A DNA stretch of 64,000 nt from NCBI RefSeq assembly GCF_016097415.1, contig NZ_JAEHGE010000001.1:1704015-1768014 (forward strand), in the 5' to 3' direction. Within the stretch, counting starts at the first letter, position 1; each line of letters opens with the position of its first letter. The stretch comes from a sulfur-oxidizing endosymbiont of Gigantopelta aegis. GTDB lineage: Bacteria > Pseudomonadota > Gammaproteobacteria > GRL18. The position numbers were made by a program, and so were the translations under genes. The notes under the pieces are model-generated. The model did no database searches, was not told the DNA's origin, and worked only from the letters and a program-made list of their open reading frames with translations. Shown here piece after piece: positions 1 to 64,000 of this stretch.

Positions 1-562
1 CGCCAGTGCCACAGGGGAGACAGACAAAATCGGTTTGATCAGGGATAAATGCAGCAATTTCAGATGCACCTTGTACTGCTAATTGGTTAGTGCCGCCTTC
101 AGGCACTAGATAAAATTTACCGGCCTGTTGTCCCATGGAAAATGGATCATCTTTAATGATCATTTGCCTGATTTTCTCAAGCTCTTCCGTTAAGTGTTTG
201 TTGCGATAGGTTTTTCTATCAATATAATAGAGCTTCATTCCCAGTGCGGTGACATCGGAGAGAGTGGGATTCAGAGGGGAGTGTGCTTCACCACGAATAA
301 TACCAATGACATTAAGATTCTCAGCCTTTGCGGCACCGGCCAAAGCATGCAGATGATTCGAATAAGCACCACCAAAACTGACTAAAGTGTGATGTTTTTG
401 TTGTTTGGCTTCAATGAAGTTATATTTGAGTTTAAACCATTTATTACCGGAAATTAATGGGTCAGTTTTATCGATGCGCAAGCTATCTAGCGTTAAGCCT
501 TTGGCTTTAAATAACGGGTGTTCAATTCGCTGTAGTGGGATGGTGAGTTTTTTTGTCAGCAT
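1..562 (-). CDS. PLP-dependent D-cysteine desulfhydrase / ACC deaminase-like protein, cut at the window edge
   Basis: The minus strand encodes about 187 residues starting MLTKKLTIPLQRIEHPLF from an ATG at 562; the C-terminal part lies beyond position 1. SGNKWFKLKYN carries the expected PLP-binding lysine and FGGAYSNHLHALAGAA is the cofactor-phosphate loop typical of the fold-type II family of 1-aminocyclopropane-1-carboxylate deaminase and D-cysteine desulfhydrase. VPEGGTNQLAVQGASEIA near the cut edge also fits that family. In proteobacteria such proteins usually release sulfide, pyruvate and ammonia from D-cysteine, but the substrate cannot be read from the fragment. It is divergent from hda, with 131 bp between the two start codons. 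Confidence 0.8.
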   Translation of the reverse strand, partial: MLTKKLTIPLQRIEHPLFKAKGLTLDSLRIDKTDPLISGNKWFKLKYNFIEAKQQKHHTLVSFGGAYSNHLHALAGAAKAENLNVIGIIRGEAHSPLNPTLSDVTALGMKLYYIDRKTYRNKHLTEELEKIRQMIIKDDPFSMGQQAGKFYLVPEGGTNQLAVQGASEIAAFIPDQTDFVCLPCGTG

Positions 563-693
563 GCTTATTTATGGGTAGTGGGTGACTTATTAGAAAAACA
601 ATTTAATATCAGTGCATTGTGAATTATAATCTACCCATCATTAAAAAAATAATTATTTGCACTAATAAGTTAAGTGCTCTATAAATCAATATT

Positions 694-1368
694 ATGAAAA
701 ACCAATTACCGCTATCATTTCAAGCCCCTGAAAACGCCAGTTTTGACAATTTTATTGTGGGTGATAATCAACAATTACTCTTTTCTCTCAAAAATGATGA
801 GGAATCATTGATTTTTATCTGGGGGGGAAGTGGTTCCGGTAAGAGCCATTTGTTGCAAGCGATTGCGGGGCAGTATCAGGCTCAGGCAATGAATGCCCTC
901 TATTTGCCCTTAAAGTTGGATGATGATTTCCCCCCTGAAATGCTAGAAGGGCTGGAGATGATGGATCTCATTTGTCTGGATGATATCGATCAGGTGATCG
1001 GTGATGCTGAATGGGAAGTTGCCTTATTTCATTTTTTTAATCGTATGCGTGAGAATCAGGGGCGCTTGATACTATCAGCAAGCAATAGCGCCGTTAATCT
1101 GGCCATCAATTTGCCAGATTTAAAGTCACGCCTGACTTGGGGACTTACTTATCAAAGTATGGCCTTGGGGGATCAGGATAAAATTATCGCTTTAAAACAC
1201 CGTGCAGAGCTGCGGGGACTCTCGATGAGCGATGAGATTGCTCGTTACTTACTCAATCATGCCACCAGAGAGATGAGTGAGCTAATTCAATTATTGGAAA
1301 AATTAGATTATGAAAGTCTGGCAGAACAACGCAAGCTGACCATTCCGTTCATCAAGAATTATTTGTAA
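694..1368 (+). CDS. hda: Hda, regulatory inactivator of DnaA
   Basis: The 224-residue product is a small AAA+ ATPase of the DnaA-related Hda family. With the DNA-loaded sliding clamp it stimulates ATP hydrolysis by DnaA and so prevents re-initiation of replication. The N-terminus MKNQLPLSFQAPENASFDNF contains the QLPLSF clamp-binding motif. GGSGSGKSHLLQA is Walker A (about residues 44-56), LICLDDIDQV is Walker B, and SRLTWGL lies near the arginine-finger region. Length matches the family and the DNA-binding domain IV of DnaA is absent, as expected. No strong ribosome-binding site precedes the ATG. It stands alone, divergent from the PLP-enzyme gene. Confidence 0.93.
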   Translation: MKNQLPLSFQAPENASFDNFIVGDNQQLLFSLKNDEESLIFIWGGSGSGKSHLLQAIAGQYQAQAMNALYLPLKLDDDFPPEMLEGLEMMDLICLDDIDQVIGDAEWEVALFHFFNRMRENQGRLILSASNSAVNLAINLPDLKSRLTWGLTYQSMALGDQDKIIALKHRAELRGLSMSDEIARYLLNHATREMSELIQLLEKLDYESLAEQRKLTIPFIKNYL

Positions 1369-1408
1369 CGAATTTGTCCACAGATCAAACCTTGTTTACG
1401 CTTCAGAT

Positions 1409-1518
1409 GTAGGATGTGGTGAGGTACGAACCGCATCAATGGTATTAAAGTACGGGTTTTAAATGTACACCTTTTAAATGTACACCTATGATGCGGTTCG
1501 TGCCTCACCACATCCTAC
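1409..1518. repeat. Palindromic repeat family A, copy 1
   Basis: A long inverted repeat with arms starting GTAGGATGTGGTGAGG and ending CCTCACCACATCCTAC lies just after hda. The arms extend through CGAACCGCATCA and its complement, so RNA from either strand could form a stem of about 29 bp. Similar copies lie at 7634-7713 and 36735-36817. The preceding CTTCAGAT is shared with copy 2. It sits between convergent genes and may end transcription in both directions. Confidence 0.85.
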
Positions 1519-1570
1519 CAATGTAAAGATAAATAGGCCTATTTTATATGTCCTCGAATTTGTATCTTTC

Positions 1571-1972
1571 TCACTCATTTTCTTCCAACTGTCTCTTCTT
1601 AAATTCTTTCTTAAAAATACTGGCATACATCACACAGCCTAGGTACATGACGATAGCCGCCAATGTTTCCAGTACCCCTGCCCACCAAATCTCCGGATAA
1701 GCAGCGACTTCACTGATACCGTGAGCAAAATAGGGGAGTGTGAGAAAGCTGGCCCATTGATAGGTGTAGGTATTGCTCTTTAATAAGCCCATCATAGGAA
1801 ATAGCAGGGGAGTGACAATGACCAATAAAACCAGTCCCGTAGGAAAATGACGGGAAGGGATTAACCAGATAATATTTATCATTAAAATAAAAAAGAGCGA
1901 AAAATAGCCGATTAGTGCAATATTTTGCGTCAGACGAAGTTTTTTCTGAGTTTCAGGTTGATTTTCAAACAT
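1571..1972 (-). CDS. DUF2069 family inner-membrane protein
   Basis: The 133-residue product has about four hydrophobic segments (around residues 15-37, 45-65, 70-88 and 95-117) and charged ends, finishing KKEFKKRQLEENE. It resembles the DUF2069 family of small gammaproteobacterial membrane proteins of unknown function. Genes of this family are commonly next to wrbA, as here, 41 bp downstream on the same strand, so the two are probably co-transcribed. No catalytic motif is visible and I do not assign a function. Confidence 0.7.
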   Translation of the reverse strand: MFENQPETQKKLRLTQNIALIGYFSLFFILMINIIWLIPSRHFPTGLVLLVIVTPLLFPMMGLLKSNTYTYQWASFLTLPYFAHGISEVAAYPEIWWAGVLETLAAIVMYLGCVMYASIFKKEFKKRQLEENE

Positions 1973-2013
1973 TGTTTTTAATTTGCTTTTGGTTTATTTA
2001 AGTGGCTATTAAT

Positions 2014-2940
<927 letters not shown>

Positions 2941-3279
2941 ATGAAATTAACAAAATATGCTAAGTATCTTGGGGTGGCTGCTTTAGCAATTGGTCTTGCA
3001 ACAGGTTGTCAAAGTTCTGGCAATATGAACAAGTCAAATGCAAGCGATCAAGCTGTTCAGAAAATCATTTCTGATGCAAAAGCTGAACTAAAGATTGCGA
3101 AAAAAGGCAATTATGCATGGCGTGATACTGGTAAGTTCATCAAGAAAGCAGAAAAAGCATTAGCTGCTGGTGATACCAAGAAAGCAACTTCTTTAGCTAC
3201 TAAGGCGCTTGAACAGTCTAAAATGGCTAAACTTCAAAGTGTTGAACAAGCGAAAGCAGTTAAGGCTCGTTTTAACTAA
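2941..3279 (+). CDS. Small lipoprotein resembling the SoxXA-binding protein SoxK
   Basis: The 112-residue precursor has a lipoprotein signal peptide with lipobox LATGC (Cys23), so the mature part is probably anchored to a membrane and faces the periplasm. The rest is helical and rich in Lys and Ala. The segment YAWRDTGKFIKKAEKALAAG, followed by KKATSLATKALEQSKMAK, resembles the conserved core of SoxK-like SoxXA-binding proteins of sulfur oxidisers, from memory of the family. No soxXAYZB genes are in the window, so the role is inferred from similarity only. It could instead be a general Lpp-like helical lipoprotein. A hairpin and a U-tract terminator follow. Confidence 0.55.
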   Translation: MKLTKYAKYLGVAALAIGLATGCQSSGNMNKSNASDQAVQKIISDAKAELKIAKKGNYAWRDTGKFIKKAEKALAAGDTKKATSLATKALEQSKMAKLQSVEQAKAVKARFN

Positions 3280-3312
3280 GCCTAAGCACACTTTGTAAAG
3301 CTTAGCTGTAAT

Positions 3313-3347
3313 AAATGGTTTTATAAGCGCTATTTATAAAACCATTT
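3313..3347 (+). other. Perfect 14-bp stem-loop downstream of the lipoprotein gene
   Basis: AAATGGTTTTATAA and its complement TTATAAAACCATTT flank a seven-base loop. There is no U-tract directly after it, so it may stabilise the 3' end of the lipoprotein mRNA rather than end transcription. The better terminator is 25 bp further on. Confidence 0.6.
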
Positions 3348-3371
3348 AGATTTAGTGTAGCTTGAGATATT

Positions 3372-3409
3372 AAAAAGGGGAAGATGAAAGTCTGCCCTTT
3401 TTTTTTGTT
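3372..3409 (+). terminator. Rho-independent terminator after the lipoprotein gene
   Basis: A stem of AAAAAGGG pairing with CCCTTTTT is followed by a run of T on the plus strand. It lies about 95 bp after the lipoprotein stop and 26 bp before the next start codon. The strong terminator fits an abundant single-gene transcript. Confidence 0.75.
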
Positions 3410-3434
3410 TTATTTTTTATGAAATATTTTGCTG

Positions 3435-4637
3435 ATGACTTACCTAAACCTTTTGACACGTTTTATTATTTTTGTGTTGCAACAATTTGTGCAATTACGC
3501 TGTACCGTAACGGCGGCGTCACTGAGCTATACTTCTTTGTTGTCATTGGTTCCTTTAATGGCGGTTATTTTTGCCGGACTTTCTTCCTTTGCCGTTTTTC
3601 AGGATTTGTTTTTAGAAATACAACAATTTATTTTCGCAAACTTTGTCCCCTCATCCAGCGAGCAAATTCAACAATATCTGAATGAATTTGTTGGCAAAGC
3701 CTCACGTTTAACTTTAGTTGGCCTGATAGGGCTTTTTGTCGTGGCACTGATGCTCATGTGGCAAATCGATCAGGCTTTGAATTATATTTGGGGTGGCAAT
3801 AAGCGCAAAAACCTCATGGGCACTTTCTTAACCTATTGGGCGGTATTGACACTAGGGCCTGTACTCATGGGGATCAGCCTGATGGTAACCTCCTATATTG
3901 TTTCATTGCCACTTATAAGTTCTGCTGCGGACACGATTGGGGTCAGAACACAAATGCTATCAATGATCCCCATCGTGATGACCTTGTTGGCCTTTAGTTT
4001 GATCTATCTAGTCGTACCCAATGCCCCGGTAAAATTATCCCATGCTTTAATTGGCGGCTTAACAGCAACTTTATTTTTTGAAATTGCTAAAAAAGGCTTT
4101 GCACTCTATGTGAGCTATAATACCACCTATAATAACCTCTATGGCGCTCTGGCGACTGTCCCCATTTTTTTAATCTGGATTTACATCTCCTGGCTCGTGA
4201 CTTTGTTGGGTGCTGTGACCACTTACTCGCTCGCTCATTTTAGCTTTTCAAGAGCACCATCAAGTCATCCTTCTCACCCTTATCAGTCAGCCTTTCATGT
4301 CTTAAGAGTACTGTCAAAAGCGGCTCTTACAGGCCACAGCCTCAGCACTGAACAATTGTATGCCGATGCTTTTTTAAATCGTGAAAATACCTTGTCTGAG
4401 ATACTCTGTGATTTGTATACCAAGGGCTGGGTTGTAAAAACTGATAATGAGCAGTGGGCATTAGGAATTGATTTGGATGTGGTCACATTATGGGATTTAT
4501 ATCAAAAATTACCCTATTCCTTACCAAAAGAGGGATATAATGAACCTTTGTCGCGTCTAGTCGGTCAAAGTAATGAAGTGTTGTCTGAAACTTTGAATAT
4601 ACCCGTCAAACAAGTGTTTGCTCAATATGATGAGTAA
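3435..4637 (+). CDS. YihY/UPF0761 family inner-membrane protein
   Basis: The product (about 400 residues) has a YihY-like N-terminal half with six predicted membrane segments: LRCTVTAASLSYTSLLSLVPLM, then GLIGLFVVALMLMWQIDQALNYIWGG and LYGALATVPIFLIWIYISWL are typical of the family. These proteins were once mislabelled ribonuclease BN; their function is unknown, possibly transport. The C-terminal 130 residues are soluble and resemble a winged-helix regulatory tail seen in many members. The ATG at 3435 is used; a TTG two codons upstream is also possible. No clear ribosome-binding site is visible. Confidence 0.85.
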   Translation: MTYLNLLTRFIIFVLQQFVQLRCTVTAASLSYTSLLSLVPLMAVIFAGLSSFAVFQDLFLEIQQFIFANFVPSSSEQIQQYLNEFVGKASRLTLVGLIGLFVVALMLMWQIDQALNYIWGGNKRKNLMGTFLTYWAVLTLGPVLMGISLMVTSYIVSLPLISSAADTIGVRTQMLSMIPIVMTLLAFSLIYLVVPNAPVKLSHALIGGLTATLFFEIAKKGFALYVSYNTTYNNLYGALATVPIFLIWIYISWLVTLLGAVTTYSLAHFSFSRAPSSHPSHPYQSAFHVLRVLSKAALTGHSLSTEQLYADAFLNRENTLSEILCDLYTKGWVVKTDNEQWALGIDLDVVTLWDLYQKLPYSLPKEGYNEPLSRLVGQSNEVLSETLNIPVKQVFAQYDE

Positions 4638-4695
4638 ACGATTTAAGCTGATACAGGAATTTTACTGCAGCCTTAGCATTTTTATTGATTAAATT

Positions 4696-5169
4696 ATGAA
4701 AAAACTATTAATATTATTGGTCTTCTTCTTTCTTTCCAACAATGCGCTGGCTATCAATTTTTCCTTTACGGACATGGAAGGCAAGGTGCAGAAGCTTTCG
4801 GACTATAAAGGGAAGTGGGTTTTAGTCAATTTTTGGGCGACCTGGTGTCCCCCTTGTCGCAAAGAGATCCCTGATTTGACTGATTTTCATCAGGAAAATG
4901 ATGATGCAGTGGTGATAGGGGTTAATTATGAGCCAGGCATAAGTGATAAAAAATTAAACCATTTTTTAGCTTTATATTTAGTGAATTATCCTATCACCCG
5001 TGTGAATGATGAAATTATCGCTACTCTGGGAGAGCCTAGAGGTCTGCCCACATCGATTTTGATTGATCCACAGGGCAATGTGAAGAAAAAAATATCCGGC
5101 ATGGTCACGGATAGAAAATTAAACCAAATGATTGCTCAGTTTGAACGTCAGTCTAAAAAGGAGAAGTAA
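4696..5169 (+). CDS. Exported TlpA/ResA-like thiol-disulfide oxidoreductase
   Basis: A 157-residue protein with a signal peptide ending NNALA, so it is periplasmic. FWATWCPPCRKEIPDL holds the thioredoxin active site CPPC (about residues 51-54) in the setting typical of TlpA/ResA reductases, and GLPTSILIDPQGNV holds the cis-proline loop. Such proteins reduce disulfides, often for cytochrome c maturation or protection of periplasmic thiols. It is first in an operon with a second thioredoxin, a TolC-like and a HlyD-like gene. The next gene starts one base after this stop. Confidence 0.88.
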   Translation: MKKLLILLVFFFLSNNALAINFSFTDMEGKVQKLSDYKGKWVLVNFWATWCPPCRKEIPDLTDFHQENDDAVVIGVNYEPGISDKKLNHFLALYLVNYPITRVNDEIIATLGEPRGLPTSILIDPQGNVKKKISGMVTDRKLNQMIAQFERQSKKEK

Positions 5170-5170
5170 A

Positions 5171-5710
5171 TTGTCACGATTATATCAATGCATCCACATG
5201 GTTTTACTAGCACTTTTAATGACTTTTCTAATCACTAACAATGCACTAGCAGATAAAAATCCAGAAGAACATTTTTTTGATTCTACCTTTGGTGATTTCT
5301 CAGAAGAAATGGCAACGGCAAAAGAGCAGGGTAAAAAGGGCATTTTTATGTTTTTTGAAATGGATGAATGCCCGTTTTGTCATTGGATGAAAACCAATGT
5401 GTTAAATCAGGAAACAGTACAACAATATTATAAAGAAAATTTTTTAATCTTTGCGGTGGATATTGAAGGTGATGTGGAAATTACTAACTTTAAAGGTAAA
5501 ACCATGAGTCAAAAAGATTTTGCCTTTAAAGAAAATCGCGTTAGAGCAACACCCGTATTAGCTTTTTTTGATCTACAGGGAAAGCGGGTCATGCGTTTTA
5601 CCGGTAGAACGGCAAATGCAGATGAGTTTTTGTTATTAGGGAAATATGTCGTTGATAAAGAATATAATACGACAAAATTTTCTAAATATAAGCGTGCCCA
5701 CAAAAAATAA
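5171..5710 (+). CDS. Exported SoxW-like thioredoxin
   Basis: The product is a periplasmic thioredoxin-fold protein with a signal peptide ending NNALA and an active-site motif ECPFCHWM (CPFC). VRATPVLAFFDLQGKRVMRFTG is the cis-proline strand. This layout, including the long helix after CPFC, matches SoxW-like or thioredoxin_2 proteins that keep Sox or other periplasmic thiol enzymes reduced. The start is taken as TTG at 5171 because AAGGAG lies seven to eight bases before it; an ATG is available only further in, within the signal peptide. It is tightly spaced in the operon at 4696-7596. Confidence 0.8.
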   Translation: MSRLYQCIHMVLLALLMTFLITNNALADKNPEEHFFDSTFGDFSEEMATAKEQGKKGIFMFFEMDECPFCHWMKTNVLNQETVQQYYKENFLIFAVDIEGDVEITNFKGKTMSQKDFAFKENRVRATPVLAFFDLQGKRVMRFTGRTANADEFLLLGKYVVDKEYNTTKFSKYKRAHKK

Positions 5711-5713
5711 TTT

Positions 5714-7060
5714 ATGTCACTATCAAGTCCATCGTTAATTTCTGCGTTATTTTTTATGGGTGTTTTGTGCAGTGATCTGGTTGCTGCTGAGAAAGGCCAA
5801 AATCAAAGCGCTTCCCTTATTCCGGAACCTTTGACTTTAGAATATGCTTTATCAATGTCCGAGCGTGCAGAATCACCGGAAATAATGCGCTATGATGCAC
5901 AACGAAAAATTGCTCAGGCAAATCAACAATTGGCATTGTCTGAGCAAGGTTTTTTTGCCGAAGTCAATGGTCGTTTACGCTATGTTGAACCGGTTAATAT
6001 CATTTCTAGTATTGATACGTATAACAACAAAAACAATGATAGCAAAATAAGCCTGGATATTAATAAAAGGCTGTATGACTTTGGTCGTACTCAGGCAAAT
6101 ATTGATGCCAGTCTGGCAAGCATTGCTTCTGTTGAATCGCTCTATGGTGACTTTGTTTCAAGTCGGAAGGTCGCGATTTTACAAGCTTACCTCAATGTCT
6201 TATTGGCCGATATTATTTATAATCAAACCAATGAGGCGATGTCAGTTGATTATGTGGCCTTGGATAAATTACGCTCGCGTTTTGAATTAAAACAAGTGTC
6301 TGATATTGAATTGCTAACAGTTGAAAATGACTTTCGAGAAACCCGTAGAGCATTGAATCAGGCCGCAAGTGATCAACGTCTAACGCGTTATAAGCTAGCC
6401 AAACTGATCAGTCCGGGACACTTGTCGGTGAAACTGAAAAAACCTAAATTAGAAACCATACAAGCCTTATCAGAATCTCGAAAACTACCAGAGATAGAAC
6501 AATTGTATGATATGGCCTATCAAAAAAATCCTCAACTTATTTCAATGGCACATCAAATAGAAGCCGCGCAACAATCGCTTAATGCTTATAGTGCTGAAAA
6601 ATATCCTATTATAAGTGCCAATCTTCAGGCCGCAGAATATGCCCGTGAATTAGGCTCATCGGATAAATTTAGAGCAGGTATAGAAATTTGGTTACCGCTT
6701 TATCAGGCGGGGCAGGAAGATGCCAAAATTAAACGCAGTAGTGGCGAGTTGTTACAATTACAGGCAGAAAAGCTGCAACTAAAACAGGATATAGAAGAGC
6801 AAGTCTTGGCGCTCTGGCTACGAATCAGTGATTTGAAACGGCAAACAGGTGATACTGACTTTGCTATGGAATACCGCGATCTCTATTTGGATCGCAGTCG
6901 GGCACTCTATGAACTTGAAGTCACCAGTGACCTAGGCGATGCGATGGTGGAACTCAGTCAGGCGCAATTGTTTAAGGCACAGACTTTTTTTGAATTGGCG
7001 GTTTCATGGGCTAAATTAGATGCCTTATTAGGCAATGATATGGACTATTTTAAACAATGA
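5714..7060 (+). CDS. TolC-like outer-membrane efflux protein
   Basis: A 448-residue exported protein with the two-repeat pattern of the outer membrane efflux protein family (TolC/OprM): long amphipathic helices rich in Gln, Ala and Leu, and strand segments such as DSKISLDINKRLYDFGRTQ and FRAGIEIWLPLYQAGQEDAKI at equivalent places in each half. TolC proteins form trimeric channels through the outer membrane. The signal peptide ends near SDLVAAEKG. It starts three bases after the SoxW-like stop and overlaps the adaptor gene by four bases. No inner-membrane pump gene is present in the operon. Confidence 0.88.
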   Translation: MSLSSPSLISALFFMGVLCSDLVAAEKGQNQSASLIPEPLTLEYALSMSERAESPEIMRYDAQRKIAQANQQLALSEQGFFAEVNGRLRYVEPVNIISSIDTYNNKNNDSKISLDINKRLYDFGRTQANIDASLASIASVESLYGDFVSSRKVAILQAYLNVLLADIIYNQTNEAMSVDYVALDKLRSRFELKQVSDIELLTVENDFRETRRALNQAASDQRLTRYKLAKLISPGHLSVKLKKPKLETIQALSESRKLPEIEQLYDMAYQKNPQLISMAHQIEAAQQSLNAYSAEKYPIISANLQAAEYARELGSSDKFRAGIEIWLPLYQAGQEDAKIKRSSGELLQLQAEKLQLKQDIEEQVLALWLRISDLKRQTGDTDFAMEYRDLYLDRSRALYELEVTSDLGDAMVELSQAQLFKAQTFFELAVSWAKLDALLGNDMDYFKQ

Positions 7061-7596
7061 TTATGCATAAATTTAAGTCTCGTATAGCAGTAATTATAAT
7101 TGCTGGATTCGGTGTGTTATTCAGCTTGTCCGCTTATGCTCAAGAACAAGCCATGGTGTATAAGATCACCTCACCCCTAACGGGAGTGGTTAAAACGGTG
7201 TATGTTAAAGCCGGGCAAGTGGTCAAAAAAGGTGATTTATTATTGGAATACGATGCCTCATTGATTAATAGTACTCTAGCTGCGGCACAAGCAAAAATTA
7301 ACATGGAAGCATTTAATAAGTCCGAGGCAAAGAAAGAGCTTGGACGTGCTGAAGAGCTTTATGATCGTACTGTTTTGTCTGAATATGATTTGCAACAAGC
7401 GAAATTACTTTATCGCAAGGCGGTATCACAATACGCAAGTGCTAAAAATGAGTTGGTCTATGCACAGTGGGATGAGGCTCATCGTAAGCTTTATGCTACC
7501 TTTTCTGGGACGGTGACAGCGGTTTTTAGTTACCCTGGACAATATGTTAATAATCAATTTTCAGCCCAGAGTTTATTGCTTATAGAAGCAAAATAA
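7057..7596 (+). CDS. Short HlyD/RND-type periplasmic adaptor protein
   Basis: The 179-residue product has an N-terminal signal or anchor, then a split lipoyl domain (ITSPLTGVVKTVYVKAGQVV and LYATFSGTVTAVFSYPGQYV) interrupted by a helical hairpin (about residues 70-150). It ends right after the second lipoyl half, so it lacks the beta-barrel and membrane-proximal domains usual in AcrA/HlyD proteins, which are about twice as long. Adaptors link an inner-membrane pump to TolC. The ATG overlaps the TolC-like stop as ATGA, implying translational coupling. Its partner is not encoded nearby. Confidence 0.82.
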   Translation: MIMHKFKSRIAVIIIAGFGVLFSLSAYAQEQAMVYKITSPLTGVVKTVYVKAGQVVKKGDLLLEYDASLINSTLAAAQAKINMEAFNKSEAKKELGRAEELYDRTVLSEYDLQQAKLLYRKAVSQYASAKNELVYAQWDEAHRKLYATFSGTVTAVFSYPGQYVNNQFSAQSLLLIEAK

Positions 7597-7633
7597 GAGG
7601 GGTACTGATCAAAATCTTGTTTATACTTCAGAT

Positions 7634-7713
7634 GTAGGATGTGGTGAGGCACGAACCGCATCAAGGGTTTTAAATGTACGTCTTTGTGCGGTTCGTGCCT
7701 CACCACATCCTAC
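7634..7713. repeat. Palindromic repeat family A, copy 2
   Basis: Arms GTAGGATGTGGTGAGGC and its complement GCCTCACCACATCCTAC, both continued by ACGAACCGCA, surround a short centre. It lies between the adaptor gene and the convergent hydrolase-thioredoxin gene and could act as a bidirectional terminator. It is shorter than the copy at 1409 because the central spacer is reduced. Confidence 0.85.
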
Positions 7714-7747
7714 GTGTCGGAAGGTATCCAATAGTGTGCTACGTTAT

Positions 7748-9103
7748 TTAAAGAAGTGACTTTAGCGCTTCTATCACCTTGGGATCATCCCACTCAATGG
7801 CGGCATTGACGCCGTAACGAATCTTGCCCTGTGGATCAATAATAAAAGTGGATGGAAAGGTGATTACCTGCCATTGTTTGGCAAACTCGCCATTGGGATC
7901 TAATAGCACTGGAAATTCAACATTAATTTTTTTCAAAAATTCTAATACAGTGTCTTTTTCTTCCGCATAATTAATTGAAATTAACTCAAAGGGCAAGCCG
8001 GTCATTTGTACTTTTAAGCGGTTTAAGGAAGGGATCTCTTCTACGCAAGGGGGACACCAGGTGGCCCAAAAGTTAACGATGGTAATTTTTCCCTGATAAT
8101 TATTTTTAATGATTGCTTTGCCATACACATCATTTAAGTGAATCTTCAGTGGAGTAACTTTTCCGCTATAGGTTTTCAAAGAGCGATCAATATCACGCTG
8201 ATTGCTTTGCATTGTTTTAATTGGAATTGCATTGAGTGGTAGTTCATGTCTTTGCAGTAAAGGCAGTATTTTTTTTATGTTTAAGGGTAATAAATTCAGT
8301 TGTTTTTTTATGGGCGGTGTAGGTTCTTCGGCATAAAAAAGTGCCATAACATTTGGTAAATATTTACTATAGACGGGGTTGTTATTCGTTTGTAATTGCG
8401 CTAACAAAGTATCAAACTGGCCAATATTACCATTCTTAGTGGCCTGATAAATCATAATCGGTATGTTAGTCGCCGCAACCACTGGCATGTATTCAGGCGC
8501 TAGACCCAGTGCCGGGATATAGGCATAGAGATTGGGTGAAAATAAAATGGCACCAATGAGATAAGCGTCTTTGGCTTGTTTTTTCTGCCATTGGTTGACA
8601 CCTCGTAAGACTGTAATAGCAGCATAGGAGTCACCGGCAAGAATAATTTTTTTGCCAGTGCTTTGATGGGCATACTCAATAAGTGCTGCGGTGATAGCAC
8701 CATTATGCTTTTTTGATGACTGCAAACCCTGAGGCATGAATAATGATTCACTGATGTCAGTTTGCCAAACTTCAATGTTTTGTTTGGCTAATGCTTGAGC
8801 TAAGCGAAGGTGGCTAGGACGTAGACCATATTCAGGGGCTAGCCAGAGAATTAAATAATTGCCTGATGCCGGGAAAGTCTCAAGGGTAATTTCGACTTCA
8901 TCGGCTAGTGCTTCTGATAGCTCTTCTGTTAGGGAAGGAATGCTTACGACGATTTCTTTAGCCAATGCCATTGTTGTAAAAAATAAAAAACTGATAAACA
9001 ATAAGCACTGACGTGATTTTTTTATGGATAAATAGCTACTTACAAAATTGCTTTCAACGTCCCCCTTCTTTAGGCGGGGGACTGAGGTTCTTGTTTCTTT
9101 CAT
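7748..9103 (-). CDS. Exported alpha/beta-hydrolase and TlpA-thioredoxin fusion
   Basis: The 451-residue protein has two parts. Residues about 50-300 resemble an alpha/beta hydrolase: YLILWLAPEYGLRPSHL, then AGDSYAAITVLRG, which looks like a nucleophile elbow (G-D-S-Y-A). Residues about 310-451 are a TlpA/ResA thioredoxin with NFWATWCPPCVEEIPSL and FPSTFIIDPQGKI. A hydrophobic segment near residues 30-48 ending MALAKE suggests export. The first 20 residues are coded by a repeat of family C, so the start was probably modified by repeat insertion. It lies 18 bp after the Cache-domain gene and is probably co-transcribed with it. The hydrolase substrate is unknown. Confidence 0.78.
   Translation of the reverse strand: MKETRTSVPRLKKGDVESNFVSSYLSIKKSRQCLLFISFLFFTTMALAKEIVVSIPSLTEELSEALADEVEITLETFPASGNYLILWLAPEYGLRPSHLRLAQALAKQNIEVWQTDISESLFMPQGLQSSKKHNGAITAALIEYAHQSTGKKIILAGDSYAAITVLRGVNQWQKKQAKDAYLIGAILFSPNLYAYIPALGLAPEYMPVVAATNIPIMIYQATKNGNIGQFDTLLAQLQTNNNPVYSKYLPNVMALFYAEEPTPPIKKQLNLLPLNIKKILPLLQRHELPLNAIPIKTMQSNQRDIDRSLKTYSGKVTPLKIHLNDVYGKAIIKNNYQGKITIVNFWATWCPPCVEEIPSLNRLKVQMTGLPFELISINYAEEKDTVLEFLKKINVEFPVLLDPNGEFAKQWQVITFPSTFIIDPQGKIRYGVNAAIEWDDPKVIEALKSLL
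9060..9090. repeat. Palindromic repeat family C, copy inside a coding sequence
   Basis: CCCCCTTCTTTAGGCGGGGG followed by ACTGAGG lies in the extreme 5' end of the fusion gene and codes for residues of the VPRLKKGD type. It matches the repeat at 40527-40560 and the copy disrupted by the mobile element at 47050-52141. The stem is CCCCC with GGGGG. Confidence 0.7.
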
Positions 9104-9121
9104 AAAAAAGATGCCATTCCT

Positions 9122-10267
9122 TTAATCCGTTTTATGTGAATAAACCTGCATGATGGTTTCCAGTTCTTTGACAATTTTATCCTGTTCTATTTGTGGGATA
9201 TTATTCAGTTCACTGGCGTTATTACCCTGCCTATGCTGATTGATAAATTGATAAACATAGTCACAACCCTGAGCACAAATGGTTTCAATCACTTCATCAT
9301 ATTGAAAGGGATCGACATCTTCATTTGTACCGAACCAGAAGCCCATTCCCTTATCTAAAAATTCCTGATAAGGCAGATAGTGTGAACCATCACAGGAGAA
9401 GTTCAGGCTGATCATGCCATTGACGATATTAATCGAACCGGCACGTAAATAAATAGTTTCATCGGCGAAGCGTAATTGACGAAAATATTCAAAGATTTTA
9501 GGAATGGCTTCAGTGGGAACGCTGGCCAGATCAGAGTATGGTTGACGAGGATAGGCCAGACAAATATCAGGATCATTGAGCTCATTCATACTCAATAAAC
9601 GATAATTATAGGGATCATCGATCAGCCAGACCGTCGTCCGACTGCTGGAAAAGTGAAATTTGCCATGGAAAACGCCATGTTCACAAATCAATGCCTGCAT
9701 CAGGGCGAGCACATTATCAATATTGTTATCCATATCACTTTGCATACGTTGCTGGGCAAATAAGCCACTGCGAATAGCGGGATCACCTTTGATTTGTTGC
9801 CATTTGTAGTTTTCTTTATACAAATGATTCGTTCCCGGCAGTTCGCGTAAGTCATAATCTACGCCGAGATAACCAATAAGTTGTTGCTGTGCATCTTTGA
9901 TGACATGAATGGCTGTAATGGATGGACGCTTATTATGCTTGCTGATATAAGCTTCAGATAAGGCAAATTGTTTCTCGCTAAAATCATGTTGCATATAGGG
10001 TCGTTGAGAACGATCCCGACCGAGACTCTTAGCCTCACTGCCATCGGCAAAGATTGTCTGAGTGATCTGTATTCCCTGTGCATCCATGACATAAAGGTAT
10101 TTGCAATGTTGAAATACCGGAAAGGCTCGATGTAAATGCGTCTCTAAGGCGGTAGCATTGTGTATGTCAGATGCGAGCTCCAGAACGAGCTTACAAAGAG
10201 GGTGCTTTAATAGATCGACTAGTATTTTGCGCTGGGTTGATATGGTTTCTTGTAGTATGCTTCTCAT
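9122..10267 (-). CDS. Cache (PDC) sensor-domain protein
   Basis: The 381-residue product has an N-terminal PDC/Cache-like sensory fold: FPVFQHCKYLYVMDAQGIQITQT, then SLGRDRSQRPYM, SEAYISKHNKRPSITAIHVI and GYLGVDYDLREL are the strands and ligand-loop residues usual in dCache domains. No transmembrane segment or signal peptide is evident, which is unusual for Cache domains; it may be cytoplasmic. The C-terminal 200 residues are not recognised. It is upstream of the hydrolase-thioredoxin gene with 18 bp between, so the two form an operon. The ligand is unknown. Confidence 0.65.
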   Translation of the reverse strand: MRSILQETISTQRKILVDLLKHPLCKLVLELASDIHNATALETHLHRAFPVFQHCKYLYVMDAQGIQITQTIFADGSEAKSLGRDRSQRPYMQHDFSEKQFALSEAYISKHNKRPSITAIHVIKDAQQQLIGYLGVDYDLRELPGTNHLYKENYKWQQIKGDPAIRSGLFAQQRMQSDMDNNIDNVLALMQALICEHGVFHGKFHFSSSRTTVWLIDDPYNYRLLSMNELNDPDICLAYPRQPYSDLASVPTEAIPKIFEYFRQLRFADETIYLRAGSINIVNGMISLNFSCDGSHYLPYQEFLDKGMGFWFGTNEDVDPFQYDEVIETICAQGCDYVYQFINQHRQGNNASELNNIPQIEQDKIVKELETIMQVYSHKTD

Positions 10268-10300
10268 AATGACTCTTCATCGGTACAAATAATTAGGTAT

Positions 10301-10464
10301 ATACCCATGATACTTGGAAATGCAGACTTCGTTCTCTTTATTAAGAGATGTAATTTAAAGCCTCAATCATGTAGTATTTATACGCCCAGAATAAGTGCCC
10401 TTGGGGTACAATCAATCGGCTCTAAATCAAAATGCCTCGCTGCATTTCCAAGTATCACGGGTAT
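10301..10464. mobile_element. 164-bp MITE-like element
   Basis: Its ends are inverted repeats of about 25 bp: ATACCCATGATACTTGGAAA at the left and the complement of TTTCCAAGTATCACGGGTAT at the right, with one mismatch. The interior holds no credible gene. It is in the intergenic region between the divergent Cache gene and the TPR gene. A flanking TA on each side could be a target duplication, but this is too short to be sure. Confidence 0.65.
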
Positions 10465-10529
10465 TAGGATCATTTTTGCATATTATTACAGTTTTGTTAA
10501 ATTGAATGACGCTTTATAAACTAAATTGA

Positions 10530-11333
10530 ATGGATTTTTCATTGATTAACAAGCAAATCCTTATTTATATGCTTTTTATTTCATCGAGCGTTACTGCTCA
10601 GATGCGTACAATTCAATATACGGCATCCGAGTTAGAATTGAGAGCATGCCAACAATTTTCTTTTGCTCCTGCCATTGACTGGACTTGCTCACATACAATT
10701 CGTTTTACTCCGACTACAAAAACACTCATAGCTGAAAGTGTTCTTAAAGAAAAGAACCAACAAATGATGCACTTGCTTGAGCAGGCGGATGATTATTTGG
10801 CTGATGAGGATTATGCTCAGGCTGAATTAGCCTATCGGCAGGCGATAAAACTCCGGCCAAAATCGAGTTTAGTACGGATAAAATTGGGCTATTTTTATAC
10901 CGAACTGGATCGTGATGCAGATGCCTTGCAGAGCTTGCAATACGGCTTAGAGGCAATACCGAATAATGCCGACATTATTCATGAAATGGGCTTAATTCAG
11001 GTGCGCCTCAGGCTATTATCAAAAGCCATTGTGTCATTGGCAAAAGCGGCTATTCTAGCACCGGAAAACCCACACTATAGCTATGTTTATGGCATTGCCA
11101 TGAATTCCTATCAGCGCCCTGAAGAAGCGCTGGATATTTTGCAACAGGCTTTGTTACGTCATCCAATAGACAGACCCATTCTCAATGCCCTAGTTGCGAT
11201 TAATCAGGATAATAATCATTTTCTCGAAGCTATTTCTTATGCTGAGCAATTATTGGTATTGGAGCCGGAAAACCCTGATTATCAGGCTCTAACGCAGCAT
11301 TTAAAAATATTGATAAATTCGGATAAAAAATGA
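10530..11333 (+). CDS. Exported tetratricopeptide-repeat protein
   Basis: The 267-residue product begins with a signal-like hydrophobic segment (LINKQILIYMLFISSSVTAQ) and then about five TPR units from residue 80 on, such as YAQAELAYRQAIKLRPKSSL, ADALQSLQYGLEAIPNNADI and PEEALDILQQALLRHPIDRP. TPRs mediate protein contacts; no enzymatic motif is seen. A short N-terminal region with two cysteines precedes the repeats. It stands 57 bp before hemC on the same strand but is not functionally linked in any obvious way. Confidence 0.8.
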   Translation: MDFSLINKQILIYMLFISSSVTAQMRTIQYTASELELRACQQFSFAPAIDWTCSHTIRFTPTTKTLIAESVLKEKNQQMMHLLEQADDYLADEDYAQAELAYRQAIKLRPKSSLVRIKLGYFYTELDRDADALQSLQYGLEAIPNNADIIHEMGLIQVRLRLLSKAIVSLAKAAILAPENPHYSYVYGIAMNSYQRPEEALDILQQALLRHPIDRPILNALVAINQDNNHFLEAISYAEQLLVLEPENPDYQALTQHLKILINSDKK

Positions 11334-11390
11334 GAATTGAGCTGTAGTCTGATACAATTATCTTTTTTAACCTAAAGCAATAAGAGCATT

Positions 11391-12326
11391 ATGAGCAGAA
11401 AAACAATCAAAATCGCAACCCGTAAAAGCCCATTAGCCTTATGGCAGGCCTATTTTGTCCGTGATGAATTATTAGCCAGACATGATGATTTAGACGTTGT
11501 ATTGGTCAAAATGGTTTCCAAGGGGGATAAAATCCTCGATGTTCCATTAGCAAAAGTCGGTGGTAAGGGCTTGTTTGTTAAAGAACTTGAAGAAGGCTTA
11601 TTAGCCGGTGATGCCGATATTGCGGTGCATTCAATGAAAGATGTGCCTGTAGAGTTTCCTGACGGTTTGGGCTTGGCGGTTATTTGCGAACGTGAAGATC
11701 CACGTGATGCCTTTGTGTCCAATACTTATGCCGAGCTTGACGAACTGCCTCAGGGGGCTATTGTCGGCACTTCCAGTTTACGCCGTCAGAGCCAACTACT
11801 TAAATACCGCCCTGATTTACAAATTAAATTTTTACGTGGTAATGTGAATACTCGCCTAAAGAAATTAGATGATGGCGACTATGATGCGATTATTTTAGCC
11901 GCCGCCGGTTTAATTCGCTTAGAGATGAAAGATCGCATCACCAGTTACCTGAGCACAGAACAAAGTTTACCCGCTATGGGGCAGGGCGCAGTAGGCATTG
12001 AATGTCGTGTGAATGACGAACAAACCAAAGCCCTAATTGCCAGCCTAGCCCATGAAGAAACGACCATACGTCTAACCGCCGAACGTGCTTTAAACAAGCG
12101 TCTTGAAGGCGGTTGTCAGGTGCCTATCGGCGGTTTTGCAGAGTTAGACGGTGACCAACTCTCCATGCGTGCCTTTGTGGGCTCACCGGATGGTAAGCAA
12201 TTAGTGGAAGGGAGTGTTTCCGGTCCTGCAATCAATGCTGAAAAAATGGGCATCGCCCTCGCCGATGATTTGTTATTGCGCGGTGCTAAAGAAATTTTAG
12301 CCGAAGTTTATAAAAATGGCCTTTAA
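11391..12326 (+). CDS. hemC: Porphobilinogen deaminase (hydroxymethylbilane synthase)
   Basis: HemC joins four porphobilinogen units to hydroxymethylbilane in haem, sirohaem and cobalamin synthesis. The 311-residue length is standard. [15 protein letters not shown] is the family start. [25 protein letters not shown] and [13 protein letters not shown] are substrate and cofactor segments, and [13 protein letters not shown] holds the cysteine that binds the dipyrromethane cofactor. Usually hemD follows hemC, but here a TonB-dependent receptor gene follows after 147 bp, so hemD must lie elsewhere. Confidence 0.97.
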
Positions 12327-12370
12327 ATAAGGTTCGTTTTTTACTAAAAATAATCATATTAGCGAAATTC

Positions 12371-12398
12371 TTGACAGTTTAAGCATCAAAGCTATACT
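12371..12398 (+). promoter_or_regulatory. Sigma-70-type promoter for the TonB receptor operon
   Basis: TTGACA at 12371-12376 and TATACT at 12393-12398 are 16 bp apart and about 75 bp before the receptor start. The -35 is perfect and the -10 has five of six consensus bases. Confidence 0.65.
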
Positions 12399-12473
12399 CA
12401 ATATCATCATTGTCATTAAAAAACAAAATATGTTATTGAATGAATATGTCATTGAATAAATAGCGAGTGTGGT

Positions 12474-14570
12474 ATGCAAAGAAAGTCTTATGGATTGCGA
12501 TTTTTATTAAAACGATTGTCAAAAATATCAGTTTTACTCGTTACTTCTCTATTGAGTTGCAGTGTTCTCGCTGAAACCGAAGTCAAGGATGACTTATTTG
12601 AACTTTCCCTGGAAGATTTAGGCGAAGTCACCATTGCCACCCGCACCTCACGTTCTATTTCTGAAATTCCCTCTACCGTTTATGTTTACAAACAAGAGCA
12701 AATTCGCAGCCATGGTTGGAATTCCTTAGCTGAACTTATTCAGGATGTGCCGGGCGTTGATGTGGTCAATAAAGGCGGCCGAGGAATGACCTTATCCGTT
12801 CGTGGTGTCGGTGATTTGAATTTTCATGGCAGTAAAACCGTGGTTATGATTGATGGTCATAATGCCTCTTTTTCCAGCTTAAGCTCTCCCGGTTTTGGCG
12901 GTTTTATGAATCAGTATGATATTCTCAATGCCAAGCGTGTTGAAATTCAAATCGGCCCGGGTGGAACCTTGCATGGCGCGAATGCCTTCGGTATTGTGAT
13001 TAATATTATTACTATGGATCCAGAGGATATTGATGGCATTGAAGCTGACTTTATTTATGGCTCACAGGGTGAATATATGCCCTCCGTTCGTTTTGGCTCA
13101 CGAGAAGGTGATCTGGGATTTTTTCAATCCTTTAGTTCTTGGTACCAAAATGATTCTAGGCTGTCTGAAGTGGCAATTTCACGCAATAATGATGGTTCAA
13201 AATTATATTATGATAATGATTTATTCGAAGAACAAACATCAAAAAATATCGATCTGCATGGTTATATAGATTATGACGATAAGCTGCGAGTGGGCTATCG
13301 CTATTCAAAAGTAGATGGTGGGCGTGGTACGTCCTTGCTCTCGACCGAAAAAGGCAACCTTTTAATTGAACAGCCAATGGTGTATTTAGATTTCAGTACC
13401 GGCTTAAGTGATAGAGTTACCTATACTTTGAGTAGTCATTATAAAAAGTCGAAAATGACTGATGCGGACGATAATTACTTTGTGGATAGTACGCGCAATC
13501 TGGTTGGCAGTATTCGACAAGAATCCAATTCATTTGTTGTCGATAATCAATTTACTTTTTTTCAAAACAATGAATTAACCTGGGTCGGTGGCTTGTTTTT
13601 AGAGTATTCTGATCAACGTTCCAGTTCAGTTAAAGTGACCAGAAAAACGACTGATCCGGATGATCTTCAAAAAACCGAACTAAAAGATAAAGAAGACTTT
13701 GACAACATGGCCACTTATGCACAAATGGAGTGGATTCCCAATGATGAATTTTATTTGGTCACTGGTTTTCGCTATGTTGATAGTGAGAACCAATATCCTT
13801 CTGAGTTGATCCCAAGACTGGGTATGCGCTATGTTTTAAACTCACAATGGATGGCTAAATTCAATTATCAAAAAGGCTATCGACCACCAGCAGTCAGTGA
13901 TGGTAAACAGCGTGGCATTACCGTGGCAGGCAATTCCGATCTAACCTCTGAAACCATTGATAGTTATGAGTTAAGCTTAGTCGGAAATCCACATCCTCAA
14001 GTTGGCATAAGAGCGACTTATTTCCAATCAAAAGTCAGTGATTTAATTGCCCTGACGGCCTATAACGGTACGGGTAATTTTACCAGCATTACTGATAATG
14101 TGGGTCAAATTGATGTGAATGGCATCGAATTTGAAGTGAACTATGAAATTAATGATAAATTAAAGATGGAAAGCACTGCGATTTATACCGATAGTGTGAA
14201 TAATGAGACCGATGAAAGAGTGCGCACTGTGGTGCCGTATAAACTTAATTTAACGCTTATCGCGCGGCCGGTAGAAAACTGGGAACTCGTCTGGGATAAC
14301 TACTTTCGTTGGAATCCAACCACAGATGAAGAGAATGCCCTGTATCAGGGTGAAGATGCAAAAGATTGGGTACTGAGCAATTTAACCGTGACCAATAAGC
14401 GCTCGTTTAATGTTAAAGGTTTAAATTTAATGTTATCTATACGTAATATGTTTAATCAATCCTATGGCCATGTTGATCCCCGCACAACACTCTCTAAAAG
14501 GCCTTTTTTGACTTCCTATCATCCACAGGAAAAAATTAATGTTATGATGGGTGTTAATTACCGTTTTTAG
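12474..14570 (+). CDS. TonB-dependent outer-membrane receptor
   Basis: A 698-residue precursor with a signal peptide ending SCSVLAETE. Residues about 55-180 form the plug domain (ATRTSRSISEIPSTVYVYKQ, LIQDVPGVDVVNKGGRG, IQIGPGGTLHGANAF), followed by a beta-barrel of repeated aromatic strands ending in VNYRF with a C-terminal Phe. Such receptors import iron chelates, cobalamin or other scarce compounds using TonB energy; the ligand is not evident. It heads an operon with a YfiR-like and a sensor-kinase gene, so it may work in sensing rather than uptake alone. A good promoter lies upstream. Confidence 0.9.
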   Translation: MQRKSYGLRFLLKRLSKISVLLVTSLLSCSVLAETEVKDDLFELSLEDLGEVTIATRTSRSISEIPSTVYVYKQEQIRSHGWNSLAELIQDVPGVDVVNKGGRGMTLSVRGVGDLNFHGSKTVVMIDGHNASFSSLSSPGFGGFMNQYDILNAKRVEIQIGPGGTLHGANAFGIVINIITMDPEDIDGIEADFIYGSQGEYMPSVRFGSREGDLGFFQSFSSWYQNDSRLSEVAISRNNDGSKLYYDNDLFEEQTSKNIDLHGYIDYDDKLRVGYRYSKVDGGRGTSLLSTEKGNLLIEQPMVYLDFSTGLSDRVTYTLSSHYKKSKMTDADDNYFVDSTRNLVGSIRQESNSFVVDNQFTFFQNNELTWVGGLFLEYSDQRSSSVKVTRKTTDPDDLQKTELKDKEDFDNMATYAQMEWIPNDEFYLVTGFRYVDSENQYPSELIPRLGMRYVLNSQWMAKFNYQKGYRPPAVSDGKQRGITVAGNSDLTSETIDSYELSLVGNPHPQVGIRATYFQSKVSDLIALTAYNGTGNFTSITDNVGQIDVNGIEFEVNYEINDKLKMESTAIYTDSVNNETDERVRTVVPYKLNLTLIARPVENWELVWDNYFRWNPTTDEENALYQGEDAKDWVLSNLTVTNKRSFNVKGLNLMLSIRNMFNQSYGHVDPRTTLSKRPFLTSYHPQEKINVMMGVNYRF

Positions 14571-14596
14571 TTAGATTAATTAAGGAAACCGCAGGC

Positions 14597-15217
14597 TTGA
14601 TATTAACGCAAAGCCTTTTTTGTAAAGTAGTTAGCCATCCGATGTATCGGCGTGGTGGGCTATTGTTGCAAGTTACACTATTCACAAGTCTGATATTATT
14701 GTTTGCCAGTGTCTCAGCGGGTGGTTCCAGTTATAAAGTCAAAGCAGCCTACCTTTACCAGTTCACAAAATTTACTCAATGGCCGAATGAACTCTTTAGT
14801 GATAAAGATGAGCCAATACGCATTTGTGTGCTAGGTAGAAATCCATTTGCTAATCTATTAGATGGATTTACCAAAAAAACCTCACAAAAACGTCCTCTAA
14901 GTGTTGAATACCTTTCATCATTGGAAACAATTACCCGTTGTCAGATTATCTTTATCAGCCAATCAGAAGAAAAGCGTTTGGCGCAAATTTTCCAGCGGCT
15001 GGCACATGTTCCGGTGTTAACTGTGAGTGATATAGATGGTTTCGCCCGCCGAGGTGGCATTATCGGATTTGTTCCCAAACTTAGAAAAGTCGGCATTGAA
15101 ATTAATGTAGAGGCCTCAAAAATAGCGGGTACCAAGCTTAGTTCAAAGTTACTCAAAGTTGCAACGCTGGTGCCGGGTCGCTTGGCTCTAAATGGCAGTG
15201 GGGTGAGTCCGCTATGA
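14597..15217 (+). CDS. YfiR-like (DUF4154) periplasmic protein
   Basis: The 206-residue exported product has the family pattern YKVKAAYLYQFTKFTQWP early in the mature part, ICVLGRNPFANLLDG, and near the end GIIGFVPKLRKVGIEINVEASKIAGTKLSSKLLKVA. YfiR proteins are periplasmic and in Pseudomonas repress a diguanylate cyclase. TTG at 14597 has AAGGA about eleven bases before it; an ATG at 14642 is an alternative that still leaves a signal peptide. It overlaps the following kinase gene by four bases and lies 26 bp after the receptor gene, so the three are one operon. Confidence 0.82.
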   Translation: MILTQSLFCKVVSHPMYRRGGLLLQVTLFTSLILLFASVSAGGSSYKVKAAYLYQFTKFTQWPNELFSDKDEPIRICVLGRNPFANLLDGFTKKTSQKRPLSVEYLSSLETITRCQIIFISQSEEKRLAQIFQRLAHVPVLTVSDIDGFARRGGIIGFVPKLRKVGIEINVEASKIAGTKLSSKLLKVATLVPGRLALNGSGVSPL

Positions 15218-18200
15218 AACAAATGTTACAGAATATGCAGATAAAAAATAAGCTGATCATTATTATCATGTCGATGGTAATTTTCAGTTTACTATTGGTG
15301 GGTTCCGTACTTATTGTCACCGAACGTTATATATTAAAACAGTCAATGGCTGATAAACTAATGACTGTGAGTCATATTATCGCAGATGGTAGTACGGCGG
15401 CATTGAGTTTTGATGATCAGCAAGTCGCAACCGAAGTACTTTCGGCACTGGAACATGAATCCTCTGTGATGCTAGGGTGTATCTATGACGAGTCGAAATT
15501 ACTCTTTGCTGCTTATGCAGGCAAGTTAGAGCCTCATTGCCCAAGTACACCGGGGAATGAGGGCTATGAATTTTTGGGCGATAGTTTTGAGCTTTTTCAA
15601 CCGATTGAACTAGATGGCGAGATAATAGGTACGGTTTTTCTACGCGCAAGTCTGCACCGCCTCAATTCTCATTTGATGCAATTTATGGGACTGGTTATTT
15701 TTATGACGATTTTGACTGGAATCATTACCTTGTTTTTAGCAAATCGCCAACAGGCTATTATTTCAAAGCCCATTTTAGCACTGGCTCAATTCGCCAAAAA
15801 GATTTCATTGAATGCCGATTATAGCAGTCGCTTACCACAGGGCTTTAATGATGAAATGGGTACATTAAACCGTGCCTTTAATGATATGTTAGAGCAAATT
15901 TATCAACGTCAACTAGCACGGGATAAAGCCGAAAAGGCCTTGAGTGAACGGGAACAGGATTTAGTTGTTACGCTCAATAGTATCGGTGATGCCGTCATAG
16001 TGACTGATGTTGATGGTAAAGTGACGCGTATGAATCCGGTTGCTGAACGGCTCACTGGTTGGAATTTTAAACAAGCTCAGTCTCAGTCTCTTAAGACCAT
16101 ATTCCCAATTGTAAATGCCTCTACCAGAGAGGAAATTAATAACCCTGTAGAGAAAGTCATTGCTACGGGAGAGACGGTTTTTTTAAGCAATCATACGACC
16201 CTGATTGCTAAAGATGGTACAGAGCTGCAAATCGCAGATTCGGCCGCACCTATTCGCAATGAAAATGATGATATTCTGGGTATGATTCTAGTTTTTAATG
16301 ATGTTACCGAAGCCTATCAATTGCGTGAATCAGCGGCAAAAAGCAAACGTGATTTACAGGCTATTATGGATAACACGCCAGCGGTTATTTTTGTTAAAGA
16401 TATTGACGGTGGATTTACTTTCATTAATCGAAAAATTGAAAAATCATTCTCGATTCAGCGCGATATTATTATAGGCAAAACCCTGGATGACATTTTTAGC
16501 CAGGATATTAGTCAAGAAATGCATTCTAGTGATCAGGCGGTTTTATCATCCGGTAGTGCGATGCAGTTGGAAGAATTTTACCCCCATGAAGATGGCAATC
16601 ATGTTTACTCAGTGATTAAATTTCCCTTGTTTGATGAAGAACAGCATATTTATGCCATTTGTACTATTGCAACCGATATCTCTGATCGTAAACAGCAGGA
16701 AGAACAATTGCAGCGTAGCCAAAAAATGGATGCCCTAGGTAAATTAACGGGGGGTATTGCTCATGATTATAATAATATGTTGGGTATTATTATGGGCTAT
16801 GCAGAGTTGTTAAATGAGCAGCTGAGTCATGAACCTAAACTGTCTAAATATGTTAGTGATATCGAGCATGCTGCAAGACGTGGTTCAAAGTTGACAAAGA
16901 AGTTGTTGGCCTTTACCCGGCATAAGAGATCGGATGCTCATCAACAGAACATTAACACTTTGTTGTTAGAGCAAAAATTAATGCTGGAAAAAACCCTGAC
17001 GGCGCGCATTACTTTGGATCTTGACTTAGATGATGGACTCTGGCCGGTCTGGATTGATGGCGGGGATTTAGAAGATGCTATTATCAATATAAGCATTAAT
17101 GCCAGCCATGCCATCGAAGGTAATGGTCAACTCACTTTTCGTACCCATAATGAACAAATTACCGAAATGGATGCACATTTATTACATCTCAATGCCGGTG
17201 ATTATGTACTGTTGACGATTACTGATACCGGTACGGGTATGGATGAAGCAACCAAAGAAAAGATTTTTGATCCCTTCTTTTCGACCAAAGGTGAAAAGGG
17301 AACGGGCTTGGGCTTGAGTCAGGTTTATGGTTTTGTTAAACGCAGTGGTGGTGATATAAAAATTTATTCAGAGTTAGGACATGGTAGTCGTTTTTCTCTG
17401 TATTTCCCACGTAGCTATCAAGAAGAGGCTGAGAATAAGATAATGACAGACATTGACCTGACCAATTTATGTGGTCACGAAACACTATTGCTGGTAGATG
17501 ATGAGCAGGCATTGTTGGAATTAGCTCAGGATATTTTGGTTGCCCAGGGCTATCAAGTGTTGATAGCGAGTGATGGTGAACAAGCTTTAAAAATTTTAGA
17601 GCAACAAGAAGTTGATCTAATGCTCTCCGATGTTATTATGCCCAAAATGGATGGTTATCAATTAGCCGAACAGGTACACAAGCTTTATCCTCAGATAAAA
17701 ATACAGATGGCCAGTGGTTTTGCAGATGGACGACATATTCATGTTTCAGATGATTCGTTGTCTATGAATATGCTCTATAAGCCCTATACTTCAAATACAT
17801 TGCTTGTGCATGTGCGTAAACTATTGGATGAAGATAATAAGTTAAGCGATAATAATACATTGAATCAGACGCCACTAGACCCCATTAAAATATCATCAAC
17901 AATATTAGCTGAAAAGGAAGAGTATGAAAGTCATGCTCAAGCAATGAATATGGAAACAAAAACTGACAATCAAGATGCAAAATGTCGCATTTTAGTGATG
18001 GATGATGAGGAGGATATCCGCGAATTATTTAGCCTCATTTTGACAAAGTTAGGTTATGATGTCATTGAAGCGAATGATAGTGACGAAGCGATTGCCAGTT
18101 ATAAGCAATCACTTGAAAAGGGTAAGCCCATTGATGCCTTAATCGTTGATTTGAATATTCCCGGTAGCATGGGAGGCAAAGAAATGGCGGTGATTATCCG

Positions 18201-18354
18201 TGAGTTAAACCCTAAAGTAAAAATAGTGGTTTCCAGTGGTGATTCAGGCTGCTCTGAAATGACACACTATCAGGAACATGGCTTTGATGGCGCATTGGAA
18301 AAGATTTTTGATAAGGCAAAAATTCAACAATTGTTTACCCAATTATTAGCATAA
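15214..18354 (+). CDS. Hybrid sensor histidine kinase with HAMP, two PAS and two receiver domains
   Basis: The 1046-residue protein has two membrane segments (about 14-36 and 153-175) flanking a periplasmic sensor, a HAMP linker, two PAS domains (about 245-370 and 375-495), a HisKA domain with phosphoacceptor GGIAHDYNN (His near 517), an ATPase domain with GTGLGLSQVYGFV, and two receiver domains with probable phosphorylated aspartates in MLSDVIMPKMDG (near 806) and LIVDLNIPG (near 979). No HTH output is present, so the signal must pass on to another regulator. It is coupled to the YfiR-like gene by an ATGA overlap. Confidence 0.93.
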   Translation: MKQMLQNMQIKNKLIIIIMSMVIFSLLLVGSVLIVTERYILKQSMADKLMTVSHIIADGSTAALSFDDQQVATEVLSALEHESSVMLGCIYDESKLLFAAYAGKLEPHCPSTPGNEGYEFLGDSFELFQPIELDGEIIGTVFLRASLHRLNSHLMQFMGLVIFMTILTGIITLFLANRQQAIISKPILALAQFAKKISLNADYSSRLPQGFNDEMGTLNRAFNDMLEQIYQRQLARDKAEKALSEREQDLVVTLNSIGDAVIVTDVDGKVTRMNPVAERLTGWNFKQAQSQSLKTIFPIVNASTREEINNPVEKVIATGETVFLSNHTTLIAKDGTELQIADSAAPIRNENDDILGMILVFNDVTEAYQLRESAAKSKRDLQAIMDNTPAVIFVKDIDGGFTFINRKIEKSFSIQRDIIIGKTLDDIFSQDISQEMHSSDQAVLSSGSAMQLEEFYPHEDGNHVYSVIKFPLFDEEQHIYAICTIATDISDRKQQEEQLQRSQKMDALGKLTGGIAHDYNNMLGIIMGYAELLNEQLSHEPKLSKYVSDIEHAARRGSKLTKKLLAFTRHKRSDAHQQNINTLLLEQKLMLEKTLTARITLDLDLDDGLWPVWIDGGDLEDAIINISINASHAIEGNGQLTFRTHNEQITEMDAHLLHLNAGDYVLLTITDTGTGMDEATKEKIFDPFFSTKGEKGTGLGLSQVYGFVKRSGGDIKIYSELGHGSRFSLYFPRSYQEEAENKIMTDIDLTNLCGHETLLLVDDEQALLELAQDILVAQGYQVLIASDGEQALKILEQQEVDLMLSDVIMPKMDGYQLAEQVHKLYPQIKIQMASGFADGRHIHVSDDSLSMNMLYKPYTSNTLLVHVRKLLDEDNKLSDNNTLNQTPLDPIKISSTILAEKEEYESHAQAMNMETKTDNQDAKCRILVMDDEEDIRELFSLILTKLGYDVIEANDSDEAIASYKQSLEKGKPIDALIVDLNIPGSMGGKEMAVIIRELNPKVKIVVSSGDSGCSEMTHYQEHGFDGALEKIFDKAKIQQLFTQLLA

Positions 18355-18394
18355 ATGCTTGGGTTAAGTGAATGCTTTATTGCCGGAACATGAT

Positions 18395-19312
18395 TTATTC
18401 TGGATTAATCAGCTGACACACTTCTTTTATCCCCAATAAAATTCGAGGTGTGTGGCGCACTAAATGATCGGGATTCGTGGCATAGAGCCGGTTGTTTTTT
18501 ACTGCACTTAAAAATGCCCATTGTCGCCAGCGATTTAACCAGACTTTAGATGCATCAGCCATGCCTGTGGCAATGATGATTTCCGGATCGGCAGAAAGAA
18601 TTGCCTCAATCGATGGGTTGCTGGTTAAGCTTTTTGTCTGAGCAAAAATGTTTTCCCCACCGCAAAAACTAATCACCTTAGAAATTAAATGTGCCTGATT
18701 AATACTCATGACGGGCTTATTCCAAATTTGAATAAACACCCTTGGCTTGCTAGCGGAATTAAACAAATTTTTCTTGTTGTTATAATGCTGTTTTAAGTGG
18801 TTAAATTCTTGGGTGAATTCATTGGCATTTTGATTCGCGATGGTTTCGGTTGCCATGAGTTTTCCGAATTTTTTTATAGTCTCTGGAATGGCCATAAAAT
18901 CACTGGGTTCACTGACATAAACGGCTAAGCCTAAGTTTCTTAGTTGTTCTATTTGATGTACGGGATTGCCACTTTTCCAAGCCACAATTAAATCAGGTTT
19001 TAAGAGGAGAATTTTTTCCATATCTAAGGCATTGTAGCTGCCTATCTGTTTCAATGATTTTGCTTGTTCAGGGTAATCGCTATAGCTCACAACCCCTTTA
19101 ATTACCTTTTGACCACCTGCTGCATAGATTAGTTCAGTCAATCCGGGAGAAAGGCTAATAACGCGTTTTGCGGGCTGGATTAAGTGTAATAGATAGCCAC
19201 TATCATCCTTTATTTGTATGTCTGCTTTGGCATGATGGCTGGAAAACCCCAAGAGAAAAAATAAGCTAAACACTGACGTAGATAAACGGGGTTTTAAAAT
19301 ATTTGACTGCAT
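18395..19312 (-). CDS. btuF: Periplasmic cobalamin-binding protein, BtuF type
   Basis: The 305-residue precursor has a signal peptide ending HHAKADIQ and a helical-backbone class III binding fold: RVISLSPGLTELIYAAGG, VVSYSDYPEQAKSLKQIGSY and LLLKPDLIVAWKSGNP match BtuF. It delivers corrinoid to the BtuC/BtuD transporter. It is directly next to the ATPase gene with no gap, and the group is preceded by a receptor gene with a cobalamin riboswitch, which supports the vitamin B12 assignment over an iron-siderophore role. It is convergent with the sensor-kinase gene, 40 bp apart. Confidence 0.88.
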   Translation of the reverse strand: MQSNILKPRLSTSVFSLFFLLGFSSHHAKADIQIKDDSGYLLHLIQPAKRVISLSPGLTELIYAAGGQKVIKGVVSYSDYPEQAKSLKQIGSYNALDMEKILLLKPDLIVAWKSGNPVHQIEQLRNLGLAVYVSEPSDFMAIPETIKKFGKLMATETIANQNANEFTQEFNHLKQHYNNKKNLFNSASKPRVFIQIWNKPVMSINQAHLISKVISFCGGENIFAQTKSLTSNPSIEAILSADPEIIIATGMADASKVWLNRWRQWAFLSAVKNNRLYATNPDHLVRHTPRILLGIKEVCQLINPE

Positions 19313-20101
19313 TTATGGTTTCGCCAATGGGATAAAGAGTCGATGCTGTGCATCGTCGATTTGATGAATAGGGCAGTCATAGAGTTGGCTTAAATTGTCC
19401 TGCGTTAATACTGCATCTGTCTCCCCTGACAAATAATGGCCATCATTAAAAAGTAAGAGTATGTGATCACAAAAACGATAGGCCAGATTAGGCTCATGAA
19501 TGACCATAATGCCGCATTGCTGCCCCAAAGAAAATTTGTCTTGCAATAGACTGAGAATATTTAATTGCGCTTTAATATCAAGGTGATTAACCGGTTCATC
19601 CAATAGGTAATATTCGGGGTTTTGAGTCAGTAAGGTGGCAAGGTTTAGGCGTCTTTTTTCACCACCGGATAGGGTGCTTACCTGTCGATGAGATAAGTGT
19701 TTAAGTTCAACCAAGTCTAAAGCATCCAGTGCTATTCGTTGGTCGGACTGGTTTAGCCATTGCCATTGTTTAATATAGGGGTGTCGTCCAATAAGTGCCG
19801 CTTCAAGGACGGTTGAGGGAAAATTATATTCATATTCCTGCAACATCATGCCCATACTTTGTGCCAACTCAAAGCGTTTTATATGCTGAATGTTTTTTTT
19901 GTCTAAGGTTACTGTACCGGAAGTATGAATATGTTTGTCGTCATGATTTAAACCAATCAGGACTTTTAGCAGGCTGGTTTTACCGACCCCATTAACCCCC
20001 ATAATGCCCCAAAATTCCCCCGGCTTAAAGTCAATGTTTAATGCCTTACAAATATTTTTATCGGCAATAGACAAACTGAGATCATTGCATTGTAGAGTCA
20101 T
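19313..20101 (-). CDS. btuD: ABC transporter ATPase for cobalamin uptake, BtuD type
   Basis: A 262-residue ABC ATPase with Walker A GVNGVGKTS (about residue 35), signature LSGGEKRRLNLA, Walker B YYLLDEPVNHLD and switch histidine in MVIHEP. It powers the FecCD-type permease encoded just upstream. The subfamily is that of FecE/BtuD/FhuC importers; the specificity for corrinoid is inferred from the riboswitch and the neighbouring BtuF-like gene. There is no space to the genes on either side, as expected for co-translated components. Confidence 0.9.
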   Translation of the reverse strand: MTLQCNDLSLSIADKNICKALNIDFKPGEFWGIMGVNGVGKTSLLKVLIGLNHDDKHIHTSGTVTLDKKNIQHIKRFELAQSMGMMLQEYEYNFPSTVLEAALIGRHPYIKQWQWLNQSDQRIALDALDLVELKHLSHRQVSTLSGGEKRRLNLATLLTQNPEYYLLDEPVNHLDIKAQLNILSLLQDKFSLGQQCGIMVIHEPNLAYRFCDHILLLFNDGHYLSGETDAVLTQDNLSQLYDCPIHQIDDAQHRLFIPLAKP

Positions 20102-21073
20102 TTATTGACTCCTTTTTAACAAATAAAGAAACAATGGCACACCGATAAGTGCTGTGAGTATTCCCACGGGTAATTGCTGGGGGGCCAGCAGTGTTCTTGC
20201 CAGGGTATCTGCAATAATTAAGAGTGAACCACCCATTAGCGCACTGGCCGGTAAGAGTAAGCGGTGATCAGTGCCAATGACTAAACGCATTAAATGGGGA
20301 ACCACTAAGCCAACAAAACCAATACTGCCTGCCAGCGTAATTGCGCCAGCAGTGAGTAATGAGGATAGAAAAAATAGGGTGTTGCGTAATCGTTTGGTGT
20401 TAACGCCCAAACTACCTGCTTGTAAGTCACCCCAGAGAAGAATGTTCAGTGAACGACTGATGCTAAGAGTCGAGACGAGACCAATGAGAAGAATAATATA
20501 GGCAGGCAATAAGGGGCGATCATAGGATAAATCACCCATCAGCCAGAATAACATGCCATGGATTTTTTCCGGAGGGGAAATGACTAAGACAAAGCTAATC
20601 AATGCACCCCAGCCAGAGGCCAGAATGATCCCCGTGAGCAATAGACGAGATATAGTCCAGCTACCGCGACTATGCGCAAAGGAAAAGACCAGAAAAATAG
20701 ACAGCAAAGCGCCGATAAAAGCACTGCCGGTTAGCCAAAAAGTATTGAGGCCTAAGAGCATGGCCAATAAAGCCGCGAGGGCAGAGCCACCGGAAACACC
20801 CAGCACATAAGGATCAGCGAGAGGGTTTCTTAATAGCACCTGCATCAATACCCCAGCAAGTGATAATAAGGCACCCGCAGCAAAGGCTGCCAATGCCCGT
20901 GGCAGACGTAAATCAAACACTAGCGTGTGATGTAGTGGCTCTGCAGAGGCATCCATTAGCGCCATCAGCTCTGCCAGTGTCAGGTTGCTTGAACCAGTGA
21001 CGAGAGCAAAAATGAAGCTAGCAATCAGCAGTAGAAAAAGACCGCTTAAAACAAGAAATGGATGTTGTGCCAA
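20102..21073 (-). CDS. btuC: FecCD-family permease for cobalamin uptake, BtuC type
   Basis: The 323-residue product is very hydrophobic, with about ten membrane helices, and shows the FecCD landmarks LRLPRALAAFAAGALLSLAG near the N-terminus, NPLADPYVLGVSGGSALAAL and GSIGFVGLVVPHLMRLVIG near residue 245. It forms the membrane channel of the importer. Its stop is directly followed by the ATPase start. It begins 13 bp after the receptor stop on the same strand, so the whole set 22967-18395 appears to be one transcript under riboswitch control. Confidence 0.9.
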   Translation of the reverse strand: MAQHPFLVLSGLFLLLIASFIFALVTGSSNLTLAELMALMDASAEPLHHTLVFDLRLPRALAAFAAGALLSLAGVLMQVLLRNPLADPYVLGVSGGSALAALLAMLLGLNTFWLTGSAFIGALLSIFLVFSFAHSRGSWTISRLLLTGIILASGWGALISFVLVISPPEKIHGMLFWLMGDLSYDRPLLPAYIILLIGLVSTLSISRSLNILLWGDLQAGSLGVNTKRLRNTLFFLSSLLTAGAITLAGSIGFVGLVVPHLMRLVIGTDHRLLLPASALMGGSLLIIADTLARTLLAPQQLPVGILTALIGVPLFLYLLKRSQ

Positions 21074-21086
21074 TGATTATCCTCTG

Positions 21087-22967
21087 TTACATCTCATAAT
21101 GAATAGAAGTGAAAATAAAACGATCAGGCTGATTACAGTCTATTCCACCACTTTGAGTGAGTACATATTGCTTATCAAAGAGATTGTCAACTTTGGCTTT
21201 GAGCGTCCATTGTTGATTGATGCTCCAAGCGGCTCTAATATTCATTAAACCGAAACCCGGTAGTTGTTCTCTCTCATTGGTTTTATTAAAGCGTTCTGAG
21301 CTAGCAGTGACGGATGCCCCATAGCTGAATGCCCCTGAAGAACTGTCCAGTGAAATGTTTAGATTGCGTTTGCTTCTACGAGAGAGCATTTTGCCTGTTG
21401 AATCATCGATCGGATCAATGAAAGAGGCATTTGCACCTAACTGCCAACCAAACAATTCCGTAGCGACTGTCAATTCGACACCATCAATATTGGCTTCGTC
21501 TACATTCTCCATCATACTGACAGCAGGATATGAGCTCACGTAAGTGATTAAGTTTGTGACTTCTGTAGCAAAATAATGGGCTGTCCAGAGCGTATTGCCC
21601 GTGGTGATTTCTACGCCAAAATCAAATGTCTTTGACTCTTCAGGTTTTAAATCCGGATTGCCCGAATAAAAAGCATCAGCGGGCCAGTACATATCGTTAA
21701 ATGTGGGTGCTTTATAGGCTGTGCCATAAGACGTTGTGATACGCACGTTTTTATCAAGATTAAAGCCTGTTCCCATATTCCAAGTATTGTGAGAACCAAA
21801 GGCTTCATTGTCATCATAGCGTACAGATACCTGGGTATTAAAAATATCCCCCAGATATTGATATTGAGCAAAAACAGCTTTATTCCAACGACTCTTTTCT
21901 GAAAATTCAGTGCTGCTATCGACTTTGTCATCCTTATAATCGATGCCAAGACTTAATAGATCATAATCTCTGATGGTGATGTCATTTTGCCAACTGAGTA
22001 AATCGGTTTTGGTATTAAATTTTGATTGGGCTGTACCAGCACTGAGCTGATTATACTGTTTGTCGTAGTTCCGACTCAGTTTAAGATGTGTCGTCCACAA
22101 GTCAGAAAGGCTAAGATCAATTGTGCCACTGAGTAGTTGCTCAGTGAATTCAGTACGGGTGTTTTTATTACCGTAGCCATCATATTCATTTTCACCCTGA
22201 CTGCGTAAAAATATGCCTGATAATTTCAAGTCATTATTTACTTGATGGCCTGCATTTAAGGATAAAGAATAATTTTCGTACCCATCGTCGTCTTCGTCAG
22301 CCGCATTGGCTGCGGGTGAAGGCCAGGCAAATTGATGACCGAAAAAATCATAGCCATCAGTATTAAAGGCTGATAGTCCTCCGGAAAAATAGGATTGCTC
22401 ATTGCTATTCGCGTAGCTGGCAGTCACTTCTCTAGTATTATCTGAACCATAACCTGCACTGGCAGTAATGTTTTTCTGGCTATCTTTTTTGGTGAAGATT
22501 TGAATAACGCCACCAATAGCATCTGAACCGTATAGGCTGGAGCGAGGACCACGTACAATTTCTATGCGTTCGACCTGTGATAGCGGAATGTATTGAATAG
22601 CTGTTGTGCCACTGGTGGCAGAGCCTATAGGTACTCCATCAATCATATAAAGTACATGATCAGTATTTGTGCCCCGTAGAGAAATACCACTATTACTGCC
22701 AAAGCCACCATTGCTGGTAAGACTAATACTGGGCGTTGCCCTTAATAATTCACTGAGAGAACTTGCTTGAGTACGTTTGATGTCTTCCTGACTGATAATG
22801 GTAACGGGTGCCAATGTTTCATCAACCGTATTGGCTGTTCGAGTGGCAGTTACTACTATTTGTGGCATGTTTTCACTGGATTCAGCTTGAACAATAGCCG
22901 GTGTGAGAAAAACACTTAAGGTAGAAACAGAGAGAGCTATTTTGAAAAAAGGTGATTTATGAGTCAT
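21087..22967 (-). CDS. btuB: TonB-dependent vitamin B12 receptor, BtuB type
   Basis: This 626-residue outer-membrane receptor has a signal peptide ending IVQAESS, a TonB box-like QIVVTATRT, a plug with SLSELLRATPSISLTSNGG and IEIVRGPRSSLYGSDAIGGV, and a barrel ending FTSIHYEM. Plug and length resemble BtuB. The start MTHKSPFFKIALS at 22967 is preceded by AAGGGA and lies after the riboswitch; a longer frame reaching to 23144 would run through the riboswitch and is rejected. It is first in the corrinoid uptake operon. Confidence 0.9.
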   Translation of the reverse strand: MTHKSPFFKIALSVSTLSVFLTPAIVQAESSENMPQIVVTATRTANTVDETLAPVTIISQEDIKRTQASSLSELLRATPSISLTSNGGFGSNSGISLRGTNTDHVLYMIDGVPIGSATSGTTAIQYIPLSQVERIEIVRGPRSSLYGSDAIGGVIQIFTKKDSQKNITASAGYGSDNTREVTASYANSNEQSYFSGGLSAFNTDGYDFFGHQFAWPSPAANAADEDDDGYENYSLSLNAGHQVNNDLKLSGIFLRSQGENEYDGYGNKNTRTEFTEQLLSGTIDLSLSDLWTTHLKLSRNYDKQYNQLSAGTAQSKFNTKTDLLSWQNDITIRDYDLLSLGIDYKDDKVDSSTEFSEKSRWNKAVFAQYQYLGDIFNTQVSVRYDDNEAFGSHNTWNMGTGFNLDKNVRITTSYGTAYKAPTFNDMYWPADAFYSGNPDLKPEESKTFDFGVEITTGNTLWTAHYFATEVTNLITYVSSYPAVSMMENVDEANIDGVELTVATELFGWQLGANASFIDPIDDSTGKMLSRRSKRNLNISLDSSSGAFSYGASVTASSERFNKTNEREQLPGFGLMNIRAAWSINQQWTLKAKVDNLFDKQYVLTQSGGIDCNQPDRFIFTSIHYEM

Positions 22968-22984
22968 GATTGATCCCTTAAAAA

Positions 22985-23000
22985 CACACACCCCGTGTGT
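22985..23000 (-). terminator. Short terminator-like hairpin of the cobalamin riboswitch
   Basis: On the minus strand ACACAC, a GGGG loop, then TGTGTG followed by TTTTT lie between the riboswitch and the btuB ribosome-binding site. A six-bp stem with a U-run could be the expression platform, ending transcription when the aptamer binds cobalamin. The stem is short, so sequestration of translation is an alternative. Confidence 0.5.
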
Positions 23001-23018
23001 AAAAATTAATAAAAATAA

Positions 23019-23215
23019 GGTTATGTTTTTATGGCAGGTCTCCGGGCTTATGAAGGACAAATAAGTCTGATAACGCCTTCCCATATTATTTGTAACACAA
23101 TGTTTATAAAAACGTTTATAAAAATGTTTATAAACAAGTGTCATACAGTGGCTTTGTTATCGTACAATCAATTACCGTTGCGGGGGCAGCGTTGGTTTTT
23201 CACCAACTTCCCAGT
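23019..23215 (-). promoter_or_regulatory. Cobalamin riboswitch upstream of btuB
   Basis: The minus strand contains GCTGCCCCCGCAACGGT, then AAAGCCACTG (B12 box) and AAGCCCGGAGACCTGCC in the order of the cobalamin aptamer core. The hairpin GTTGGTGAAAAACCAAC comes first. One variable arm has three near-copies of TTTATAAAC, a small internal expansion. It should repress the btuB-btuCDF transcript when adenosylcobalamin is plentiful. Confidence 0.93.
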
Positions 23216-25683
23216 TATATTGCTATTAAAAAATAGTAATAAAACGCCATAAAATCGCAGGTATTCTAGTTGGCTAGGGTATAGCTGTCAATTAATAAAT
23301 GCATGACTATCTCTTAATAGTTTTTTGCAGAGGTATAGAACTATGATGTTTTTGGTGAGGCAGGGCAGGGAGGTAAAGCAGATAATGATTGCTTCAGTTT
23401 CTAGTCAAAATAAAGCTTGGCGAGTAAGGTAGCAAAGTCATCGGCTGCGACGGGGCGACTGAAATAATATCCTTGCATGAAGTCACATTGATGTTGCTTT
23501 AAAAACTCAACTTGTCCGCTACTTTCAACACCTTCAGCGACTACTTTCAGATTTAGGCTCTTGGCCATTGAGATGATCGCAGAGGTGATCATCATATCGT
23601 CCTTGTCTTCAGGAATATCTAACACAAATGATTTGTCTATTTTGAGTGACTCTAGAGGGAATTTTTTCAGATAACTTAATGACGAATAGCCGGTGCCAAA
23701 ATCATCGACGGAGACATTGATGCCCATTTCAGAGAGCTCATTAATAATCGCAATGGTTTGTTCAATATTGCGCATCATAATTGTTTCGGTGATTTCAAGT
23801 TCCAGATATTCGGGTTTTAATTGAGTTTTATGTAAAATATCGGCAATCATTTGACATAAGCCTTCTTGCATAAACTGTAGACTGGATAAGTTGACCGCAA
23901 TGCGAGTCGGTTCAAGGCCAGCGTCTTGCCAGATTTTATTTTGTCTACAGGCTTCATTGATGACCCATTCACCAATGGTAAAAATTTGTCCGGTCTCTTC
24001 GGCGAGACTAATAAAATCATCGGGATATACCATACCCAATTCACTTTGCTGCCAGCGTATTAATGCCTCGGCAGCAACAATCTTATTGTTATGGGTATCA
24101 ATTTGTGGTTGGTAATGCAGTTGAAATTCGTGGTTTTCAAGTGCCTGATGAAGTTTTAATTCTAAGTCTAAGCGTTTTTCACTATGGGAACTCATTTCTT
24201 TCAGATAAAACTGGTAATTGTTTTTACCCATGTTTTTGGCGTGATACATCGCGATATCAGCATGCTTCAAAAGTTGTTCTACATTATTGCCATCTCTAGG
24301 GAAAAGAGCGATGCCGATGCTGGAAGTGACGTATACTTCATGGTGTTTTAAATGAAAGGGTTGAGATATATGCTCTAATATTCGATTGGCAACAAGTCCT
24401 GCGGATTTTTTATTTTTTATATCGTTGAGTAGTAAGGTAAATTCATCACCCCCTAAGCGTGTGACAAAGTTCTTTGAGTCAATGAGACTGCCAAGGTTAA
24501 GTGAATCATTCTGGCGCATTTGCTGGGTCAATCGTTTTGAAACCTGTTTTAATAGCTCATCACCGACATCATGGCCTAGGGTATCATTAATGCGTTTGAA
24601 CTCATCAATGTCCATAAATAGGATGGCACCCGTGGTCTGATCTTTTTTTGATTCTTGAAGGGACAGTTGCAGACGTTCTTTAAAAGTGGTTCTATTGGGT
24701 AATGTTGTTAAGGAGTCGTAATAAGCAAGATAGCGAATTTTTTCTTCTGAAGCTTGGCGCTTTAATATAATACGTACAACAATAATGTAAATGAATATAC
24801 TTATTAACCAATAACTAAAAATCGTCAGTAAACTAATCATCTTTAGATTAATGTCACGCTCAAGATTTAGCTGATAATCTTGACCATATACTCTGAATTT
24901 TTCAACAAAAACAAACTGAGTCAACGATACTTTAAAATCGATTTCATTTGTCTTGTTGTCACTGAATGCTGCCCCGGATAAATTGTTTAAATTACCCTTT
25001 AAATTGAATTTTTTCAAATCAAGAAAGGCGATAAAATTATTAATGTCAATTTTGAGTGCCATCAGCCCATATAGCATATTGGTGCGTTCAGTTTTGCTTT
25101 TTGGTGGATATCGACCTAAATATAATGTTTTTAACATTAATATACTGGGTTGTTTGAAATCTAAATCATGGGTTATTTTAGAGGCGGCAATCTTGCCGCT
25201 GTCAATGGCATGGTTGATGGTTGATATTATGTTTGCTTGTGAATAAATATCGATACCTAATAAGCGGGCAGAGATTGGTGTCATTGGTTCGACAAAGTTT
25301 ATGGGTAAAAAGAATTTTTTTTCATTCGTATCATGTTTGATTAATTGTAAATTGATATAGCCCTGTTTATTCATTCGTTGCTCAAATTTATGGACAGCGT
25401 TAGGACTTACTTTTTCCATGCCAATAATTGCATCGACAAAGGGGTAGGCTTTGAGCATTTGTTCAGAAAAACTACTTAACTCTGCCTGGTTGAGATGATC
25501 GCTGGCATGATGTAGGCCAGTTAAAGAAATAAGAATGGTTTCGACACTGGAAATTTGTTGGCCAAGCGTACGGTTGACATTGGATACATCAGCTTTAAAA
25601 TCTTCATTTAAGCGTTGTAATGTGGCTATACTTAACCGGACACACAACTTAAAATAACTAAAAGATAAAAAGTGTGACCTAAA

Positions 25684-26004
25684 ATGAATGATCAAACAAA
25701 AAAACCGAATAAAAGCTATACATCAGAATTTAAAGAATCAGCTGTCAAATTAGCTAATGAGACGGATCAATCCGTTTCTCAGACTGCCAGGGAGCTAGGT
25801 GTTAATGTAAATACTCTACATACCTGGATCAGTAAATATTCCAAACCGGTGAAGACGGTAGCCAATAGAAGTGATGAACACATTTATGATGAAGTAAAAC
25901 GTCTGAAAAAAGAATTGGCAAAAGTGATTCAGGAGCGTGATTTATTAAAAAGGCCACAGCGTACTTTGCAAGGGAAACTTTGTGAAGTACGCATGGATAA
26001 CTGA
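25684..26004 (+). pseudogene. IS3-family transposase OrfA, frameshifted near its end
   Basis: The 106-residue frame starts with a helix-turn-helix region (YTSEFKESAVKLANETDQSV, LGVNVNTLHTWISKY) and a leucine-zipper-like part (YDEVKRLKKELAKVIQERDL) typical of OrfA. After ERDLLK the frame becomes atypical; restoring one A in the five-A run at 25947-25951 gives KKATAYFARETL and a stop, the usual OrfA end. OrfB begins at that point in the -1 frame, as normal for the family. Confidence 0.85.
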
Positions 26005-26844
26005 TCAGGCTAAAGATTACCCGGTAACGATTCTGTGCCGTTTTATGGATGTTTCCCGTAGTTGCTATTATGATTGGGTTAGCTCTCCTAAAACGGATAG
26101 AGAGAAAGAAAATGAAGCGCTTACTGAGCAGCTAAAAAACTGTTTGAAGACAGTCGCAAGACTTATGGAACCCGTCGTCTTAAAAGAAAACTGGCTGAAA
26201 AAGGCGTTCATATAAGCCGCCGGAGAATTGGTCGATTAATGAAAAAAGCCGGTTTGTTTTGTAAAACGAAGAGACGCTTTAAAGCGACGACTAATTCCAA
26301 GCATAATAAGCGTATATCTCCAAATTTACTGGAAAGAGAGTTTACTGTCTCTCAACCTGATCGCTACTATGTGGGTGATATTACCTATATTGCCACCAAG
26401 GAAGGCTGGTTATATTTAGCGGTTGTCATTGACTTATTCTCTAGGCAAATTGTTGGCTGGTCGATGGATGAGCGAATGAAAGCCAAGCTAGTCAATGATG
26501 CTTTACTGATGGCCATATGGAAGCGTAAACCAATGGATGGATTGCTTTGGCATACTGACCGAGGTAGCCAATATGCCTCTGATAGTCATAGAAAAATATT
26601 GTCGGATCATAACATAATTCAGTCTATGAGCCGCAAAGGAAATTGCTGGGACAATGCTGTATCAGAGAGCTTCTTTCATAGTTTGAAAACTGAATTGACG
26701 CACCATTGTCGATTCAAAACCAGAGTAGAAGCAAAGCAGGCAATATTTGAATATATTGAGGTATTTTATAATCGGGAGCGACTTCATTCGGCTAATGATT
26801 ATTTGTCACCAGTCGATTATGAAATACAGCAGGAAATAGCTTAA
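25982..26844 (+). pseudogene. IS3-family transposase OrfB (DDE integrase), frameshifted
   Basis: OrfB is split into 25982-26215 and 26239-26844. Restoring one A in the run of six at 26134-26139 joins EQLKK to [18 protein letters not shown] and gives a full reading frame. The second part holds the catalytic core: YYVGDITYI with the first Asp, [14 protein letters not shown] with the second, and [20 protein letters not shown] with the Glu. Apart from the frameshift the core residues are intact, so the inactivation is recent or the shift is tolerated. Confidence 0.87.
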
Positions 26845-27278
26845 ATCGATTGATTGAAGAGGGGTAAAAGGCGACATAAATGCCGCCCATTACCGTTGAC
26901 GGCCATCGGCTCCTCAGCCTGTGCCGTGAAGATATTGTAACAGGATCATTACCGTTGTGAAAATACCTTGGGTGAATGGAACGGCTCTATCGTTCCAGAG
27001 GGCAAAGCCCTTTCTCTTCATCTGTTTAAAGTTAACATGAGAAACTAAAATGATAGGAAATACAAAATGACAAAAATCACTTGAAACAGCCAAAAAAATA
27101 TTTAGAAAACTGTCCGGAAAAGTGTTGACACATCATTGATACTCCATAAACAAAGATAGAGCAATGGCGATAAATGAAAAAATAAGTGCGCCTAAAATTA
27201 TTTTGTAGTTGTTTTTTATGGTCATTGATGTATTTTTATTATTCTAGTGATTAATCATTATGCATTGATGTTAGGGGA

Positions 27279-28265
27279 TTAATGTTTTACTTTTTTTGAT
27301 TTTTTATTCAGTGATAATGGGATTTTGATCGTGGTATGTTTTAAAATAACCTCATTGATCCAAATATCCCACTTTCTATTGGATACAATGGGAATGTCTG
27401 AAGGTTTTGCACCGTCAAGAATATACAAGGCAACCTGACCAGCCCATTCGCCCTGTTCTTCGGGTATTTTAGTTAAGCCTAAAATCGTATAAGGAACCAT
27501 CCAGCCTTGAATGGTCACACTTAATTTTTGTGTGTGCTGATGAATGGTGTCTAAAATGGTCGTCTTATTCCAATCATTGATGCCGGCATTGCCACCAATG
27601 ATAACAAAGTCATAATTTTGTGCTTCGATATAAAAGTCCATCCATTCTTGAGCCGTTGTTGCCAGACCTTTTTTAATTTGAATGTTGCGTATTTTTGCCT
27701 CTTCTTCAAAACGAGAAAAATTTTTTCTTTCCGTTAAAACATCAACTCCTAGATAAAATACATTATGAGGCATACCAATCACCGCTGATACTTTATCAAA
27801 TAGCTCCATGATGGGGGCGACCTCAACCATGCCAGTGGCATTGCTATAAGGGTAGCCATAGGCATCGACAGTCCAGTTTATGCCACAAAAAACAAAGGGA
27901 ATGTCATGATCTTTAAAATAAGGCTGTATGACATAGCGAGAGGCGTTGTCATCAGAAGCAATAACGACATCAGGTTGCCATGAAAGAATCAAGTCTCGGG
28001 CAATTAATCCGGCCGCTTTTTTAAAGGTTTCATCGGGATTACGCTTGGTGTCCATATTAAGCTGTTTAATTTCACACTTGCCCTCTAATTGAGAGCGTAA
28101 GCCTCTTTCTACGCCATCACTCCATTCATAACCCTGATGATAGGAGGCGATATACAGGCATTTTTTAGCGTGAACAGATTGACTTAAGATGAGTGATAAT
28201 AACAAAAAAGATAAAAGAATGACTTTTTTCTTAATAAGCAATTTCTGATTAAATATTAAGCTCAT
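27279..28265 (-). CDS. Periplasmic ABC-type substrate-binding protein, probably a sensor partner
   Basis: A 328-residue precursor with a signal peptide (IKKKVILLSFLLLSLILSQSVHA) and a two-lobed binding fold of the ABC_sub_bind type: CLYIASYHQGYEWSDGVERG, QPDVVIASDDNASRYVIQP, DIPFVFCGINW and YDFVIIGGNAGINDW. The ATG at 28265 is chosen because AGGGA lies nine bases before it; a longer frame to 28328 has no such site. No permease is nearby, but the next gene on the strand, 54 bp away, is the split GGDEF-EAL protein. Such pairs suggest ligand sensing that controls cyclic-di-GMP. The ligand is unknown. Confidence 0.8.
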   Translation of the reverse strand: MSLIFNQKLLIKKKVILLSFLLLSLILSQSVHAKKCLYIASYHQGYEWSDGVERGLRSQLEGKCEIKQLNMDTKRNPDETFKKAAGLIARDLILSWQPDVVIASDDNASRYVIQPYFKDHDIPFVFCGINWTVDAYGYPYSNATGMVEVAPIMELFDKVSAVIGMPHNVFYLGVDVLTERKNFSRFEEEAKIRNIQIKKGLATTAQEWMDFYIEAQNYDFVIIGGNAGINDWNKTTILDTIHQHTQKLSVTIQGWMVPYTILGLTKIPEEQGEWAGQVALYILDGAKPSDIPIVSNRKWDIWINEVILKHTTIKIPLSLNKKSKKVKH

Positions 28266-28422
28266 AAGATTTGTCCCTAAAATTTTTCCTGTTGTTACAG
28301 TCAAAGCTACTGTTAAAATGTATTCCATGTAATTTGTATGTGATTATATCATATTAATAATAGTTATATTTGAAGTTTTTTTCTGTGAATAAATAAGTAT
28401 ATAGGGAAGACTTTATCTTTTA

Positions 28423-28436
28423 TTGATGTGCGTCAA
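28423..28436. promoter_or_regulatory. FNR/ANR-like binding site
   Basis: TTGATGTGCGTCAA differs from the FNR-family consensus TTGAT-N4-ATCAA by one base. It lies 67-80 bp upstream of the small TPR-like gene at 28503, in position for anaerobic or nitric-oxide control of the sulfur cluster, and also between the divergent binding-protein gene and that cluster. Confidence 0.5.
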
Positions 28437-28502
28437 GACCAAAAGCATAGAAAGGGCGTTAATATGTGAAATAAAATAATACTAAATAATAGGAGAGTGT
28501 TT

Positions 28503-28787
28503 ATGATTTCTAAGAAAATTAATTTAATAAAATTCAATTCAATCATTATTGCCGCGATACTAAGTGCCTCGTTTTATACCTCAACCGTGCAAGCAAGAGA
28601 GTTTAAAGTCAATTGTAGCTCGGTGGATGATTGTATGATGAAGGGCGATAAATTAACCAAGAAAAGAAAGTTGTCCTTGGCTTTAGAAGCCTATCGTAAT
28701 GCTATTAAACAAGATATTAGCAATAAAGATGCATGGCGTAAGTTTGAAAAAGTCGTTGTGCGTATTTCAGAAGAGGGTGGTTGTTAA
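28503..28787 (+). CDS. Small exported protein with a TPR-like motif
   Basis: A 94-residue precursor with a signal peptide (IIIAAILSASFYTSTVQA) and a mature part of about 60 residues. It has two cysteines at VNCSSVDDCMMKGD and one at the C-terminus (GGC). KLSLALEAYRNAIKQDISNKDAWRKFEKV resembles a single TPR helix pair. The start is ATG with AGGAGA about seven bases upstream. It precedes the sulfur-transporter gene by 100 bp, probably in the same transcript. No function is assigned. Confidence 0.7.
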   Translation: MISKKINLIKFNSIIIAAILSASFYTSTVQAREFKVNCSSVDDCMMKGDKLTKKRKLSLALEAYRNAIKQDISNKDAWRKFEKVVVRISEEGGC

Positions 28788-28887
28788 GATCGACCACAAT
28801 CTAATTGTTAACATCTTAAAGTAATAGAATAAAACAGGTAAAACAGCTAATAAAATACTGTCAATAATATAAAGTAAGGATCATTTC

Positions 28888-30294
28888 ATGTTAAGTCTGC
28901 GTAAACAATGGCCATTTTGGATCAGCGGTGTTTTTGTTGGTGTCGCTGAAATCATGAATTATGTGGTGCTAGAGAAACCCATTGGCTTAACGACAGGCTT
29001 GGTGGAAATGACCGCCGCATTTGAGCAGACAGTCGCCCCAGGCATTGACTGGTGGTCTCGTGCTTATGATCCCAATGTTCACTGGATTATTATTGGGGTT
29101 GTGTTGGGTGCTTGGTTAGTCGCACGCGCCGAGGGTGAATCACGCGGCTGGGTGAAATATCCTACCAAAGAACTCATTTTGGCATTTGTTGGCGGTTTTG
29201 TTTTTAGCTTTGGTACTCGTCTGGCTCATGGCTGTACCACTCATCATTTTCTCGGTGGCTTGCCTTCTATGTCCACTGCTTCATTATTATATTTAACCAC
29301 TATCCTCCCTGCGGGATTTTTGACTTTTTATCTCATGAGTGTGATGAAAATTGGCCATGTCTTTAAAGGGCAGGAAAATCGTTCAACCTCAGAACTGGGC
29401 GCCAAGCAGGGTGGTAAAATGGCACTTGATGGCCTTGCCTGTGAAGCCAGTCGAGACTATAACCCAAACCGAGACTGGCTAAGAATAACCATTCTGGTCT
29501 TTATGTTTGCATTTTTTGGTAATGCTATCGTGGGTTCCTTTGTCTATGGTACCGAAGATGGACTCTTTGGTTGGAACTATGCCATAAGCTCTATTGGTTG
29601 GGCGATGATGGTTTGGTTTTTATTGATTGGTCTGGTTGCCGGTGTCGGTATGGCCAAAACCGGTTTCGGAACAGAGTGTGCCTTTATGACCCCTGAAATC
29701 TCCATGGGGCTTGAGCACAAAGAAAATTTCTTTGAGAAGAAATGGCGCATTCCCGGCTCAACCCGTTTTATGTTTCGCTCTATGTCACCTTTCACGGCAA
29801 TTTTTATTGAGATCCTATTATTATGGGGGGCAATTATGATTGGTTGGCAGTTCTATGATATTAAACTGCCTTTGGGTATGAACCCTACTTGGGTTCTATT
29901 ATTAGGTGCGGCTTTTCAGGGCTTTGGTTCAGTGGCGATGATTGGTTGTGAGATCCGTACTTATATGCGCTTAGGTCTTGGCTATATGACCGCTGTAGCT
30001 GCATTTCCTGGTTTCTTGTTAGGTTACTTACCTTATACTTTATATCAAGACTTTTGGGAAGATCTTGCGCGTGATACCACTATTACTAAAGTAAAACATG
30101 TGCCTGATATATTTAGTCATGATCCTACTATACAAGCCTTTGTTGGTTTGGCTTATGGAATTTTAGTCGCAGGATTGTTGTATTGGAGTATTAGGCGCGG
30201 TATGCGTTTAACGGGCTATAACTTTAAAGATTTAATGTCTAATAATAATGATGATTTGGCCATCAAATATTTTTCACGCTTTGAGAAAAAATAA
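28888..30294 (+). CDS. YeeE/YedE-family sulfur-compound transporter, two-repeat form
   Basis: The 468-residue membrane protein has a duplicated DUF395/YeeE-YedE architecture. The conserved cysteine motifs are FGTRLAHGCTTHHFLGG in the first half, and FGTECAFMTPE and MIGCEIRTYMRLGLGY in the second. Family members take up thiosulfate or related sulfur species through cysteine relays. AAGGA precedes the ATG by eight bases. Downstream come a cupin thiol-dioxygenase-like gene and a rhodanese gene, supporting a sulfur-handling cluster. The exact substrate is not determined by sequence. Confidence 0.88.
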   Translation: MLSLRKQWPFWISGVFVGVAEIMNYVVLEKPIGLTTGLVEMTAAFEQTVAPGIDWWSRAYDPNVHWIIIGVVLGAWLVARAEGESRGWVKYPTKELILAFVGGFVFSFGTRLAHGCTTHHFLGGLPSMSTASLLYLTTILPAGFLTFYLMSVMKIGHVFKGQENRSTSELGAKQGGKMALDGLACEASRDYNPNRDWLRITILVFMFAFFGNAIVGSFVYGTEDGLFGWNYAISSIGWAMMVWFLLIGLVAGVGMAKTGFGTECAFMTPEISMGLEHKENFFEKKWRIPGSTRFMFRSMSPFTAIFIEILLLWGAIMIGWQFYDIKLPLGMNPTWVLLLGAAFQGFGSVAMIGCEIRTYMRLGLGYMTAVAAFPGFLLGYLPYTLYQDFWEDLARDTTITKVKHVPDIFSHDPTIQAFVGLAYGILVAGLLYWSIRRGMRLTGYNFKDLMSNNNDDLAIKYFSRFEKK

Positions 30295-30310
30295 AATAGG
30301 AGTGCTTGTT

Positions 30311-31021
30311 ATGCTAAATCGGAGACAAATATTACTGGGTGCAGTCAGTAGTTTATTGTTTCCACCTTGGGCAATGGCTAATTCAGAATCAATTGTGAAC
30401 TCTAATAGTAAAACATTGGACTGGATAGGTTTTAAACAACAAATGGAATTATTATCAAGGTTTGAAGACAGTCATTCTATAGCACAAAATGAATTGTCAA
30501 AACAAGGTTTAGACTTGTTATCACAGCTTGATATTAATTCCAGCTCATTTAAAAATGCGGTGGAGCAGTCTTACGAAAGTGGTAATCGTTATTGGTTGTG
30601 GCAACGCTTAATGAAACGCGGCAATATTAATGGCGGCATTCTTAATATTGACCAATCATCGATGGTGCAATTACATGATCATCCCGGTGCAACGGGTATG
30701 GTTCGGATTATCAGTGGCGCAGCTGAAGTGTGGTTGTTCGATGAAAATAAAAAGTATCTTGATGAGAACAATAATGAAGTTGAACTCATGCGAGTTTCAC
30801 GCAAGATTTTAACAGAGGGTGATACGGCAGTATTAAGCCCAAACAAGGGCAATATTCATGCTCTGCGTTCAATTTCAAAAGAATGCCGAATGTTGGACTT
30901 TTTTATACCACCGTATCAGAGGAGTCAGCGGAGTTGGTTTGAACCGTTGGCAGATAACTGGTTTGACCAGAAAAATATTCGCTGTCGAAAAATTTCACAG
31001 AATGAATATACTCTGGCCTGA
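30311..31021 (+). CDS. Exported cupin related to PCO/ADO thiol dioxygenases
   Basis: The 236-residue protein begins MLNRRQILLGAVSSLLFPPW, a twin-arginine-like signal ending at AMANSE. The body shows a PCO_ADO-type cupin: SSMVQLHDHPGATGMVRI contains the H-x-H metal ligands, and GAAEVWLFDE follows as in cysteamine and cysteine dioxygenases of that family. NKGNIHALRSIS could supply the third His. The enzymes add oxygen to a thiol to give a sulfinate. ATG at 30311 is placed ten bases after AGGAG. Known family members are cytoplasmic, so an exported one is unusual; the substrate could be a periplasmic thiol or persulfide. Confidence 0.72.
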   Translation: MLNRRQILLGAVSSLLFPPWAMANSESIVNSNSKTLDWIGFKQQMELLSRFEDSHSIAQNELSKQGLDLLSQLDINSSSFKNAVEQSYESGNRYWLWQRLMKRGNINGGILNIDQSSMVQLHDHPGATGMVRIISGAAEVWLFDENKKYLDENNNEVELMRVSRKILTEGDTAVLSPNKGNIHALRSISKECRMLDFFIPPYQRSQRSWFEPLADNWFDQKNIRCRKISQNEYTLA

Positions 31022-31056
31022 TTATTAAGTTTTATTTTGTTAATCAATGGAGAACA

Positions 31057-31677
31057 ATGATGAAAACGAATAGGATCTATATGCAAACAAAACAGCTTCT
31101 TGCCATGTTGATGAGTATCGTGCTATTGATGTCATTTTCAGGTGCTATCATGGCCGGTGACTTTGCTAACTTGAGTAAGAAAAAGCAAACGACCTTAGGG
31201 CTTTATATGACTTCATCGCAGGCTTATGACTATACGATGAAAAATATGGACAAGACCTTGTTTCTTGATGTGCGTACGCCTTCAGAGCTGAATTATCTCG
31301 GGGTAGCCAGTGTGATGGATGCCAATGTACCGACTGATTTTATGGACTCCAGTGCATGGGATAGCAAGAAACGTCGTTATAGACGTCAGCATAATGATAG
31401 TTTTGTGGCTGATGTTGATGCCCGTTTAAAAGCCAAAGGACTGAACAAAGATGATACGGTTATTCTTATGTGTCGTTCAGGTAAGCGCAGTGCTAAAGCC
31501 GTTAATGTATTGGCAAAGGCAGGTTATACCAAGGTGTATACTGTGGTTGATGGTTATGAGGGTGATAAGGTTAAGAAAGGTGAAAATAAGGGTAGGCGGA
31601 TGAAGAATGGCTGGAAGAATTCTGGCTTGCCATGGACTTACTCAATGGATAAGGATTTTATGTATATCACAAAGTAA
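31057..31677 (+). CDS. Exported rhodanese-domain protein
   Basis: A 206-residue precursor with a signal peptide (AMLMSIVLLMSFSGAIMAGD) and one rhodanese domain. LFLDVRTPSELNYLG opens the domain and VILMCRSGKRSAKAVNVLA holds the catalytic cysteine loop CRSGKRS. Rhodaneses carry persulfide sulfur between donors and acceptors. It is 36 bp after the cupin gene, with which it probably forms an operon that includes the YeeE-type transporter. The tail KNGWKNSGLPWTYSMDKDFM is family-typical for periplasmic forms. Confidence 0.88.
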   Translation: MMKTNRIYMQTKQLLAMLMSIVLLMSFSGAIMAGDFANLSKKKQTTLGLYMTSSQAYDYTMKNMDKTLFLDVRTPSELNYLGVASVMDANVPTDFMDSSAWDSKKRRYRRQHNDSFVADVDARLKAKGLNKDDTVILMCRSGKRSAKAVNVLAKAGYTKVYTVVDGYEGDKVKKGENKGRRMKNGWKNSGLPWTYSMDKDFMYITK

Positions 31678-31700
31678 GGCTTTAAGTTAAAGCACAAAAG

Positions 31701-31780
31701 TGGGGTGGACAAGGCTTTATCTGCCCACGCTGACTCATTGACACCTTCAGCGTGGGCAGATAAAGCCGTGCCCACCCTAC
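31701..31780. repeat. Palindromic repeat family B, copy 1
   Basis: GGGTGG-AC-AAGGCTTTATCTGCCCACGCTGA and the reverse arm CAGCGTGGGCAGATAAAG-CC-GTGCCCACCC frame a short centre. It lies between the convergent rhodanese and multicopper-oxidase genes and may end both transcripts. Related copies are at 36268, 36898 and 52173. Confidence 0.8.
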
Positions 31781-31792
31781 AGATGCAAAATC

Positions 31793-32809
31793 CTAATTCA
31801 CATTGATGCGGGTTTTTGCAGTACCCAAAACATCACCTGTCACCCAATGTAAATATTCCACAGTAACTTCATAAGTACCGCTTGATGTAGGCTCAAAGAT
31901 ACAGTCATAGCGCTCTGCTGAACAGGATTCAAGTTCAGTGACTTGGATCGGTCTAGGTAATGCGCGACCATCAGACATGTGTACCGTCGCAGTTAAACCG
32001 CCAAAGTTAATACGCTGAGGAAGATAACCGGCACAAATATAGCGAACCAATAAGGTTTCACCCAGATTCATGTTCACAGCAACGGCTGGATCAGTCAGGG
32101 CAGAACGTGCACCATCAACACCTGTGATAATAAAATAATCAGGGTTCAAATCATTTAAACCCACATCACCACCACAAGTACCTGCAGCCCAGTCTAAATT
32201 ATGCCAGGACGAATCAAATTCATCACAGGCCCAAATGGCTTCCACGTCATAGCTAGGACCACCAGAAAACAATGTACCTTGACCCTCAGGTGGATCAATA
32301 ATAAGCGCACCATACATACCCATTTCAGCATGTAATACCGTATTGGTATGACAATGATAAAAATAGGTGCCAGCATGTGAGGCTTTCCATTGGTAGGTAT
32401 AATTGCCACTGACATCAAAGGAATAATGACCCACACCATCATTTTCTGTGCTGGGTTCAATACCATGATGGTGAATAGTGTGTTTCCACATATTGCCCAT
32501 GACGTTGAGATTGACATGCACGACTTGACCTTGAGTGACGCGAATTGCCGGGGAGGGGAATTGCCCCCCCATGCCACCCATGCCTCCGCCACCATCAGTA
32601 AAGCCCCAGACAGTGACACTTCTGCCATCATCCATACGCATACTGCCATTCATATAGATGCCACGGTTAAAACTAATATCCGGCGTGACTTCTCCGATAG
32701 TTGCAGGGGCGCCAGGGTATATGTAGCAAGCACCACCCATTCCTCCGCCACCGCCAGTGTTTCCACTTGTTGTTGTGCTACCACCACCACTTCTGCTACT
32801 TCTACGCAT
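31793..32809 (-). CDS. Half-size multicopper oxidase with a Gly-rich N-terminus
   Basis: The 338-residue product begins with a Gly/Ser-rich stretch (SSRSGGGSTTTSGNTGGGGG) and no evident signal peptide. Two cupredoxin-like domains follow. Copper-binding motifs HTIHHHGIEPS (H-x2-H-x-H) and GTYFYHCHTNTVLHAEMGM (H-C-H with a distal His and Met) match the type 1 and type 2/3 ligands of laccase-like enzymes. It is 13 bp downstream of a second copper-oxidase-like gene on the same strand. Alone it lacks the motifs of a third domain, so the two products may form one enzyme. Export could be by partnership with the Tat substrate upstream. Confidence 0.75.
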   Translation of the reverse strand: MRRSSRSGGGSTTTSGNTGGGGGMGGACYIYPGAPATIGEVTPDISFNRGIYMNGSMRMDDGRSVTVWGFTDGGGGMGGMGGQFPSPAIRVTQGQVVHVNLNVMGNMWKHTIHHHGIEPSTENDGVGHYSFDVSGNYTYQWKASHAGTYFYHCHTNTVLHAEMGMYGALIIDPPEGQGTLFSGGPSYDVEAIWACDEFDSSWHNLDWAAGTCGGDVGLNDLNPDYFIITGVDGARSALTDPAVAVNMNLGETLLVRYICAGYLPQRINFGGLTATVHMSDGRALPRPIQVTELESCSAERYDCIFEPTSSGTYEVTVEYLHWVTGDVLGTAKTRINVN

Positions 32810-32822
32810 AATATTATCCCTC

Positions 32823-33833
32823 TTATTCGAATGAAATCGTTGTTGCTAAACCAAATTGATACGAACCACCACCTGCTGTTTGAGTCATTTCATCATGGCT
32901 ATGCATGGGGAAATGCCCCTTTGTTACCGGTGGCCAGGCATCAGGTGGTGTTTCAAAGGGATAGATAACATCGAGACTGCCGATATTGTTGGGTAAATAA
33001 AGTGTGTCTTTTAGCCAGACGTCATCGCGAATAGTCCCATTGCGGGTTAACCATTCAACATGGTTGGCATGAAAGTGCATCGAGTGTGAACATAGGCCAG
33101 CATTTTGTATGCGCACCAAGGTACGATCACCAATTGAACCTACCAGACGTGTATCAGGCGCATAGCCTGAGTCTATATCGGGGTTTTTATAATCAGGATG
33201 ACCCGGCACGCGCATGCTTTGACCATTTAAAGTAAAATAATTTGGCTTAAAGGCACTTGTGGGCGTGTTACCATTGCTAATGGCATTGTGCCAGATTGAG
33301 TCAATATCATTGGTAATCCAAGAATATTGTTGCACAAAGGTAGGACTGCCAGCATAAACCTCATTGTCGCTGCCAGAAGGCATTACGGCTAAGCAACCAT
33401 GTAAACCGACAAGACGATTATAGGGTGCATTGAGCGCATCATAATACATTTGTGTGCCGACATTCATGGCCACAAATTCAAAGTTTACTGTGGTACCTGC
33501 AGCAATCACACCGCTGTCAATAACGCCATCAATCACAAAACTGTGATCGGTGCTAAGCAGGTTGACAATAGTAATGGCAACCGTATCGCCTTCTTGTACG
33601 ATCAGTTGTGCACCTGGTACATTGAGGCTGGATGAGTTTTCACTATAGCCTCGAAAATAGACATCAACGCCATCCGGTTGAGTGATTGTCCCCTCTGTAA
33701 TATAAAATGTTTTAGCAATTGTTGCTGCATGTGCTCTAGCGGTCCAGCTTAATAATCCTGTACTACTAAACATCACTCCTGCAAGTCCAGCTCCTCCAGA
33801 CTTAATAAAGTTTCTTCTATTCAAAATAAACAT
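32823..33833 (-). CDS. Tat-exported half-size multicopper oxidase-like protein
   Basis: The 336-residue precursor starts with a twin-arginine signal (NRRNFIKSGGAGLAG to ARAHAATI). Two cupredoxin-like domains follow. Histidines of the N-terminal domain are mostly lost (TDHSFVIDG, GTQMYYDALNAP), but HSMHFHANHVEWL and HFPMHSHDEMTQTAGG remain, the latter without the type 1 cysteine. Together with the next gene it could contribute to a hetero-oligomeric copper oxidase. A 12-bp hairpin lies in its probable leader and an FNR-like site further upstream. Confidence 0.78.
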   Translation of the reverse strand: MFILNRRNFIKSGGAGLAGVMFSSTGLLSWTARAHAATIAKTFYITEGTITQPDGVDVYFRGYSENSSSLNVPGAQLIVQEGDTVAITIVNLLSTDHSFVIDGVIDSGVIAAGTTVNFEFVAMNVGTQMYYDALNAPYNRLVGLHGCLAVMPSGSDNEVYAGSPTFVQQYSWITNDIDSIWHNAISNGNTPTSAFKPNYFTLNGQSMRVPGHPDYKNPDIDSGYAPDTRLVGSIGDRTLVRIQNAGLCSHSMHFHANHVEWLTRNGTIRDDVWLKDTLYLPNNIGSLDVIYPFETPPDAWPPVTKGHFPMHSHDEMTQTAGGGSYQFGLATTISFE

Positions 33834-33866
33834 CCTCCCGTTTGTGTTTATATGGAATTTAAGAAT

Positions 33867-33907
33867 ACGGTTATTACTTGTTGTTTTTTTTTGTCAGTAA
33901 TAACCGT
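33867..33907 (-). promoter_or_regulatory. Perfect 12-bp stem-loop in the leader of the copper oxidase gene
   Basis: ACGGTTATTACT and AGTAATAACCGT flank a 17-base loop that is mostly T on the plus strand (A-rich in the minus-strand RNA). It ends 34 bp before the copper oxidase start. It could stabilise the leader, act as an operator, or attenuate transcription. Confidence 0.6.
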
Positions 33908-33992
33908 CCTTTTGTTCTGTTTTATAAAATTGAAATTGCTTGATTGTTTGTAAGCAAAGTAAATGCTTATAAAACATGCATCTGAATATACA

Positions 33993-34006
33993 ATGATTTG
34001 CATCAA
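33993..34006. promoter_or_regulatory. FNR/ANR-like binding site
   Basis: ATGATTTGCATCAA matches the FNR-family half-sites in nine of ten positions (TGAT and ATCAA). It lies 160 bp from the copper-oxidase start and about 340 bp from the secreted-protein start. A second site of the same kind is at 28423. Confidence 0.45.
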
Positions 34007-34330
34007 TTATGTTGAAATAAAAAAAGATCAAGACTTTTGTATAGATAAAAAATAAATAAATTATACTTAAGTCTAAAGGGTCTATATTGTATGACTAAAA
34101 ATACTAGGGGAAACCCTGATGTTGCTCTCATTAAGTCTAGGAATGACCCCTGAAAACTTGGTTTTTTACGAAAAAAAATACTTGTTTAGACAGGTGGTTT
34201 ACTATTTCAATGAATATATAATGCAGACAGTAAGAATTGAGCACGGATATATAAATTTTTACTGATAAATTTTTAATGTAAATGGACCTGACTGAAGTGA
34301 GTAATACTTCAGTCTTAAGAATTATAATAA

Positions 34331-36247
<1,917 letters not shown>

Positions 36248-36267
36248 GGTTCTTTATATATAAAACC

Positions 36268-36301
36268 GTAGGGTGGGCAGATGAAGCTATGCTCACCCTA
36301 C
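36268..36301. repeat. Palindromic repeat family B, degenerate copy 2
   Basis: GTAGGGTGGGCAGATGAAGC and the reverse arm TGCTCACCCTAC form a short palindrome 20 bp after the secreted-protein gene. The preceding TTCTTTATATATAAAACC is shared with the flank of copy 4. It is shorter than the other copies. Confidence 0.65.
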
Positions 36302-36327
36302 AGTCACTGCCCACCCGTTAGTTCTCT

Positions 36328-36720
36328 TTAACGGCTACTTTCAAGCGCCTCTGAAATAATTTTTATTAACATTTCATCTTTCTTCCCACTACAAAAATTA
36401 TCCCACATCCTATCTGTCCACATAGAAGCATCATAACGAATAGTGACCCGAGCAAGAAACTGATTCACCTGAATCTGCTCAATACCCTTCATTTCATCAA
36501 TAAACTGTTGAGTGGTGATTCGATTAAACGGTGCAAGCGTTAAAAGCTGTTGCATCAAAGGCAGACTGCGTAAAGAAAAACGTAATTTTATTTGTCCGGG
36601 TGAGTTTTTAAGGATCTTTAGACTACGACCCACCTCAAGAAATTGTGTAATGGCATCCATGCATTGATTCGCTATTGGTAAGTGTAAGTTAAAAATTAGG
36701 GACAGATCAAATAAGCCCAT
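36328..36720 (-). CDS. Uncharacterised protein, possibly HMA_2-like
   Basis: The 130-residue product has no signal peptide or membrane helix that I trust. The centre (NSPGQIKLRFSLRSLPLMQQLL) and the later GIEQIQVNQFLARVTIRYDASMW have the strand-helix-strand pattern and the VxxYD type ending of heavy-metal-associated-like (HMA_2) domains, but no metal-binding CxxC is present. This is only a weak resemblance. It lies between repeat copies of families A and B. Confidence 0.45.
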   Translation of the reverse strand: MGLFDLSLIFNLHLPIANQCMDAITQFLEVGRSLKILKNSPGQIKLRFSLRSLPLMQQLLTLAPFNRITTQQFIDEMKGIEQIQVNQFLARVTIRYDASMWTDRMWDNFCSGKKDEMLIKIISEALESSR

Positions 36721-36734
36721 TTATCTTTACACTT

Positions 36735-36817
36735 GTAGGATGTGGTGAGTGCAACGAACCGCATCAAAAACGTTTGTTTAAAGCCATTGATGCGGTTCGT
36801 TCCTCACCACATCCTAC
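36735..36817. repeat. Palindromic repeat family A, copy 3
   Basis: GTAGGATGTGGTGAGTGCAA begins the left arm and TTCCTCACCACATCCTAC ends the right arm; both include CGAACCGCATCA or its complement. It directly follows the start codon side of the preceding minus-strand gene, upstream of it by 15 bp. Confidence 0.83.
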
Positions 36818-36897
36818 ATTTGAAGTGCAAATCAGGTTGATCGGTTCCAAAAATTAGTTAGTGCCCATCCGTAAATAGGTTTTTTATATAAATAATC

Positions 36898-36988
36898 GTA
36901 GGGTGGGCATGGCTTTATCTGCCCACGCTGACTCAAGCGCTTATTATGTACACTTTCAGCGTGGGCACAAAAAGCGTGCCCACCCTAC
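36898..36988. repeat. Palindromic repeat family B, copy 3, with outer inverted repeats
   Basis: Core arms GTAGGGTGGGCATGGCTTTA and the reverse GCGTGCCCACCCTAC surround TGCCCACGCTGA and CAGCGTGGGCA. Outside the core, TTAGTGCCCATCCGT at about 36869 faces ACGGATGGACACTAG at about 37019, giving a larger MITE-like unit of about 165 bp. The right outer end forms the stop codon (TAG) of the next minus-strand gene. Copy 4 at 52173 is its reverse complement and does the same. Confidence 0.8.
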
Positions 36989-37029
36989 GGCCAAAATTAT
37001 CAAATAATTCTAGAATAAACGGATGGACA

Positions 37030-37455
37030 CTAGTTAAAAAATATCAGTGCGGCCACTTTTCGATATTCACTGGTTAAAATATTAAAAGTGCGTGATGCAG
37101 CCCCAATATCCATAAAATCGATAGAAAGCGCTTTGCTGGCAATAAATTGTAAAATGGCCTTATCAGGGAAACGAGATGTATTGCCTGTGCCAATTAAGTA
37201 AATATCGGCATCGTATTGACTGAGTTTCTCAACACATTGCTCATCAAAATCTGCAAAACTGGCAGGAAACATTTCAGAACCCATTAATTCATTATACACC
37301 TTATCTTTGTAAATCAAGGTGCTGATATTAATTTCCAATATGGCATCAGCAGCATTATTAGAGTGAATGTTGGCACCGGGTTTAACCAGTTTGGCACTGT
37401 GATCATCATAAGAATGAAAGGAATAGGCATTTTCTATGTTTTCAAGTTGTAGCAT
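37030..37455 (-). CDS. Mth938-like (DUF498) protein
   Basis: The 141-residue soluble product matches the Mth938 fold: IYLIGTGNTSRFP, then IDFMDIGAASRTFNILTSEYRKVAALIF near the C-terminus are the family signature. Related proteins in mitochondria are complex I assembly factors (NDUFAF3) and in bacteria their role is not settled. It stands alone; the stop codon lies within the end of a family B repeat. Divergent from alaC with about 230 bp between. Confidence 0.8.
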   Translation of the reverse strand: MLQLENIENAYSFHSYDDHSAKLVKPGANIHSNNAADAILEINISTLIYKDKVYNELMGSEMFPASFADFDEQCVEKLSQYDADIYLIGTGNTSRFPDKAILQFIASKALSIDFMDIGAASRTFNILTSEYRKVAALIFFN

Positions 37456-37591
37456 TTTAGATTTATCCTGATTTACCTATAATAAAAAAGTAATTCTAGG
37501 GGAATTTTGCTAAAATATCAGCCTAAAATTTCTTATTTTCGATGCTTTACACTGAATATTAAAAAAAATCACTAAAAAGTGCCTTTTGAGA

Positions 37592-37620
37592 TTGACAGAA
37601 ACCCTCGGGATAAGTATTTT
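37592..37620 (+). promoter_or_regulatory. Sigma-70-type promoter for alaC
   Basis: TTGACA at 37592-37597 and TATTTT at 37615-37620 are 17 bp apart, about 70 bp before the alaC start. The -35 is perfect. Confidence 0.55.
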
Positions 37621-37642
37621 GACCTATTTTAAAACAAACAAG

Positions 37643-37660
37643 AATGACCAATCGGTCATT
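37643..37660. promoter_or_regulatory. TetR-type operator between promoter and alaC
   Basis: AATGACC-AATC-GGTCATT is an inverted repeat with seven-base half-sites. GACC-N4-GGTC palindromes of this form are typical operators of TetR-family regulators. It lies about 25 bp after the -10 box and before the TTG start of alaC, a place where a repressor would block transcription. No TetR gene is in the window. Confidence 0.5.
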
Positions 37661-37687
37661 TCTTATAATGCTTGATGAGGCAATATT

Positions 37688-38887
37688 TTGAACGACGATT
37701 TTCAGCGGATTAAACGTTTACCCCCTTATGTTTTCAACATTGTCAATGAATTGAAAGCAAAAGCGCGAGCCCGAGGTGAAGACATTATTGATTTTGGTAT
37801 GGGCAATCCTGATCAGCCAACACCGAAACATATCGTCGATAAAATGGTTGAAGCCACACAGCGTAATGATACCCATCGTTATTCCATGTCTCGTGGTGTG
37901 CCACGCCTGCGTAAAGCGATATGTGATTGGTATAAACGTAGCTATGATGTGGACTTAGATCCTGAGTCAGAAGCCATTGTTACCATTGGTTCTAAAGAAG
38001 GGCTGGCACATTTGGCCTTAGCCACTGTAGGTCCGGGTGATGCGGTTCTAGTGCCTAATCCATCTTATCCGATTCATCCCTATGGGTTTGTTATTGCGGG
38101 TGCGGATATCCGTCATGTGCCTATGACACCGGATTTAGATTTCTTTTCCGAATTAGAAAAAGCCATTAAAAACTCCTGGCCGAAGCCAAAAATGCTGGTG
38201 TTGAACTTCCCCGGCAATCCCACTACCCAATGTGTGGAACTGGAATTTTTTGAAAAAGTGGTCAAAATTGCCCGTGAGCATAATATTTGGATTGTTCATG
38301 ATATTGCCTATGCCGAAATCGTTTTTGATGGTTATAAAGCGCCATCAATTCTACAAGTACCCGGTGCAAAAGACATTGCCGTTGAGTTCTACTCATTGTC
38401 AAAAACCTATAATATGCCCGGCTGGCGGGTTGGTTTTATGTGTGGCAACCCCACTTTAGTAGCAGCCTTGACCCGTATGAAGTCCTATCTTGATTATGGT
38501 ATGTTTACGCCCATTCAAGTGGCTGCCATCCATGCTTTAGATGGCCCTCAGGATTGTGTCAAAGATATCTGTAATATGTATCAGGCTCGTCGCGATGTAC
38601 TCTGCGCCGGTCTGGATTCAATCGGCTGGGTTGTGGAAACACCCAAGGCCACCATGTTTGTCTGGGCGCCCATTCCAGAAGAATACAAGGCAATGGGCTC
38701 TTTGGAATTTTCCAAAAAGTTACTCACTGACGCCAAAGTCGCTGTTTCACCGGGCATTGGTTTCGGCGAATACGGTGATGATCATGTGCGTTTTAGCCTG
38801 ATTGAAAATGAACACCGCACCCGTCAGGCATTGCGATGCTTGAAAGAAATGTTTAAAAAAGACGGTGTGGGCGCGTTTAAAGTCTAA
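37688..38887 (+). CDS. alaC: Glutamate-pyruvate (alanine) aminotransferase, AlaC type
   Basis: This 399-residue class I PLP aminotransferase makes alanine from pyruvate and glutamate. [20 protein letters not shown] is the family start, [12 protein letters not shown] and NFPGNPTTQ bind substrate and PLP, and [18 protein letters not shown] has the PLP lysine (SLSK). The start is TTG with GAGG about nine bases upstream. The neighbour is hom, 83 bp downstream, a common gammaproteobacterial arrangement. A promoter and a probable TetR-type operator precede it. Confidence 0.92.
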
Positions 38888-38915
38888 GCTTTTAGATAAA
38901 TTTTAGTTAATTTAA

Positions 38916-38942
38916 GCGCAGGCTTTGCTATAATGCCTGCGC
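38916..38942 (+). promoter_or_regulatory. GC-rich hairpin enclosing a -10-like TATAAT, upstream of hom
   Basis: GCGCAGGC and GCCTGCGC flank TTTGCTATAAT. The TATAAT could be a -10 box for hom, with the palindrome being an operator, or the RNA hairpin followed by AAAAAG may lie between alaC and hom as a partial terminator. No good -35 is seen at the expected distance. Confidence 0.5.
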
Positions 38943-38970
38943 AAAAAGAACAAACGATACAAAAAATAAT

Positions 38971-40299
38971 ATGGAGAATCTTTTGGAACCAGTTAAGGTA
39001 GGCTTATTAGGTTTAGGCACTGTCGGTGGCGGTACAGTCAATGTTTTACGACGTAATGGCGAAGAAATATCTCGTCGTGCCGGACGTGGCATTATTGTAA
39101 CTCATGCATCCGCTAGAGATATTAACAAGCCTCGTATTTGCCAAACAGACGGCATTAAATTAACTCAGAATCCCCTTGATGTTGTCACTGATCCAGAAGT
39201 GTCCATTGTGGTTGAATTAATCGGTGGTGATACTCTGGCACGTGAGTTAGTGTTGACTGCAATTGCCAATGGCAAGCACGTCGTCACTGCCAACAAAGCC
39301 CTGATAGCAAAGCATGGTAACGAAATATTCTCTGCTGCTCAAAAGCAGGGTGTGATGGTTGCTTTTGAAGCAGCAGTTGCCGGTGGTATCCCAATTATTA
39401 AAGCGATTCGTGAGGGTCTGGCGGGCAATCAAATTGAATGGCTGGCCGGTATCATCAATGGTACGGGCAACTTCATTTTGACCGAAATGCGCGACAAGCA
39501 ACGTGATTTTGACTCGGTGTTAGCCGAAGCACAGCGTCTGGGTTATGCCGAAGCTGATCCCACTTTTGATGTTGAGGGTATCGATGCGGCGCATAAGCTG
39601 ACTATTTTGGCCTCTATTGCCTTTGGTATTCCGCTACAATTTGAAAAAACTTATACCGAAGGTATCAGTAAAATTACTGGAGAAGATGTTGATTTTGCCA
39701 GTGAACTGGGCTTCACCATTAAACATCTAGGCTTGTCACGTCGTACTGAGAAGGGTGTTGAATTGCGTGTGCATCCAACGCTAATACCCAAGCGTCGTTT
39801 AATTGCCAATGTCGATGGTGTCATGAATGCCGTATTGGTTAAAGGTGATGCTGTTGGACCGACACTTTATTATGGTGCTGGTGCAGGTGCAGAACCTACG
39901 GCCTCTGCAGTTGTCGGTGATATTGTCGATGTGGTAAGGGTACTAACCTCCGATCCAGAAAATCGTGTGCCGCATCTGGCTTTCCAGCCTGAGTCATTAT
40001 CCGATTTACCGATCTTAAGTATTGATGAAGTAGAAACTGCTTATTATCTGCGTATTTCAGCTTCGGATAAAGCCGGTGTATTAGCGAATATCACCACTAT
40101 TCTTGCTGACAACGACATTAGTATTGATTCTATGTTACAAAAAGAACATAAGTCAGATACTGATAAGGCAACGATCATTATCATCACGCATACTACAATA
40201 GAAAAGAATATGAATAAGGCTTTAGCCAAAATCAATTCTTTCGATGCAATTGATAGTGAAGTGGTTCGAATTCGTTTAGAACACTTGGATGCCGATTAA
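38971..40299 (+). CDS. hom: Homoserine dehydrogenase
   Basis: The 442-residue enzyme reduces aspartate semialdehyde to homoserine, the branch point for threonine and methionine. VGLLGLGTVGGGTVNVLRR is the NAD(P) fold, TANKALIAKHG and FEAAVAGGIPIIKAIREGL are catalytic-domain motifs, and the C-terminal 80 residues (YLRISASDKAGVLANITTIL) form an ACT domain for threonine feedback. An ATG at 38971 and a TTG at 38983 (with GGAGA six bases before it) are both possible starts. The end overlaps the next gene by 11 bases. Confidence 0.96.
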   Translation: MENLLEPVKVGLLGLGTVGGGTVNVLRRNGEEISRRAGRGIIVTHASARDINKPRICQTDGIKLTQNPLDVVTDPEVSIVVELIGGDTLARELVLTAIANGKHVVTANKALIAKHGNEIFSAAQKQGVMVAFEAAVAGGIPIIKAIREGLAGNQIEWLAGIINGTGNFILTEMRDKQRDFDSVLAEAQRLGYAEADPTFDVEGIDAAHKLTILASIAFGIPLQFEKTYTEGISKITGEDVDFASELGFTIKHLGLSRRTEKGVELRVHPTLIPKRRLIANVDGVMNAVLVKGDAVGPTLYYGAGAGAEPTASAVVGDIVDVVRVLTSDPENRVPHLAFQPESLSDLPILSIDEVETAYYLRISASDKAGVLANITTILADNDISIDSMLQKEHKSDTDKATIIIITHTTIEKNMNKALAKINSFDAIDSEVVRIRLEHLDAD

Positions 40300-41524
40300 A
40301 CCTCAACGCTCCATCCGCTTTATCATACCGGGTCTCATCGATCCGGTATCTTGCTTAGACCAATTACCTATTAGCGATCTACCAGCACTGCCGGTATTTT
40401 CTAAAATGCTCTCCCGTGGTCAAATGCAGATCCCTGATGCCCTCAATAATGATCCCAACAACCTATACCAATGCCTATTCACTAATATAAGTAATAACAT
40501 AGATAATAGTGCTTCCTCTTCCTCTTCCCCTTTTTTTAGAAGGGGGACTGAGGGGCTTGCAAGCCTAAGCTATTACTTTGATATAAAATCACTAACAGAT
40601 GCAGAGCGTAAACTTTGCAATGTGAGCCTAGAATCCCTCGCCAATGATGCCCAACAAGGTAAATGGATCATGCGAGCCGACCCCTGTTTTCTGGCCGCTG
40701 ATAGAGACCAGCTGGTGCTAGCACAATGCGGCTCTTTTGAGCTAAGGCTATCAGATGCACAGGCATTGGCAGATGAAATTAATCAATTTTTTCAGGGCTA
40801 TAGTGAAGAAAATTTTTGGACATTAAAAGTCACCTCGCCAGAACGCTGGTATATCATTTCAGAGCGACCACTGACAATTCAATCCATACCACCGGAAAAT
40901 GTCCTTGGCCAAGCCATCAGAGATTATTTGTTTAGTCATAAAAAATTTATCGAGCAGGGTACTAGCAATAAAAAAGATGCTAGCCACTGCCTAACTTTGT
41001 TCAATGAATTTCAAATGATCTTACACCAAAGTGAGATAAACAAAAAACGACTTGCAGATAAAAAAATACCGATCAATAGTCTCTGGTTTTGGGGTGGGGG
41101 AGAGTTAAATGATTATACGCAAGATAGCGATAGCGACGTATCTCGTGGCACACAGACAGAAGATACCATTGTCTATTCCCAACACGCATTGGTAAAAAGT
41201 TGGGCAGAAATTAATAACCAGAAACATCTTGATTTAGCAGATGATTTTTTATTAAACGCCTACCAGCCACATATAGAACAGCTCCAAACAATTTATGTGA
41301 TCGACGATTTTATGCGCGCAATACGCAATAAAGATATCTTCACCTGGGTTGGATTATTAGAACAATTCGAAAAAAATTACCTTGAACCCTTAAGTAAAGA
41401 ATTAAAGTCGGGCAATATATCTCAAATTGAGATTATCTCTCCAACAGGTAAACAGTTGGTGATAAATAAACGCTCGCTTAATCGTTGGTGGAAAAAAATA
41501 TATCCGTATCATGTCTTATTTTGA
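40289..41524 (+). CDS. COG4255-like protein with an in-frame repeat insertion
   Basis: The 411-residue product is close to uncharacterised proteins sometimes compared with cofactor-independent phosphoglycerate mutase. The motif SLWFWGGGELN is the main recognisable signature; RFIIPGLIDPVSCLDQLP begins the family domain. About residues 75-92 (SSSSSPFFRRGTEGLASL) are coded by a family C repeat (40527-40560), which kept the frame. The gene overlaps hom by 11 bases and is therefore co-translated. Such genes lie next to hom or purine genes in other proteobacteria, with an unknown role. Confidence 0.65.
   Translation: MPIKPQRSIRFIIPGLIDPVSCLDQLPISDLPALPVFSKMLSRGQMQIPDALNNDPNNLYQCLFTNISNNIDNSASSSSSPFFRRGTEGLASLSYYFDIKSLTDAERKLCNVSLESLANDAQQGKWIMRADPCFLAADRDQLVLAQCGSFELRLSDAQALADEINQFFQGYSEENFWTLKVTSPERWYIISERPLTIQSIPPENVLGQAIRDYLFSHKKFIEQGTSNKKDASHCLTLFNEFQMILHQSEINKKRLADKKIPINSLWFWGGGELNDYTQDSDSDVSRGTQTEDTIVYSQHALVKSWAEINNQKHLDLADDFLLNAYQPHIEQLQTIYVIDDFMRAIRNKDIFTWVGLLEQFEKNYLEPLSKELKSGNISQIEIISPTGKQLVINKRSLNRWWKKIYPYHVLF
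40527..40560. repeat. Palindromic repeat family C inside a coding sequence
   Basis: CCCCTTTTTTTAGAAGGGG followed by GACTGAGGGGCTTGC is in frame in the COG4255-like gene. The same repeat is found at 9060 and, split by the mobile element, at 47033-47049 and 52142-52165. Confidence 0.8.
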
Positions 41525-41577
41525 ATACTAGTTGTTATTATTTAATAACTATTTTAAAGAGTAATAAAGAGAAAAAC

Positions 41578-41868
41578 ATGAAGAGCATACTATTTATAAT
41601 CGTATTATTGTACGGCCAGTTTGTATCAGCCGCATTACCACCCAGATATCAAAATGCTAATGATTTAGATGTCATGGTGTCATTTATAAACACTCACCCC
41701 GCTGTGGCTTCATCATTAGATTTCATTGATTTTAGAAATAAGACGGTCATTTACAATGTTGACTGTAAGGCGGTTTTTGGGCGTAAGGTGAGTTTTAAGT
41801 TGCCTGGCTGGGTTGGCCCTGCCGAACCACTTGAATTTAAGCATTCAAGTTGTGATGTTGACGATTAA
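41578..41868 (+). CDS. Small exported hypothetical protein
   Basis: A 96-residue precursor with a signal peptide (MKSILFIIVLLYGQFVSAAL) and a mature part of 77 residues: RYQNANDLDVMVSFINTHPAVA, and later VIYNVDCKAVFGRKVSFKLPGW and a C-terminal SSCDVDD. The two cysteines may form a disulfide in the periplasm. I do not recognise a family. It follows the COG4255-like gene and is convergent with mfd, only five bases away from its end. A longer frame upstream overlaps the previous gene and is not preferred. Confidence 0.6.
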   Translation: MKSILFIIVLLYGQFVSAALPPRYQNANDLDVMVSFINTHPAVASSLDFIDFRNKTVIYNVDCKAVFGRKVSFKLPGWVGPAEPLEFKHSSCDVDD

Positions 41869-41872
41869 AAAT

Positions 41873-44800
41873 CTAAGCAGCAAAATGATCTAATAAGTCG
41901 TTCAAATAAGTAAACTGTTTTTCAATGTCACTTTCCATTTTTAATAAACGTAACTTACTATTACCATCTAATTTATACAGCACTGATTTGGTCTGAATGA
42001 GATTAATGATCTTCATGGGATCAATATTGGGCTTGTCACTGAAAACAATGCGACCGCCATTGTCACTATAATCAATGCTTAAAATATCCAATGGTGTGGC
42101 TTTGAGTTTGAGTGAGGTGACGGCAAATAAATTCTTAATTTGATCCGTGAGTAAACCAAAGCGGTCAATCATTTCTACTTGAATGTCTCTTAGTGCCATG
42201 TCATCAGGGGCATTAGATATGCGTTTATACATGACCAGGCGGGTATGAATGTCGGGTAAATAATCATCAGGAATGAGTGCTGGAATGTGCAGGTCAATTT
42301 CAGTGCCATGATGGGCTGCGGTTTCTAGTTCGGGATCTTTGCCTTCTTTTAATGATTTAACCGCGCGTTCTAATAAATCAGTATAAAGAGTAAAGCCTAT
42401 TTCATGAATTTGACCACTTTGATCTTCACCTAATAATTCACCTGAACCACGTATTTCCAAATCATGGTTGGCCAGCGTGAAGCCAGCACCGAGATCTTCA
42501 ATGGACTCAATGGCTTCAAGACGCTTAATGGCATCTGCGGTCATGAGTTTCTTTTCCGGTACGGTGAGATAGGCATAAGCCTTGTGGTGAGAGCGTCCAA
42601 CACGACCGCGCAATTGATAAAGTTGTGCCAGACCAAAGCGATCGGCACGTTCAATGACAATGGTATTGGCCGTTGGGATATCAATGCCGGTTTCAATAAT
42701 GGTAGTACAGACTAAGATATTAAAGCGTTGATGATAAAAGTCACTCATAATGCGTTCGAGGTCTTTTTCACGCATTTGGCCATGCGCCACATCGACTTTT
42801 GCATCGGGAATTAACTCGGCAAGTTCACGGGCTTTTTTGTCAATGGTTTTGACATTATTGTGCAGGACAAATATTTGACCACCACGCATAATCTCACGCT
42901 GACAGGCCTCTTTAATGGTTTCGTTGCTCCATTGTTGTACAAAGGTCTTAATGGAGAGGCGACGTGCAGGGGGCGTAGCAATAATGGAAAAGTCGCGAAT
43001 GCCCGCCAGCGACATATTTAAGGTTCTGGGAATCGGTGTGGCCGTCATGGTCAGAATATCGACTTTGCTGCGTAATTTTTTAAAGCGATCTTTTTGGCGT
43101 ACCCCGAAACGATGTTCTTCGTCGATGATCACCATGCCTAATTGTTTGTATTTGATGCTATCTTGAAGCAATTTATGTGTGCCAATCACAATGTCTACTA
43201 TGCCATCGGCGACGCCTTTGAGGATAATATCCTGTTCTTTTTTTGTTTGAAAGCGTGATAAGCCTGCCACTTTAATGGGCCATTCGGCAAATCGACTTTG
43301 AAAGTTTTCTGCATGTTGCTGACTGAGCAGAGTGGTCGGGACTAGGATTGCTACTTGTTTGCCACCACTGACGGCAAGAAACGCAGCGCGCATAGCCACT
43401 TCAGTTTTACCAAAACCCACATCACCACAGATCAGTCTGTCCATTGGTTTTGGACCGCTCATATCGGCAATCACATTCTCAATGGCGGTTTGCTGATCGG
43501 GAGTTTCTTCAAAAGGGAACTCACCGGCAAAGGCACGGTATTGTTGTTCTTCATAGCGATAAACAAAACCTTGTTGTGCCTCACGCTGAGCATAAATTTC
43601 TAATAATTCAGCAGCGACATCACGAATTTTTTCCCGTGCTTTGCGCTTGGCTTTTTCCCATTGTCCACTACCGAGTTTATGTAGGGGGGCTGTGTCAGGA
43701 TTTGAGCCGGTATAGCGACTAATCAGATGTAAGGAAGCAACGGGCACATAGAGCTTGTCACCACCAGCATATTCTAAGGCGAGAAACTCAGTAGTTTCAT
43801 CACCCAGGGTAATGGTTTCTAATCCTAAATAGCGACCCACACCATTATCTTCATGGACAACTGGCGCACCCACTTTAAGCTCTGCCAGCGTATTGATAAT
43901 GGCATCATTGTCCTGGCTCTTACCTTTGCGGCGTCGACGTTGCATGACCTGTTGGCCATATAATTGCGCTTCACTGATGAGAATAATGTCATCAAGTTGT
44001 AAGCCCTCGTCAAGCGGTGCAATACAGATCCCCATCGCTTTGTCGGAGTGCTGAAATTCATGCCAGTTGGCAAAGTTTTTGGGGTATATTTTATAGGGCT
44101 TAAATAATTCTAATAGGGTTTCCCGACGACCTGCTGTTTCGGCACAAAACAAAATACGTTGTTGGTTTTCTTTGGCGCTCTGGATATATTGTATGAGTTT
44201 GTCCAGTGCGGTTTCTATTTGTGTGGCTGTTTGTGTGGCAATGCCTAAGGGTGGTGGCTTGTCACTGGCAAAATTAAAGACCCCGGCTTTTTGTTGAAAC
44301 TCAAAACTCTGGCAAATAATACGTGGATAATTTTTTAATTGGGCAAATAATTCATCGGTTTTAAGAAACAATTGCTGTGCTTGGAGAATGGGACGAGTCA
44401 CATTATGCCGATATTGCTCATAGCGTTGTTCGGTGTCATGAATAAATTGATCGGTGACGCTTTCAAGATCGGTAAAATTAACAATAATGCTTTGTTCAGG
44501 TAAAAAATCAAACAGCGTTGTCGTGTGCTCATAAAACAAGGGGAGATAATATTCGATCCCGGCAGGTGAGATGCCCTGACCGATTTCATTGTAAATCACA
44601 CTATCAGTGAGTTCGCCGCCTAATAGCTTGCGATATTGTTCCCGGAATAATTCAATGCTGGCCTTGTCTAAAGGAAACTCACGGGCGGGCATCATATTGA
44701 TGGCATCAACCGTATCAATAGAACGCTGGGTTTTGATGTCGAAGGTTTTAATGCTGTCGATTTCATCGTCAAACAAGTCCAGACGATAGGGGAGTGTACT

Positions 44801-45358
44801 GCCCATGGGAAACAGATCAATAATACTCCCACGTACCGCAAATTCTCCGTGTTCATAGACATTGGCGACACAAAGATAGCCGCGCTTTTCGAGATCACGG
44901 CGAAATTGAGCAATATCCAGTGTCATGCCCGTATTGAGTAGCAGGGTATTGTTGTTAATATAATCCAGTGGCATTAAACGGTGCATGAGTGTGTTTAATG
45001 GCACGATTAAAATGCCTTGCTTGAGCCTGGGTAAATGGTAGAGCGTTGCTAAACGTTCAGAAATAATATCTTGATGGGGAGAAAACTGATCATAGGCCAG
45101 TGTTTCCCAGTCAGGTAGAGTCAGTATTTCTAGGTCAGGTTTATTCTGCTTTGAGCTATCTAAAAAGAAAGATAATTCTTGACGAAGTTTTTGCGCTGAG
45201 GGCATATCGGAAGTGATCAGGGCAATGAACTGTCCTGATTGCTGAGCCAATTGACTGATAGCCAGTGTCAGGGCGCTGCCATAGAGCTTGCCCCAATGAC
45301 TTTTCATGCCGGGCTTATTAACGAATTCGGGGCTGATCGGGGAGTAAAGTTTATCCAT
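41873..45358 (-). CDS. mfd: Transcription-repair coupling factor Mfd
   Basis: This 1161-residue protein removes stalled RNA polymerase and recruits UvrA. UvrB-like N-terminal domains are followed by an RNA-polymerase-interaction module (about residues 485-560, with APVVHEDNGVGRYLGL) and helicase domains: GDVGFGKTEVAMRAA is Walker A, IIDEEHRFGVRQKDR holds the DEEH box, and ETGIDIPTANTIVIERADRFGL and QLRGRVGRSHHKAYAYL are later helicase motifs. The TRCF domain lies at the C-terminus. The frame is unbroken over 3.5 kb. It is a single gene. Confidence 0.98.
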   Translation of the reverse strand: MDKLYSPISPEFVNKPGMKSHWGKLYGSALTLAISQLAQQSGQFIALITSDMPSAQKLRQELSFFLDSSKQNKPDLEILTLPDWETLAYDQFSPHQDIISERLATLYHLPRLKQGILIVPLNTLMHRLMPLDYINNNTLLLNTGMTLDIAQFRRDLEKRGYLCVANVYEHGEFAVRGSIIDLFPMGSTLPYRLDLFDDEIDSIKTFDIKTQRSIDTVDAINMMPAREFPLDKASIELFREQYRKLLGGELTDSVIYNEIGQGISPAGIEYYLPLFYEHTTTLFDFLPEQSIIVNFTDLESVTDQFIHDTEQRYEQYRHNVTRPILQAQQLFLKTDELFAQLKNYPRIICQSFEFQQKAGVFNFASDKPPPLGIATQTATQIETALDKLIQYIQSAKENQQRILFCAETAGRRETLLELFKPYKIYPKNFANWHEFQHSDKAMGICIAPLDEGLQLDDIILISEAQLYGQQVMQRRRRKGKSQDNDAIINTLAELKVGAPVVHEDNGVGRYLGLETITLGDETTEFLALEYAGGDKLYVPVASLHLISRYTGSNPDTAPLHKLGSGQWEKAKRKAREKIRDVAAELLEIYAQREAQQGFVYRYEEQQYRAFAGEFPFEETPDQQTAIENVIADMSGPKPMDRLICGDVGFGKTEVAMRAAFLAVSGGKQVAILVPTTLLSQQHAENFQSRFAEWPIKVAGLSRFQTKKEQDIILKGVADGIVDIVIGTHKLLQDSIKYKQLGMVIIDEEHRFGVRQKDRFKKLRSKVDILTMTATPIPRTLNMSLAGIRDFSIIATPPARRLSIKTFVQQWSNETIKEACQREIMRGGQIFVLHNNVKTIDKKARELAELIPDAKVDVAHGQMREKDLERIMSDFYHQRFNILVCTTIIETGIDIPTANTIVIERADRFGLAQLYQLRGRVGRSHHKAYAYLTVPEKKLMTADAIKRLEAIESIEDLGAGFTLANHDLEIRGSGELLGEDQSGQIHEIGFTLYTDLLERAVKSLKEGKDPELETAAHHGTEIDLHIPALIPDDYLPDIHTRLVMYKRISNAPDDMALRDIQVEMIDRFGLLTDQIKNLFAVTSLKLKATPLDILSIDYSDNGGRIVFSDKPNIDPMKIINLIQTKSVLYKLDGNSKLRLLKMESDIEKQFTYLNDLLDHFAA

Positions 45359-45493
45359 ATCTCTTGAGGCTTTAATTTTAGAAGAGCAATTATAAAGAAT
45401 CTTCTGCTACTTTTGTAGGCTTGTTAGGGTGTTTATTTCAGTTAGGCCAATAATTAATGCATTTTAAGGGTTTTTTTAAAAAGAGCGCTTAGG

Positions 45494-45499
45494 TATAAT
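45494..45499 (+). promoter_or_regulatory. Possible -10 box of the thrC promoter
   Basis: TATAAT lies 51 bp before the thrC start codon. At the usual -35 distance the sequence is T-rich with no clear TTGACA, so the assignment is tentative. Confidence 0.35.
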
Positions 45500-45544
45500 T
45501 AGCCTCCCGAATAAATGAATTAGCTAGGATGTGGGCAATACAGT

Positions 45545-47014
45545 ATGAATTTTATTGAAACACGTGGTAATGATGGTCAATATCCATTGGAAGTGAGCTT
45601 TTCTTCAGCGATTTTGTCACCTATTGCTTCGTTTGGCGGTATTTATGTGCCTGAATTCTTGCCTGAGTTAGGGACTGAGTTTTTACAAAAGCATATTAAC
45701 TCCAGTTATAAGACCCTTGCTAAAGATGTGCTAGCTGCTTTTGAAATTGACATCGATGCCGATGTTATTGATGACGCACTGAGTCTCTATGATGAATTTG
45801 ACGATGCGACTAATCCTGTGCCACTGGTGCGAGTGAAAGATGATCTCTATGTGAGCGAGCTTTATCATGGCCCGACTCGCGCTTTTAAAGATATGGCATT
45901 ACAACCCTTCGGTGTTGTGCTGTCGTCTCTGGCGCAAAAACGAAATGAAAATTATCTGATTATGGCAGCAACCAGTGGTGACACTGGTCCAGCCGCCTTG
46001 GAAACGTTTAAAAATCGTGCCAATGTACAAGTGGCTTGTTTGTATCCTGATGGTGGCACTTCAGATGTGCAGCGTTTGCAAATGGTGACTGAAGATGCAA
46101 AAAATGTAAAGGTAATCGGTATTCATGGAGACTTTGACGATGCGCAAAATGCCTTGAAACGTCTTTTAGGTTCAGCGACATTTAAAGCCCAATTAAAAGC
46201 AAAAAACATCCATTTATCAGCAGCAAATTCAGTGAATTTTGGGCGTATTATTTTTCAATTGATTTATCATATTTACAGTTATCTTGAATTAGTGCGTCAG
46301 AATGTGATTGTCTCAGGTGATAAGGTTTATCTGGATGTGCCTAGTGGTAATTTTGGTAATGCCCTAGGTGGTTATTATGCGATGAAAATGGGCTTGCCCA
46401 TCGAGAAAATTCTAATTGCATCAAATAAGAACAATGTTTTGACACAATTGATTAAACAGGGTAAGTATGACCTGCGTGATATGGCTGTCGTATCCACCAG
46501 TTCACCGGCTATGGATATTTTAAAGTCATCGAATGTTGAACGAATTTTATATGATATGTTTGGTGCTGAACGTACAAAAGAACTTATGTCGCAATTGGAT
46601 AATGAAAATCACTATGAGCTGACTGCTACTGAACTCTCACAGTTTCAAAGTATTTTTGCTGCGGATTTCTGTGAAGATGATGAAGGCAAGCAATACATTA
46701 AAGATGTTTTTGCTGATGGTTATTTGATGGATCCACATACTGCAACGTGTTTTAAAGCCTATAATACCTGTCGAGATAAATCGTTGACTACAATTGCGTA
46801 TTCTACCGCAGAGTGGACCAAGTTTTCGCCCACGATTGCCAATGCCTTAACCGGTGAAGAAGGAGCATCTGATATTGATGCCTTACAAGCGATTGCTAAA
46901 AAAGCAGGAATTTCTATACCACGGGTTATTAGTGAGCTATTTGATAAAGAAATAGCGCAAAAAACCATTATTGATAAGCAAGATATTGAAAAAGAAATCC
47001 TAGCGTTCCTATAA
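45545..47014 (+). CDS. thrC: Threonine synthase
   Basis: The 489-residue PLP enzyme turns O-phosphohomoserine into threonine. The start NFIETRGNDGQYPLEVSFS is typical. ELYHGPTRAFKDMALQPFG includes the PLP lysine (FKD) and the phosphate-loop region, MAATSGDTGPAALE is another active-site segment and VPSGNFGNALGGYYA binds the PLP phosphate. With hom it covers the threonine branch; a mobile element begins 36 bp downstream of its stop. thrB is not in the window. Confidence 0.96.
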   Translation: MNFIETRGNDGQYPLEVSFSSAILSPIASFGGIYVPEFLPELGTEFLQKHINSSYKTLAKDVLAAFEIDIDADVIDDALSLYDEFDDATNPVPLVRVKDDLYVSELYHGPTRAFKDMALQPFGVVLSSLAQKRNENYLIMAATSGDTGPAALETFKNRANVQVACLYPDGGTSDVQRLQMVTEDAKNVKVIGIHGDFDDAQNALKRLLGSATFKAQLKAKNIHLSAANSVNFGRIIFQLIYHIYSYLELVRQNVIVSGDKVYLDVPSGNFGNALGGYYAMKMGLPIEKILIASNKNNVLTQLIKQGKYDLRDMAVVSTSSPAMDILKSSNVERILYDMFGAERTKELMSQLDNENHYELTATELSQFQSIFAADFCEDDEGKQYIKDVFADGYLMDPHTATCFKAYNTCRDKSLTTIAYSTAEWTKFSPTIANALTGEEGASDIDALQAIAKKAGISIPRVISELFDKEIAQKTIIDKQDIEKEILAFL

Positions 47015-47049
47015 GGCATTTCGCTTTTTTCTTCCTCCCCTTTCTTTAG

Positions 47050-47076
47050 ACAAGCCGATAAATAAAGGTGTTGATA
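47050..47076 (+). repeat. Left terminal inverted repeat of the transposon
   Basis: 27 bp starting ACAAGCCGATAAA and ending GGTGTTGATA. It matches the right end with one change (T versus C at base 14). The ribosome-binding site of the transposase gene follows after 45 bp. Confidence 0.9.
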
Positions 47077-47132
47077 AATGCGATAAATTAAGCTATTATT
47101 CTTGTAAAATCAACATTTAAGGGGATATCTAA

Positions 47133-48897
47133 ATGGATAAAATATCTTCTGATATAAAACAACCAAGAATTCCAGTTGAAATTAACGATATTCAGGTTAA
47201 TTTTTGCAAAAATCCATTGTGCCAAAATTATGGTGTTCCTGCCAGCACAGAAAGCCAAGTTAAACTCCATAAATCACAAAAAGACTGCTACAAATTATCA
47301 AGTGGTAGTCGAAAGCCAGTTACTAAACTGATTTGCAAGTCTTGTAATGAGTTATTCCCAGTTAAGAGCAATCAAGGAATTTGGGATGAATTACAGCGAA
47401 TTGAAGAATATTTAAAAGAAACTCCAGAGGTGTCATGCCCTGATAATTCATGTAAAAATAATCTCATTAGTATTAAGTTAGGAAAAGAATTTTACCAGTC
47501 TTTTGGGAAAACAAAATCAGGTTCTAGTCGTTATCGATGCAAGTCTTGTAAGAAAACATTTTCAGTTAAACAATCTACAACTGGTCAAAAACAGCCTCAT
47601 AAAAACAATCTTATTTTCAAACTTCTAATGAATAAATCCCCTTTAAGGCGAATCTGTGAAGTTGCTGATGTTGGTATGGCGACTGTTTATGCAAAAATTG
47701 ATTTTCTGCATAAACAGTGCATGACCTTTGTATCAGAAAGAGAACAGAGGTTAATTAAAAGCAATATAAAGCGACTTTATGTTAGCGTGGATAGACAGGA
47801 ATATATTGTTAATTGGACAAGACGAGAAGATAAACGAAATATTAAACTTTCAGCAATCGGTAGTGCTGACAATGAAACGGGCTACGTATTTCAAATGAAT
47901 TTAAACTATGATCCTTGTATTAGCCCTATTGAAATAGAAGAAAATGCTTTATCTGTTAATGATTATAATGCCCAATACGCCTATCGAAAACATGCAAGAT
48001 TCTGGTTGAATGGTGATTATAAAGAGAGTGTGAAAAATTCAAGATCCAAAAAGACAAATGGATCATCTTTAAGTGCCGATATATCAGCAACATACAAGGA
48101 TGCAATTTCTCGTGATGATATAGAAGAATCAGAAGCTCTCTATCAAGTACAAAAATTGCCTCAAAATGGAATGCAGATCCATTCTGAATATACGATGTAT
48201 GGACATTTCTTTTTATACATAAATTGTTCAGTGGTGTTGAAAAAATCAGATTCTTTTTAGATCAAGATTCTGGAATGAGAGCAACCTGCTTAACAGCTTT
48301 CCATAACGAAATAAAAAATAGAAGCTGTGATGCTTTTTATGTTCGAATAACAAAGGATTTAACTGTTGATGAAAAGCGGAGAACTTTAAATGATTCCAGG
48401 AACTATTTTTCAGATCAGCAAAAAAGAACACCCTGATTTATCAAAAAATAAAATAAAATTAAAAATAATAAAAGATCGATTAGAAAACATGCAGGAAATT
48501 GGAAACTGGAAAGATAAATGGCTTTTACACCCTTTTCCTAATATGTCTGAACCAGAAAAAGCGATTTGTTATCTTACTGATTATGGTGACTATGATGAAG
48601 ACCATCAGGCATGGTTATATAACAAAGCCTCCATGCATGGGATTGATAATTTTTTATGCAGGTTAGACGTAGATTATCATTATTAGAGCGAGTTATTTCA
48701 TCTGCCAGCAGTTCTGGCAGAAGGTGGTATGGGTATTCTGCTTACAACCCAAAGAACATTGTTAAGTTACTCGATATATTCCGAGTTTATTATAATTATT
48801 GTATTGCAGGAAAAGACAAAAAACACCCGCTATGCGTTTAGGTCTGGCAAAAGGCATTGTTAGTCCAGAAGACATCATTTATTTTTCACCTAATTAA
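47133..48897 (+). pseudogene. Transposase-like protein with zinc ribbons, broken by frameshifts
   Basis: Reconstructed, about 588 residues: two zinc-ribbon segments (LICKSCNELFPVKS and SCPDNSCKNN ... RCKSCKKTFSV), a helix-turn-helix (LRRICEVADVGMATVYAKID), then a probable DDE-type core with VSVDRQEYIVNWTRRED and, after a shift, FLDQDSGMRATCLT. The end KTPAMRLGLAKGIVSPEDII resembles transposase C-termini. Frameshifts occur near 48218-48224, 48415, 48650-48655 (six T) and 48818-48823 (six A). AAGGGG lies just upstream of the ATG. The order of a zinc N-terminus and a DDE-like core recalls IS1-type proteins, but the full length is greater. Confidence 0.7.
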
Positions 48898-48909
48898 CTA
48901 TGAGCCATT

Positions 48910-51900
48910 ATGAATAAAACAATTTTCAAACAACTTAAGAAAGACAAAGGTAACTGGCTCAATGAAACAGAAGTACGCCAGGGATGGATAAAGATTATTG
49001 GTGATGCTTTAAATATTCCTTTTCAAATGGAGAGGCAAAGAGTTGATGCCAGTTATAACAGAGTTATTATTGAATTTAAGGATAAGGGCTTATTTAATGG
49101 CAGTACTTCCAGTTCTGCATTTAAAAATGCGGTGTTTGATCGCTTAAAAAAATATATCCCGACTCGTGCTAAACTCGAATCCCTCGACAATGAGGATTAT
49201 ATTGGAATAGTTACCGATGCAGAGCATATTGCATTTGCACGGTACAGCCGAGGAAAAATAGTTCATGATGCATTATTACCATTAAGTGAATCCAGTGTAT
49301 CTTTGATAGTTAAGGCTCTGACTGATTGTAAATGGGTTCCTGTTACATCAGAAAATCTAATCACTGATTTTGGTCATAGTTCTGATGCTGGCTGTAATAT
49401 GTTACAGGCTTTATCTGACGCATTATCAGAGCGACTGGAAAAGAAAAATAATAATAAAATAAAAATGATCTTTGAAGAGTGGAAAGCTCTTTATGGACAA
49501 ACATCAAATCTTTCCATCAGCCAAGTGAATGGGATTCTTGATAATATTGGATTTCAAGTCAATTTCTCTGAACAAAAAAGTCTGAAGAATTGAAGATCCC
49601 TGTTGCACTTTTTGTCATACATACTTACAACTCTCTTTTGATAAAAATTCTTGGTGCAGAAGTTGTTGCCGAACATGCACTAACCACTTATAAAGGATTT
49701 ATCAGAGAAACAGTCAGCCTTGATGGTCAATTATTAATTGACCGAATGGAATATGAAATTGAACAGGGTAATTTCTTTTCTGGTGCTGGAATAAATGGGT
49801 TTGGAGAAGAAGTTATTTTCAGTTGGTATCTTGATGTTGCAAGATTGAAACAACATCAAGCCAAAATAATTGATGGATTAAAAGGTATTTTGCTTTCATT
49901 CTCCATGTATAGAGCGGATAAATTAACTTCCGCACGTTCAAAAGATGTTCTTAAGTCGTTTTATCAAGATCTCGTGCCAAATGAGCTACGAAAAGTCTGG
50001 GTGAAGTTTATACACCAGAATGGTTGGTTGAAGTCACTCTGGATAGAATCAATGTAAAAAATTTTTTAACTCAACGATTTCTTGATCCAACATGTGGTTC
50101 AGCTTCTTTCTTACTGGCTTTAATCAGGAAAATAAAAATACAAGCAACAGATGATGGGTGGGGTGATTTAGAAGTGTTAAAACACATCATAAACAATGTC
50201 TGGGGCTTTGATTTAAATCCTTTAGCAGTCCAGACTGCCCGAGTGAATATATTAATCGCTATTTCTGATTTATTAGACAATAATAACAAAGGAACAGATA
50301 TAGAAATACCGATTCTTTTAGCGGATGCAGTGTATTCCCCAGCTCGAAATCCTAAAAAAGATGAATTGATTGTCTCTTATAAAATTGGTAGTGAAGTAGC
50401 CGATCTTGAAATTTTATTGCCTTCAGAATTGGCTTTTGATAGAAGTCGTTTAGATTCCGTATTTTTACTAATGGATAATTTAGTTTCAAAAAGTACTCAG
50501 TGGCGTGAGACACAAAAAAAAAATTAATACAAAAAAATTAATTACATCCAATGAAATGAAAGAATGGAGATCACCACTCAAGCATACTTATGAAAAAATT
50601 CTGGATTTACATGAAAGAAACTGGAATGGTATCTGGTTTCTATAGTGCGTAATTTCTTCTGGTCTGCTATTGCAGGAAAGTTTGATGTGGTTGTTGGTAA
50701 TCCACCTTGGGTCAGATGGTCAAAATTACCCGAATTATACCGTGAACGTATAAAGCCAACCTGTGATCATTATGGAATTTTCTCAAAAACAAAATTTCAT
50801 GGTGGAAATGAACTTGATATATCAGGAATGATCACCTATACCGTTGCAGATAAATGGCTCAAAGATGAAGACGGAATTTTAGCATTTGTTATCACGCAAA
50901 CTCATTTTCAATCACCATCTTCAGCAGGTTTTCGATCATTTTATATCGGAAATAATCAGATCATTCAACCTGTAGGGATTGATGATCTAAAAGCTTTAAA
51001 GCCATTTCCTGATGCAGCCAATAAAACAGCTATTTTTATTGCTAAAAAATGCAAAGGTAACACAATAAAATATCCTATACCCTATGCTATATGGGAAGCG
51101 GCTAAAGGAAATAAAAAGCAATCCCTGCTCACCTCACAAAACAAGAAGCTCTTGATTCAGTTGACATTGATAAGTGTGAGGCAACCCCTGTTACGGGAGG
51201 TGATTCACCATGGGCTATTACACCGAAAGGTGGTTTTAAAGCATTTAAAAGATCACTGGTGCAAGCACTTGGGTTAACGGCAGAAAAGGAGTAACCACAG
51301 AATTAAATGGTATTTATTTTGTAAAAATTATTGATACAAATAAAAATAATAATTTGGTGCAAATTAAAACCTGCCCTGACTTTGGAAGAAATGAAAAGTA
51401 AAACCAGCAAGAAAGTTTTGGATAGAACCTGATTTTCTATATCCTTTAGTTAAGGGGGCTGGAGATATACAGGAATGTTATGTCTCAATCAAAAAAGATT
51501 TATATGTACTGGTGCCTAATAAGGGGATCACAAAACAGTTATTAGAAGATTGTGAAAATGACATGGAAGACAAACCAAAGTGTGAAGGATTTTTTAGCAC
51601 CTATCAAGACCAGCTTATTTTAAGATCAACATATAGCAAACGAATGACAGAACACGCACCTTATTTCTGTATTTCAAATGTTGGCAGTTATACTTTCGCA
51701 CCATTTAAAGTGGTATGGCCTGAACAGCCTGGCAATAAATCATTTAGAGCGGCAGTCATTACAAAAGGTAACGATCCTATCAGTGGTCAAAAAGTTTTTG
51801 TTCCCGACCACAAATTGTTTTTTGTTGATTTTTATGATTCAGAGCCAGCCTATTATCTTTGTGGTTTACTAAACAGCTCTACAGTACAAGCTTTTATTGA

Positions 51901-52087
51901 TAGTCATAATATTTCAATTCAAGTGGGTAATGTGTTTAAACACATGAATTTACCAGAATTTGATGCAGATAATAAGAAACATAAAGAGTTATCAGCATTA
52001 AGTGAAGTAGCACATAATGAAGATAACAAAATCAAAAGACAAGCATTGTTAAAAACTATTTCTAAACTTGGAAATTCATTACTTTGA
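48910..52087 (+). pseudogene. Single-chain restriction-modification enzyme (type IIG/Eco57I-like), broken by frameshifts
   Basis: A gene of about 1055 codons that is now split into at least seven frames. The N-terminal part has RVDASYNRVIIEFKDKG, a PD-(D/E)xK nuclease-like motif. Restoring one A near 49993 gives SLGEVYTPEWLVEVTLDRI; LDPTCGSASFLLALI is the S-adenosylmethionine motif I, VWGFDLNPLAVQTARVN follows, and VVVGNPPWVRW is the catalytic NPPW motif of N6-adenine methyltransferases. Frames also break near 49585, at 50514-50523 (ten A), about 50540, 50640, 51140, 51270 and 51400. The last fragment, with LCGLLNSSTVQAFIDSHN, looks like a target-recognition end. It starts 12 bp after the transposase stop. 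Confidence 0.8.
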
Positions 52088-52114
52088 GCAAATATGGGTG
52101 TTTTTATACAAAAA

Positions 52115-52141
52115 TATCAACACCTTTGTTTATCGGCTTGT
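52115..52141 (-). repeat. Right terminal inverted repeat of the transposon
   Basis: 27 bp reading TATCAACACCTTTGTTTATC and then GGCTTGT on the plus strand. It is the complement of the left end with one mismatch. It is directly followed by TCTTTAG, the target duplication, and the other half of a family C repeat. Confidence 0.9.
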
Positions 52142-52172
52142 TCTTTAGAAGGGGGATTGATGGGGTTGGGCT

Positions 52173-52263
52173 GTAGGGTGGGCACGCTTTTTGTGCCCAC
52201 GCTGAAAGTGTACATAATAAGCGCTTGAGTCAGCGTGGGCAGATAAAGCCATGCCCACCCTAC
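52173..52263. repeat. Palindromic repeat family B, copy 4
   Basis: Nearly the reverse complement of copy 3 at 36898: GTAGGGTGGGCACGCTTTTT at the left and GCCATGCCCACCCTAC at the right, with AAGTGTACATAATAAGCGC in the middle. On its right the flank GGATGGGCACTAA again supplies the stop codon (TAG on the minus strand) of the neighbouring gene. Confidence 0.85.
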
Positions 52264-52299
52264 GGTTCTTTATATAAAAAACCTATTGACGGATGGGCA

Positions 52300-52737
52300 C
52301 TAATTTGGAATTAAAGGAAATTTTACTGGCTGACCTGCCATCGCTTTTGATAAACCATAAATACCCAACATAACAAAAGTACTGTGTACACAGGTTAGAT
52401 AGGTAATAATAATCGTCCAAGTGATTGCCGCACTCGTGGTACTGAAGAAATAAAATATCACTGCAATTATAACGATAAAAATCCCTGCTAAAATACTGGC
52501 GATCAAGGTTTGTCGCAAGTGGATATAGGCAATTGATTGAGGTTGTTTGGCATGTTTTCTAAATAAATAGAATAATGCTAAAAATGGTATAACCGGAATT
52601 AGTAATAAATTAGCCAGAAACAAAGCCTCTGCTAAGATAGCGACATTACTAGAGCTGTCGGTGCTCTTTGCTTTAACAGAATCTGTTTTAACGGTATCTG
52701 CTTCGGAGGTATTAGTTGTAGGTGCTGTGGTTGTCAT
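52300..52737 (-). CDS. Small membrane protein, possibly DUF4870-like
   Basis: The 145-residue product has a Thr/Ser-rich N-terminus of about 30 residues followed by three hydrophobic segments (ILAEALFLANLLLIPVIPFL, TLIASILAGIFIVIIAVIFY and ITWTIIITYLTCVHSTFVML). The order of helices and the ending GQPVKFPLIPN resemble DUF4870-type membrane proteins of unknown function; the match is weak. Its start overlaps the arsC stop by one base (TAATG), so it is translated together with arsC. Its stop codon lies at the edge of a family B repeat. Confidence 0.6.
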   Translation of the reverse strand: MTTTAPTTNTSEADTVKTDSVKAKSTDSSSNVAILAEALFLANLLLIPVIPFLALFYLFRKHAKQPQSIAYIHLRQTLIASILAGIFIVIIAVIFYFFSTTSAAITWTIIITYLTCVHSTFVMLGIYGLSKAMAGQPVKFPLIPN

Positions 52738-53087
52738 TATAAAATATCCAAAACGCTTTCTGGTGGGCGGCCTAAAGCATATTTATTGTCAGCGCTAATA
52801 ACAATAGGACGCTCGATTAATTTAGGGTGTTTCACCATTGCTGCAATCAGCTGATCATCACTCAAGGAGTCGTCAGCTAGATTGTGTTCCTTGTATTCTG
52901 CTTCGCCTTTACGCATCAATTCTCTCGGGCTTTTTCCCAATGCATTTAGGATAGACTTTAATTCACTTTCTGTTGGCGGGGTTTTTAAATATTCGATAAT
53001 TTCCGGTTTAATTCCTTTATCTTCCAAAATTTGTAATGTCTGACGAGACTTGGAACAACGTGGATTATGGTATATTTTGGTGCTCAT
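52737..53087 (-). CDS. arsC: Glutaredoxin-dependent arsenate reductase family protein, ArsC type
   Basis: The 116-residue protein has a thioredoxin-like fold with NPRCSKSRQTLQIL at the start, where Cys in RCSKSR is the catalytic residue of ArsC. YLKTPPTESELKSIL and ERPIVISADNKYALGRPPES complete the family. It reduces arsenate to arsenite with glutathione and glutaredoxin. YffB-like proteins of the same fold lack the CSKSR motif, so ArsC is preferred. There is no arsenite pump gene nearby, so the gene may not belong to a full resistance operon. Confidence 0.85.
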   Translation of the reverse strand: MSTKIYHNPRCSKSRQTLQILEDKGIKPEIIEYLKTPPTESELKSILNALGKSPRELMRKGEAEYKEHNLADDSLSDDQLIAAMVKHPKLIERPIVISADNKYALGRPPESVLDIL

Positions 53088-53256
53088 TTTTATGCCTAAA
53101 GTATGAAATTTAACGGGTATGGAAAACTATATCAAAGAGTTTCTATAAAAGCACCATAAATATCACACATATATAGCAACAAGCTAGCTTTAGCCCTCTC
53201 TAAATAAGTGCTTATCCTAATGTTCAAAACAAACATTTCAAGTTAAAATCCTCTAT

Positions 53257-54102
53257 GTGTCAGATGAGAAAAATAATAACAAAAAGAGAATATCGATGAA
53301 TAGCGTGGAATGCTTAGCCAGAGAAACAAAAAACACCCGTAATAGTCATCAAAAACGTAAAAGTCAGTGGCTGTTATTTCCTGAAGAAAAGCCCGCAGCA
53401 CGCATTAGACTGTTTTGTTTTCCCTATGCGGGTGGTGGGGCACATATTTATTTTCCCTGGCAAGCGCAATTGCCGGATTGGATAGAAGTCTGTGCTATTC
53501 AATTGCCGGGTCGTGGTATGCGTTTTGCTGATAGCCCTTATAGTCATCACCAGCCTATTGTTGAACAAGTATTTGATGTGATTAAGGACTACATGGACAA
53601 GCCTTATGCAATTTTTGGTCATAGCATGGGGGCTTTATTAGCTTATGAATTAGCTCAGACAATAGCGCAAAGTGCATTAGCCAATCCCGAACATTTATTT
53701 ATTTCAGGTCGCCGAGCAATGCATCTTCAATCATCCAGCAAAGCTATTTATGACTTGCCTGATAAAGAATTAATGACAGAATTACGTCAACTCAATGGTA
53801 CTCCGGCTGAGGTTTTAGCAAATCAGGAATTAATGAATCTACTTTTACCCGTGTTGCGTGCTGATTTTAAGTTGTGTGATACCTATGAATACAATGAGCA
53901 ATATAAGCCACTCAATATTAATATCACTACCTTTGAAGGTCAGCAAGATCATAAGGCTCAAGGTGAAAGAATGACAGCTTGGAAAGAACTCACTCATGGA
54001 AATGTGAGTTCAGTGAAGTTAGCCGGTGATCACTTTTTTATTCATTCCCAGGAAAAGCAATTACTGACATTGCTTAAAGATCAATTACAGACTTTTCTAT
54101 AA
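53257..54102 (+). CDS. Type II thioesterase (GrsT-like)
   Basis: The 281-residue alpha/beta hydrolase has RLFCFPYAGGGAHIYFPW at the start of the domain, IQLPGRGMRF, the nucleophile elbow IFGHSMGALLAYELAQ (Ser in GHSMG) and LAGDHFFIHS with the catalytic His. Type II thioesterases free stalled acyl carrier domains in nonribosomal peptide or polyketide synthesis. No synthase is in the window, so its partner is elsewhere or it works on another carrier. GTG at 53257 gives a 38-residue basic N-terminal extension; ATG at 53296 is an alternative start. Confidence 0.85.
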   Translation: MSDEKNNNKKRISMNSVECLARETKNTRNSHQKRKSQWLLFPEEKPAARIRLFCFPYAGGGAHIYFPWQAQLPDWIEVCAIQLPGRGMRFADSPYSHHQPIVEQVFDVIKDYMDKPYAIFGHSMGALLAYELAQTIAQSALANPEHLFISGRRAMHLQSSSKAIYDLPDKELMTELRQLNGTPAEVLANQELMNLLLPVLRADFKLCDTYEYNEQYKPLNINITTFEGQQDHKAQGERMTAWKELTHGNVSSVKLAGDHFFIHSQEKQLLTLLKDQLQTFL

Positions 54103-54133
54103 CTTTAATACTGCCTATAAAAGTAAACACTCG

Positions 54134-55201
54134 TTATGATAAAAGTGCCACGCTTTTAACTTGTGCGAATACTTGTTTCCCTGGCTTTAAGTCTAATAGT
54201 GCAGCCGATTTTAGTGTGATTCGGGCTAATAGTGGTGTGTCTTTTATTAGCAGGCGTAGCATAATTTGTGATGTGCCTTCGGACTCCATGTTTTCTATTA
54301 TGGCTGGAAATATATTAAGAATACTGGTATCAGACTGATGTGCCAGTGTTAGACTGACATCCCGTGCCATGACCCGCAGACGGACTTTATGCTTAAGTTG
54401 TAAATCTTTTTCTGCAACGCTAAAGCGCCCACCATTAAAATCAAGATGAGTAAGATGATATTTTTTTTCATGCCCGGCAACGCTGGCATGAATTAACGAG
54501 GCGGCATTATCACCATGGGCTAAGGGCAAATCTAGGCGTGTGAGCATACTGCTGAGAGAGTCGGATGCCTTGACCTTTCCTGCATCAAGTAAAATAAGGT
54601 GATCGGCTAATCGAGCCACTTCATCTGGTGAGTGGCTGACATATAAGAGTGGTATATTGAGTTCATCATGCAAGGATTCGAGATAGGGCATGATTTCTTG
54701 TTTACGCTTATGATCCAGTGCCGATAAGGGTTCATCCATTAATAAAATGCTTGGGCTGGCTGCTAAGGCGCGAGCGATTGCTACACGCTGGCGTTCGCCG
54801 CCGGATAGTTGCTCGCTATTGCGATCCAATAATGGGCTGATATCTAATAACTCAATGGCTTGCTCTAATGAAACTGTTCGGTTCTCTTGTGCAACGCGTT
54901 TAAGACCATACTCAATATTTTGCCGTACATTTAAGTGTGCAAACAGGCTGGCTTCTTGAAAAACATAGCCTAAGGAACGTTGTTCTGGGGGCACAAATAA
55001 TGAGCCATCTTGCCAGAGCTTTTGACCGATACGACAATAGTCATTATTGCTTTTTTCAAGTCCTGCAATGGCGCGTAGCAGGGTGGTTTTACCACAACCG
55101 GAATCACCATAAATGGCGGTCACACCATGATCAGGAATGTTCAGCTCAACATCAAGCTTAAAGTTTTTACGCTGTATATTAAAGCGGGCTTCAATACTCA
55201 T
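54134..55201 (-). CDS. modC: Molybdate ABC transporter ATPase ModC
   Basis: The 355-residue ATPase drives molybdate import. GDSGCGKTTLLRAIAG is Walker A, QLSGGERQRVAIARALAASP the signature and ILLMDEPLSALD Walker B. The C-terminal 130 residues contain a MOP-type molybdate-binding fold (RVMARDVSLTL, LLARITLKSAALLDL). The start MSIEARFNIQ at 55201 overlaps the modB stop as ATGA, so a longer frame reaching into modB is rejected. It ends the operon modABC, and is convergent with the thioesterase gene. Confidence 0.93.
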   Translation of the reverse strand: MSIEARFNIQRKNFKLDVELNIPDHGVTAIYGDSGCGKTTLLRAIAGLEKSNNDYCRIGQKLWQDGSLFVPPEQRSLGYVFQEASLFAHLNVRQNIEYGLKRVAQENRTVSLEQAIELLDISPLLDRNSEQLSGGERQRVAIARALAASPSILLMDEPLSALDHKRKQEIMPYLESLHDELNIPLLYVSHSPDEVARLADHLILLDAGKVKASDSLSSMLTRLDLPLAHGDNAASLIHASVAGHEKKYHLTHLDFNGGRFSVAEKDLQLKHKVRLRVMARDVSLTLAHQSDTSILNIFPAIIENMESEGTSQIMLRLLIKDTPLLARITLKSAALLDLKPGKQVFAQVKSVALLS

Positions 55202-55881
55202 GAGGGTGAAGCCACTGAAAATCGACGATTTAAAGCATAAACACTGAGTAGCATGATGAAGGATAAGACTAATAAGCCACCGGACAACCAATGTGCCTGT
55301 GAATATTCTAAGACTTCGACATGATCATAAATGGCAATGGATAATACCTGTGTTTGCCCCGGTATATTACCACCGATCATTAGCACTACACCGAATTCAC
55401 CAATGGTATGGGCAAAGCCCAGTACCGCCGCTGTCAGGAAGCCGGGTCTGGCAAGTGGTACGGCAATGGTGAAAAAACGATCCAGTGGTGAGGCGCCAAG
55501 TGTTGCAGCAACTTCTAAGGGACGATTGCCAATAGCTTTAAAGGCACCTTGCAAGGGCTGAACAACAAAGGGCATTGAATAAAATACCGAGCCGATTACG
55601 AGTCCAGTGAAAGTGAAGGCCAGTGAGTTGCCCCCCAGTGCTTGCATAAGGCCACCAATGGGGCCATTAGGACCCAGTGCCATCAGTAAATAAAATCCCA
55701 AAACCGTCGGTGGTAAGACTAATGGCAGAGCGATAATGGCTTCGAGTAAGAATTTATAACGCCATTGTGAACGTGCTAACCACCAAGCCAGTGGCGTGCC
55801 AATAAGGAGTAAGATCAGCGTAGTGATCGTCGCTAGTTTAAAGGTGATCAGCAGGGCGCTAAAATCGGCTTCAGTGAGCAT
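55198..55881 (-). CDS. modB: Molybdate ABC transporter permease ModB
   Basis: A 227-residue membrane protein with about five helices. LLIGTPLAWWLARSQWRYKFLLE and ALPLVLPPTVLGFYLL are early ModB landmarks, and VAATLGASPLDRFFTIAVPLARPG is the EAA loop that meets the ATPase. AVLGFAHTIGEFGVVLMIGG is family-typical. It forms the membrane path for molybdate. It overlaps modA at its start by 11 bases and modC at its end by four, as expected for coupled translation. Confidence 0.95.
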   Translation of the reverse strand: MLTEADFSALLITFKLATITTLILLLIGTPLAWWLARSQWRYKFLLEAIIALPLVLPPTVLGFYLLMALGPNGPIGGLMQALGGNSLAFTFTGLVIGSVFYSMPFVVQPLQGAFKAIGNRPLEVAATLGASPLDRFFTIAVPLARPGFLTAAVLGFAHTIGEFGVVLMIGGNIPGQTQVLSIAIYDHVEVLEYSQAHWLSGGLLVLSFIMLLSVYALNRRFSVASPS

Positions 55882-56695
55882 GAGCAGGTACTTTTTCTAG
55901 TGGCTTATGAGTGGTGTCATTTTCGAGGCTATAGCCAAAGCTACGAATAATTTTTTCTGCTTCAGGACTTTTAACGAATAGATAAAATTGTCTTGCTAAA
56001 GGATTATCTTTGAGTAAAACGGCTTGTTGCTTAATTGGTGTGTAATTGTTTTGTGGGACTAGCCAAAGAGAACCGCTGATGCTTCTATCAGGGTGTTTTA
56101 ATTGCGAATAAGCAATGAGTCCTAATTGGGCGTTGGCAGTTTTTACAAACTGGTAAGTTTGACCAATGTTTTCACCACGGACAATACGTCCCTGCAATTG
56201 ATTCCAGACACCGAGCTGTATTAATAATTGTTTAGCCGCTTTACCATAGGGTGCGAGTTTGGGATTAGCCATGGCAAGAAAACGAAAGTCCTGACTTTTA
56301 AGGATTTCTCCCTGCTGATCAATATAATTTGCTTGTGGACTCCACAATGCTAGCTTTCCAATCGCATAAGTAAAGCGAGAGTTTGCTATGGCCACTTTTT
56401 CATCGTCCAAAAGTTTTGCCCGGCGCTCATCGGCTGAGAAAAATAAGTCATAGGGTGCTCCATGCTTGATTTGGGCATAAAGTTTTCCTGTTGATGCGAT
56501 AACAAGCGTTACTTTAGGTTTTGTTTTAGGCGTGTTTTTTTGAGTAGCGTGTTGTTGTTCAAAGAGTTGAGCAATTCGTTTTAACGGTTCACTGAAATTA
56601 CTGGCGCTGGCAACGAGAATCTCAGCAGCAAATATTGACTGACTGCTGAGCAATAGTAGGTTATAAAAGAGGCATTTAATGATACGCAATTTCAT
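55871..56695 (-). CDS. modA: Molybdate-binding periplasmic protein ModA
   Basis: The 274-residue precursor has a signal peptide ending QSIFAAE. ILVASASNFSEPLKRIAQLF and LVIASTGKLYAQIKHGAPYDLFFSADERRAKLL contain serine and backbone contacts for the oxyanion seen in ModA. LGLIAYSQLKHPD follows in the second lobe. It presents molybdate or tungstate to ModBC. It starts four bases after metA, an unusual neighbour, so the two may share a transcript. No ModE gene is seen nearby. Confidence 0.92.
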   Translation of the reverse strand: MKLRIIKCLFYNLLLLSSQSIFAAEILVASASNFSEPLKRIAQLFEQQHATQKNTPKTKPKVTLVIASTGKLYAQIKHGAPYDLFFSADERRAKLLDDEKVAIANSRFTYAIGKLALWSPQANYIDQQGEILKSQDFRFLAMANPKLAPYGKAAKQLLIQLGVWNQLQGRIVRGENIGQTYQFVKTANAQLGLIAYSQLKHPDRSISGSLWLVPQNNYTPIKQQAVLLKDNPLARQFYLFVKSPEAEKIIRSFGYSLENDTTHKPLEKVPAHAH

Positions 56696-56699
56696 GGCG

Positions 56700-57764
56700 C
56701 TATAAATTAAGTGGATTATCAGGATCTATATCATCCATAAAGGGTATATGACGATCATTGTGGGTGATTTGATAAATTAAACCCATCCAATTACCAATCA
56801 CTTCTACCGCAGTATCATGCCAGGTAATATCTATATCAGCACTGATTAGTTTTTCGGGGAATTCCGGTAGCGGTAAATCTTGTTGTTTGGCGAGCATACA
56901 ACGATAGCGGTACTCATTTAAAATGGCCTTGGCAAAAATACCCAGATAATTTTTTGGAAACGGAGGATATTCTGTTAGCTTATCTAATTCAAATTGACTT
57001 ACTTCACGTTTGTATTCCTTGAGCAACGAGATGGTATCATATTCAGGATGCCCCTGAAATAGTACATGGCGAAAGCCATCGGGGCTGGTGGCTAGGTGTA
57101 CGAAGCCAGCATCCGATTCAACGAGAATCTTTAGCTTTTGTTTGTTAAACTGTTCAGGAAATACCGCATTCCAACGCGAGTGAGGGACATCAAAACGAGT
57201 ATTGATGTCACTGATCAGCGGGTGTTTAGTCTGAGTAATATGATGTGGAAAAACCCCCCATATTTTTTCTGCTTGTGGCTTACGTTTCTGACCATAGTGA
57301 AATTCCATAACGGCATGGGTTGCCAGACAGGAACACAAAGTAGAAGTGACATTGTCCCAAGCCCAGTCAATGACTTTAATCAGTGGTTCCCAGAAGGATT
57401 GATTGGCTAAATCAGGCCCGTTCACATTGGCACCGGTGATAATTAACGCATCAAGCCCCATTTTTTTGATGTTGTCAAAGCTTTCATAATATTGGCCAAT
57501 GTAGTCACTGGCTTTTTCTGAGCGGGGAATTTCATCTAAGGTAAAAGGATGTACATAAAATTGTGCAATGGGATTACTTTCACCAATCAGTCGGAAAAAC
57601 TGTCTTTCCGTGGCGCTGAGTGCCGCATCAGGCATCATATTCAGCAGACCAATATGTAACTCACGAATATCCTGATGCTGTGCTGTCGTGGGAGTAAGAA
57701 TTTTGATTCCCTCATCACGCAAGCGGTCAAATGAAGGTAATTGATTGTGAGCAACTAATGGCAT
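56700..57764 (-). CDS. metA: Homoserine O-acyltransferase MetA
   Basis: The 354-residue enzyme activates homoserine for methionine synthesis. HIGLLNMMPDAALSATERQFFRLIG is the family start, STLCSCLATHAVMEFHYG holds the catalytic cysteine and LFQGHPEYD the catalytic His and Glu. Whether the acyl donor is succinyl- or acetyl-CoA cannot be decided from sequence; ITGANVNGPDL is at the specificity region. The neighbours are modA, four bases downstream, and a P-loop protein upstream. With hom in the window it completes the methionine branch entry. Confidence 0.92.
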   Translation of the reverse strand: MPLVAHNQLPSFDRLRDEGIKILTPTTAQHQDIRELHIGLLNMMPDAALSATERQFFRLIGESNPIAQFYVHPFTLDEIPRSEKASDYIGQYYESFDNIKKMGLDALIITGANVNGPDLANQSFWEPLIKVIDWAWDNVTSTLCSCLATHAVMEFHYGQKRKPQAEKIWGVFPHHITQTKHPLISDINTRFDVPHSRWNAVFPEQFNKQKLKILVESDAGFVHLATSPDGFRHVLFQGHPEYDTISLLKEYKREVSQFELDKLTEYPPFPKNYLGIFAKAILNEYRYRCMLAKQQDLPLPEFPEKLISADIDITWHDTAVEVIGNWMGLIYQITHNDRHIPFMDDIDPDNPLNL

Positions 57765-57784
57765 TGGTTAATCCATGATTCAAA

Positions 57785-58636
57785 TTATTTTTCTGTACGT
57801 GCGATGGCACTTTCCAACAAGTGTAGAAAATCCTGCTGATCGCGTACTTGAGCAACTTCTTCTGATGTTACCGTATAACCATGGGGTTTGGCTATGGCTT
57901 CATAGCGTGGAATTCTAGAATGAAATAAGCGTGGAAATATCCATCGGGTAAACTCATCAGGTATCATTTGTGCGGCGTATTCCAGATTATTTTCTTTAAG
58001 ATAAGCGGCTAACGCTTGTTGTAGAAAATCAGGGCGATAATACAGTGGCTTAGGGGCGCTTTGGGCACGCTTAATCAGTTTCTTTTCTTCGTCTTTATGC
58101 GTGACCTGAATATACAGAATTAAGGTATGTTCAACCAGAGTATCAATGACACGGGGATCATCTAGTTCACAAAGACTACCACCGACATCATTAACAAAAT
58201 GTGGATAGCCATAGATATTTTGTGCCTTCTCGATAAAGCTAGGCACATCCAGCATTGCGGCTATTTCGCCTTCACGATAACAGGCCTGACGTTGAATAAA
58301 GTCTTCCAGCTCAACACCACCCAATTCAGGATTGCCTAATTTGCCAATATAACTTAACACCGGGCCAAGATCGTGAACTTTAATGTTGTTTTTTATGGAT
58401 ATCCAGTCATTTCGCAGTAATTCCTTTAAAAAGGGTACTTGCATGGCCTGCTGTTTGATCATATCCATGATCGGCTCATCAAGGTAGCGCGTACCGATAC
58501 GGTAATCACCGGAAAAGTGAAACCATTGGGAATCTCTTAATAGGCTGGACAGATAGGTTTTACCTACGCCTGACATACCTAATAAGGTGACTTTTTTATT
58601 TTCCCATCGGCGGAATTCATCAATACTAAATCTCAT
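57785..58636 (-). CDS. P-loop ATPase of unknown function
   Basis: The 283-residue protein starts with a Walker A motif in VTLLGMSGVGKTYLSSLL (near residue 20). No secretory signal or membrane segment is seen. FVNDVGGSLCELDDPRVIDTL and LYIQVTHKDEEKKLIKRAQS may hold the Walker B part. It is common in gammaproteobacteria but has no known role to me. The ATG at 58636 is preceded by GGAG at six bases; an upstream TTG overlaps that site. It is 20 bp upstream of metA and probably co-transcribed with it. Confidence 0.7.
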   Translation of the reverse strand: MRFSIDEFRRWENKKVTLLGMSGVGKTYLSSLLRDSQWFHFSGDYRIGTRYLDEPIMDMIKQQAMQVPFLKELLRNDWISIKNNIKVHDLGPVLSYIGKLGNPELGGVELEDFIQRQACYREGEIAAMLDVPSFIEKAQNIYGYPHFVNDVGGSLCELDDPRVIDTLVEHTLILYIQVTHKDEEKKLIKRAQSAPKPLYYRPDFLQQALAAYLKENNLEYAAQMIPDEFTRWIFPRLFHSRIPRYEAIAKPHGYTVTSEEVAQVRDQQDFLHLLESAIARTEK

Positions 58637-58780
58637 CAGATACTCCAAATTTAGACGAGTGCATTATCCTTGATTTTGGCGCTCAGTGGAAGGCTTTGGC
58701 GCTAAAGGATATGATAAATGTCGGTTAAATCATTGAAAGATGTGTGTTTGTTCGAGAGTGAGTCTGTGAGTGAGAAATAA

Positions 58781-59332
58781 TTAACGAATTTCTTCAATAG
58801 AGTATTTTTTTTCAAATACTAAGGGACGAATAATGGCATAGCCCTGATTTTGCCAGTGGGCAAGTTCTGCAATAGCGGAAGGGACAATCTTGACGAAAGC
58901 CGGGAAGTCTTTTGCAGTATAACCATAGTCATCTGCAGCATCACCACAGATTCGAAATTCAACACCTAATTGTTCGTAATAACGCATACGCTCCACTGAG
59001 GTTTTATATTTTTCATAATTGTGCTTTGCCAGGGTCACAATCTCTGTACCGTGAATCAGTACAATGATATTCATAAATTCAGGTGCCATATCATAAGGCT
59101 CAGCACTAAGGGTATTCATATAGGAGCGTAGCCAATAGAGGGCAGAGCCAATTTTGGCCGGTTCATCAAAGAAGAACTCGAACATGACATTTTGCTCTTC
59201 GGCATAGGGCGTATCAACATATTGAGCATTTGATTCTAAGATGTCTTGCTCATTGGCCAGCGTTAGTTTTGGGATGGCAAGCAATAAAGTGGTTAGCAAC
59301 AATATCAAATTTGTTTTGCGATATAAATTCAT
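58781..59332 (-). CDS. Exported DsrE-family protein
   Basis: The 183-residue precursor has a signal peptide (LILLLTTLLLAIPKLTLANE) and a DsrE/F-like fold: EFMNIIVLIHGTEIVTLAKHNY then MRYYEQLGVEFRICGDAADDYG, where the cysteine is in the position used by DsrE-type sulfur carriers, followed by IVPSAIAELAHWQNQGYAIIRP. DsrE-like proteins relay sulfur in sulfur oxidisers, and exported ones are known near sulfide-handling genes. The ATG at 59332 is preferred over a longer frame to 59443, which adds hydrophobic residues with no site for ribosome binding. Confidence 0.78.
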   Translation of the reverse strand: MNLYRKTNLILLLTTLLLAIPKLTLANEQDILESNAQYVDTPYAEEQNVMFEFFFDEPAKIGSALYWLRSYMNTLSAEPYDMAPEFMNIIVLIHGTEIVTLAKHNYEKYKTSVERMRYYEQLGVEFRICGDAADDYGYTAKDFPAFVKIVPSAIAELAHWQNQGYAIIRPLVFEKKYSIEEIR

Positions 59333-59486
59333 AATTTTAGTATAGTAGAGAATAAATAAAGTACAGAAAAAATAGTTAGAAAATATAAATAGATGGAAAT
59401 TAATGTCCAAATCCATTATTGTAAATAATACATTAGAATGCACTTAAATATTAATTTTTAGAAACTACTCTTATGAAACTATTATC

Positions 59487-59717
59487 ATGAAAAAATTATT
59501 AGATATCTTTTCCTTTCCCGTATTAATCATTATCAGCTTATTCCTTGGTTCTGCTCCCATTGGTGCACAACCTCATTTGCTGGAAAAAATTAATATGCTT
59601 ATGGCAGGCCAATTAACTGCCCCCATTGATATTTTTGACTTGTTTATGCACAGTACACCGATTGTTCTGTTAATATTAAAAACCATTTTTTATCTTAAAG
59701 ATAAAAATAATGCCTGA
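59487..59717 (+). CDS. Small two-helix membrane protein
   Basis: The 76-residue product has hydrophobic segments FPVLIIISLFLGSAPI and HSTPIVLLILKTIFYL with PHLLEKINMLMAGQLTAPIDIFDLF between. The central part is well known in small proteins of sulfur-oxidising gammaproteobacteria that are often labelled, without support, as RND transporter. I assign no function. It is divergent from the DsrE-like gene with about 150 bp between their starts. Confidence 0.65.
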   Translation: MKKLLDIFSFPVLIIISLFLGSAPIGAQPHLLEKINMLMAGQLTAPIDIFDLFMHSTPIVLLILKTIFYLKDKNNA

Positions 59718-59871
59718 TTTTATATGCTTTCTTGATGCTTAGAACGTCTGAATGTGTTGAAATGAGAAAAGTGATAGATTTTATAGATTTATTGTCTATC
59801 ATGGTAATAAGTAAGGAAATTTTTATTTAATCACATCCTAAATATACTATTAAAGTAAATACGCATAGAAA

Positions 59872-62091
59872 ATGGTTTACGTAGAAGCAATCACCGATGT
59901 CCATGATACGCCTCAAGAGCGTTTCGATGCCTTATTGGAAAAAATCAAAAGCTCTCATGTGCATGTTGATCTGGATGCTTTGTATGAGGCGTTTAAGTTT
60001 GCTGATGAAGCGCATGAAGGCCAGGTTAGAGCATCGGGTGAGCCTTACGTTTTTCATGTCATATCAGTTGCCGAAATTCTCCTCACACTTAACTTAGATA
60101 CGCCTTCTTTGATGACAGGACTGCTTCACGATGTCGTTGAAGATACAGATGTGACCCTGGCACAATTGGAAAAAAAATTCGGTAAAGAAGTCACGACTCT
60201 GGTTGATAGCGTCACAAAAATGAAGGTTTTTGCGACACTTAAACCCAATCTTAATGGCACCATAAAAAAAGAAGGCTTGAAAGCCGAGAACCTGCGTAAA
60301 TTATTATTAGCAATGGCAGAAGATGTGCGCGTGGTTATGATCAAACTAGCTGATCGCTTGCATAATATGCGTACCCTCGATTCATTGTCACCTCGAAAGC
60401 AAAAAATTATAGCCAATGAAACCGCTGAGATTTATGCACCGCTCGCTAATCGTTTAGGGATTTGGCAGCTCAAATGGGAGCTTGAAGATTTAGCCTTTCG
60501 CTTTTTAGATGAATACAATTATAAAAAAATTGCCCGCTATCTGGCAGAAAGAAAAATTGATCGCGATAAGTATATTGATGATGTAGTGGGAGTTATTCAA
60601 GATAACCTCACTGAAAATCATATCGAAGGGGAAGTGACGGGGCGCTCGAAGCATATTTATAGCATTTGGAAAAAAATGCAGCGGAAAAATTTGGGCTTTC
60701 ATCAGCTCTATGATTTACGTGCCGTTCGAATTCATGTTGATAAACTGAAAGATTGCTATCATGCACTTGGTGTCGTACATACTATTTGGCGACATATTCC
60801 CTATGAATTTGATGATTACATTGCCACGCCCAAAGAAAATAATTATCAGTCCATCCATACCGCCATCGTTGGTCCACAGGGCAAAACTCTAGAGATTCAG
60901 ATCCGTACTTATGATATGCATAAACATGCAGAATACGGTGTGGCAGCGCATTGGCGTTATAAAGAGGGCGGTAAACAAAATGGTCACTATGAGCAAAAAA
61001 TTGCTTGGTTAAGGCAATTATTAGAATGGAAAGACGAAGAAAAAGATGCTGGCGATTTTATTGATCGCTTTAAGTCAGAAGTCTTCCAAGATCGGGTTTA
61101 TGTCATGACGCCGGAAGGTGAGATCATCGATATGCCCCAAGGAGCAACGCCTTTAGATTTTGCTTTTTATGTACATACAGAGGTGGGTGCTTGTTGCCGT
61201 GGTGCTAAAGTGAATGGCAAAATGGTTCCCCTGACCTATGAATTGAAAAGTGGTGAGCAGGTACATATTCTTACTACTAAAAATGGTTCCCCCAGTCGTG
61301 ATTGGTTAAATCCTCAGTTAGGCTATTTAAAAACATCCCGGGCAAGAGCAAAAGTCAGGCATTGGTTTAAGCAACAAAATCACGATCAAAATTTATTGGC
61401 AGGGCGTGAGGTTTTAGAAAAAGAATTACATCGTCTGGGTATTGCTAATATATCCCATGATAAATTAGCCAAGCATTTCCACTTTGATGAAACGGCTCAC
61501 TTATTTACAGAAATTGGTCGGGGAGAAATAACCACAGGACAGATTGCAAGTTCCATTCAAGAATTGGGTGGTCATAGTGATCGAAAGGCTCCTATTGATG
61601 AGCCAGTACAGCAAACCATTGAACTCTTACCGCAAGGTTCTGGCGATGTGACGATTTATGGCGTCGATAATATTCTCACTCAAATAGCCCAGTGCTGCAA
61701 ACCCGTTCCCGGCGATGATATCATTGGTTTTGTGACCAAGACACGGGGCATTACGATCCATCGCAGTGATTGCCATAATATGCAGCAGGCGATGGAAGAA
61801 AATAGTGATCGCTTAACTGAAGTTGAATGGAATCATGAAGTCAATCAATGTTATACGGTGACGATTGAATTGATTGCTATGGACAGACAGGGTTTGCTCA
61901 GAGATATTACTGCTATTTTGGCCAATATTGAAATAAATGTACTGGGAGTGAATACTTCTACCAATAAATCAGATTATTCAGCGCGTATGAGATTGTCTTT
62001 AGAAATTGCTGGCATTGCTCAACTGAGCCGGGCTTTGAATCGGATTTCACAATTATCCAATGTAATTGAAGTGTATAGAATTCGTGAATGA
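59872..62091 (+). CDS. relA: RelA/SpoT-family ppGpp enzyme, RelA-like with an intact HD domain
   Basis: The 739-residue protein makes and perhaps degrades (p)ppGpp. The HD domain has H62 in VFHVISVA, H86-D87 and E90-D91 in LLHDVVEDTD, and D161/N165 in KLADRLHNMRT, the residues needed for hydrolysis. The synthetase has KHIYSIWKKMQRKNL, the acidic EFDDYIATPK motif (EXDD, typical of RelA) and YQSIHTAIVGPQG. TGS (VYVMTPEGEIIDMPQGATPL) and ACT (RQGLLRDITAILANIEIN) domains follow. RelA of Escherichia coli has lost the HD residues, so this is RelA-like in the synthetase and SpoT-like in the hydrolase. The HD set is intact. Confidence 0.88.
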   Translation: MVYVEAITDVHDTPQERFDALLEKIKSSHVHVDLDALYEAFKFADEAHEGQVRASGEPYVFHVISVAEILLTLNLDTPSLMTGLLHDVVEDTDVTLAQLEKKFGKEVTTLVDSVTKMKVFATLKPNLNGTIKKEGLKAENLRKLLLAMAEDVRVVMIKLADRLHNMRTLDSLSPRKQKIIANETAEIYAPLANRLGIWQLKWELEDLAFRFLDEYNYKKIARYLAERKIDRDKYIDDVVGVIQDNLTENHIEGEVTGRSKHIYSIWKKMQRKNLGFHQLYDLRAVRIHVDKLKDCYHALGVVHTIWRHIPYEFDDYIATPKENNYQSIHTAIVGPQGKTLEIQIRTYDMHKHAEYGVAAHWRYKEGGKQNGHYEQKIAWLRQLLEWKDEEKDAGDFIDRFKSEVFQDRVYVMTPEGEIIDMPQGATPLDFAFYVHTEVGACCRGAKVNGKMVPLTYELKSGEQVHILTTKNGSPSRDWLNPQLGYLKTSRARAKVRHWFKQQNHDQNLLAGREVLEKELHRLGIANISHDKLAKHFHFDETAHLFTEIGRGEITTGQIASSIQELGGHSDRKAPIDEPVQQTIELLPQGSGDVTIYGVDNILTQIAQCCKPVPGDDIIGFVTKTRGITIHRSDCHNMQQAMEENSDRLTEVEWNHEVNQCYTVTIELIAMDRQGLLRDITAILANIEINVLGVNTSTNKSDYSARMRLSLEIAGIAQLSRALNRISQLSNVIEVYRIRE

Positions 62092-62130
62092 TGTTTTTAT
62101 TCAGAAGGTGGTAAGGTCTAGTGAGGCTGG

Positions 62131-62234
62131 GTCGGAGTCAAATGGCTTAATATTATGATATTTATAATATAATCTAATCTAATCTAATCTAATCTAATCT
62201 AATCTAATACCATTTGACTCCGACCTTTCCCAAA
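62131..62234. repeat. Inverted repeat enclosing nine AATCT units
   Basis: GTCGGAGTCAAATGG at 62131-62145 and its exact complement CCATTTGACTCCGAC at 62220-62234 frame nine tandem AATCT units (62171-62215). It lies between convergent relA and the sulfide oxidoreductase gene. The arms resemble REP-type palindromes; the pentanucleotide array is probably variable. Confidence 0.88.
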
Positions 62235-62242
62235 ACAAGCGC

Positions 62243-63511
62243 TTATTTTAGACGATTGATACCCAATGCTTTGAGTAGGTATTTTTCGTAAATGGGCTCG
62301 CTAGAACCTGATTTCATTTTACGTATAAAATACTTTTCAAAACCAATCTTCGCTAAATGCACCCATTTACCTTTTTTAAACCAGGCAAGATTACGTGGTG
62401 GAATTTGTGGAATCGCAACAAATGCTGCGCCCGTATTACCCATATCAGCCAGACAAATCGCATTCCAGGTTGCTTCGTGACTTGGTTCAATATCAGTCAG
62501 TTCATCAGCAATATTATGTACAATGGCAGTAACCATAGACTCAATCATATAGCCAGTCTTAGGTGCGCCAGTAGGTACAGGTGTTGCTTCAACAGGTGGG
62601 ATAGCAATACAGACACCGGCAGAAAAAATATTTGGATATTTAGGACTGCGCTGATGTTTGTCCACAATAACAAAGCCACGAGGATTACATAAGCCTTCAA
62701 CACCGGCAACTGCATCAACACCTTTAAAAGCAGGTAGCATCATGCCATGTTTAAAAGGCAGTTCATGTTGTTTCTTAATGCTACCATCTTCATTGAGTTC
62801 ATCAATGAACATTTTACCGGCTTCAATTTTGGTGGTTTTTGCATTACAAATCCACTTGATTGAATGCTGGCGTAATTCTGATTCGAGCATACCTTGTGAA
62901 TCACCCACACCACCTAAACCTAAATGACCGATATAGGGTTCAGAGGTTACATAGGTCATTGGAACCTGGTCACGGAGTTTACGTTTTTGCAGTTCTCTAT
63001 TAAGAATGAAAGCGTACTCATAAGCAGGTCCGAAACAACTGGCAAAAGGCATGGCACCGACAATTGCCGGGCCTGGATCAGCTGCTAGTTCTTCAAAGTT
63101 TTTAAAGGCAGTTTCTGCATGAGGCAAAGAACAGATAGATTGGCTATGCTCTGATGGACCTGAACCTTCAACCTCTTCAAAGGCTAGACGGGGGCCAGTG
63201 GCTATTACTAAATAGTCATAGCTGATTTTATCGTTATTGTTTAAAGTGAGTTCATTTTTTGCGGGATCAATTTTATCGACCCGATGAGCAACAAAGTTAA
63301 TGCCGCGCTTTTCTAAATAAGGACGAGTTTCAAAGCTGATATCTTTTCTTTCGCGCCAACCGACCGCTACCCATGGATTAGATGGTGTGAAGTCAAAGGT
63401 TTCATTTTCACTGACCATGGTAATTAAATGTTCTTTATCCAATGCATCGCGCATTTCATATGCACAAGGCATTCCCCCAGTTCCCGCACCAATAATAACA
63501 ACGTGTGCCAT
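62243..63511 (-). CDS. Sulfide:quinone oxidoreductase-like flavoprotein
   Basis: The 422-residue protein starts VVIIGAGTGGMPCAYEM, an FAD-binding fold with one Cys. YDYLVIATGPRLAFEEVEG is the second nucleotide-binding element. ASCFGPAYEYAF (Cys near 159) and SAGVCIAIPPVE hold the two cysteines that match the redox pair of sulfide:quinone oxidoreductase, and WFKKGKWVHLAKIGFEKYFIRK resembles the C-terminal membrane-binding part. It oxidises sulfide and passes electrons to quinone; a flavocytochrome c subunit would need a signal peptide and a haem partner, both absent. AGGAG lies nine bases before the ATG. Confidence 0.85.
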   Translation of the reverse strand: MAHVVIIGAGTGGMPCAYEMRDALDKEHLITMVSENETFDFTPSNPWVAVGWRERKDISFETRPYLEKRGINFVAHRVDKIDPAKNELTLNNNDKISYDYLVIATGPRLAFEEVEGSGPSEHSQSICSLPHAETAFKNFEELAADPGPAIVGAMPFASCFGPAYEYAFILNRELQKRKLRDQVPMTYVTSEPYIGHLGLGGVGDSQGMLESELRQHSIKWICNAKTTKIEAGKMFIDELNEDGSIKKQHELPFKHGMMLPAFKGVDAVAGVEGLCNPRGFVIVDKHQRSPKYPNIFSAGVCIAIPPVEATPVPTGAPKTGYMIESMVTAIVHNIADELTDIEPSHEATWNAICLADMGNTGAAFVAIPQIPPRNLAWFKKGKWVHLAKIGFEKYFIRKMKSGSSEPIYEKYLLKALGINRLK

Positions 63512-64000
63512 AGAATATTATCTCCTGATAATTGATCAAATTAAGCTAATTTATTTTCAATGAATAATGAAAAATCCATTTTTAATAGGCATTGTTAACT
63601 ATTTAAAAAAATTCTGGAGCACTGAGTTATAAGCGCAGTGGCAGAGTGAAACAGCTAAAGAATGTATGTAATTAAAAATAGCATATTAATTTCAAGATGA
63701 AAGAAAATATGAAATAATTTTATGAAAGGAATAGTCTAATCAGCGTAATTTATGCAACTTAATACAGGGTGTTTTGAACACGCAATTATAAGTCTGTATA
63801 AATAGAAGATGATTTAATAAATTCATTTTTAAATTGTTCAAATTAAATATTATTATTTTAGTATATAATAATTTGAAGGTATAAATGAAGTATTATATAG
63901 ATGTGTCTGAGTTATTGTTTTTTACAATAATAACTTTTTTTAAATAAAAGTAAAGCAATTTATGACTATCGCATTCGATTATTTAAAAAAATCGTTATAA
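63512..64000. other. 489-bp upstream region of the sulfide oxidoreductase gene
   Basis: Very AT-rich. I see no ORF, RNA gene or clear operator, and no FNR-like site of the kind found at 28423. It should hold the promoter for the sulfide oxidoreductase gene. Confidence 0.4.

Follow-up and report, generated by a model that had tools for sequence, protein, structure and literature searches.

Four genes on the + strand of the window (the whole 64,000-nucleotide stretch of DNA that was analysed, from a sulfur-oxidizing endosymbiont of Gigantopelta aegis) form a cassette at positions 28497-31677 that encodes, in order, a small TPR-like protein ending in cysteine, a YeeE/YedE-family transporter, a PCO/ADO-type cupin thiol dioxygenase and a single-domain rhodanese (Table 1). 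The order is found in two genomes, N-termini of export type are recognizable by eye, and the key residues of the cupin, the rhodanese and YeeE are in place as judged by alignment. The four genes may constitute one envelope sulfur-handling module that oxidizes thiols or persulfides and in which the cysteine-ended protein carries sulfur; we infer the chemistry, and we favor this reading tentatively, as a real possibility that stops somewhat short of being probable. An earlier, sequence-only reading had listed YeeE, a Tat-like PCO/ADO cupin with an H-x-H motif and an exported rhodanese in one direction and two copper oxidases in the other. All of these are present, and our analysis supports both the sulfur/redox character that it gave the cluster and, by eye, the export-type starts on cupin and rhodanese, but the copper oxidases do not hold as members.

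Table 1. Features of the cassette and its downstream boundary, in window positions.
Feature	Position	Strand	Basis or remark
Small TPR-like protein, 94-96 aa	28497..28787	+	Start GTG 28497 or ATG 28503
ISEEGGC tail codons of TPR-like protein	28764..28784	+	Window-L017 comparison
YeeE/YedE-family transporter, 468 aa	28888..30294	+	Profile match
PCO/ADO-type cupin thiol dioxygenase, predicted Tat signal, 236 aa	30311..31021	+	Profile match and alignment
Twin-arginine-type cupin start, MLNRRQILLGAVSSLLFPPWAMA	30311..30379	+	By eye
H122-D123-H124, first two metal ligands	30674..30682	+	Aligned to PCO4 and ADO
H183 (GNIH), third metal ligand	30857..30859	+	Aligned to PCO4 and ADO
D196...Y202, counterpart of ADO D206...Y212	30896..30916	+	Alignment
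Single-domain rhodanese	31057..31677	+	Profile match; Sec-type start by eye
Palindromic dispersed repeat, 34-nt arms	31700..31780		After the unit; boundary, not part
Two adjacent copper-oxidase genes	31793-32809, 32823-33833	-	Neighbours, judged outside the unit

A four-gene cassette in two genomes

The same gene order and strand are kept in one other gammaproteobacterium, L017, whose proteins are identical to those of the window at 83% (TPR-like protein, over the matched 71 residues), 90% (YeeE), about 58-60% (cupin) and 70% (rhodanese) of positions, with third codon positions of the cassette identical at only 34-48%. The flanks of the L017 cassette differ from those of the window, and there are no copper oxidases on the L017 contig. 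Because the order recurs between different flanks, without the copper oxidases and with diverged third positions, we treat the four genes as a unit, and the different flanks and low third-position identity also support the module reading. That the genes are adjacent but unrelated in function is extremely unlikely; it would accord with the existence of two copies only, and with the absence of YeeE and the TPR protein from 20 other PCO_ADO loci and of rhodanese from 19 of them, but it is strongly opposed by the L017 arrangement and by the short gaps in the window (100, 16 and 35 bases). No third copy of the cassette was found, so that it is rare, with two copies known, and this rarity weakens the module reading.

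The copper oxidases, with Cu-oxidase_3 matches of 58.7 and 25.0 bits (cut-off 21), were rejected as members of the unit, being absent from the L017 contig, encoded on the opposite strand and separated from the four genes by the palindromic repeat. Scans of positions 28300-34400 gave no excess of promoters (13 sites versus 19.2 in shuffles) or terminators (4 versus 4.9). Window positions 1-25000 had no megablast match to plasmids, the cupin likewise had no plasmid match, and a search for viral contigs found none.

Conserved residues of the cupin, transporter and rhodanese

The cupin scores 61.2 bits against PF07847 (PCO_ADO; cut-off 27) and is the only PCO_ADO match of its own genome (E 1.7e-16), while it stays below the cut-off of CDO_I (PF05995; 16.9 bits versus 23). 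A search of 398 genomes of the phylum with a cupin profile at E 1e-8 retrieved the own genome only. The fold assignment is a sequence match, the AlphaFold model from 2 sequences having reached just pLDDT 37. Its open reading frame was listed from 30248, and we took the start at 30311. By eye, the N-termini read MLNRRQILLG...AMA in the window and MISRRQLLLT...VMA in L017, and the twin arginines are thus kept in both proteins despite only ~60% identity overall.

In alignment with plant cysteine oxidase 4 (PCO4) and cysteamine dioxygenase (ADO) the active-site set of the cupin is complete and of ADO/PCO type, with three histidines, the aspartate and the tyrosine. The third metal ligand, whose presence the sequence-only reading had named as its test, is H183, and the spacing is that of ADO, with D196 13 residues after this histidine and Y202 6 further on. 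Of 13 bacterial cupins in the alignment, 7 have the aspartate and 4 the tyrosine, and in ADO itself the D206A and D206N substitutions cost 99 and 98% of activity (PMC12098869, excerpt). The occurrence of H122, H124, H183, D196 and Y202 at ADO spacing supports the module reading. The cupin thus resembles PCO4 and ADO in family match, 3-His site and equally spaced Asp and Tyr, but unlike them it carries a Tat-type signal, and its gene shares a bacterial operon with genes of sulfur transfer. When the alignment is inspected by eye, the cupin also differs from ADO in having Leu at the position of Phe101 and no evident Cys-Tyr pair.

These same residues bear on what the substrate might be, since D196 and Y202 correspond to the substrate contacts of ADO to amine and to hydroxyl or thiol. 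ADO binds a pseudo-N-terminal residue through its amine and its hydroxyl, the latter replacing the thiol (PMC12098869, excerpt), and an aminothiol would therefore fit this site better than a C-terminal cysteine, which counts against a carrier cysteine as substrate. None of the unit's mature proteins, as read by eye, begins with Cys, which makes a free or outside substrate plausible. The exported cupin might accordingly scavenge aminothiols, turning periplasmic free cysteine, cysteamine or peptides with N-terminal Cys into sulfinates, with rhodanese and YeeE recovering freed sulfur and the TPR protein serving as a scaffold whose Cys is otherwise used. We regard this as an unlikely but serious alternative, and one that leaves both the conserved Cys tail and the repeated Cys-ended neighbour of such cupins (below) unexplained.

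YeeE exceeds the PF04143 cut-off (76.8 bits versus 27) but is far under the NCBIfam equivalog cut-off for TsuA (35.5 versus 400). Its Cys116, Cys264 and Cys354 are invariant among 8 aligned sequences; C116 aligns with TsuA Cys293, and C354 pairs with TsuA Cys91 through a weak stretch of 8.7 bits, which gives a counterpart to the cysteine in each half-repeat. The TsuA cysteines aligned to those of YeeE are needed in TsuA, and the studied relatives import thiosulfate or sulfane sulfur (PMC11582611, excerpt). The family and these aligned cysteines link the protein to YeeE/TsuA and SoxT1A/B, though unlike TsuA it has 468 residues with half-repeats seemingly swapped in order, and unlike TsuA systems the cassette has no YeeD/TsuB-like gene or regulator. 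The rhodanese (PF00581, 39.2 bits, cut-off 22.2) has a sole cysteine, C139 in CRSGKRS, the active-site Cys.

Cysteine-ended partners and neighbours of PCO/ADO-type cupins

The TPR-like gene was overlooked in the sequence-only reading and is the most informative addition to it. Its product scores 17 bits against TPR_11, below the cut-off of 26.8, begins with a Sec-type sequence ending in VQA (by eye) and has cysteines at 38, 44 and 94, numbered from the ATG, the last being the final residue. The ISEEGGC tail is identical in L017 although 5 of its 7 codons differ, all synonymously. SoxY is absent among the Pfam matches of the protein.

At 7 of the 20 other loci with a PCO_ADO cupin, spread over 5 of 12 families, the gene directly downstream of the cupin encodes a small Sel1 protein that also ends in Cys and has an export-type start. 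The background rate of such Cys-ended reading frames is 7 in 373, a figure that excludes six Sel1 genes and still holds possibly related ones (in L027, L030 and L071). We left out a probably spurious Cys-ended frame beside one cupin (L014) and took a QueG-like frame, named by eye and ending in TGC, as chance (L077). One Sel1 relative (G209) ends in Arg, which counts against the module reading. Membership of the TPR-like protein in the Sel1-Cys family is unsupported (hhalign probability 0.4%). The TPR tail unchanged despite codon changes and, independently, the Sel1-Cys neighbours thus argue for a Cys-ended partner, while the module reading is weakened by the lack of detectable homology between the two, by the 13 of 20 loci with no Sel1-Cys neighbour and by a SoxY enrichment in PCO_ADO genomes that is not significant (15/21 versus 10/23 in a comparison set of class genomes from G024 to G048 without G041 and G046; p 0.076). 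No export signal was seen by eye on the seven Sel1-linked cupins, so that enzyme and partner there may occupy different compartments, a further point against the module reading.

The co-occurrence of cupin, YeeE and rhodanese that the sequence-only reading looked to is conserved in L017, but the wider link is weak. By tblastn over stretches of 3.4-14 kb, YeeE, the copper oxidases and the TPR protein are each missing from all 20 other PCO_ADO loci, and a rhodanese occurs at one (L104), 2.7 kb from the cupin; this too counts against the module reading. Among 369 genomes of the class, including 19 other PCO_ADO genomes, the rhodanese family occurs in 4 of the 19 (expected 1.3, P 0.032) and the YeeE family in 1 (expected 0.36, not significant), and co-occurrence of YeeE and rhodanese is not significant in this sample. 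Two exported proteins, L011:5831-6397 and L104:3283-3789, were considered as DsrE-like and dropped, having no Pfam or NCBIfam support.

In one genome (G321) a Sel1-Cys gene comes immediately after one for a cytochrome c-rhodanese fusion, with a SoxH-related gene next to them (163.7 bits, under its cut-off of 280), and this neighbourhood, together with two SoxY genes in the endosymbiont's own genome and an SQR-III-like gene in the window, supports the module reading. It would also suit a protective role, in which the module removes thiols or sulfane sulfur poisonous to envelope redox enzymes such as quinoproteins and cytochromes. The ped clusters, which hold a SoxYZ-like carrier, SoxH and rhodanese near quinoprotein dehydrogenases, have prompted a PQQ-protection hypothesis of this kind (PMC12997753, excerpt), and a YeeE relative in L030 adjoins a cytochrome P460 gene (PF16694, 122.4 bits), with similar neighbours by eye in L027 and L029. 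The four-gene unit has no quinoprotein or cytochrome gene, however, and we consider protection rather improbable.

A candidate route and its relation to known systems

In the module that we favor, the rhodanese would act outside the cytoplasm, taking sulfane sulfur off thiosulfate, polysulfide or thiols and placing it on an accepting thiol. The likeliest acceptor would be the TPR protein's C-terminal Cys, as a carrier arm that would work like SoxY without being SoxY. The Fe(II) cupin would then add O2 to the terminal thiol or persulfide, the resulting sulfinate or S-sulfinate would release sulfite or thiosulfate, and YeeE would bring in the remaining sulfane sulfur or thiosulfate. The earlier proposal, that rhodanese persulfide is oxidized to a sulfinate or sulfite and the product moved by YeeE, is a possible route. 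The more specific idea is that this thiol dioxygenase oxidizes a C-terminal Cys, as thiol or as persulfide, on an exported protein dedicated to carrying it, and so would be a SoxCD counterpart driven by O2 and working on a SoxY-like arm; this is speculative and on balance unlikely. Since a C-terminal Cys amounts to 3-mercaptopropionate with an alpha substituent, its thiolate and carboxylate could bind the iron; 3-mercaptopropionate itself binds through both groups (PMC8050391, excerpt), and by analogy a C-terminal Cys could use this mode. The dioxygenases of 3-mercaptopropionate and the CDO_I family share with the window cupin the 3-His cupin site, though it falls under their profile cut-off. 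If the idea is true, PCO_ADO cupins paired with Sel1 or TPR proteins that end in Cys, as found in several families, would make up a system general among bacteria, and the window would hold its fully exported version, linked to rhodanese and YeeE.

PCO/ADO enzymes have been studied as plant and animal oxygen sensors and thiol enzymes, and PCOs and ADO serve as O2 sensors that have proteins as their targets (PMC10966181 and PMC12098869, excerpts). In the way that PCO/ADO signal within eukaryotic cells, the cupin might oxidize a specific exported protein as an oxygen or redox signal, with the sulfur genes merely co-regulated, but the unit has no regulator among its four genes and the cupin's companions are genes of sulfur transfer and transport, which leaves sensing very unlikely. 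In the open-licence literature we found no work on the function of bacterial PCO/ADO relatives, and in open-licence full texts no paper on a YeeE, cupin and rhodanese combination, on a bacterial thiol dioxygenase that is periplasmic, bears a signal peptide or acts on persulfide or a C-terminal Cys, or on Sel1 proteins in sulfur oxidation with a periplasmic rhodanese. What the cassette offers is a named substrate candidate, the Cys-ended exported protein encoded together with the cupin, and possibly a further way of oxidizing sulfur in the envelope that depends on oxygen and is distinct from Sox, SQR and the persulfide dioxygenases.

The cassette shares with the Sox carrier system and the ped sets of SoxYZ-like protein, SoxH and rhodanese a small exported protein with Cys at its C-terminal end, a rhodanese and a YeeE-type transporter, but unlike them its TPR protein has no SoxY match and the proposed oxidant is an O2-using cupin rather than SoxCD or an MBL hydrolase. 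In the ETHE1/CstB-type persulfide dioxygenase-rhodanese fusions, which are cytoplasmic and of MBL fold, oxygenase and rhodanese jointly handle sulfane sulfur, whereas the oxygenase in the window is a cupin with an export signal.

A four-gene cassette and its conserved counterpart

The sequence-only reading had described a YeeE transporter, a Tat-like cupin, an exported rhodanese and two copper oxidases, and all of these are correctly named and present; the unit, however, is formed by four plus-strand genes, which include a small TPR-like protein gene and leave out the copper oxidases. The intergenic gaps within this cassette are, in order, 100, 16 and 35 bases. The palindrome beyond it is a dispersed, REP-like element with further copies in the window at about 36911-36976 and about 52185-52250 (three in total), and it has one match outside the window, on the genome's contig 2, in a stretch that holds a SoxY gene (L154; L and G numbers denote locus stretches and sampled genomes). 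The upstream copper-oxidase-like gene has a Tat-like start, and the second has a Gly/Ser-rich beginning with no visible signal. The transposase pair lies upstream of the cassette and may bear on its arrival, and the long Gly-Thr repeat linking the two CBM_4_9 matches gives rise to long simple-repeat open frames on both strands.

Features of the cassette and of its surroundings in the window
Feature	Position	Strand	Match or remark
IS3-like transposase pair	25684-26844	+	named by eye
Small TPR-like protein gene	28497-28787	+	
YeeE/YedE transporter gene	28888-30294	+	PF04143, 76.8 bits
PCO_ADO family cupin gene	30311-31021	+	PF07847, 61.2 bits (cut-off 27)
Rhodanese gene	31057-31677	+	PF00581, 39.2 bits
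Palindrome between rhodanese and copper oxidases	31700-31780		34-nt arms
Two adjacent copper-oxidase-like genes	31793-33833	-	
Protein with two CBM_4_9 matches	34343-36247	+	
Type III sulfide:quinone reductase-like gene	62243-63511	-	113.6 bits (below cut-off 525)

The cassette is rare in sampled genomes. When genomes of 84,980 species were scanned with the cupin by short exact peptide patterns, a method that misses diverged relatives, one relative was found, a gammaproteobacterial MAG (L017, contig WFOC01000034.1). Its gene order is that of the window, with identities over the matched stretches of 83% (TPR protein), 90% (YeeE), 58% (cupin) and 70% (rhodanese), and its flanks differ, with a b-type cytochrome-like gene (below its cut-off) before and a malic-enzyme-like gene (by eye) after. 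Third codon positions are only 34-48% identical, compared with 60-90% for the proteins, and dS was returned as undefined; conservation of the gene order is therefore of long standing. At E 0.001 the cupin matched in 8 of 144 relatives, its own genome included, the other seven matches being only 23-29% identical, and the cupin profile at 1e-8 found only its own genome among 398 of the phylum.

A putative thiol dioxygenase cupin with an export-type start

By sequence the protein is a member of the PCO_ADO family, and its cupin fold is predicted on the same grounds. Against solved structures, phmmer ranked plant cysteine oxidase 4 (PCO4) first and cysteamine dioxygenase (ADO) second, and a 13-sequence cupin profile reversed this order (E about 1e-13); an AlphaFold model built from a two-sequence input had a pLDDT of 37. 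The H-x-H motif is H122-D-H124, and the third metal ligand, which the sequence-only reading had proposed as a test of its inference, is present as H183 in GNIH. The corresponding histidine of ADO is reported as H193 (PMC8503633), and D206 of that enzyme is described as an essential catalytic residue, with activity losses of 99% (D206A) and 98% (D206N), while Y212 is described as contacting a substrate analogue (PMC12098869). These residues lie 13 and then a further 6 positions past H193, and D196 and Y202 of the window cupin have identical spacings. Of 22 cupins collected, 13 were aligned: all 13 keep both histidines of the H-x-H and 12 the third; the Asp position holds Asp in seven, Lys in five (L010, L013, L107, L109 and L114) and Ser in one, and the Tyr position holds Tyr in four. 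All five active-site residues are kept only in the window, L017 and L103. In L013 (4802-5572) and L099 the third metal histidine reads Gln (GNIQ and NNIQ), and these two proteins are perhaps not iron dioxygenases.

The cupin starts are Tat-like by eye in both the window (MLNRRQILLGAVSSLLFPPWAMA) and L017 (MISRRQLLLTAASALLLPRAVMA), with the twin arginine conserved despite 60% overall identity, and the TPR protein and rhodanese have Sec-type N-termini by eye, ending in VQA and MA, respectively. We regard the cupin as a new PCO_ADO variant by virtue of its export signal and partner genes. One more PCO_ADO protein with a Tat-like start judged by eye, itself barely above the family cut-off, was seen in genome G387 (L101, 6810-7679), where a 14-kb stretch holds neither YeeE nor rhodanese, and a clear signal was absent by eye from the other 18 listed PCO_ADO proteins, several of which have uncertain start codons.

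Cysteine-ended partner proteins

The TPR protein ends in ISEEGGC and is the only Cys-final ORF among 58 in the window (non-overlapping, at least 80 aa). Its L017 counterpart has the same seven residues, with five of the seven codons differing, all synonymously. At seven of 20 other PCO_ADO loci (G007, G066, G153, G200, G206, G230 and G770), representing five of 12 families, a small Sel1-repeat gene with an export-type start and a final Cys (Sel1-Cys) lies directly downstream of the cupin gene on the same strand; the G770 locus was obtained after the pattern had been noticed and so serves as a test of the link. Against a background of 7 Cys-ended proteins in 373 ORFs (at least 100 aa, fetched stretches), the chance of 7/20 loci is 5e-8 and that of 5/12 families 1.7e-6, with loci treated as independent. 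In an alignment of eight rows, which includes L071, picked because it is Cys-ended, the final Cys is invariant, although identity to L011, one of the seven, is only 22-34% for the six others and for L071; it is the sole Cys outside the signal region in L010, L103, L107 and L114. A Sel1 family search of 293 genomes found Sel1 proteins in 213, and, among the matches listed, those that reach model position 151 or beyond include six proteins already described and two more from PCO_ADO genomes, one Cys-ended and away from its cupin (G313) and one ending in Arg, which counts against the pattern (G209). Homology of the TPR protein to the Sel1-Cys family was not detectable, so their likeness is one of plan and not proven descent.

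Members of the rhodanese family are also found joined to a cytochrome c domain. In G321 (L071, 286-3115), such a fusion (by Pfam) lies next to a SoxH-related metallohydrolase gene (163.7 bits, below cut-off 280) and has a Sel1-Cys gene after it, and a similar fusion was seen by eye in G007 (L075, 4679-5539). L011 (5831-6397) and L104 (3283-3789) encode exported proteins that are related to each other and share a conserved CG motif; these lie beside PCO_ADO cupins and Sel1-Cys genes and have no Pfam or convincing NCBIfam match.

A putative periplasmic sulfur route

Though sampled thinly, the cassette is real, coherent and unusual, and alongside its established features (the cassette itself, export-type starts, active-site residues and transporter cysteines) we infer a series of reaction steps. 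The rhodanese would load sulfane sulfur onto a thiol, with the Cys tail of the TPR protein as carrier; the cupin would add O2 to this terminal thiol, or to its persulfide, with release of sulfite or thiosulfate, and YeeE would take sulfur into the cell. A C-terminal Cys is similar to 3-mercaptopropionate; that compound is reported to bind the iron of its dioxygenase through both carboxylate and thiolate (PMC8050391). In the Lys-type cupins a cation at the Asp position could meet such a carboxylate. In three of the seven pairs with Sel1-Cys the cupin is of this Lys type; the other four do not show it, the residue being Asp in L103 and in L104 and Ser in L011, with L108 outside the alignment. 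The main rival is that the cupin oxidizes small aminothiols, since ADO holds its substrate analogue through a hydroxyl and an amine; the Asp kept in the window cupin contacts this amine in ADO and suits an aminothiol better.

The earlier proposal of periplasmic persulfide oxidation is partly supported, in its gene parts and third histidine but not in its inclusion of the copper oxidases, and co-occurrence is thin: the cupin accompanies YeeE and rhodanese in L017 and little else, by which the proposal escapes its own refuting condition, a lack of co-occurrence in other genomes. A tblastn search over stretches of 3.4-14 kb at the 20 other PCO_ADO loci found a rhodanese near one (L104, 2.7 kb away) and no copper oxidase, TPR protein or YeeE near any. 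In class samples of 369 genomes each, own included, with the three family searches treated as one identical sample, PCO_ADO occurred in 20 (E 0.001), rhodanese in 26 (E 1e-25) and YeeE in 8 (E 1e-40). With the own genome excluded, PCO_ADO and rhodanese occurred together in four genomes versus 1.3 expected (P 0.032), PCO_ADO and YeeE in one versus 0.36, and rhodanese and YeeE in one versus 0.48. SoxY was found in 15 of 21 PCO_ADO genomes (two genes in the own genome) versus 10 of 23 others (p 0.076).

SoxT1A, of the same family as YeeE, is reported to bring sulfur into the cytoplasm, and TsuA to require Cys91 and Cys293 (PMC11582611). The half-repeats of the window YeeE are seemingly swapped relative to TsuA: its N-half matches TsuA 245-312 (24.2 bits versus 7.8 for the other TsuA half), and the C-half of the YeeE profile weakly matches TsuA 64-111 (8.7 bits), with no TsuA match for the C-half alone. 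In L030 (5032-7318), a YeeE relative adjoins a cytochrome P460 gene (PF16694) with a small exported RPGC-ended protein directly after, and P460-like neighbors were seen by eye in L029 and in L027, where a protein like the RPGC-ended one lies at a distance of 1.8 kb.
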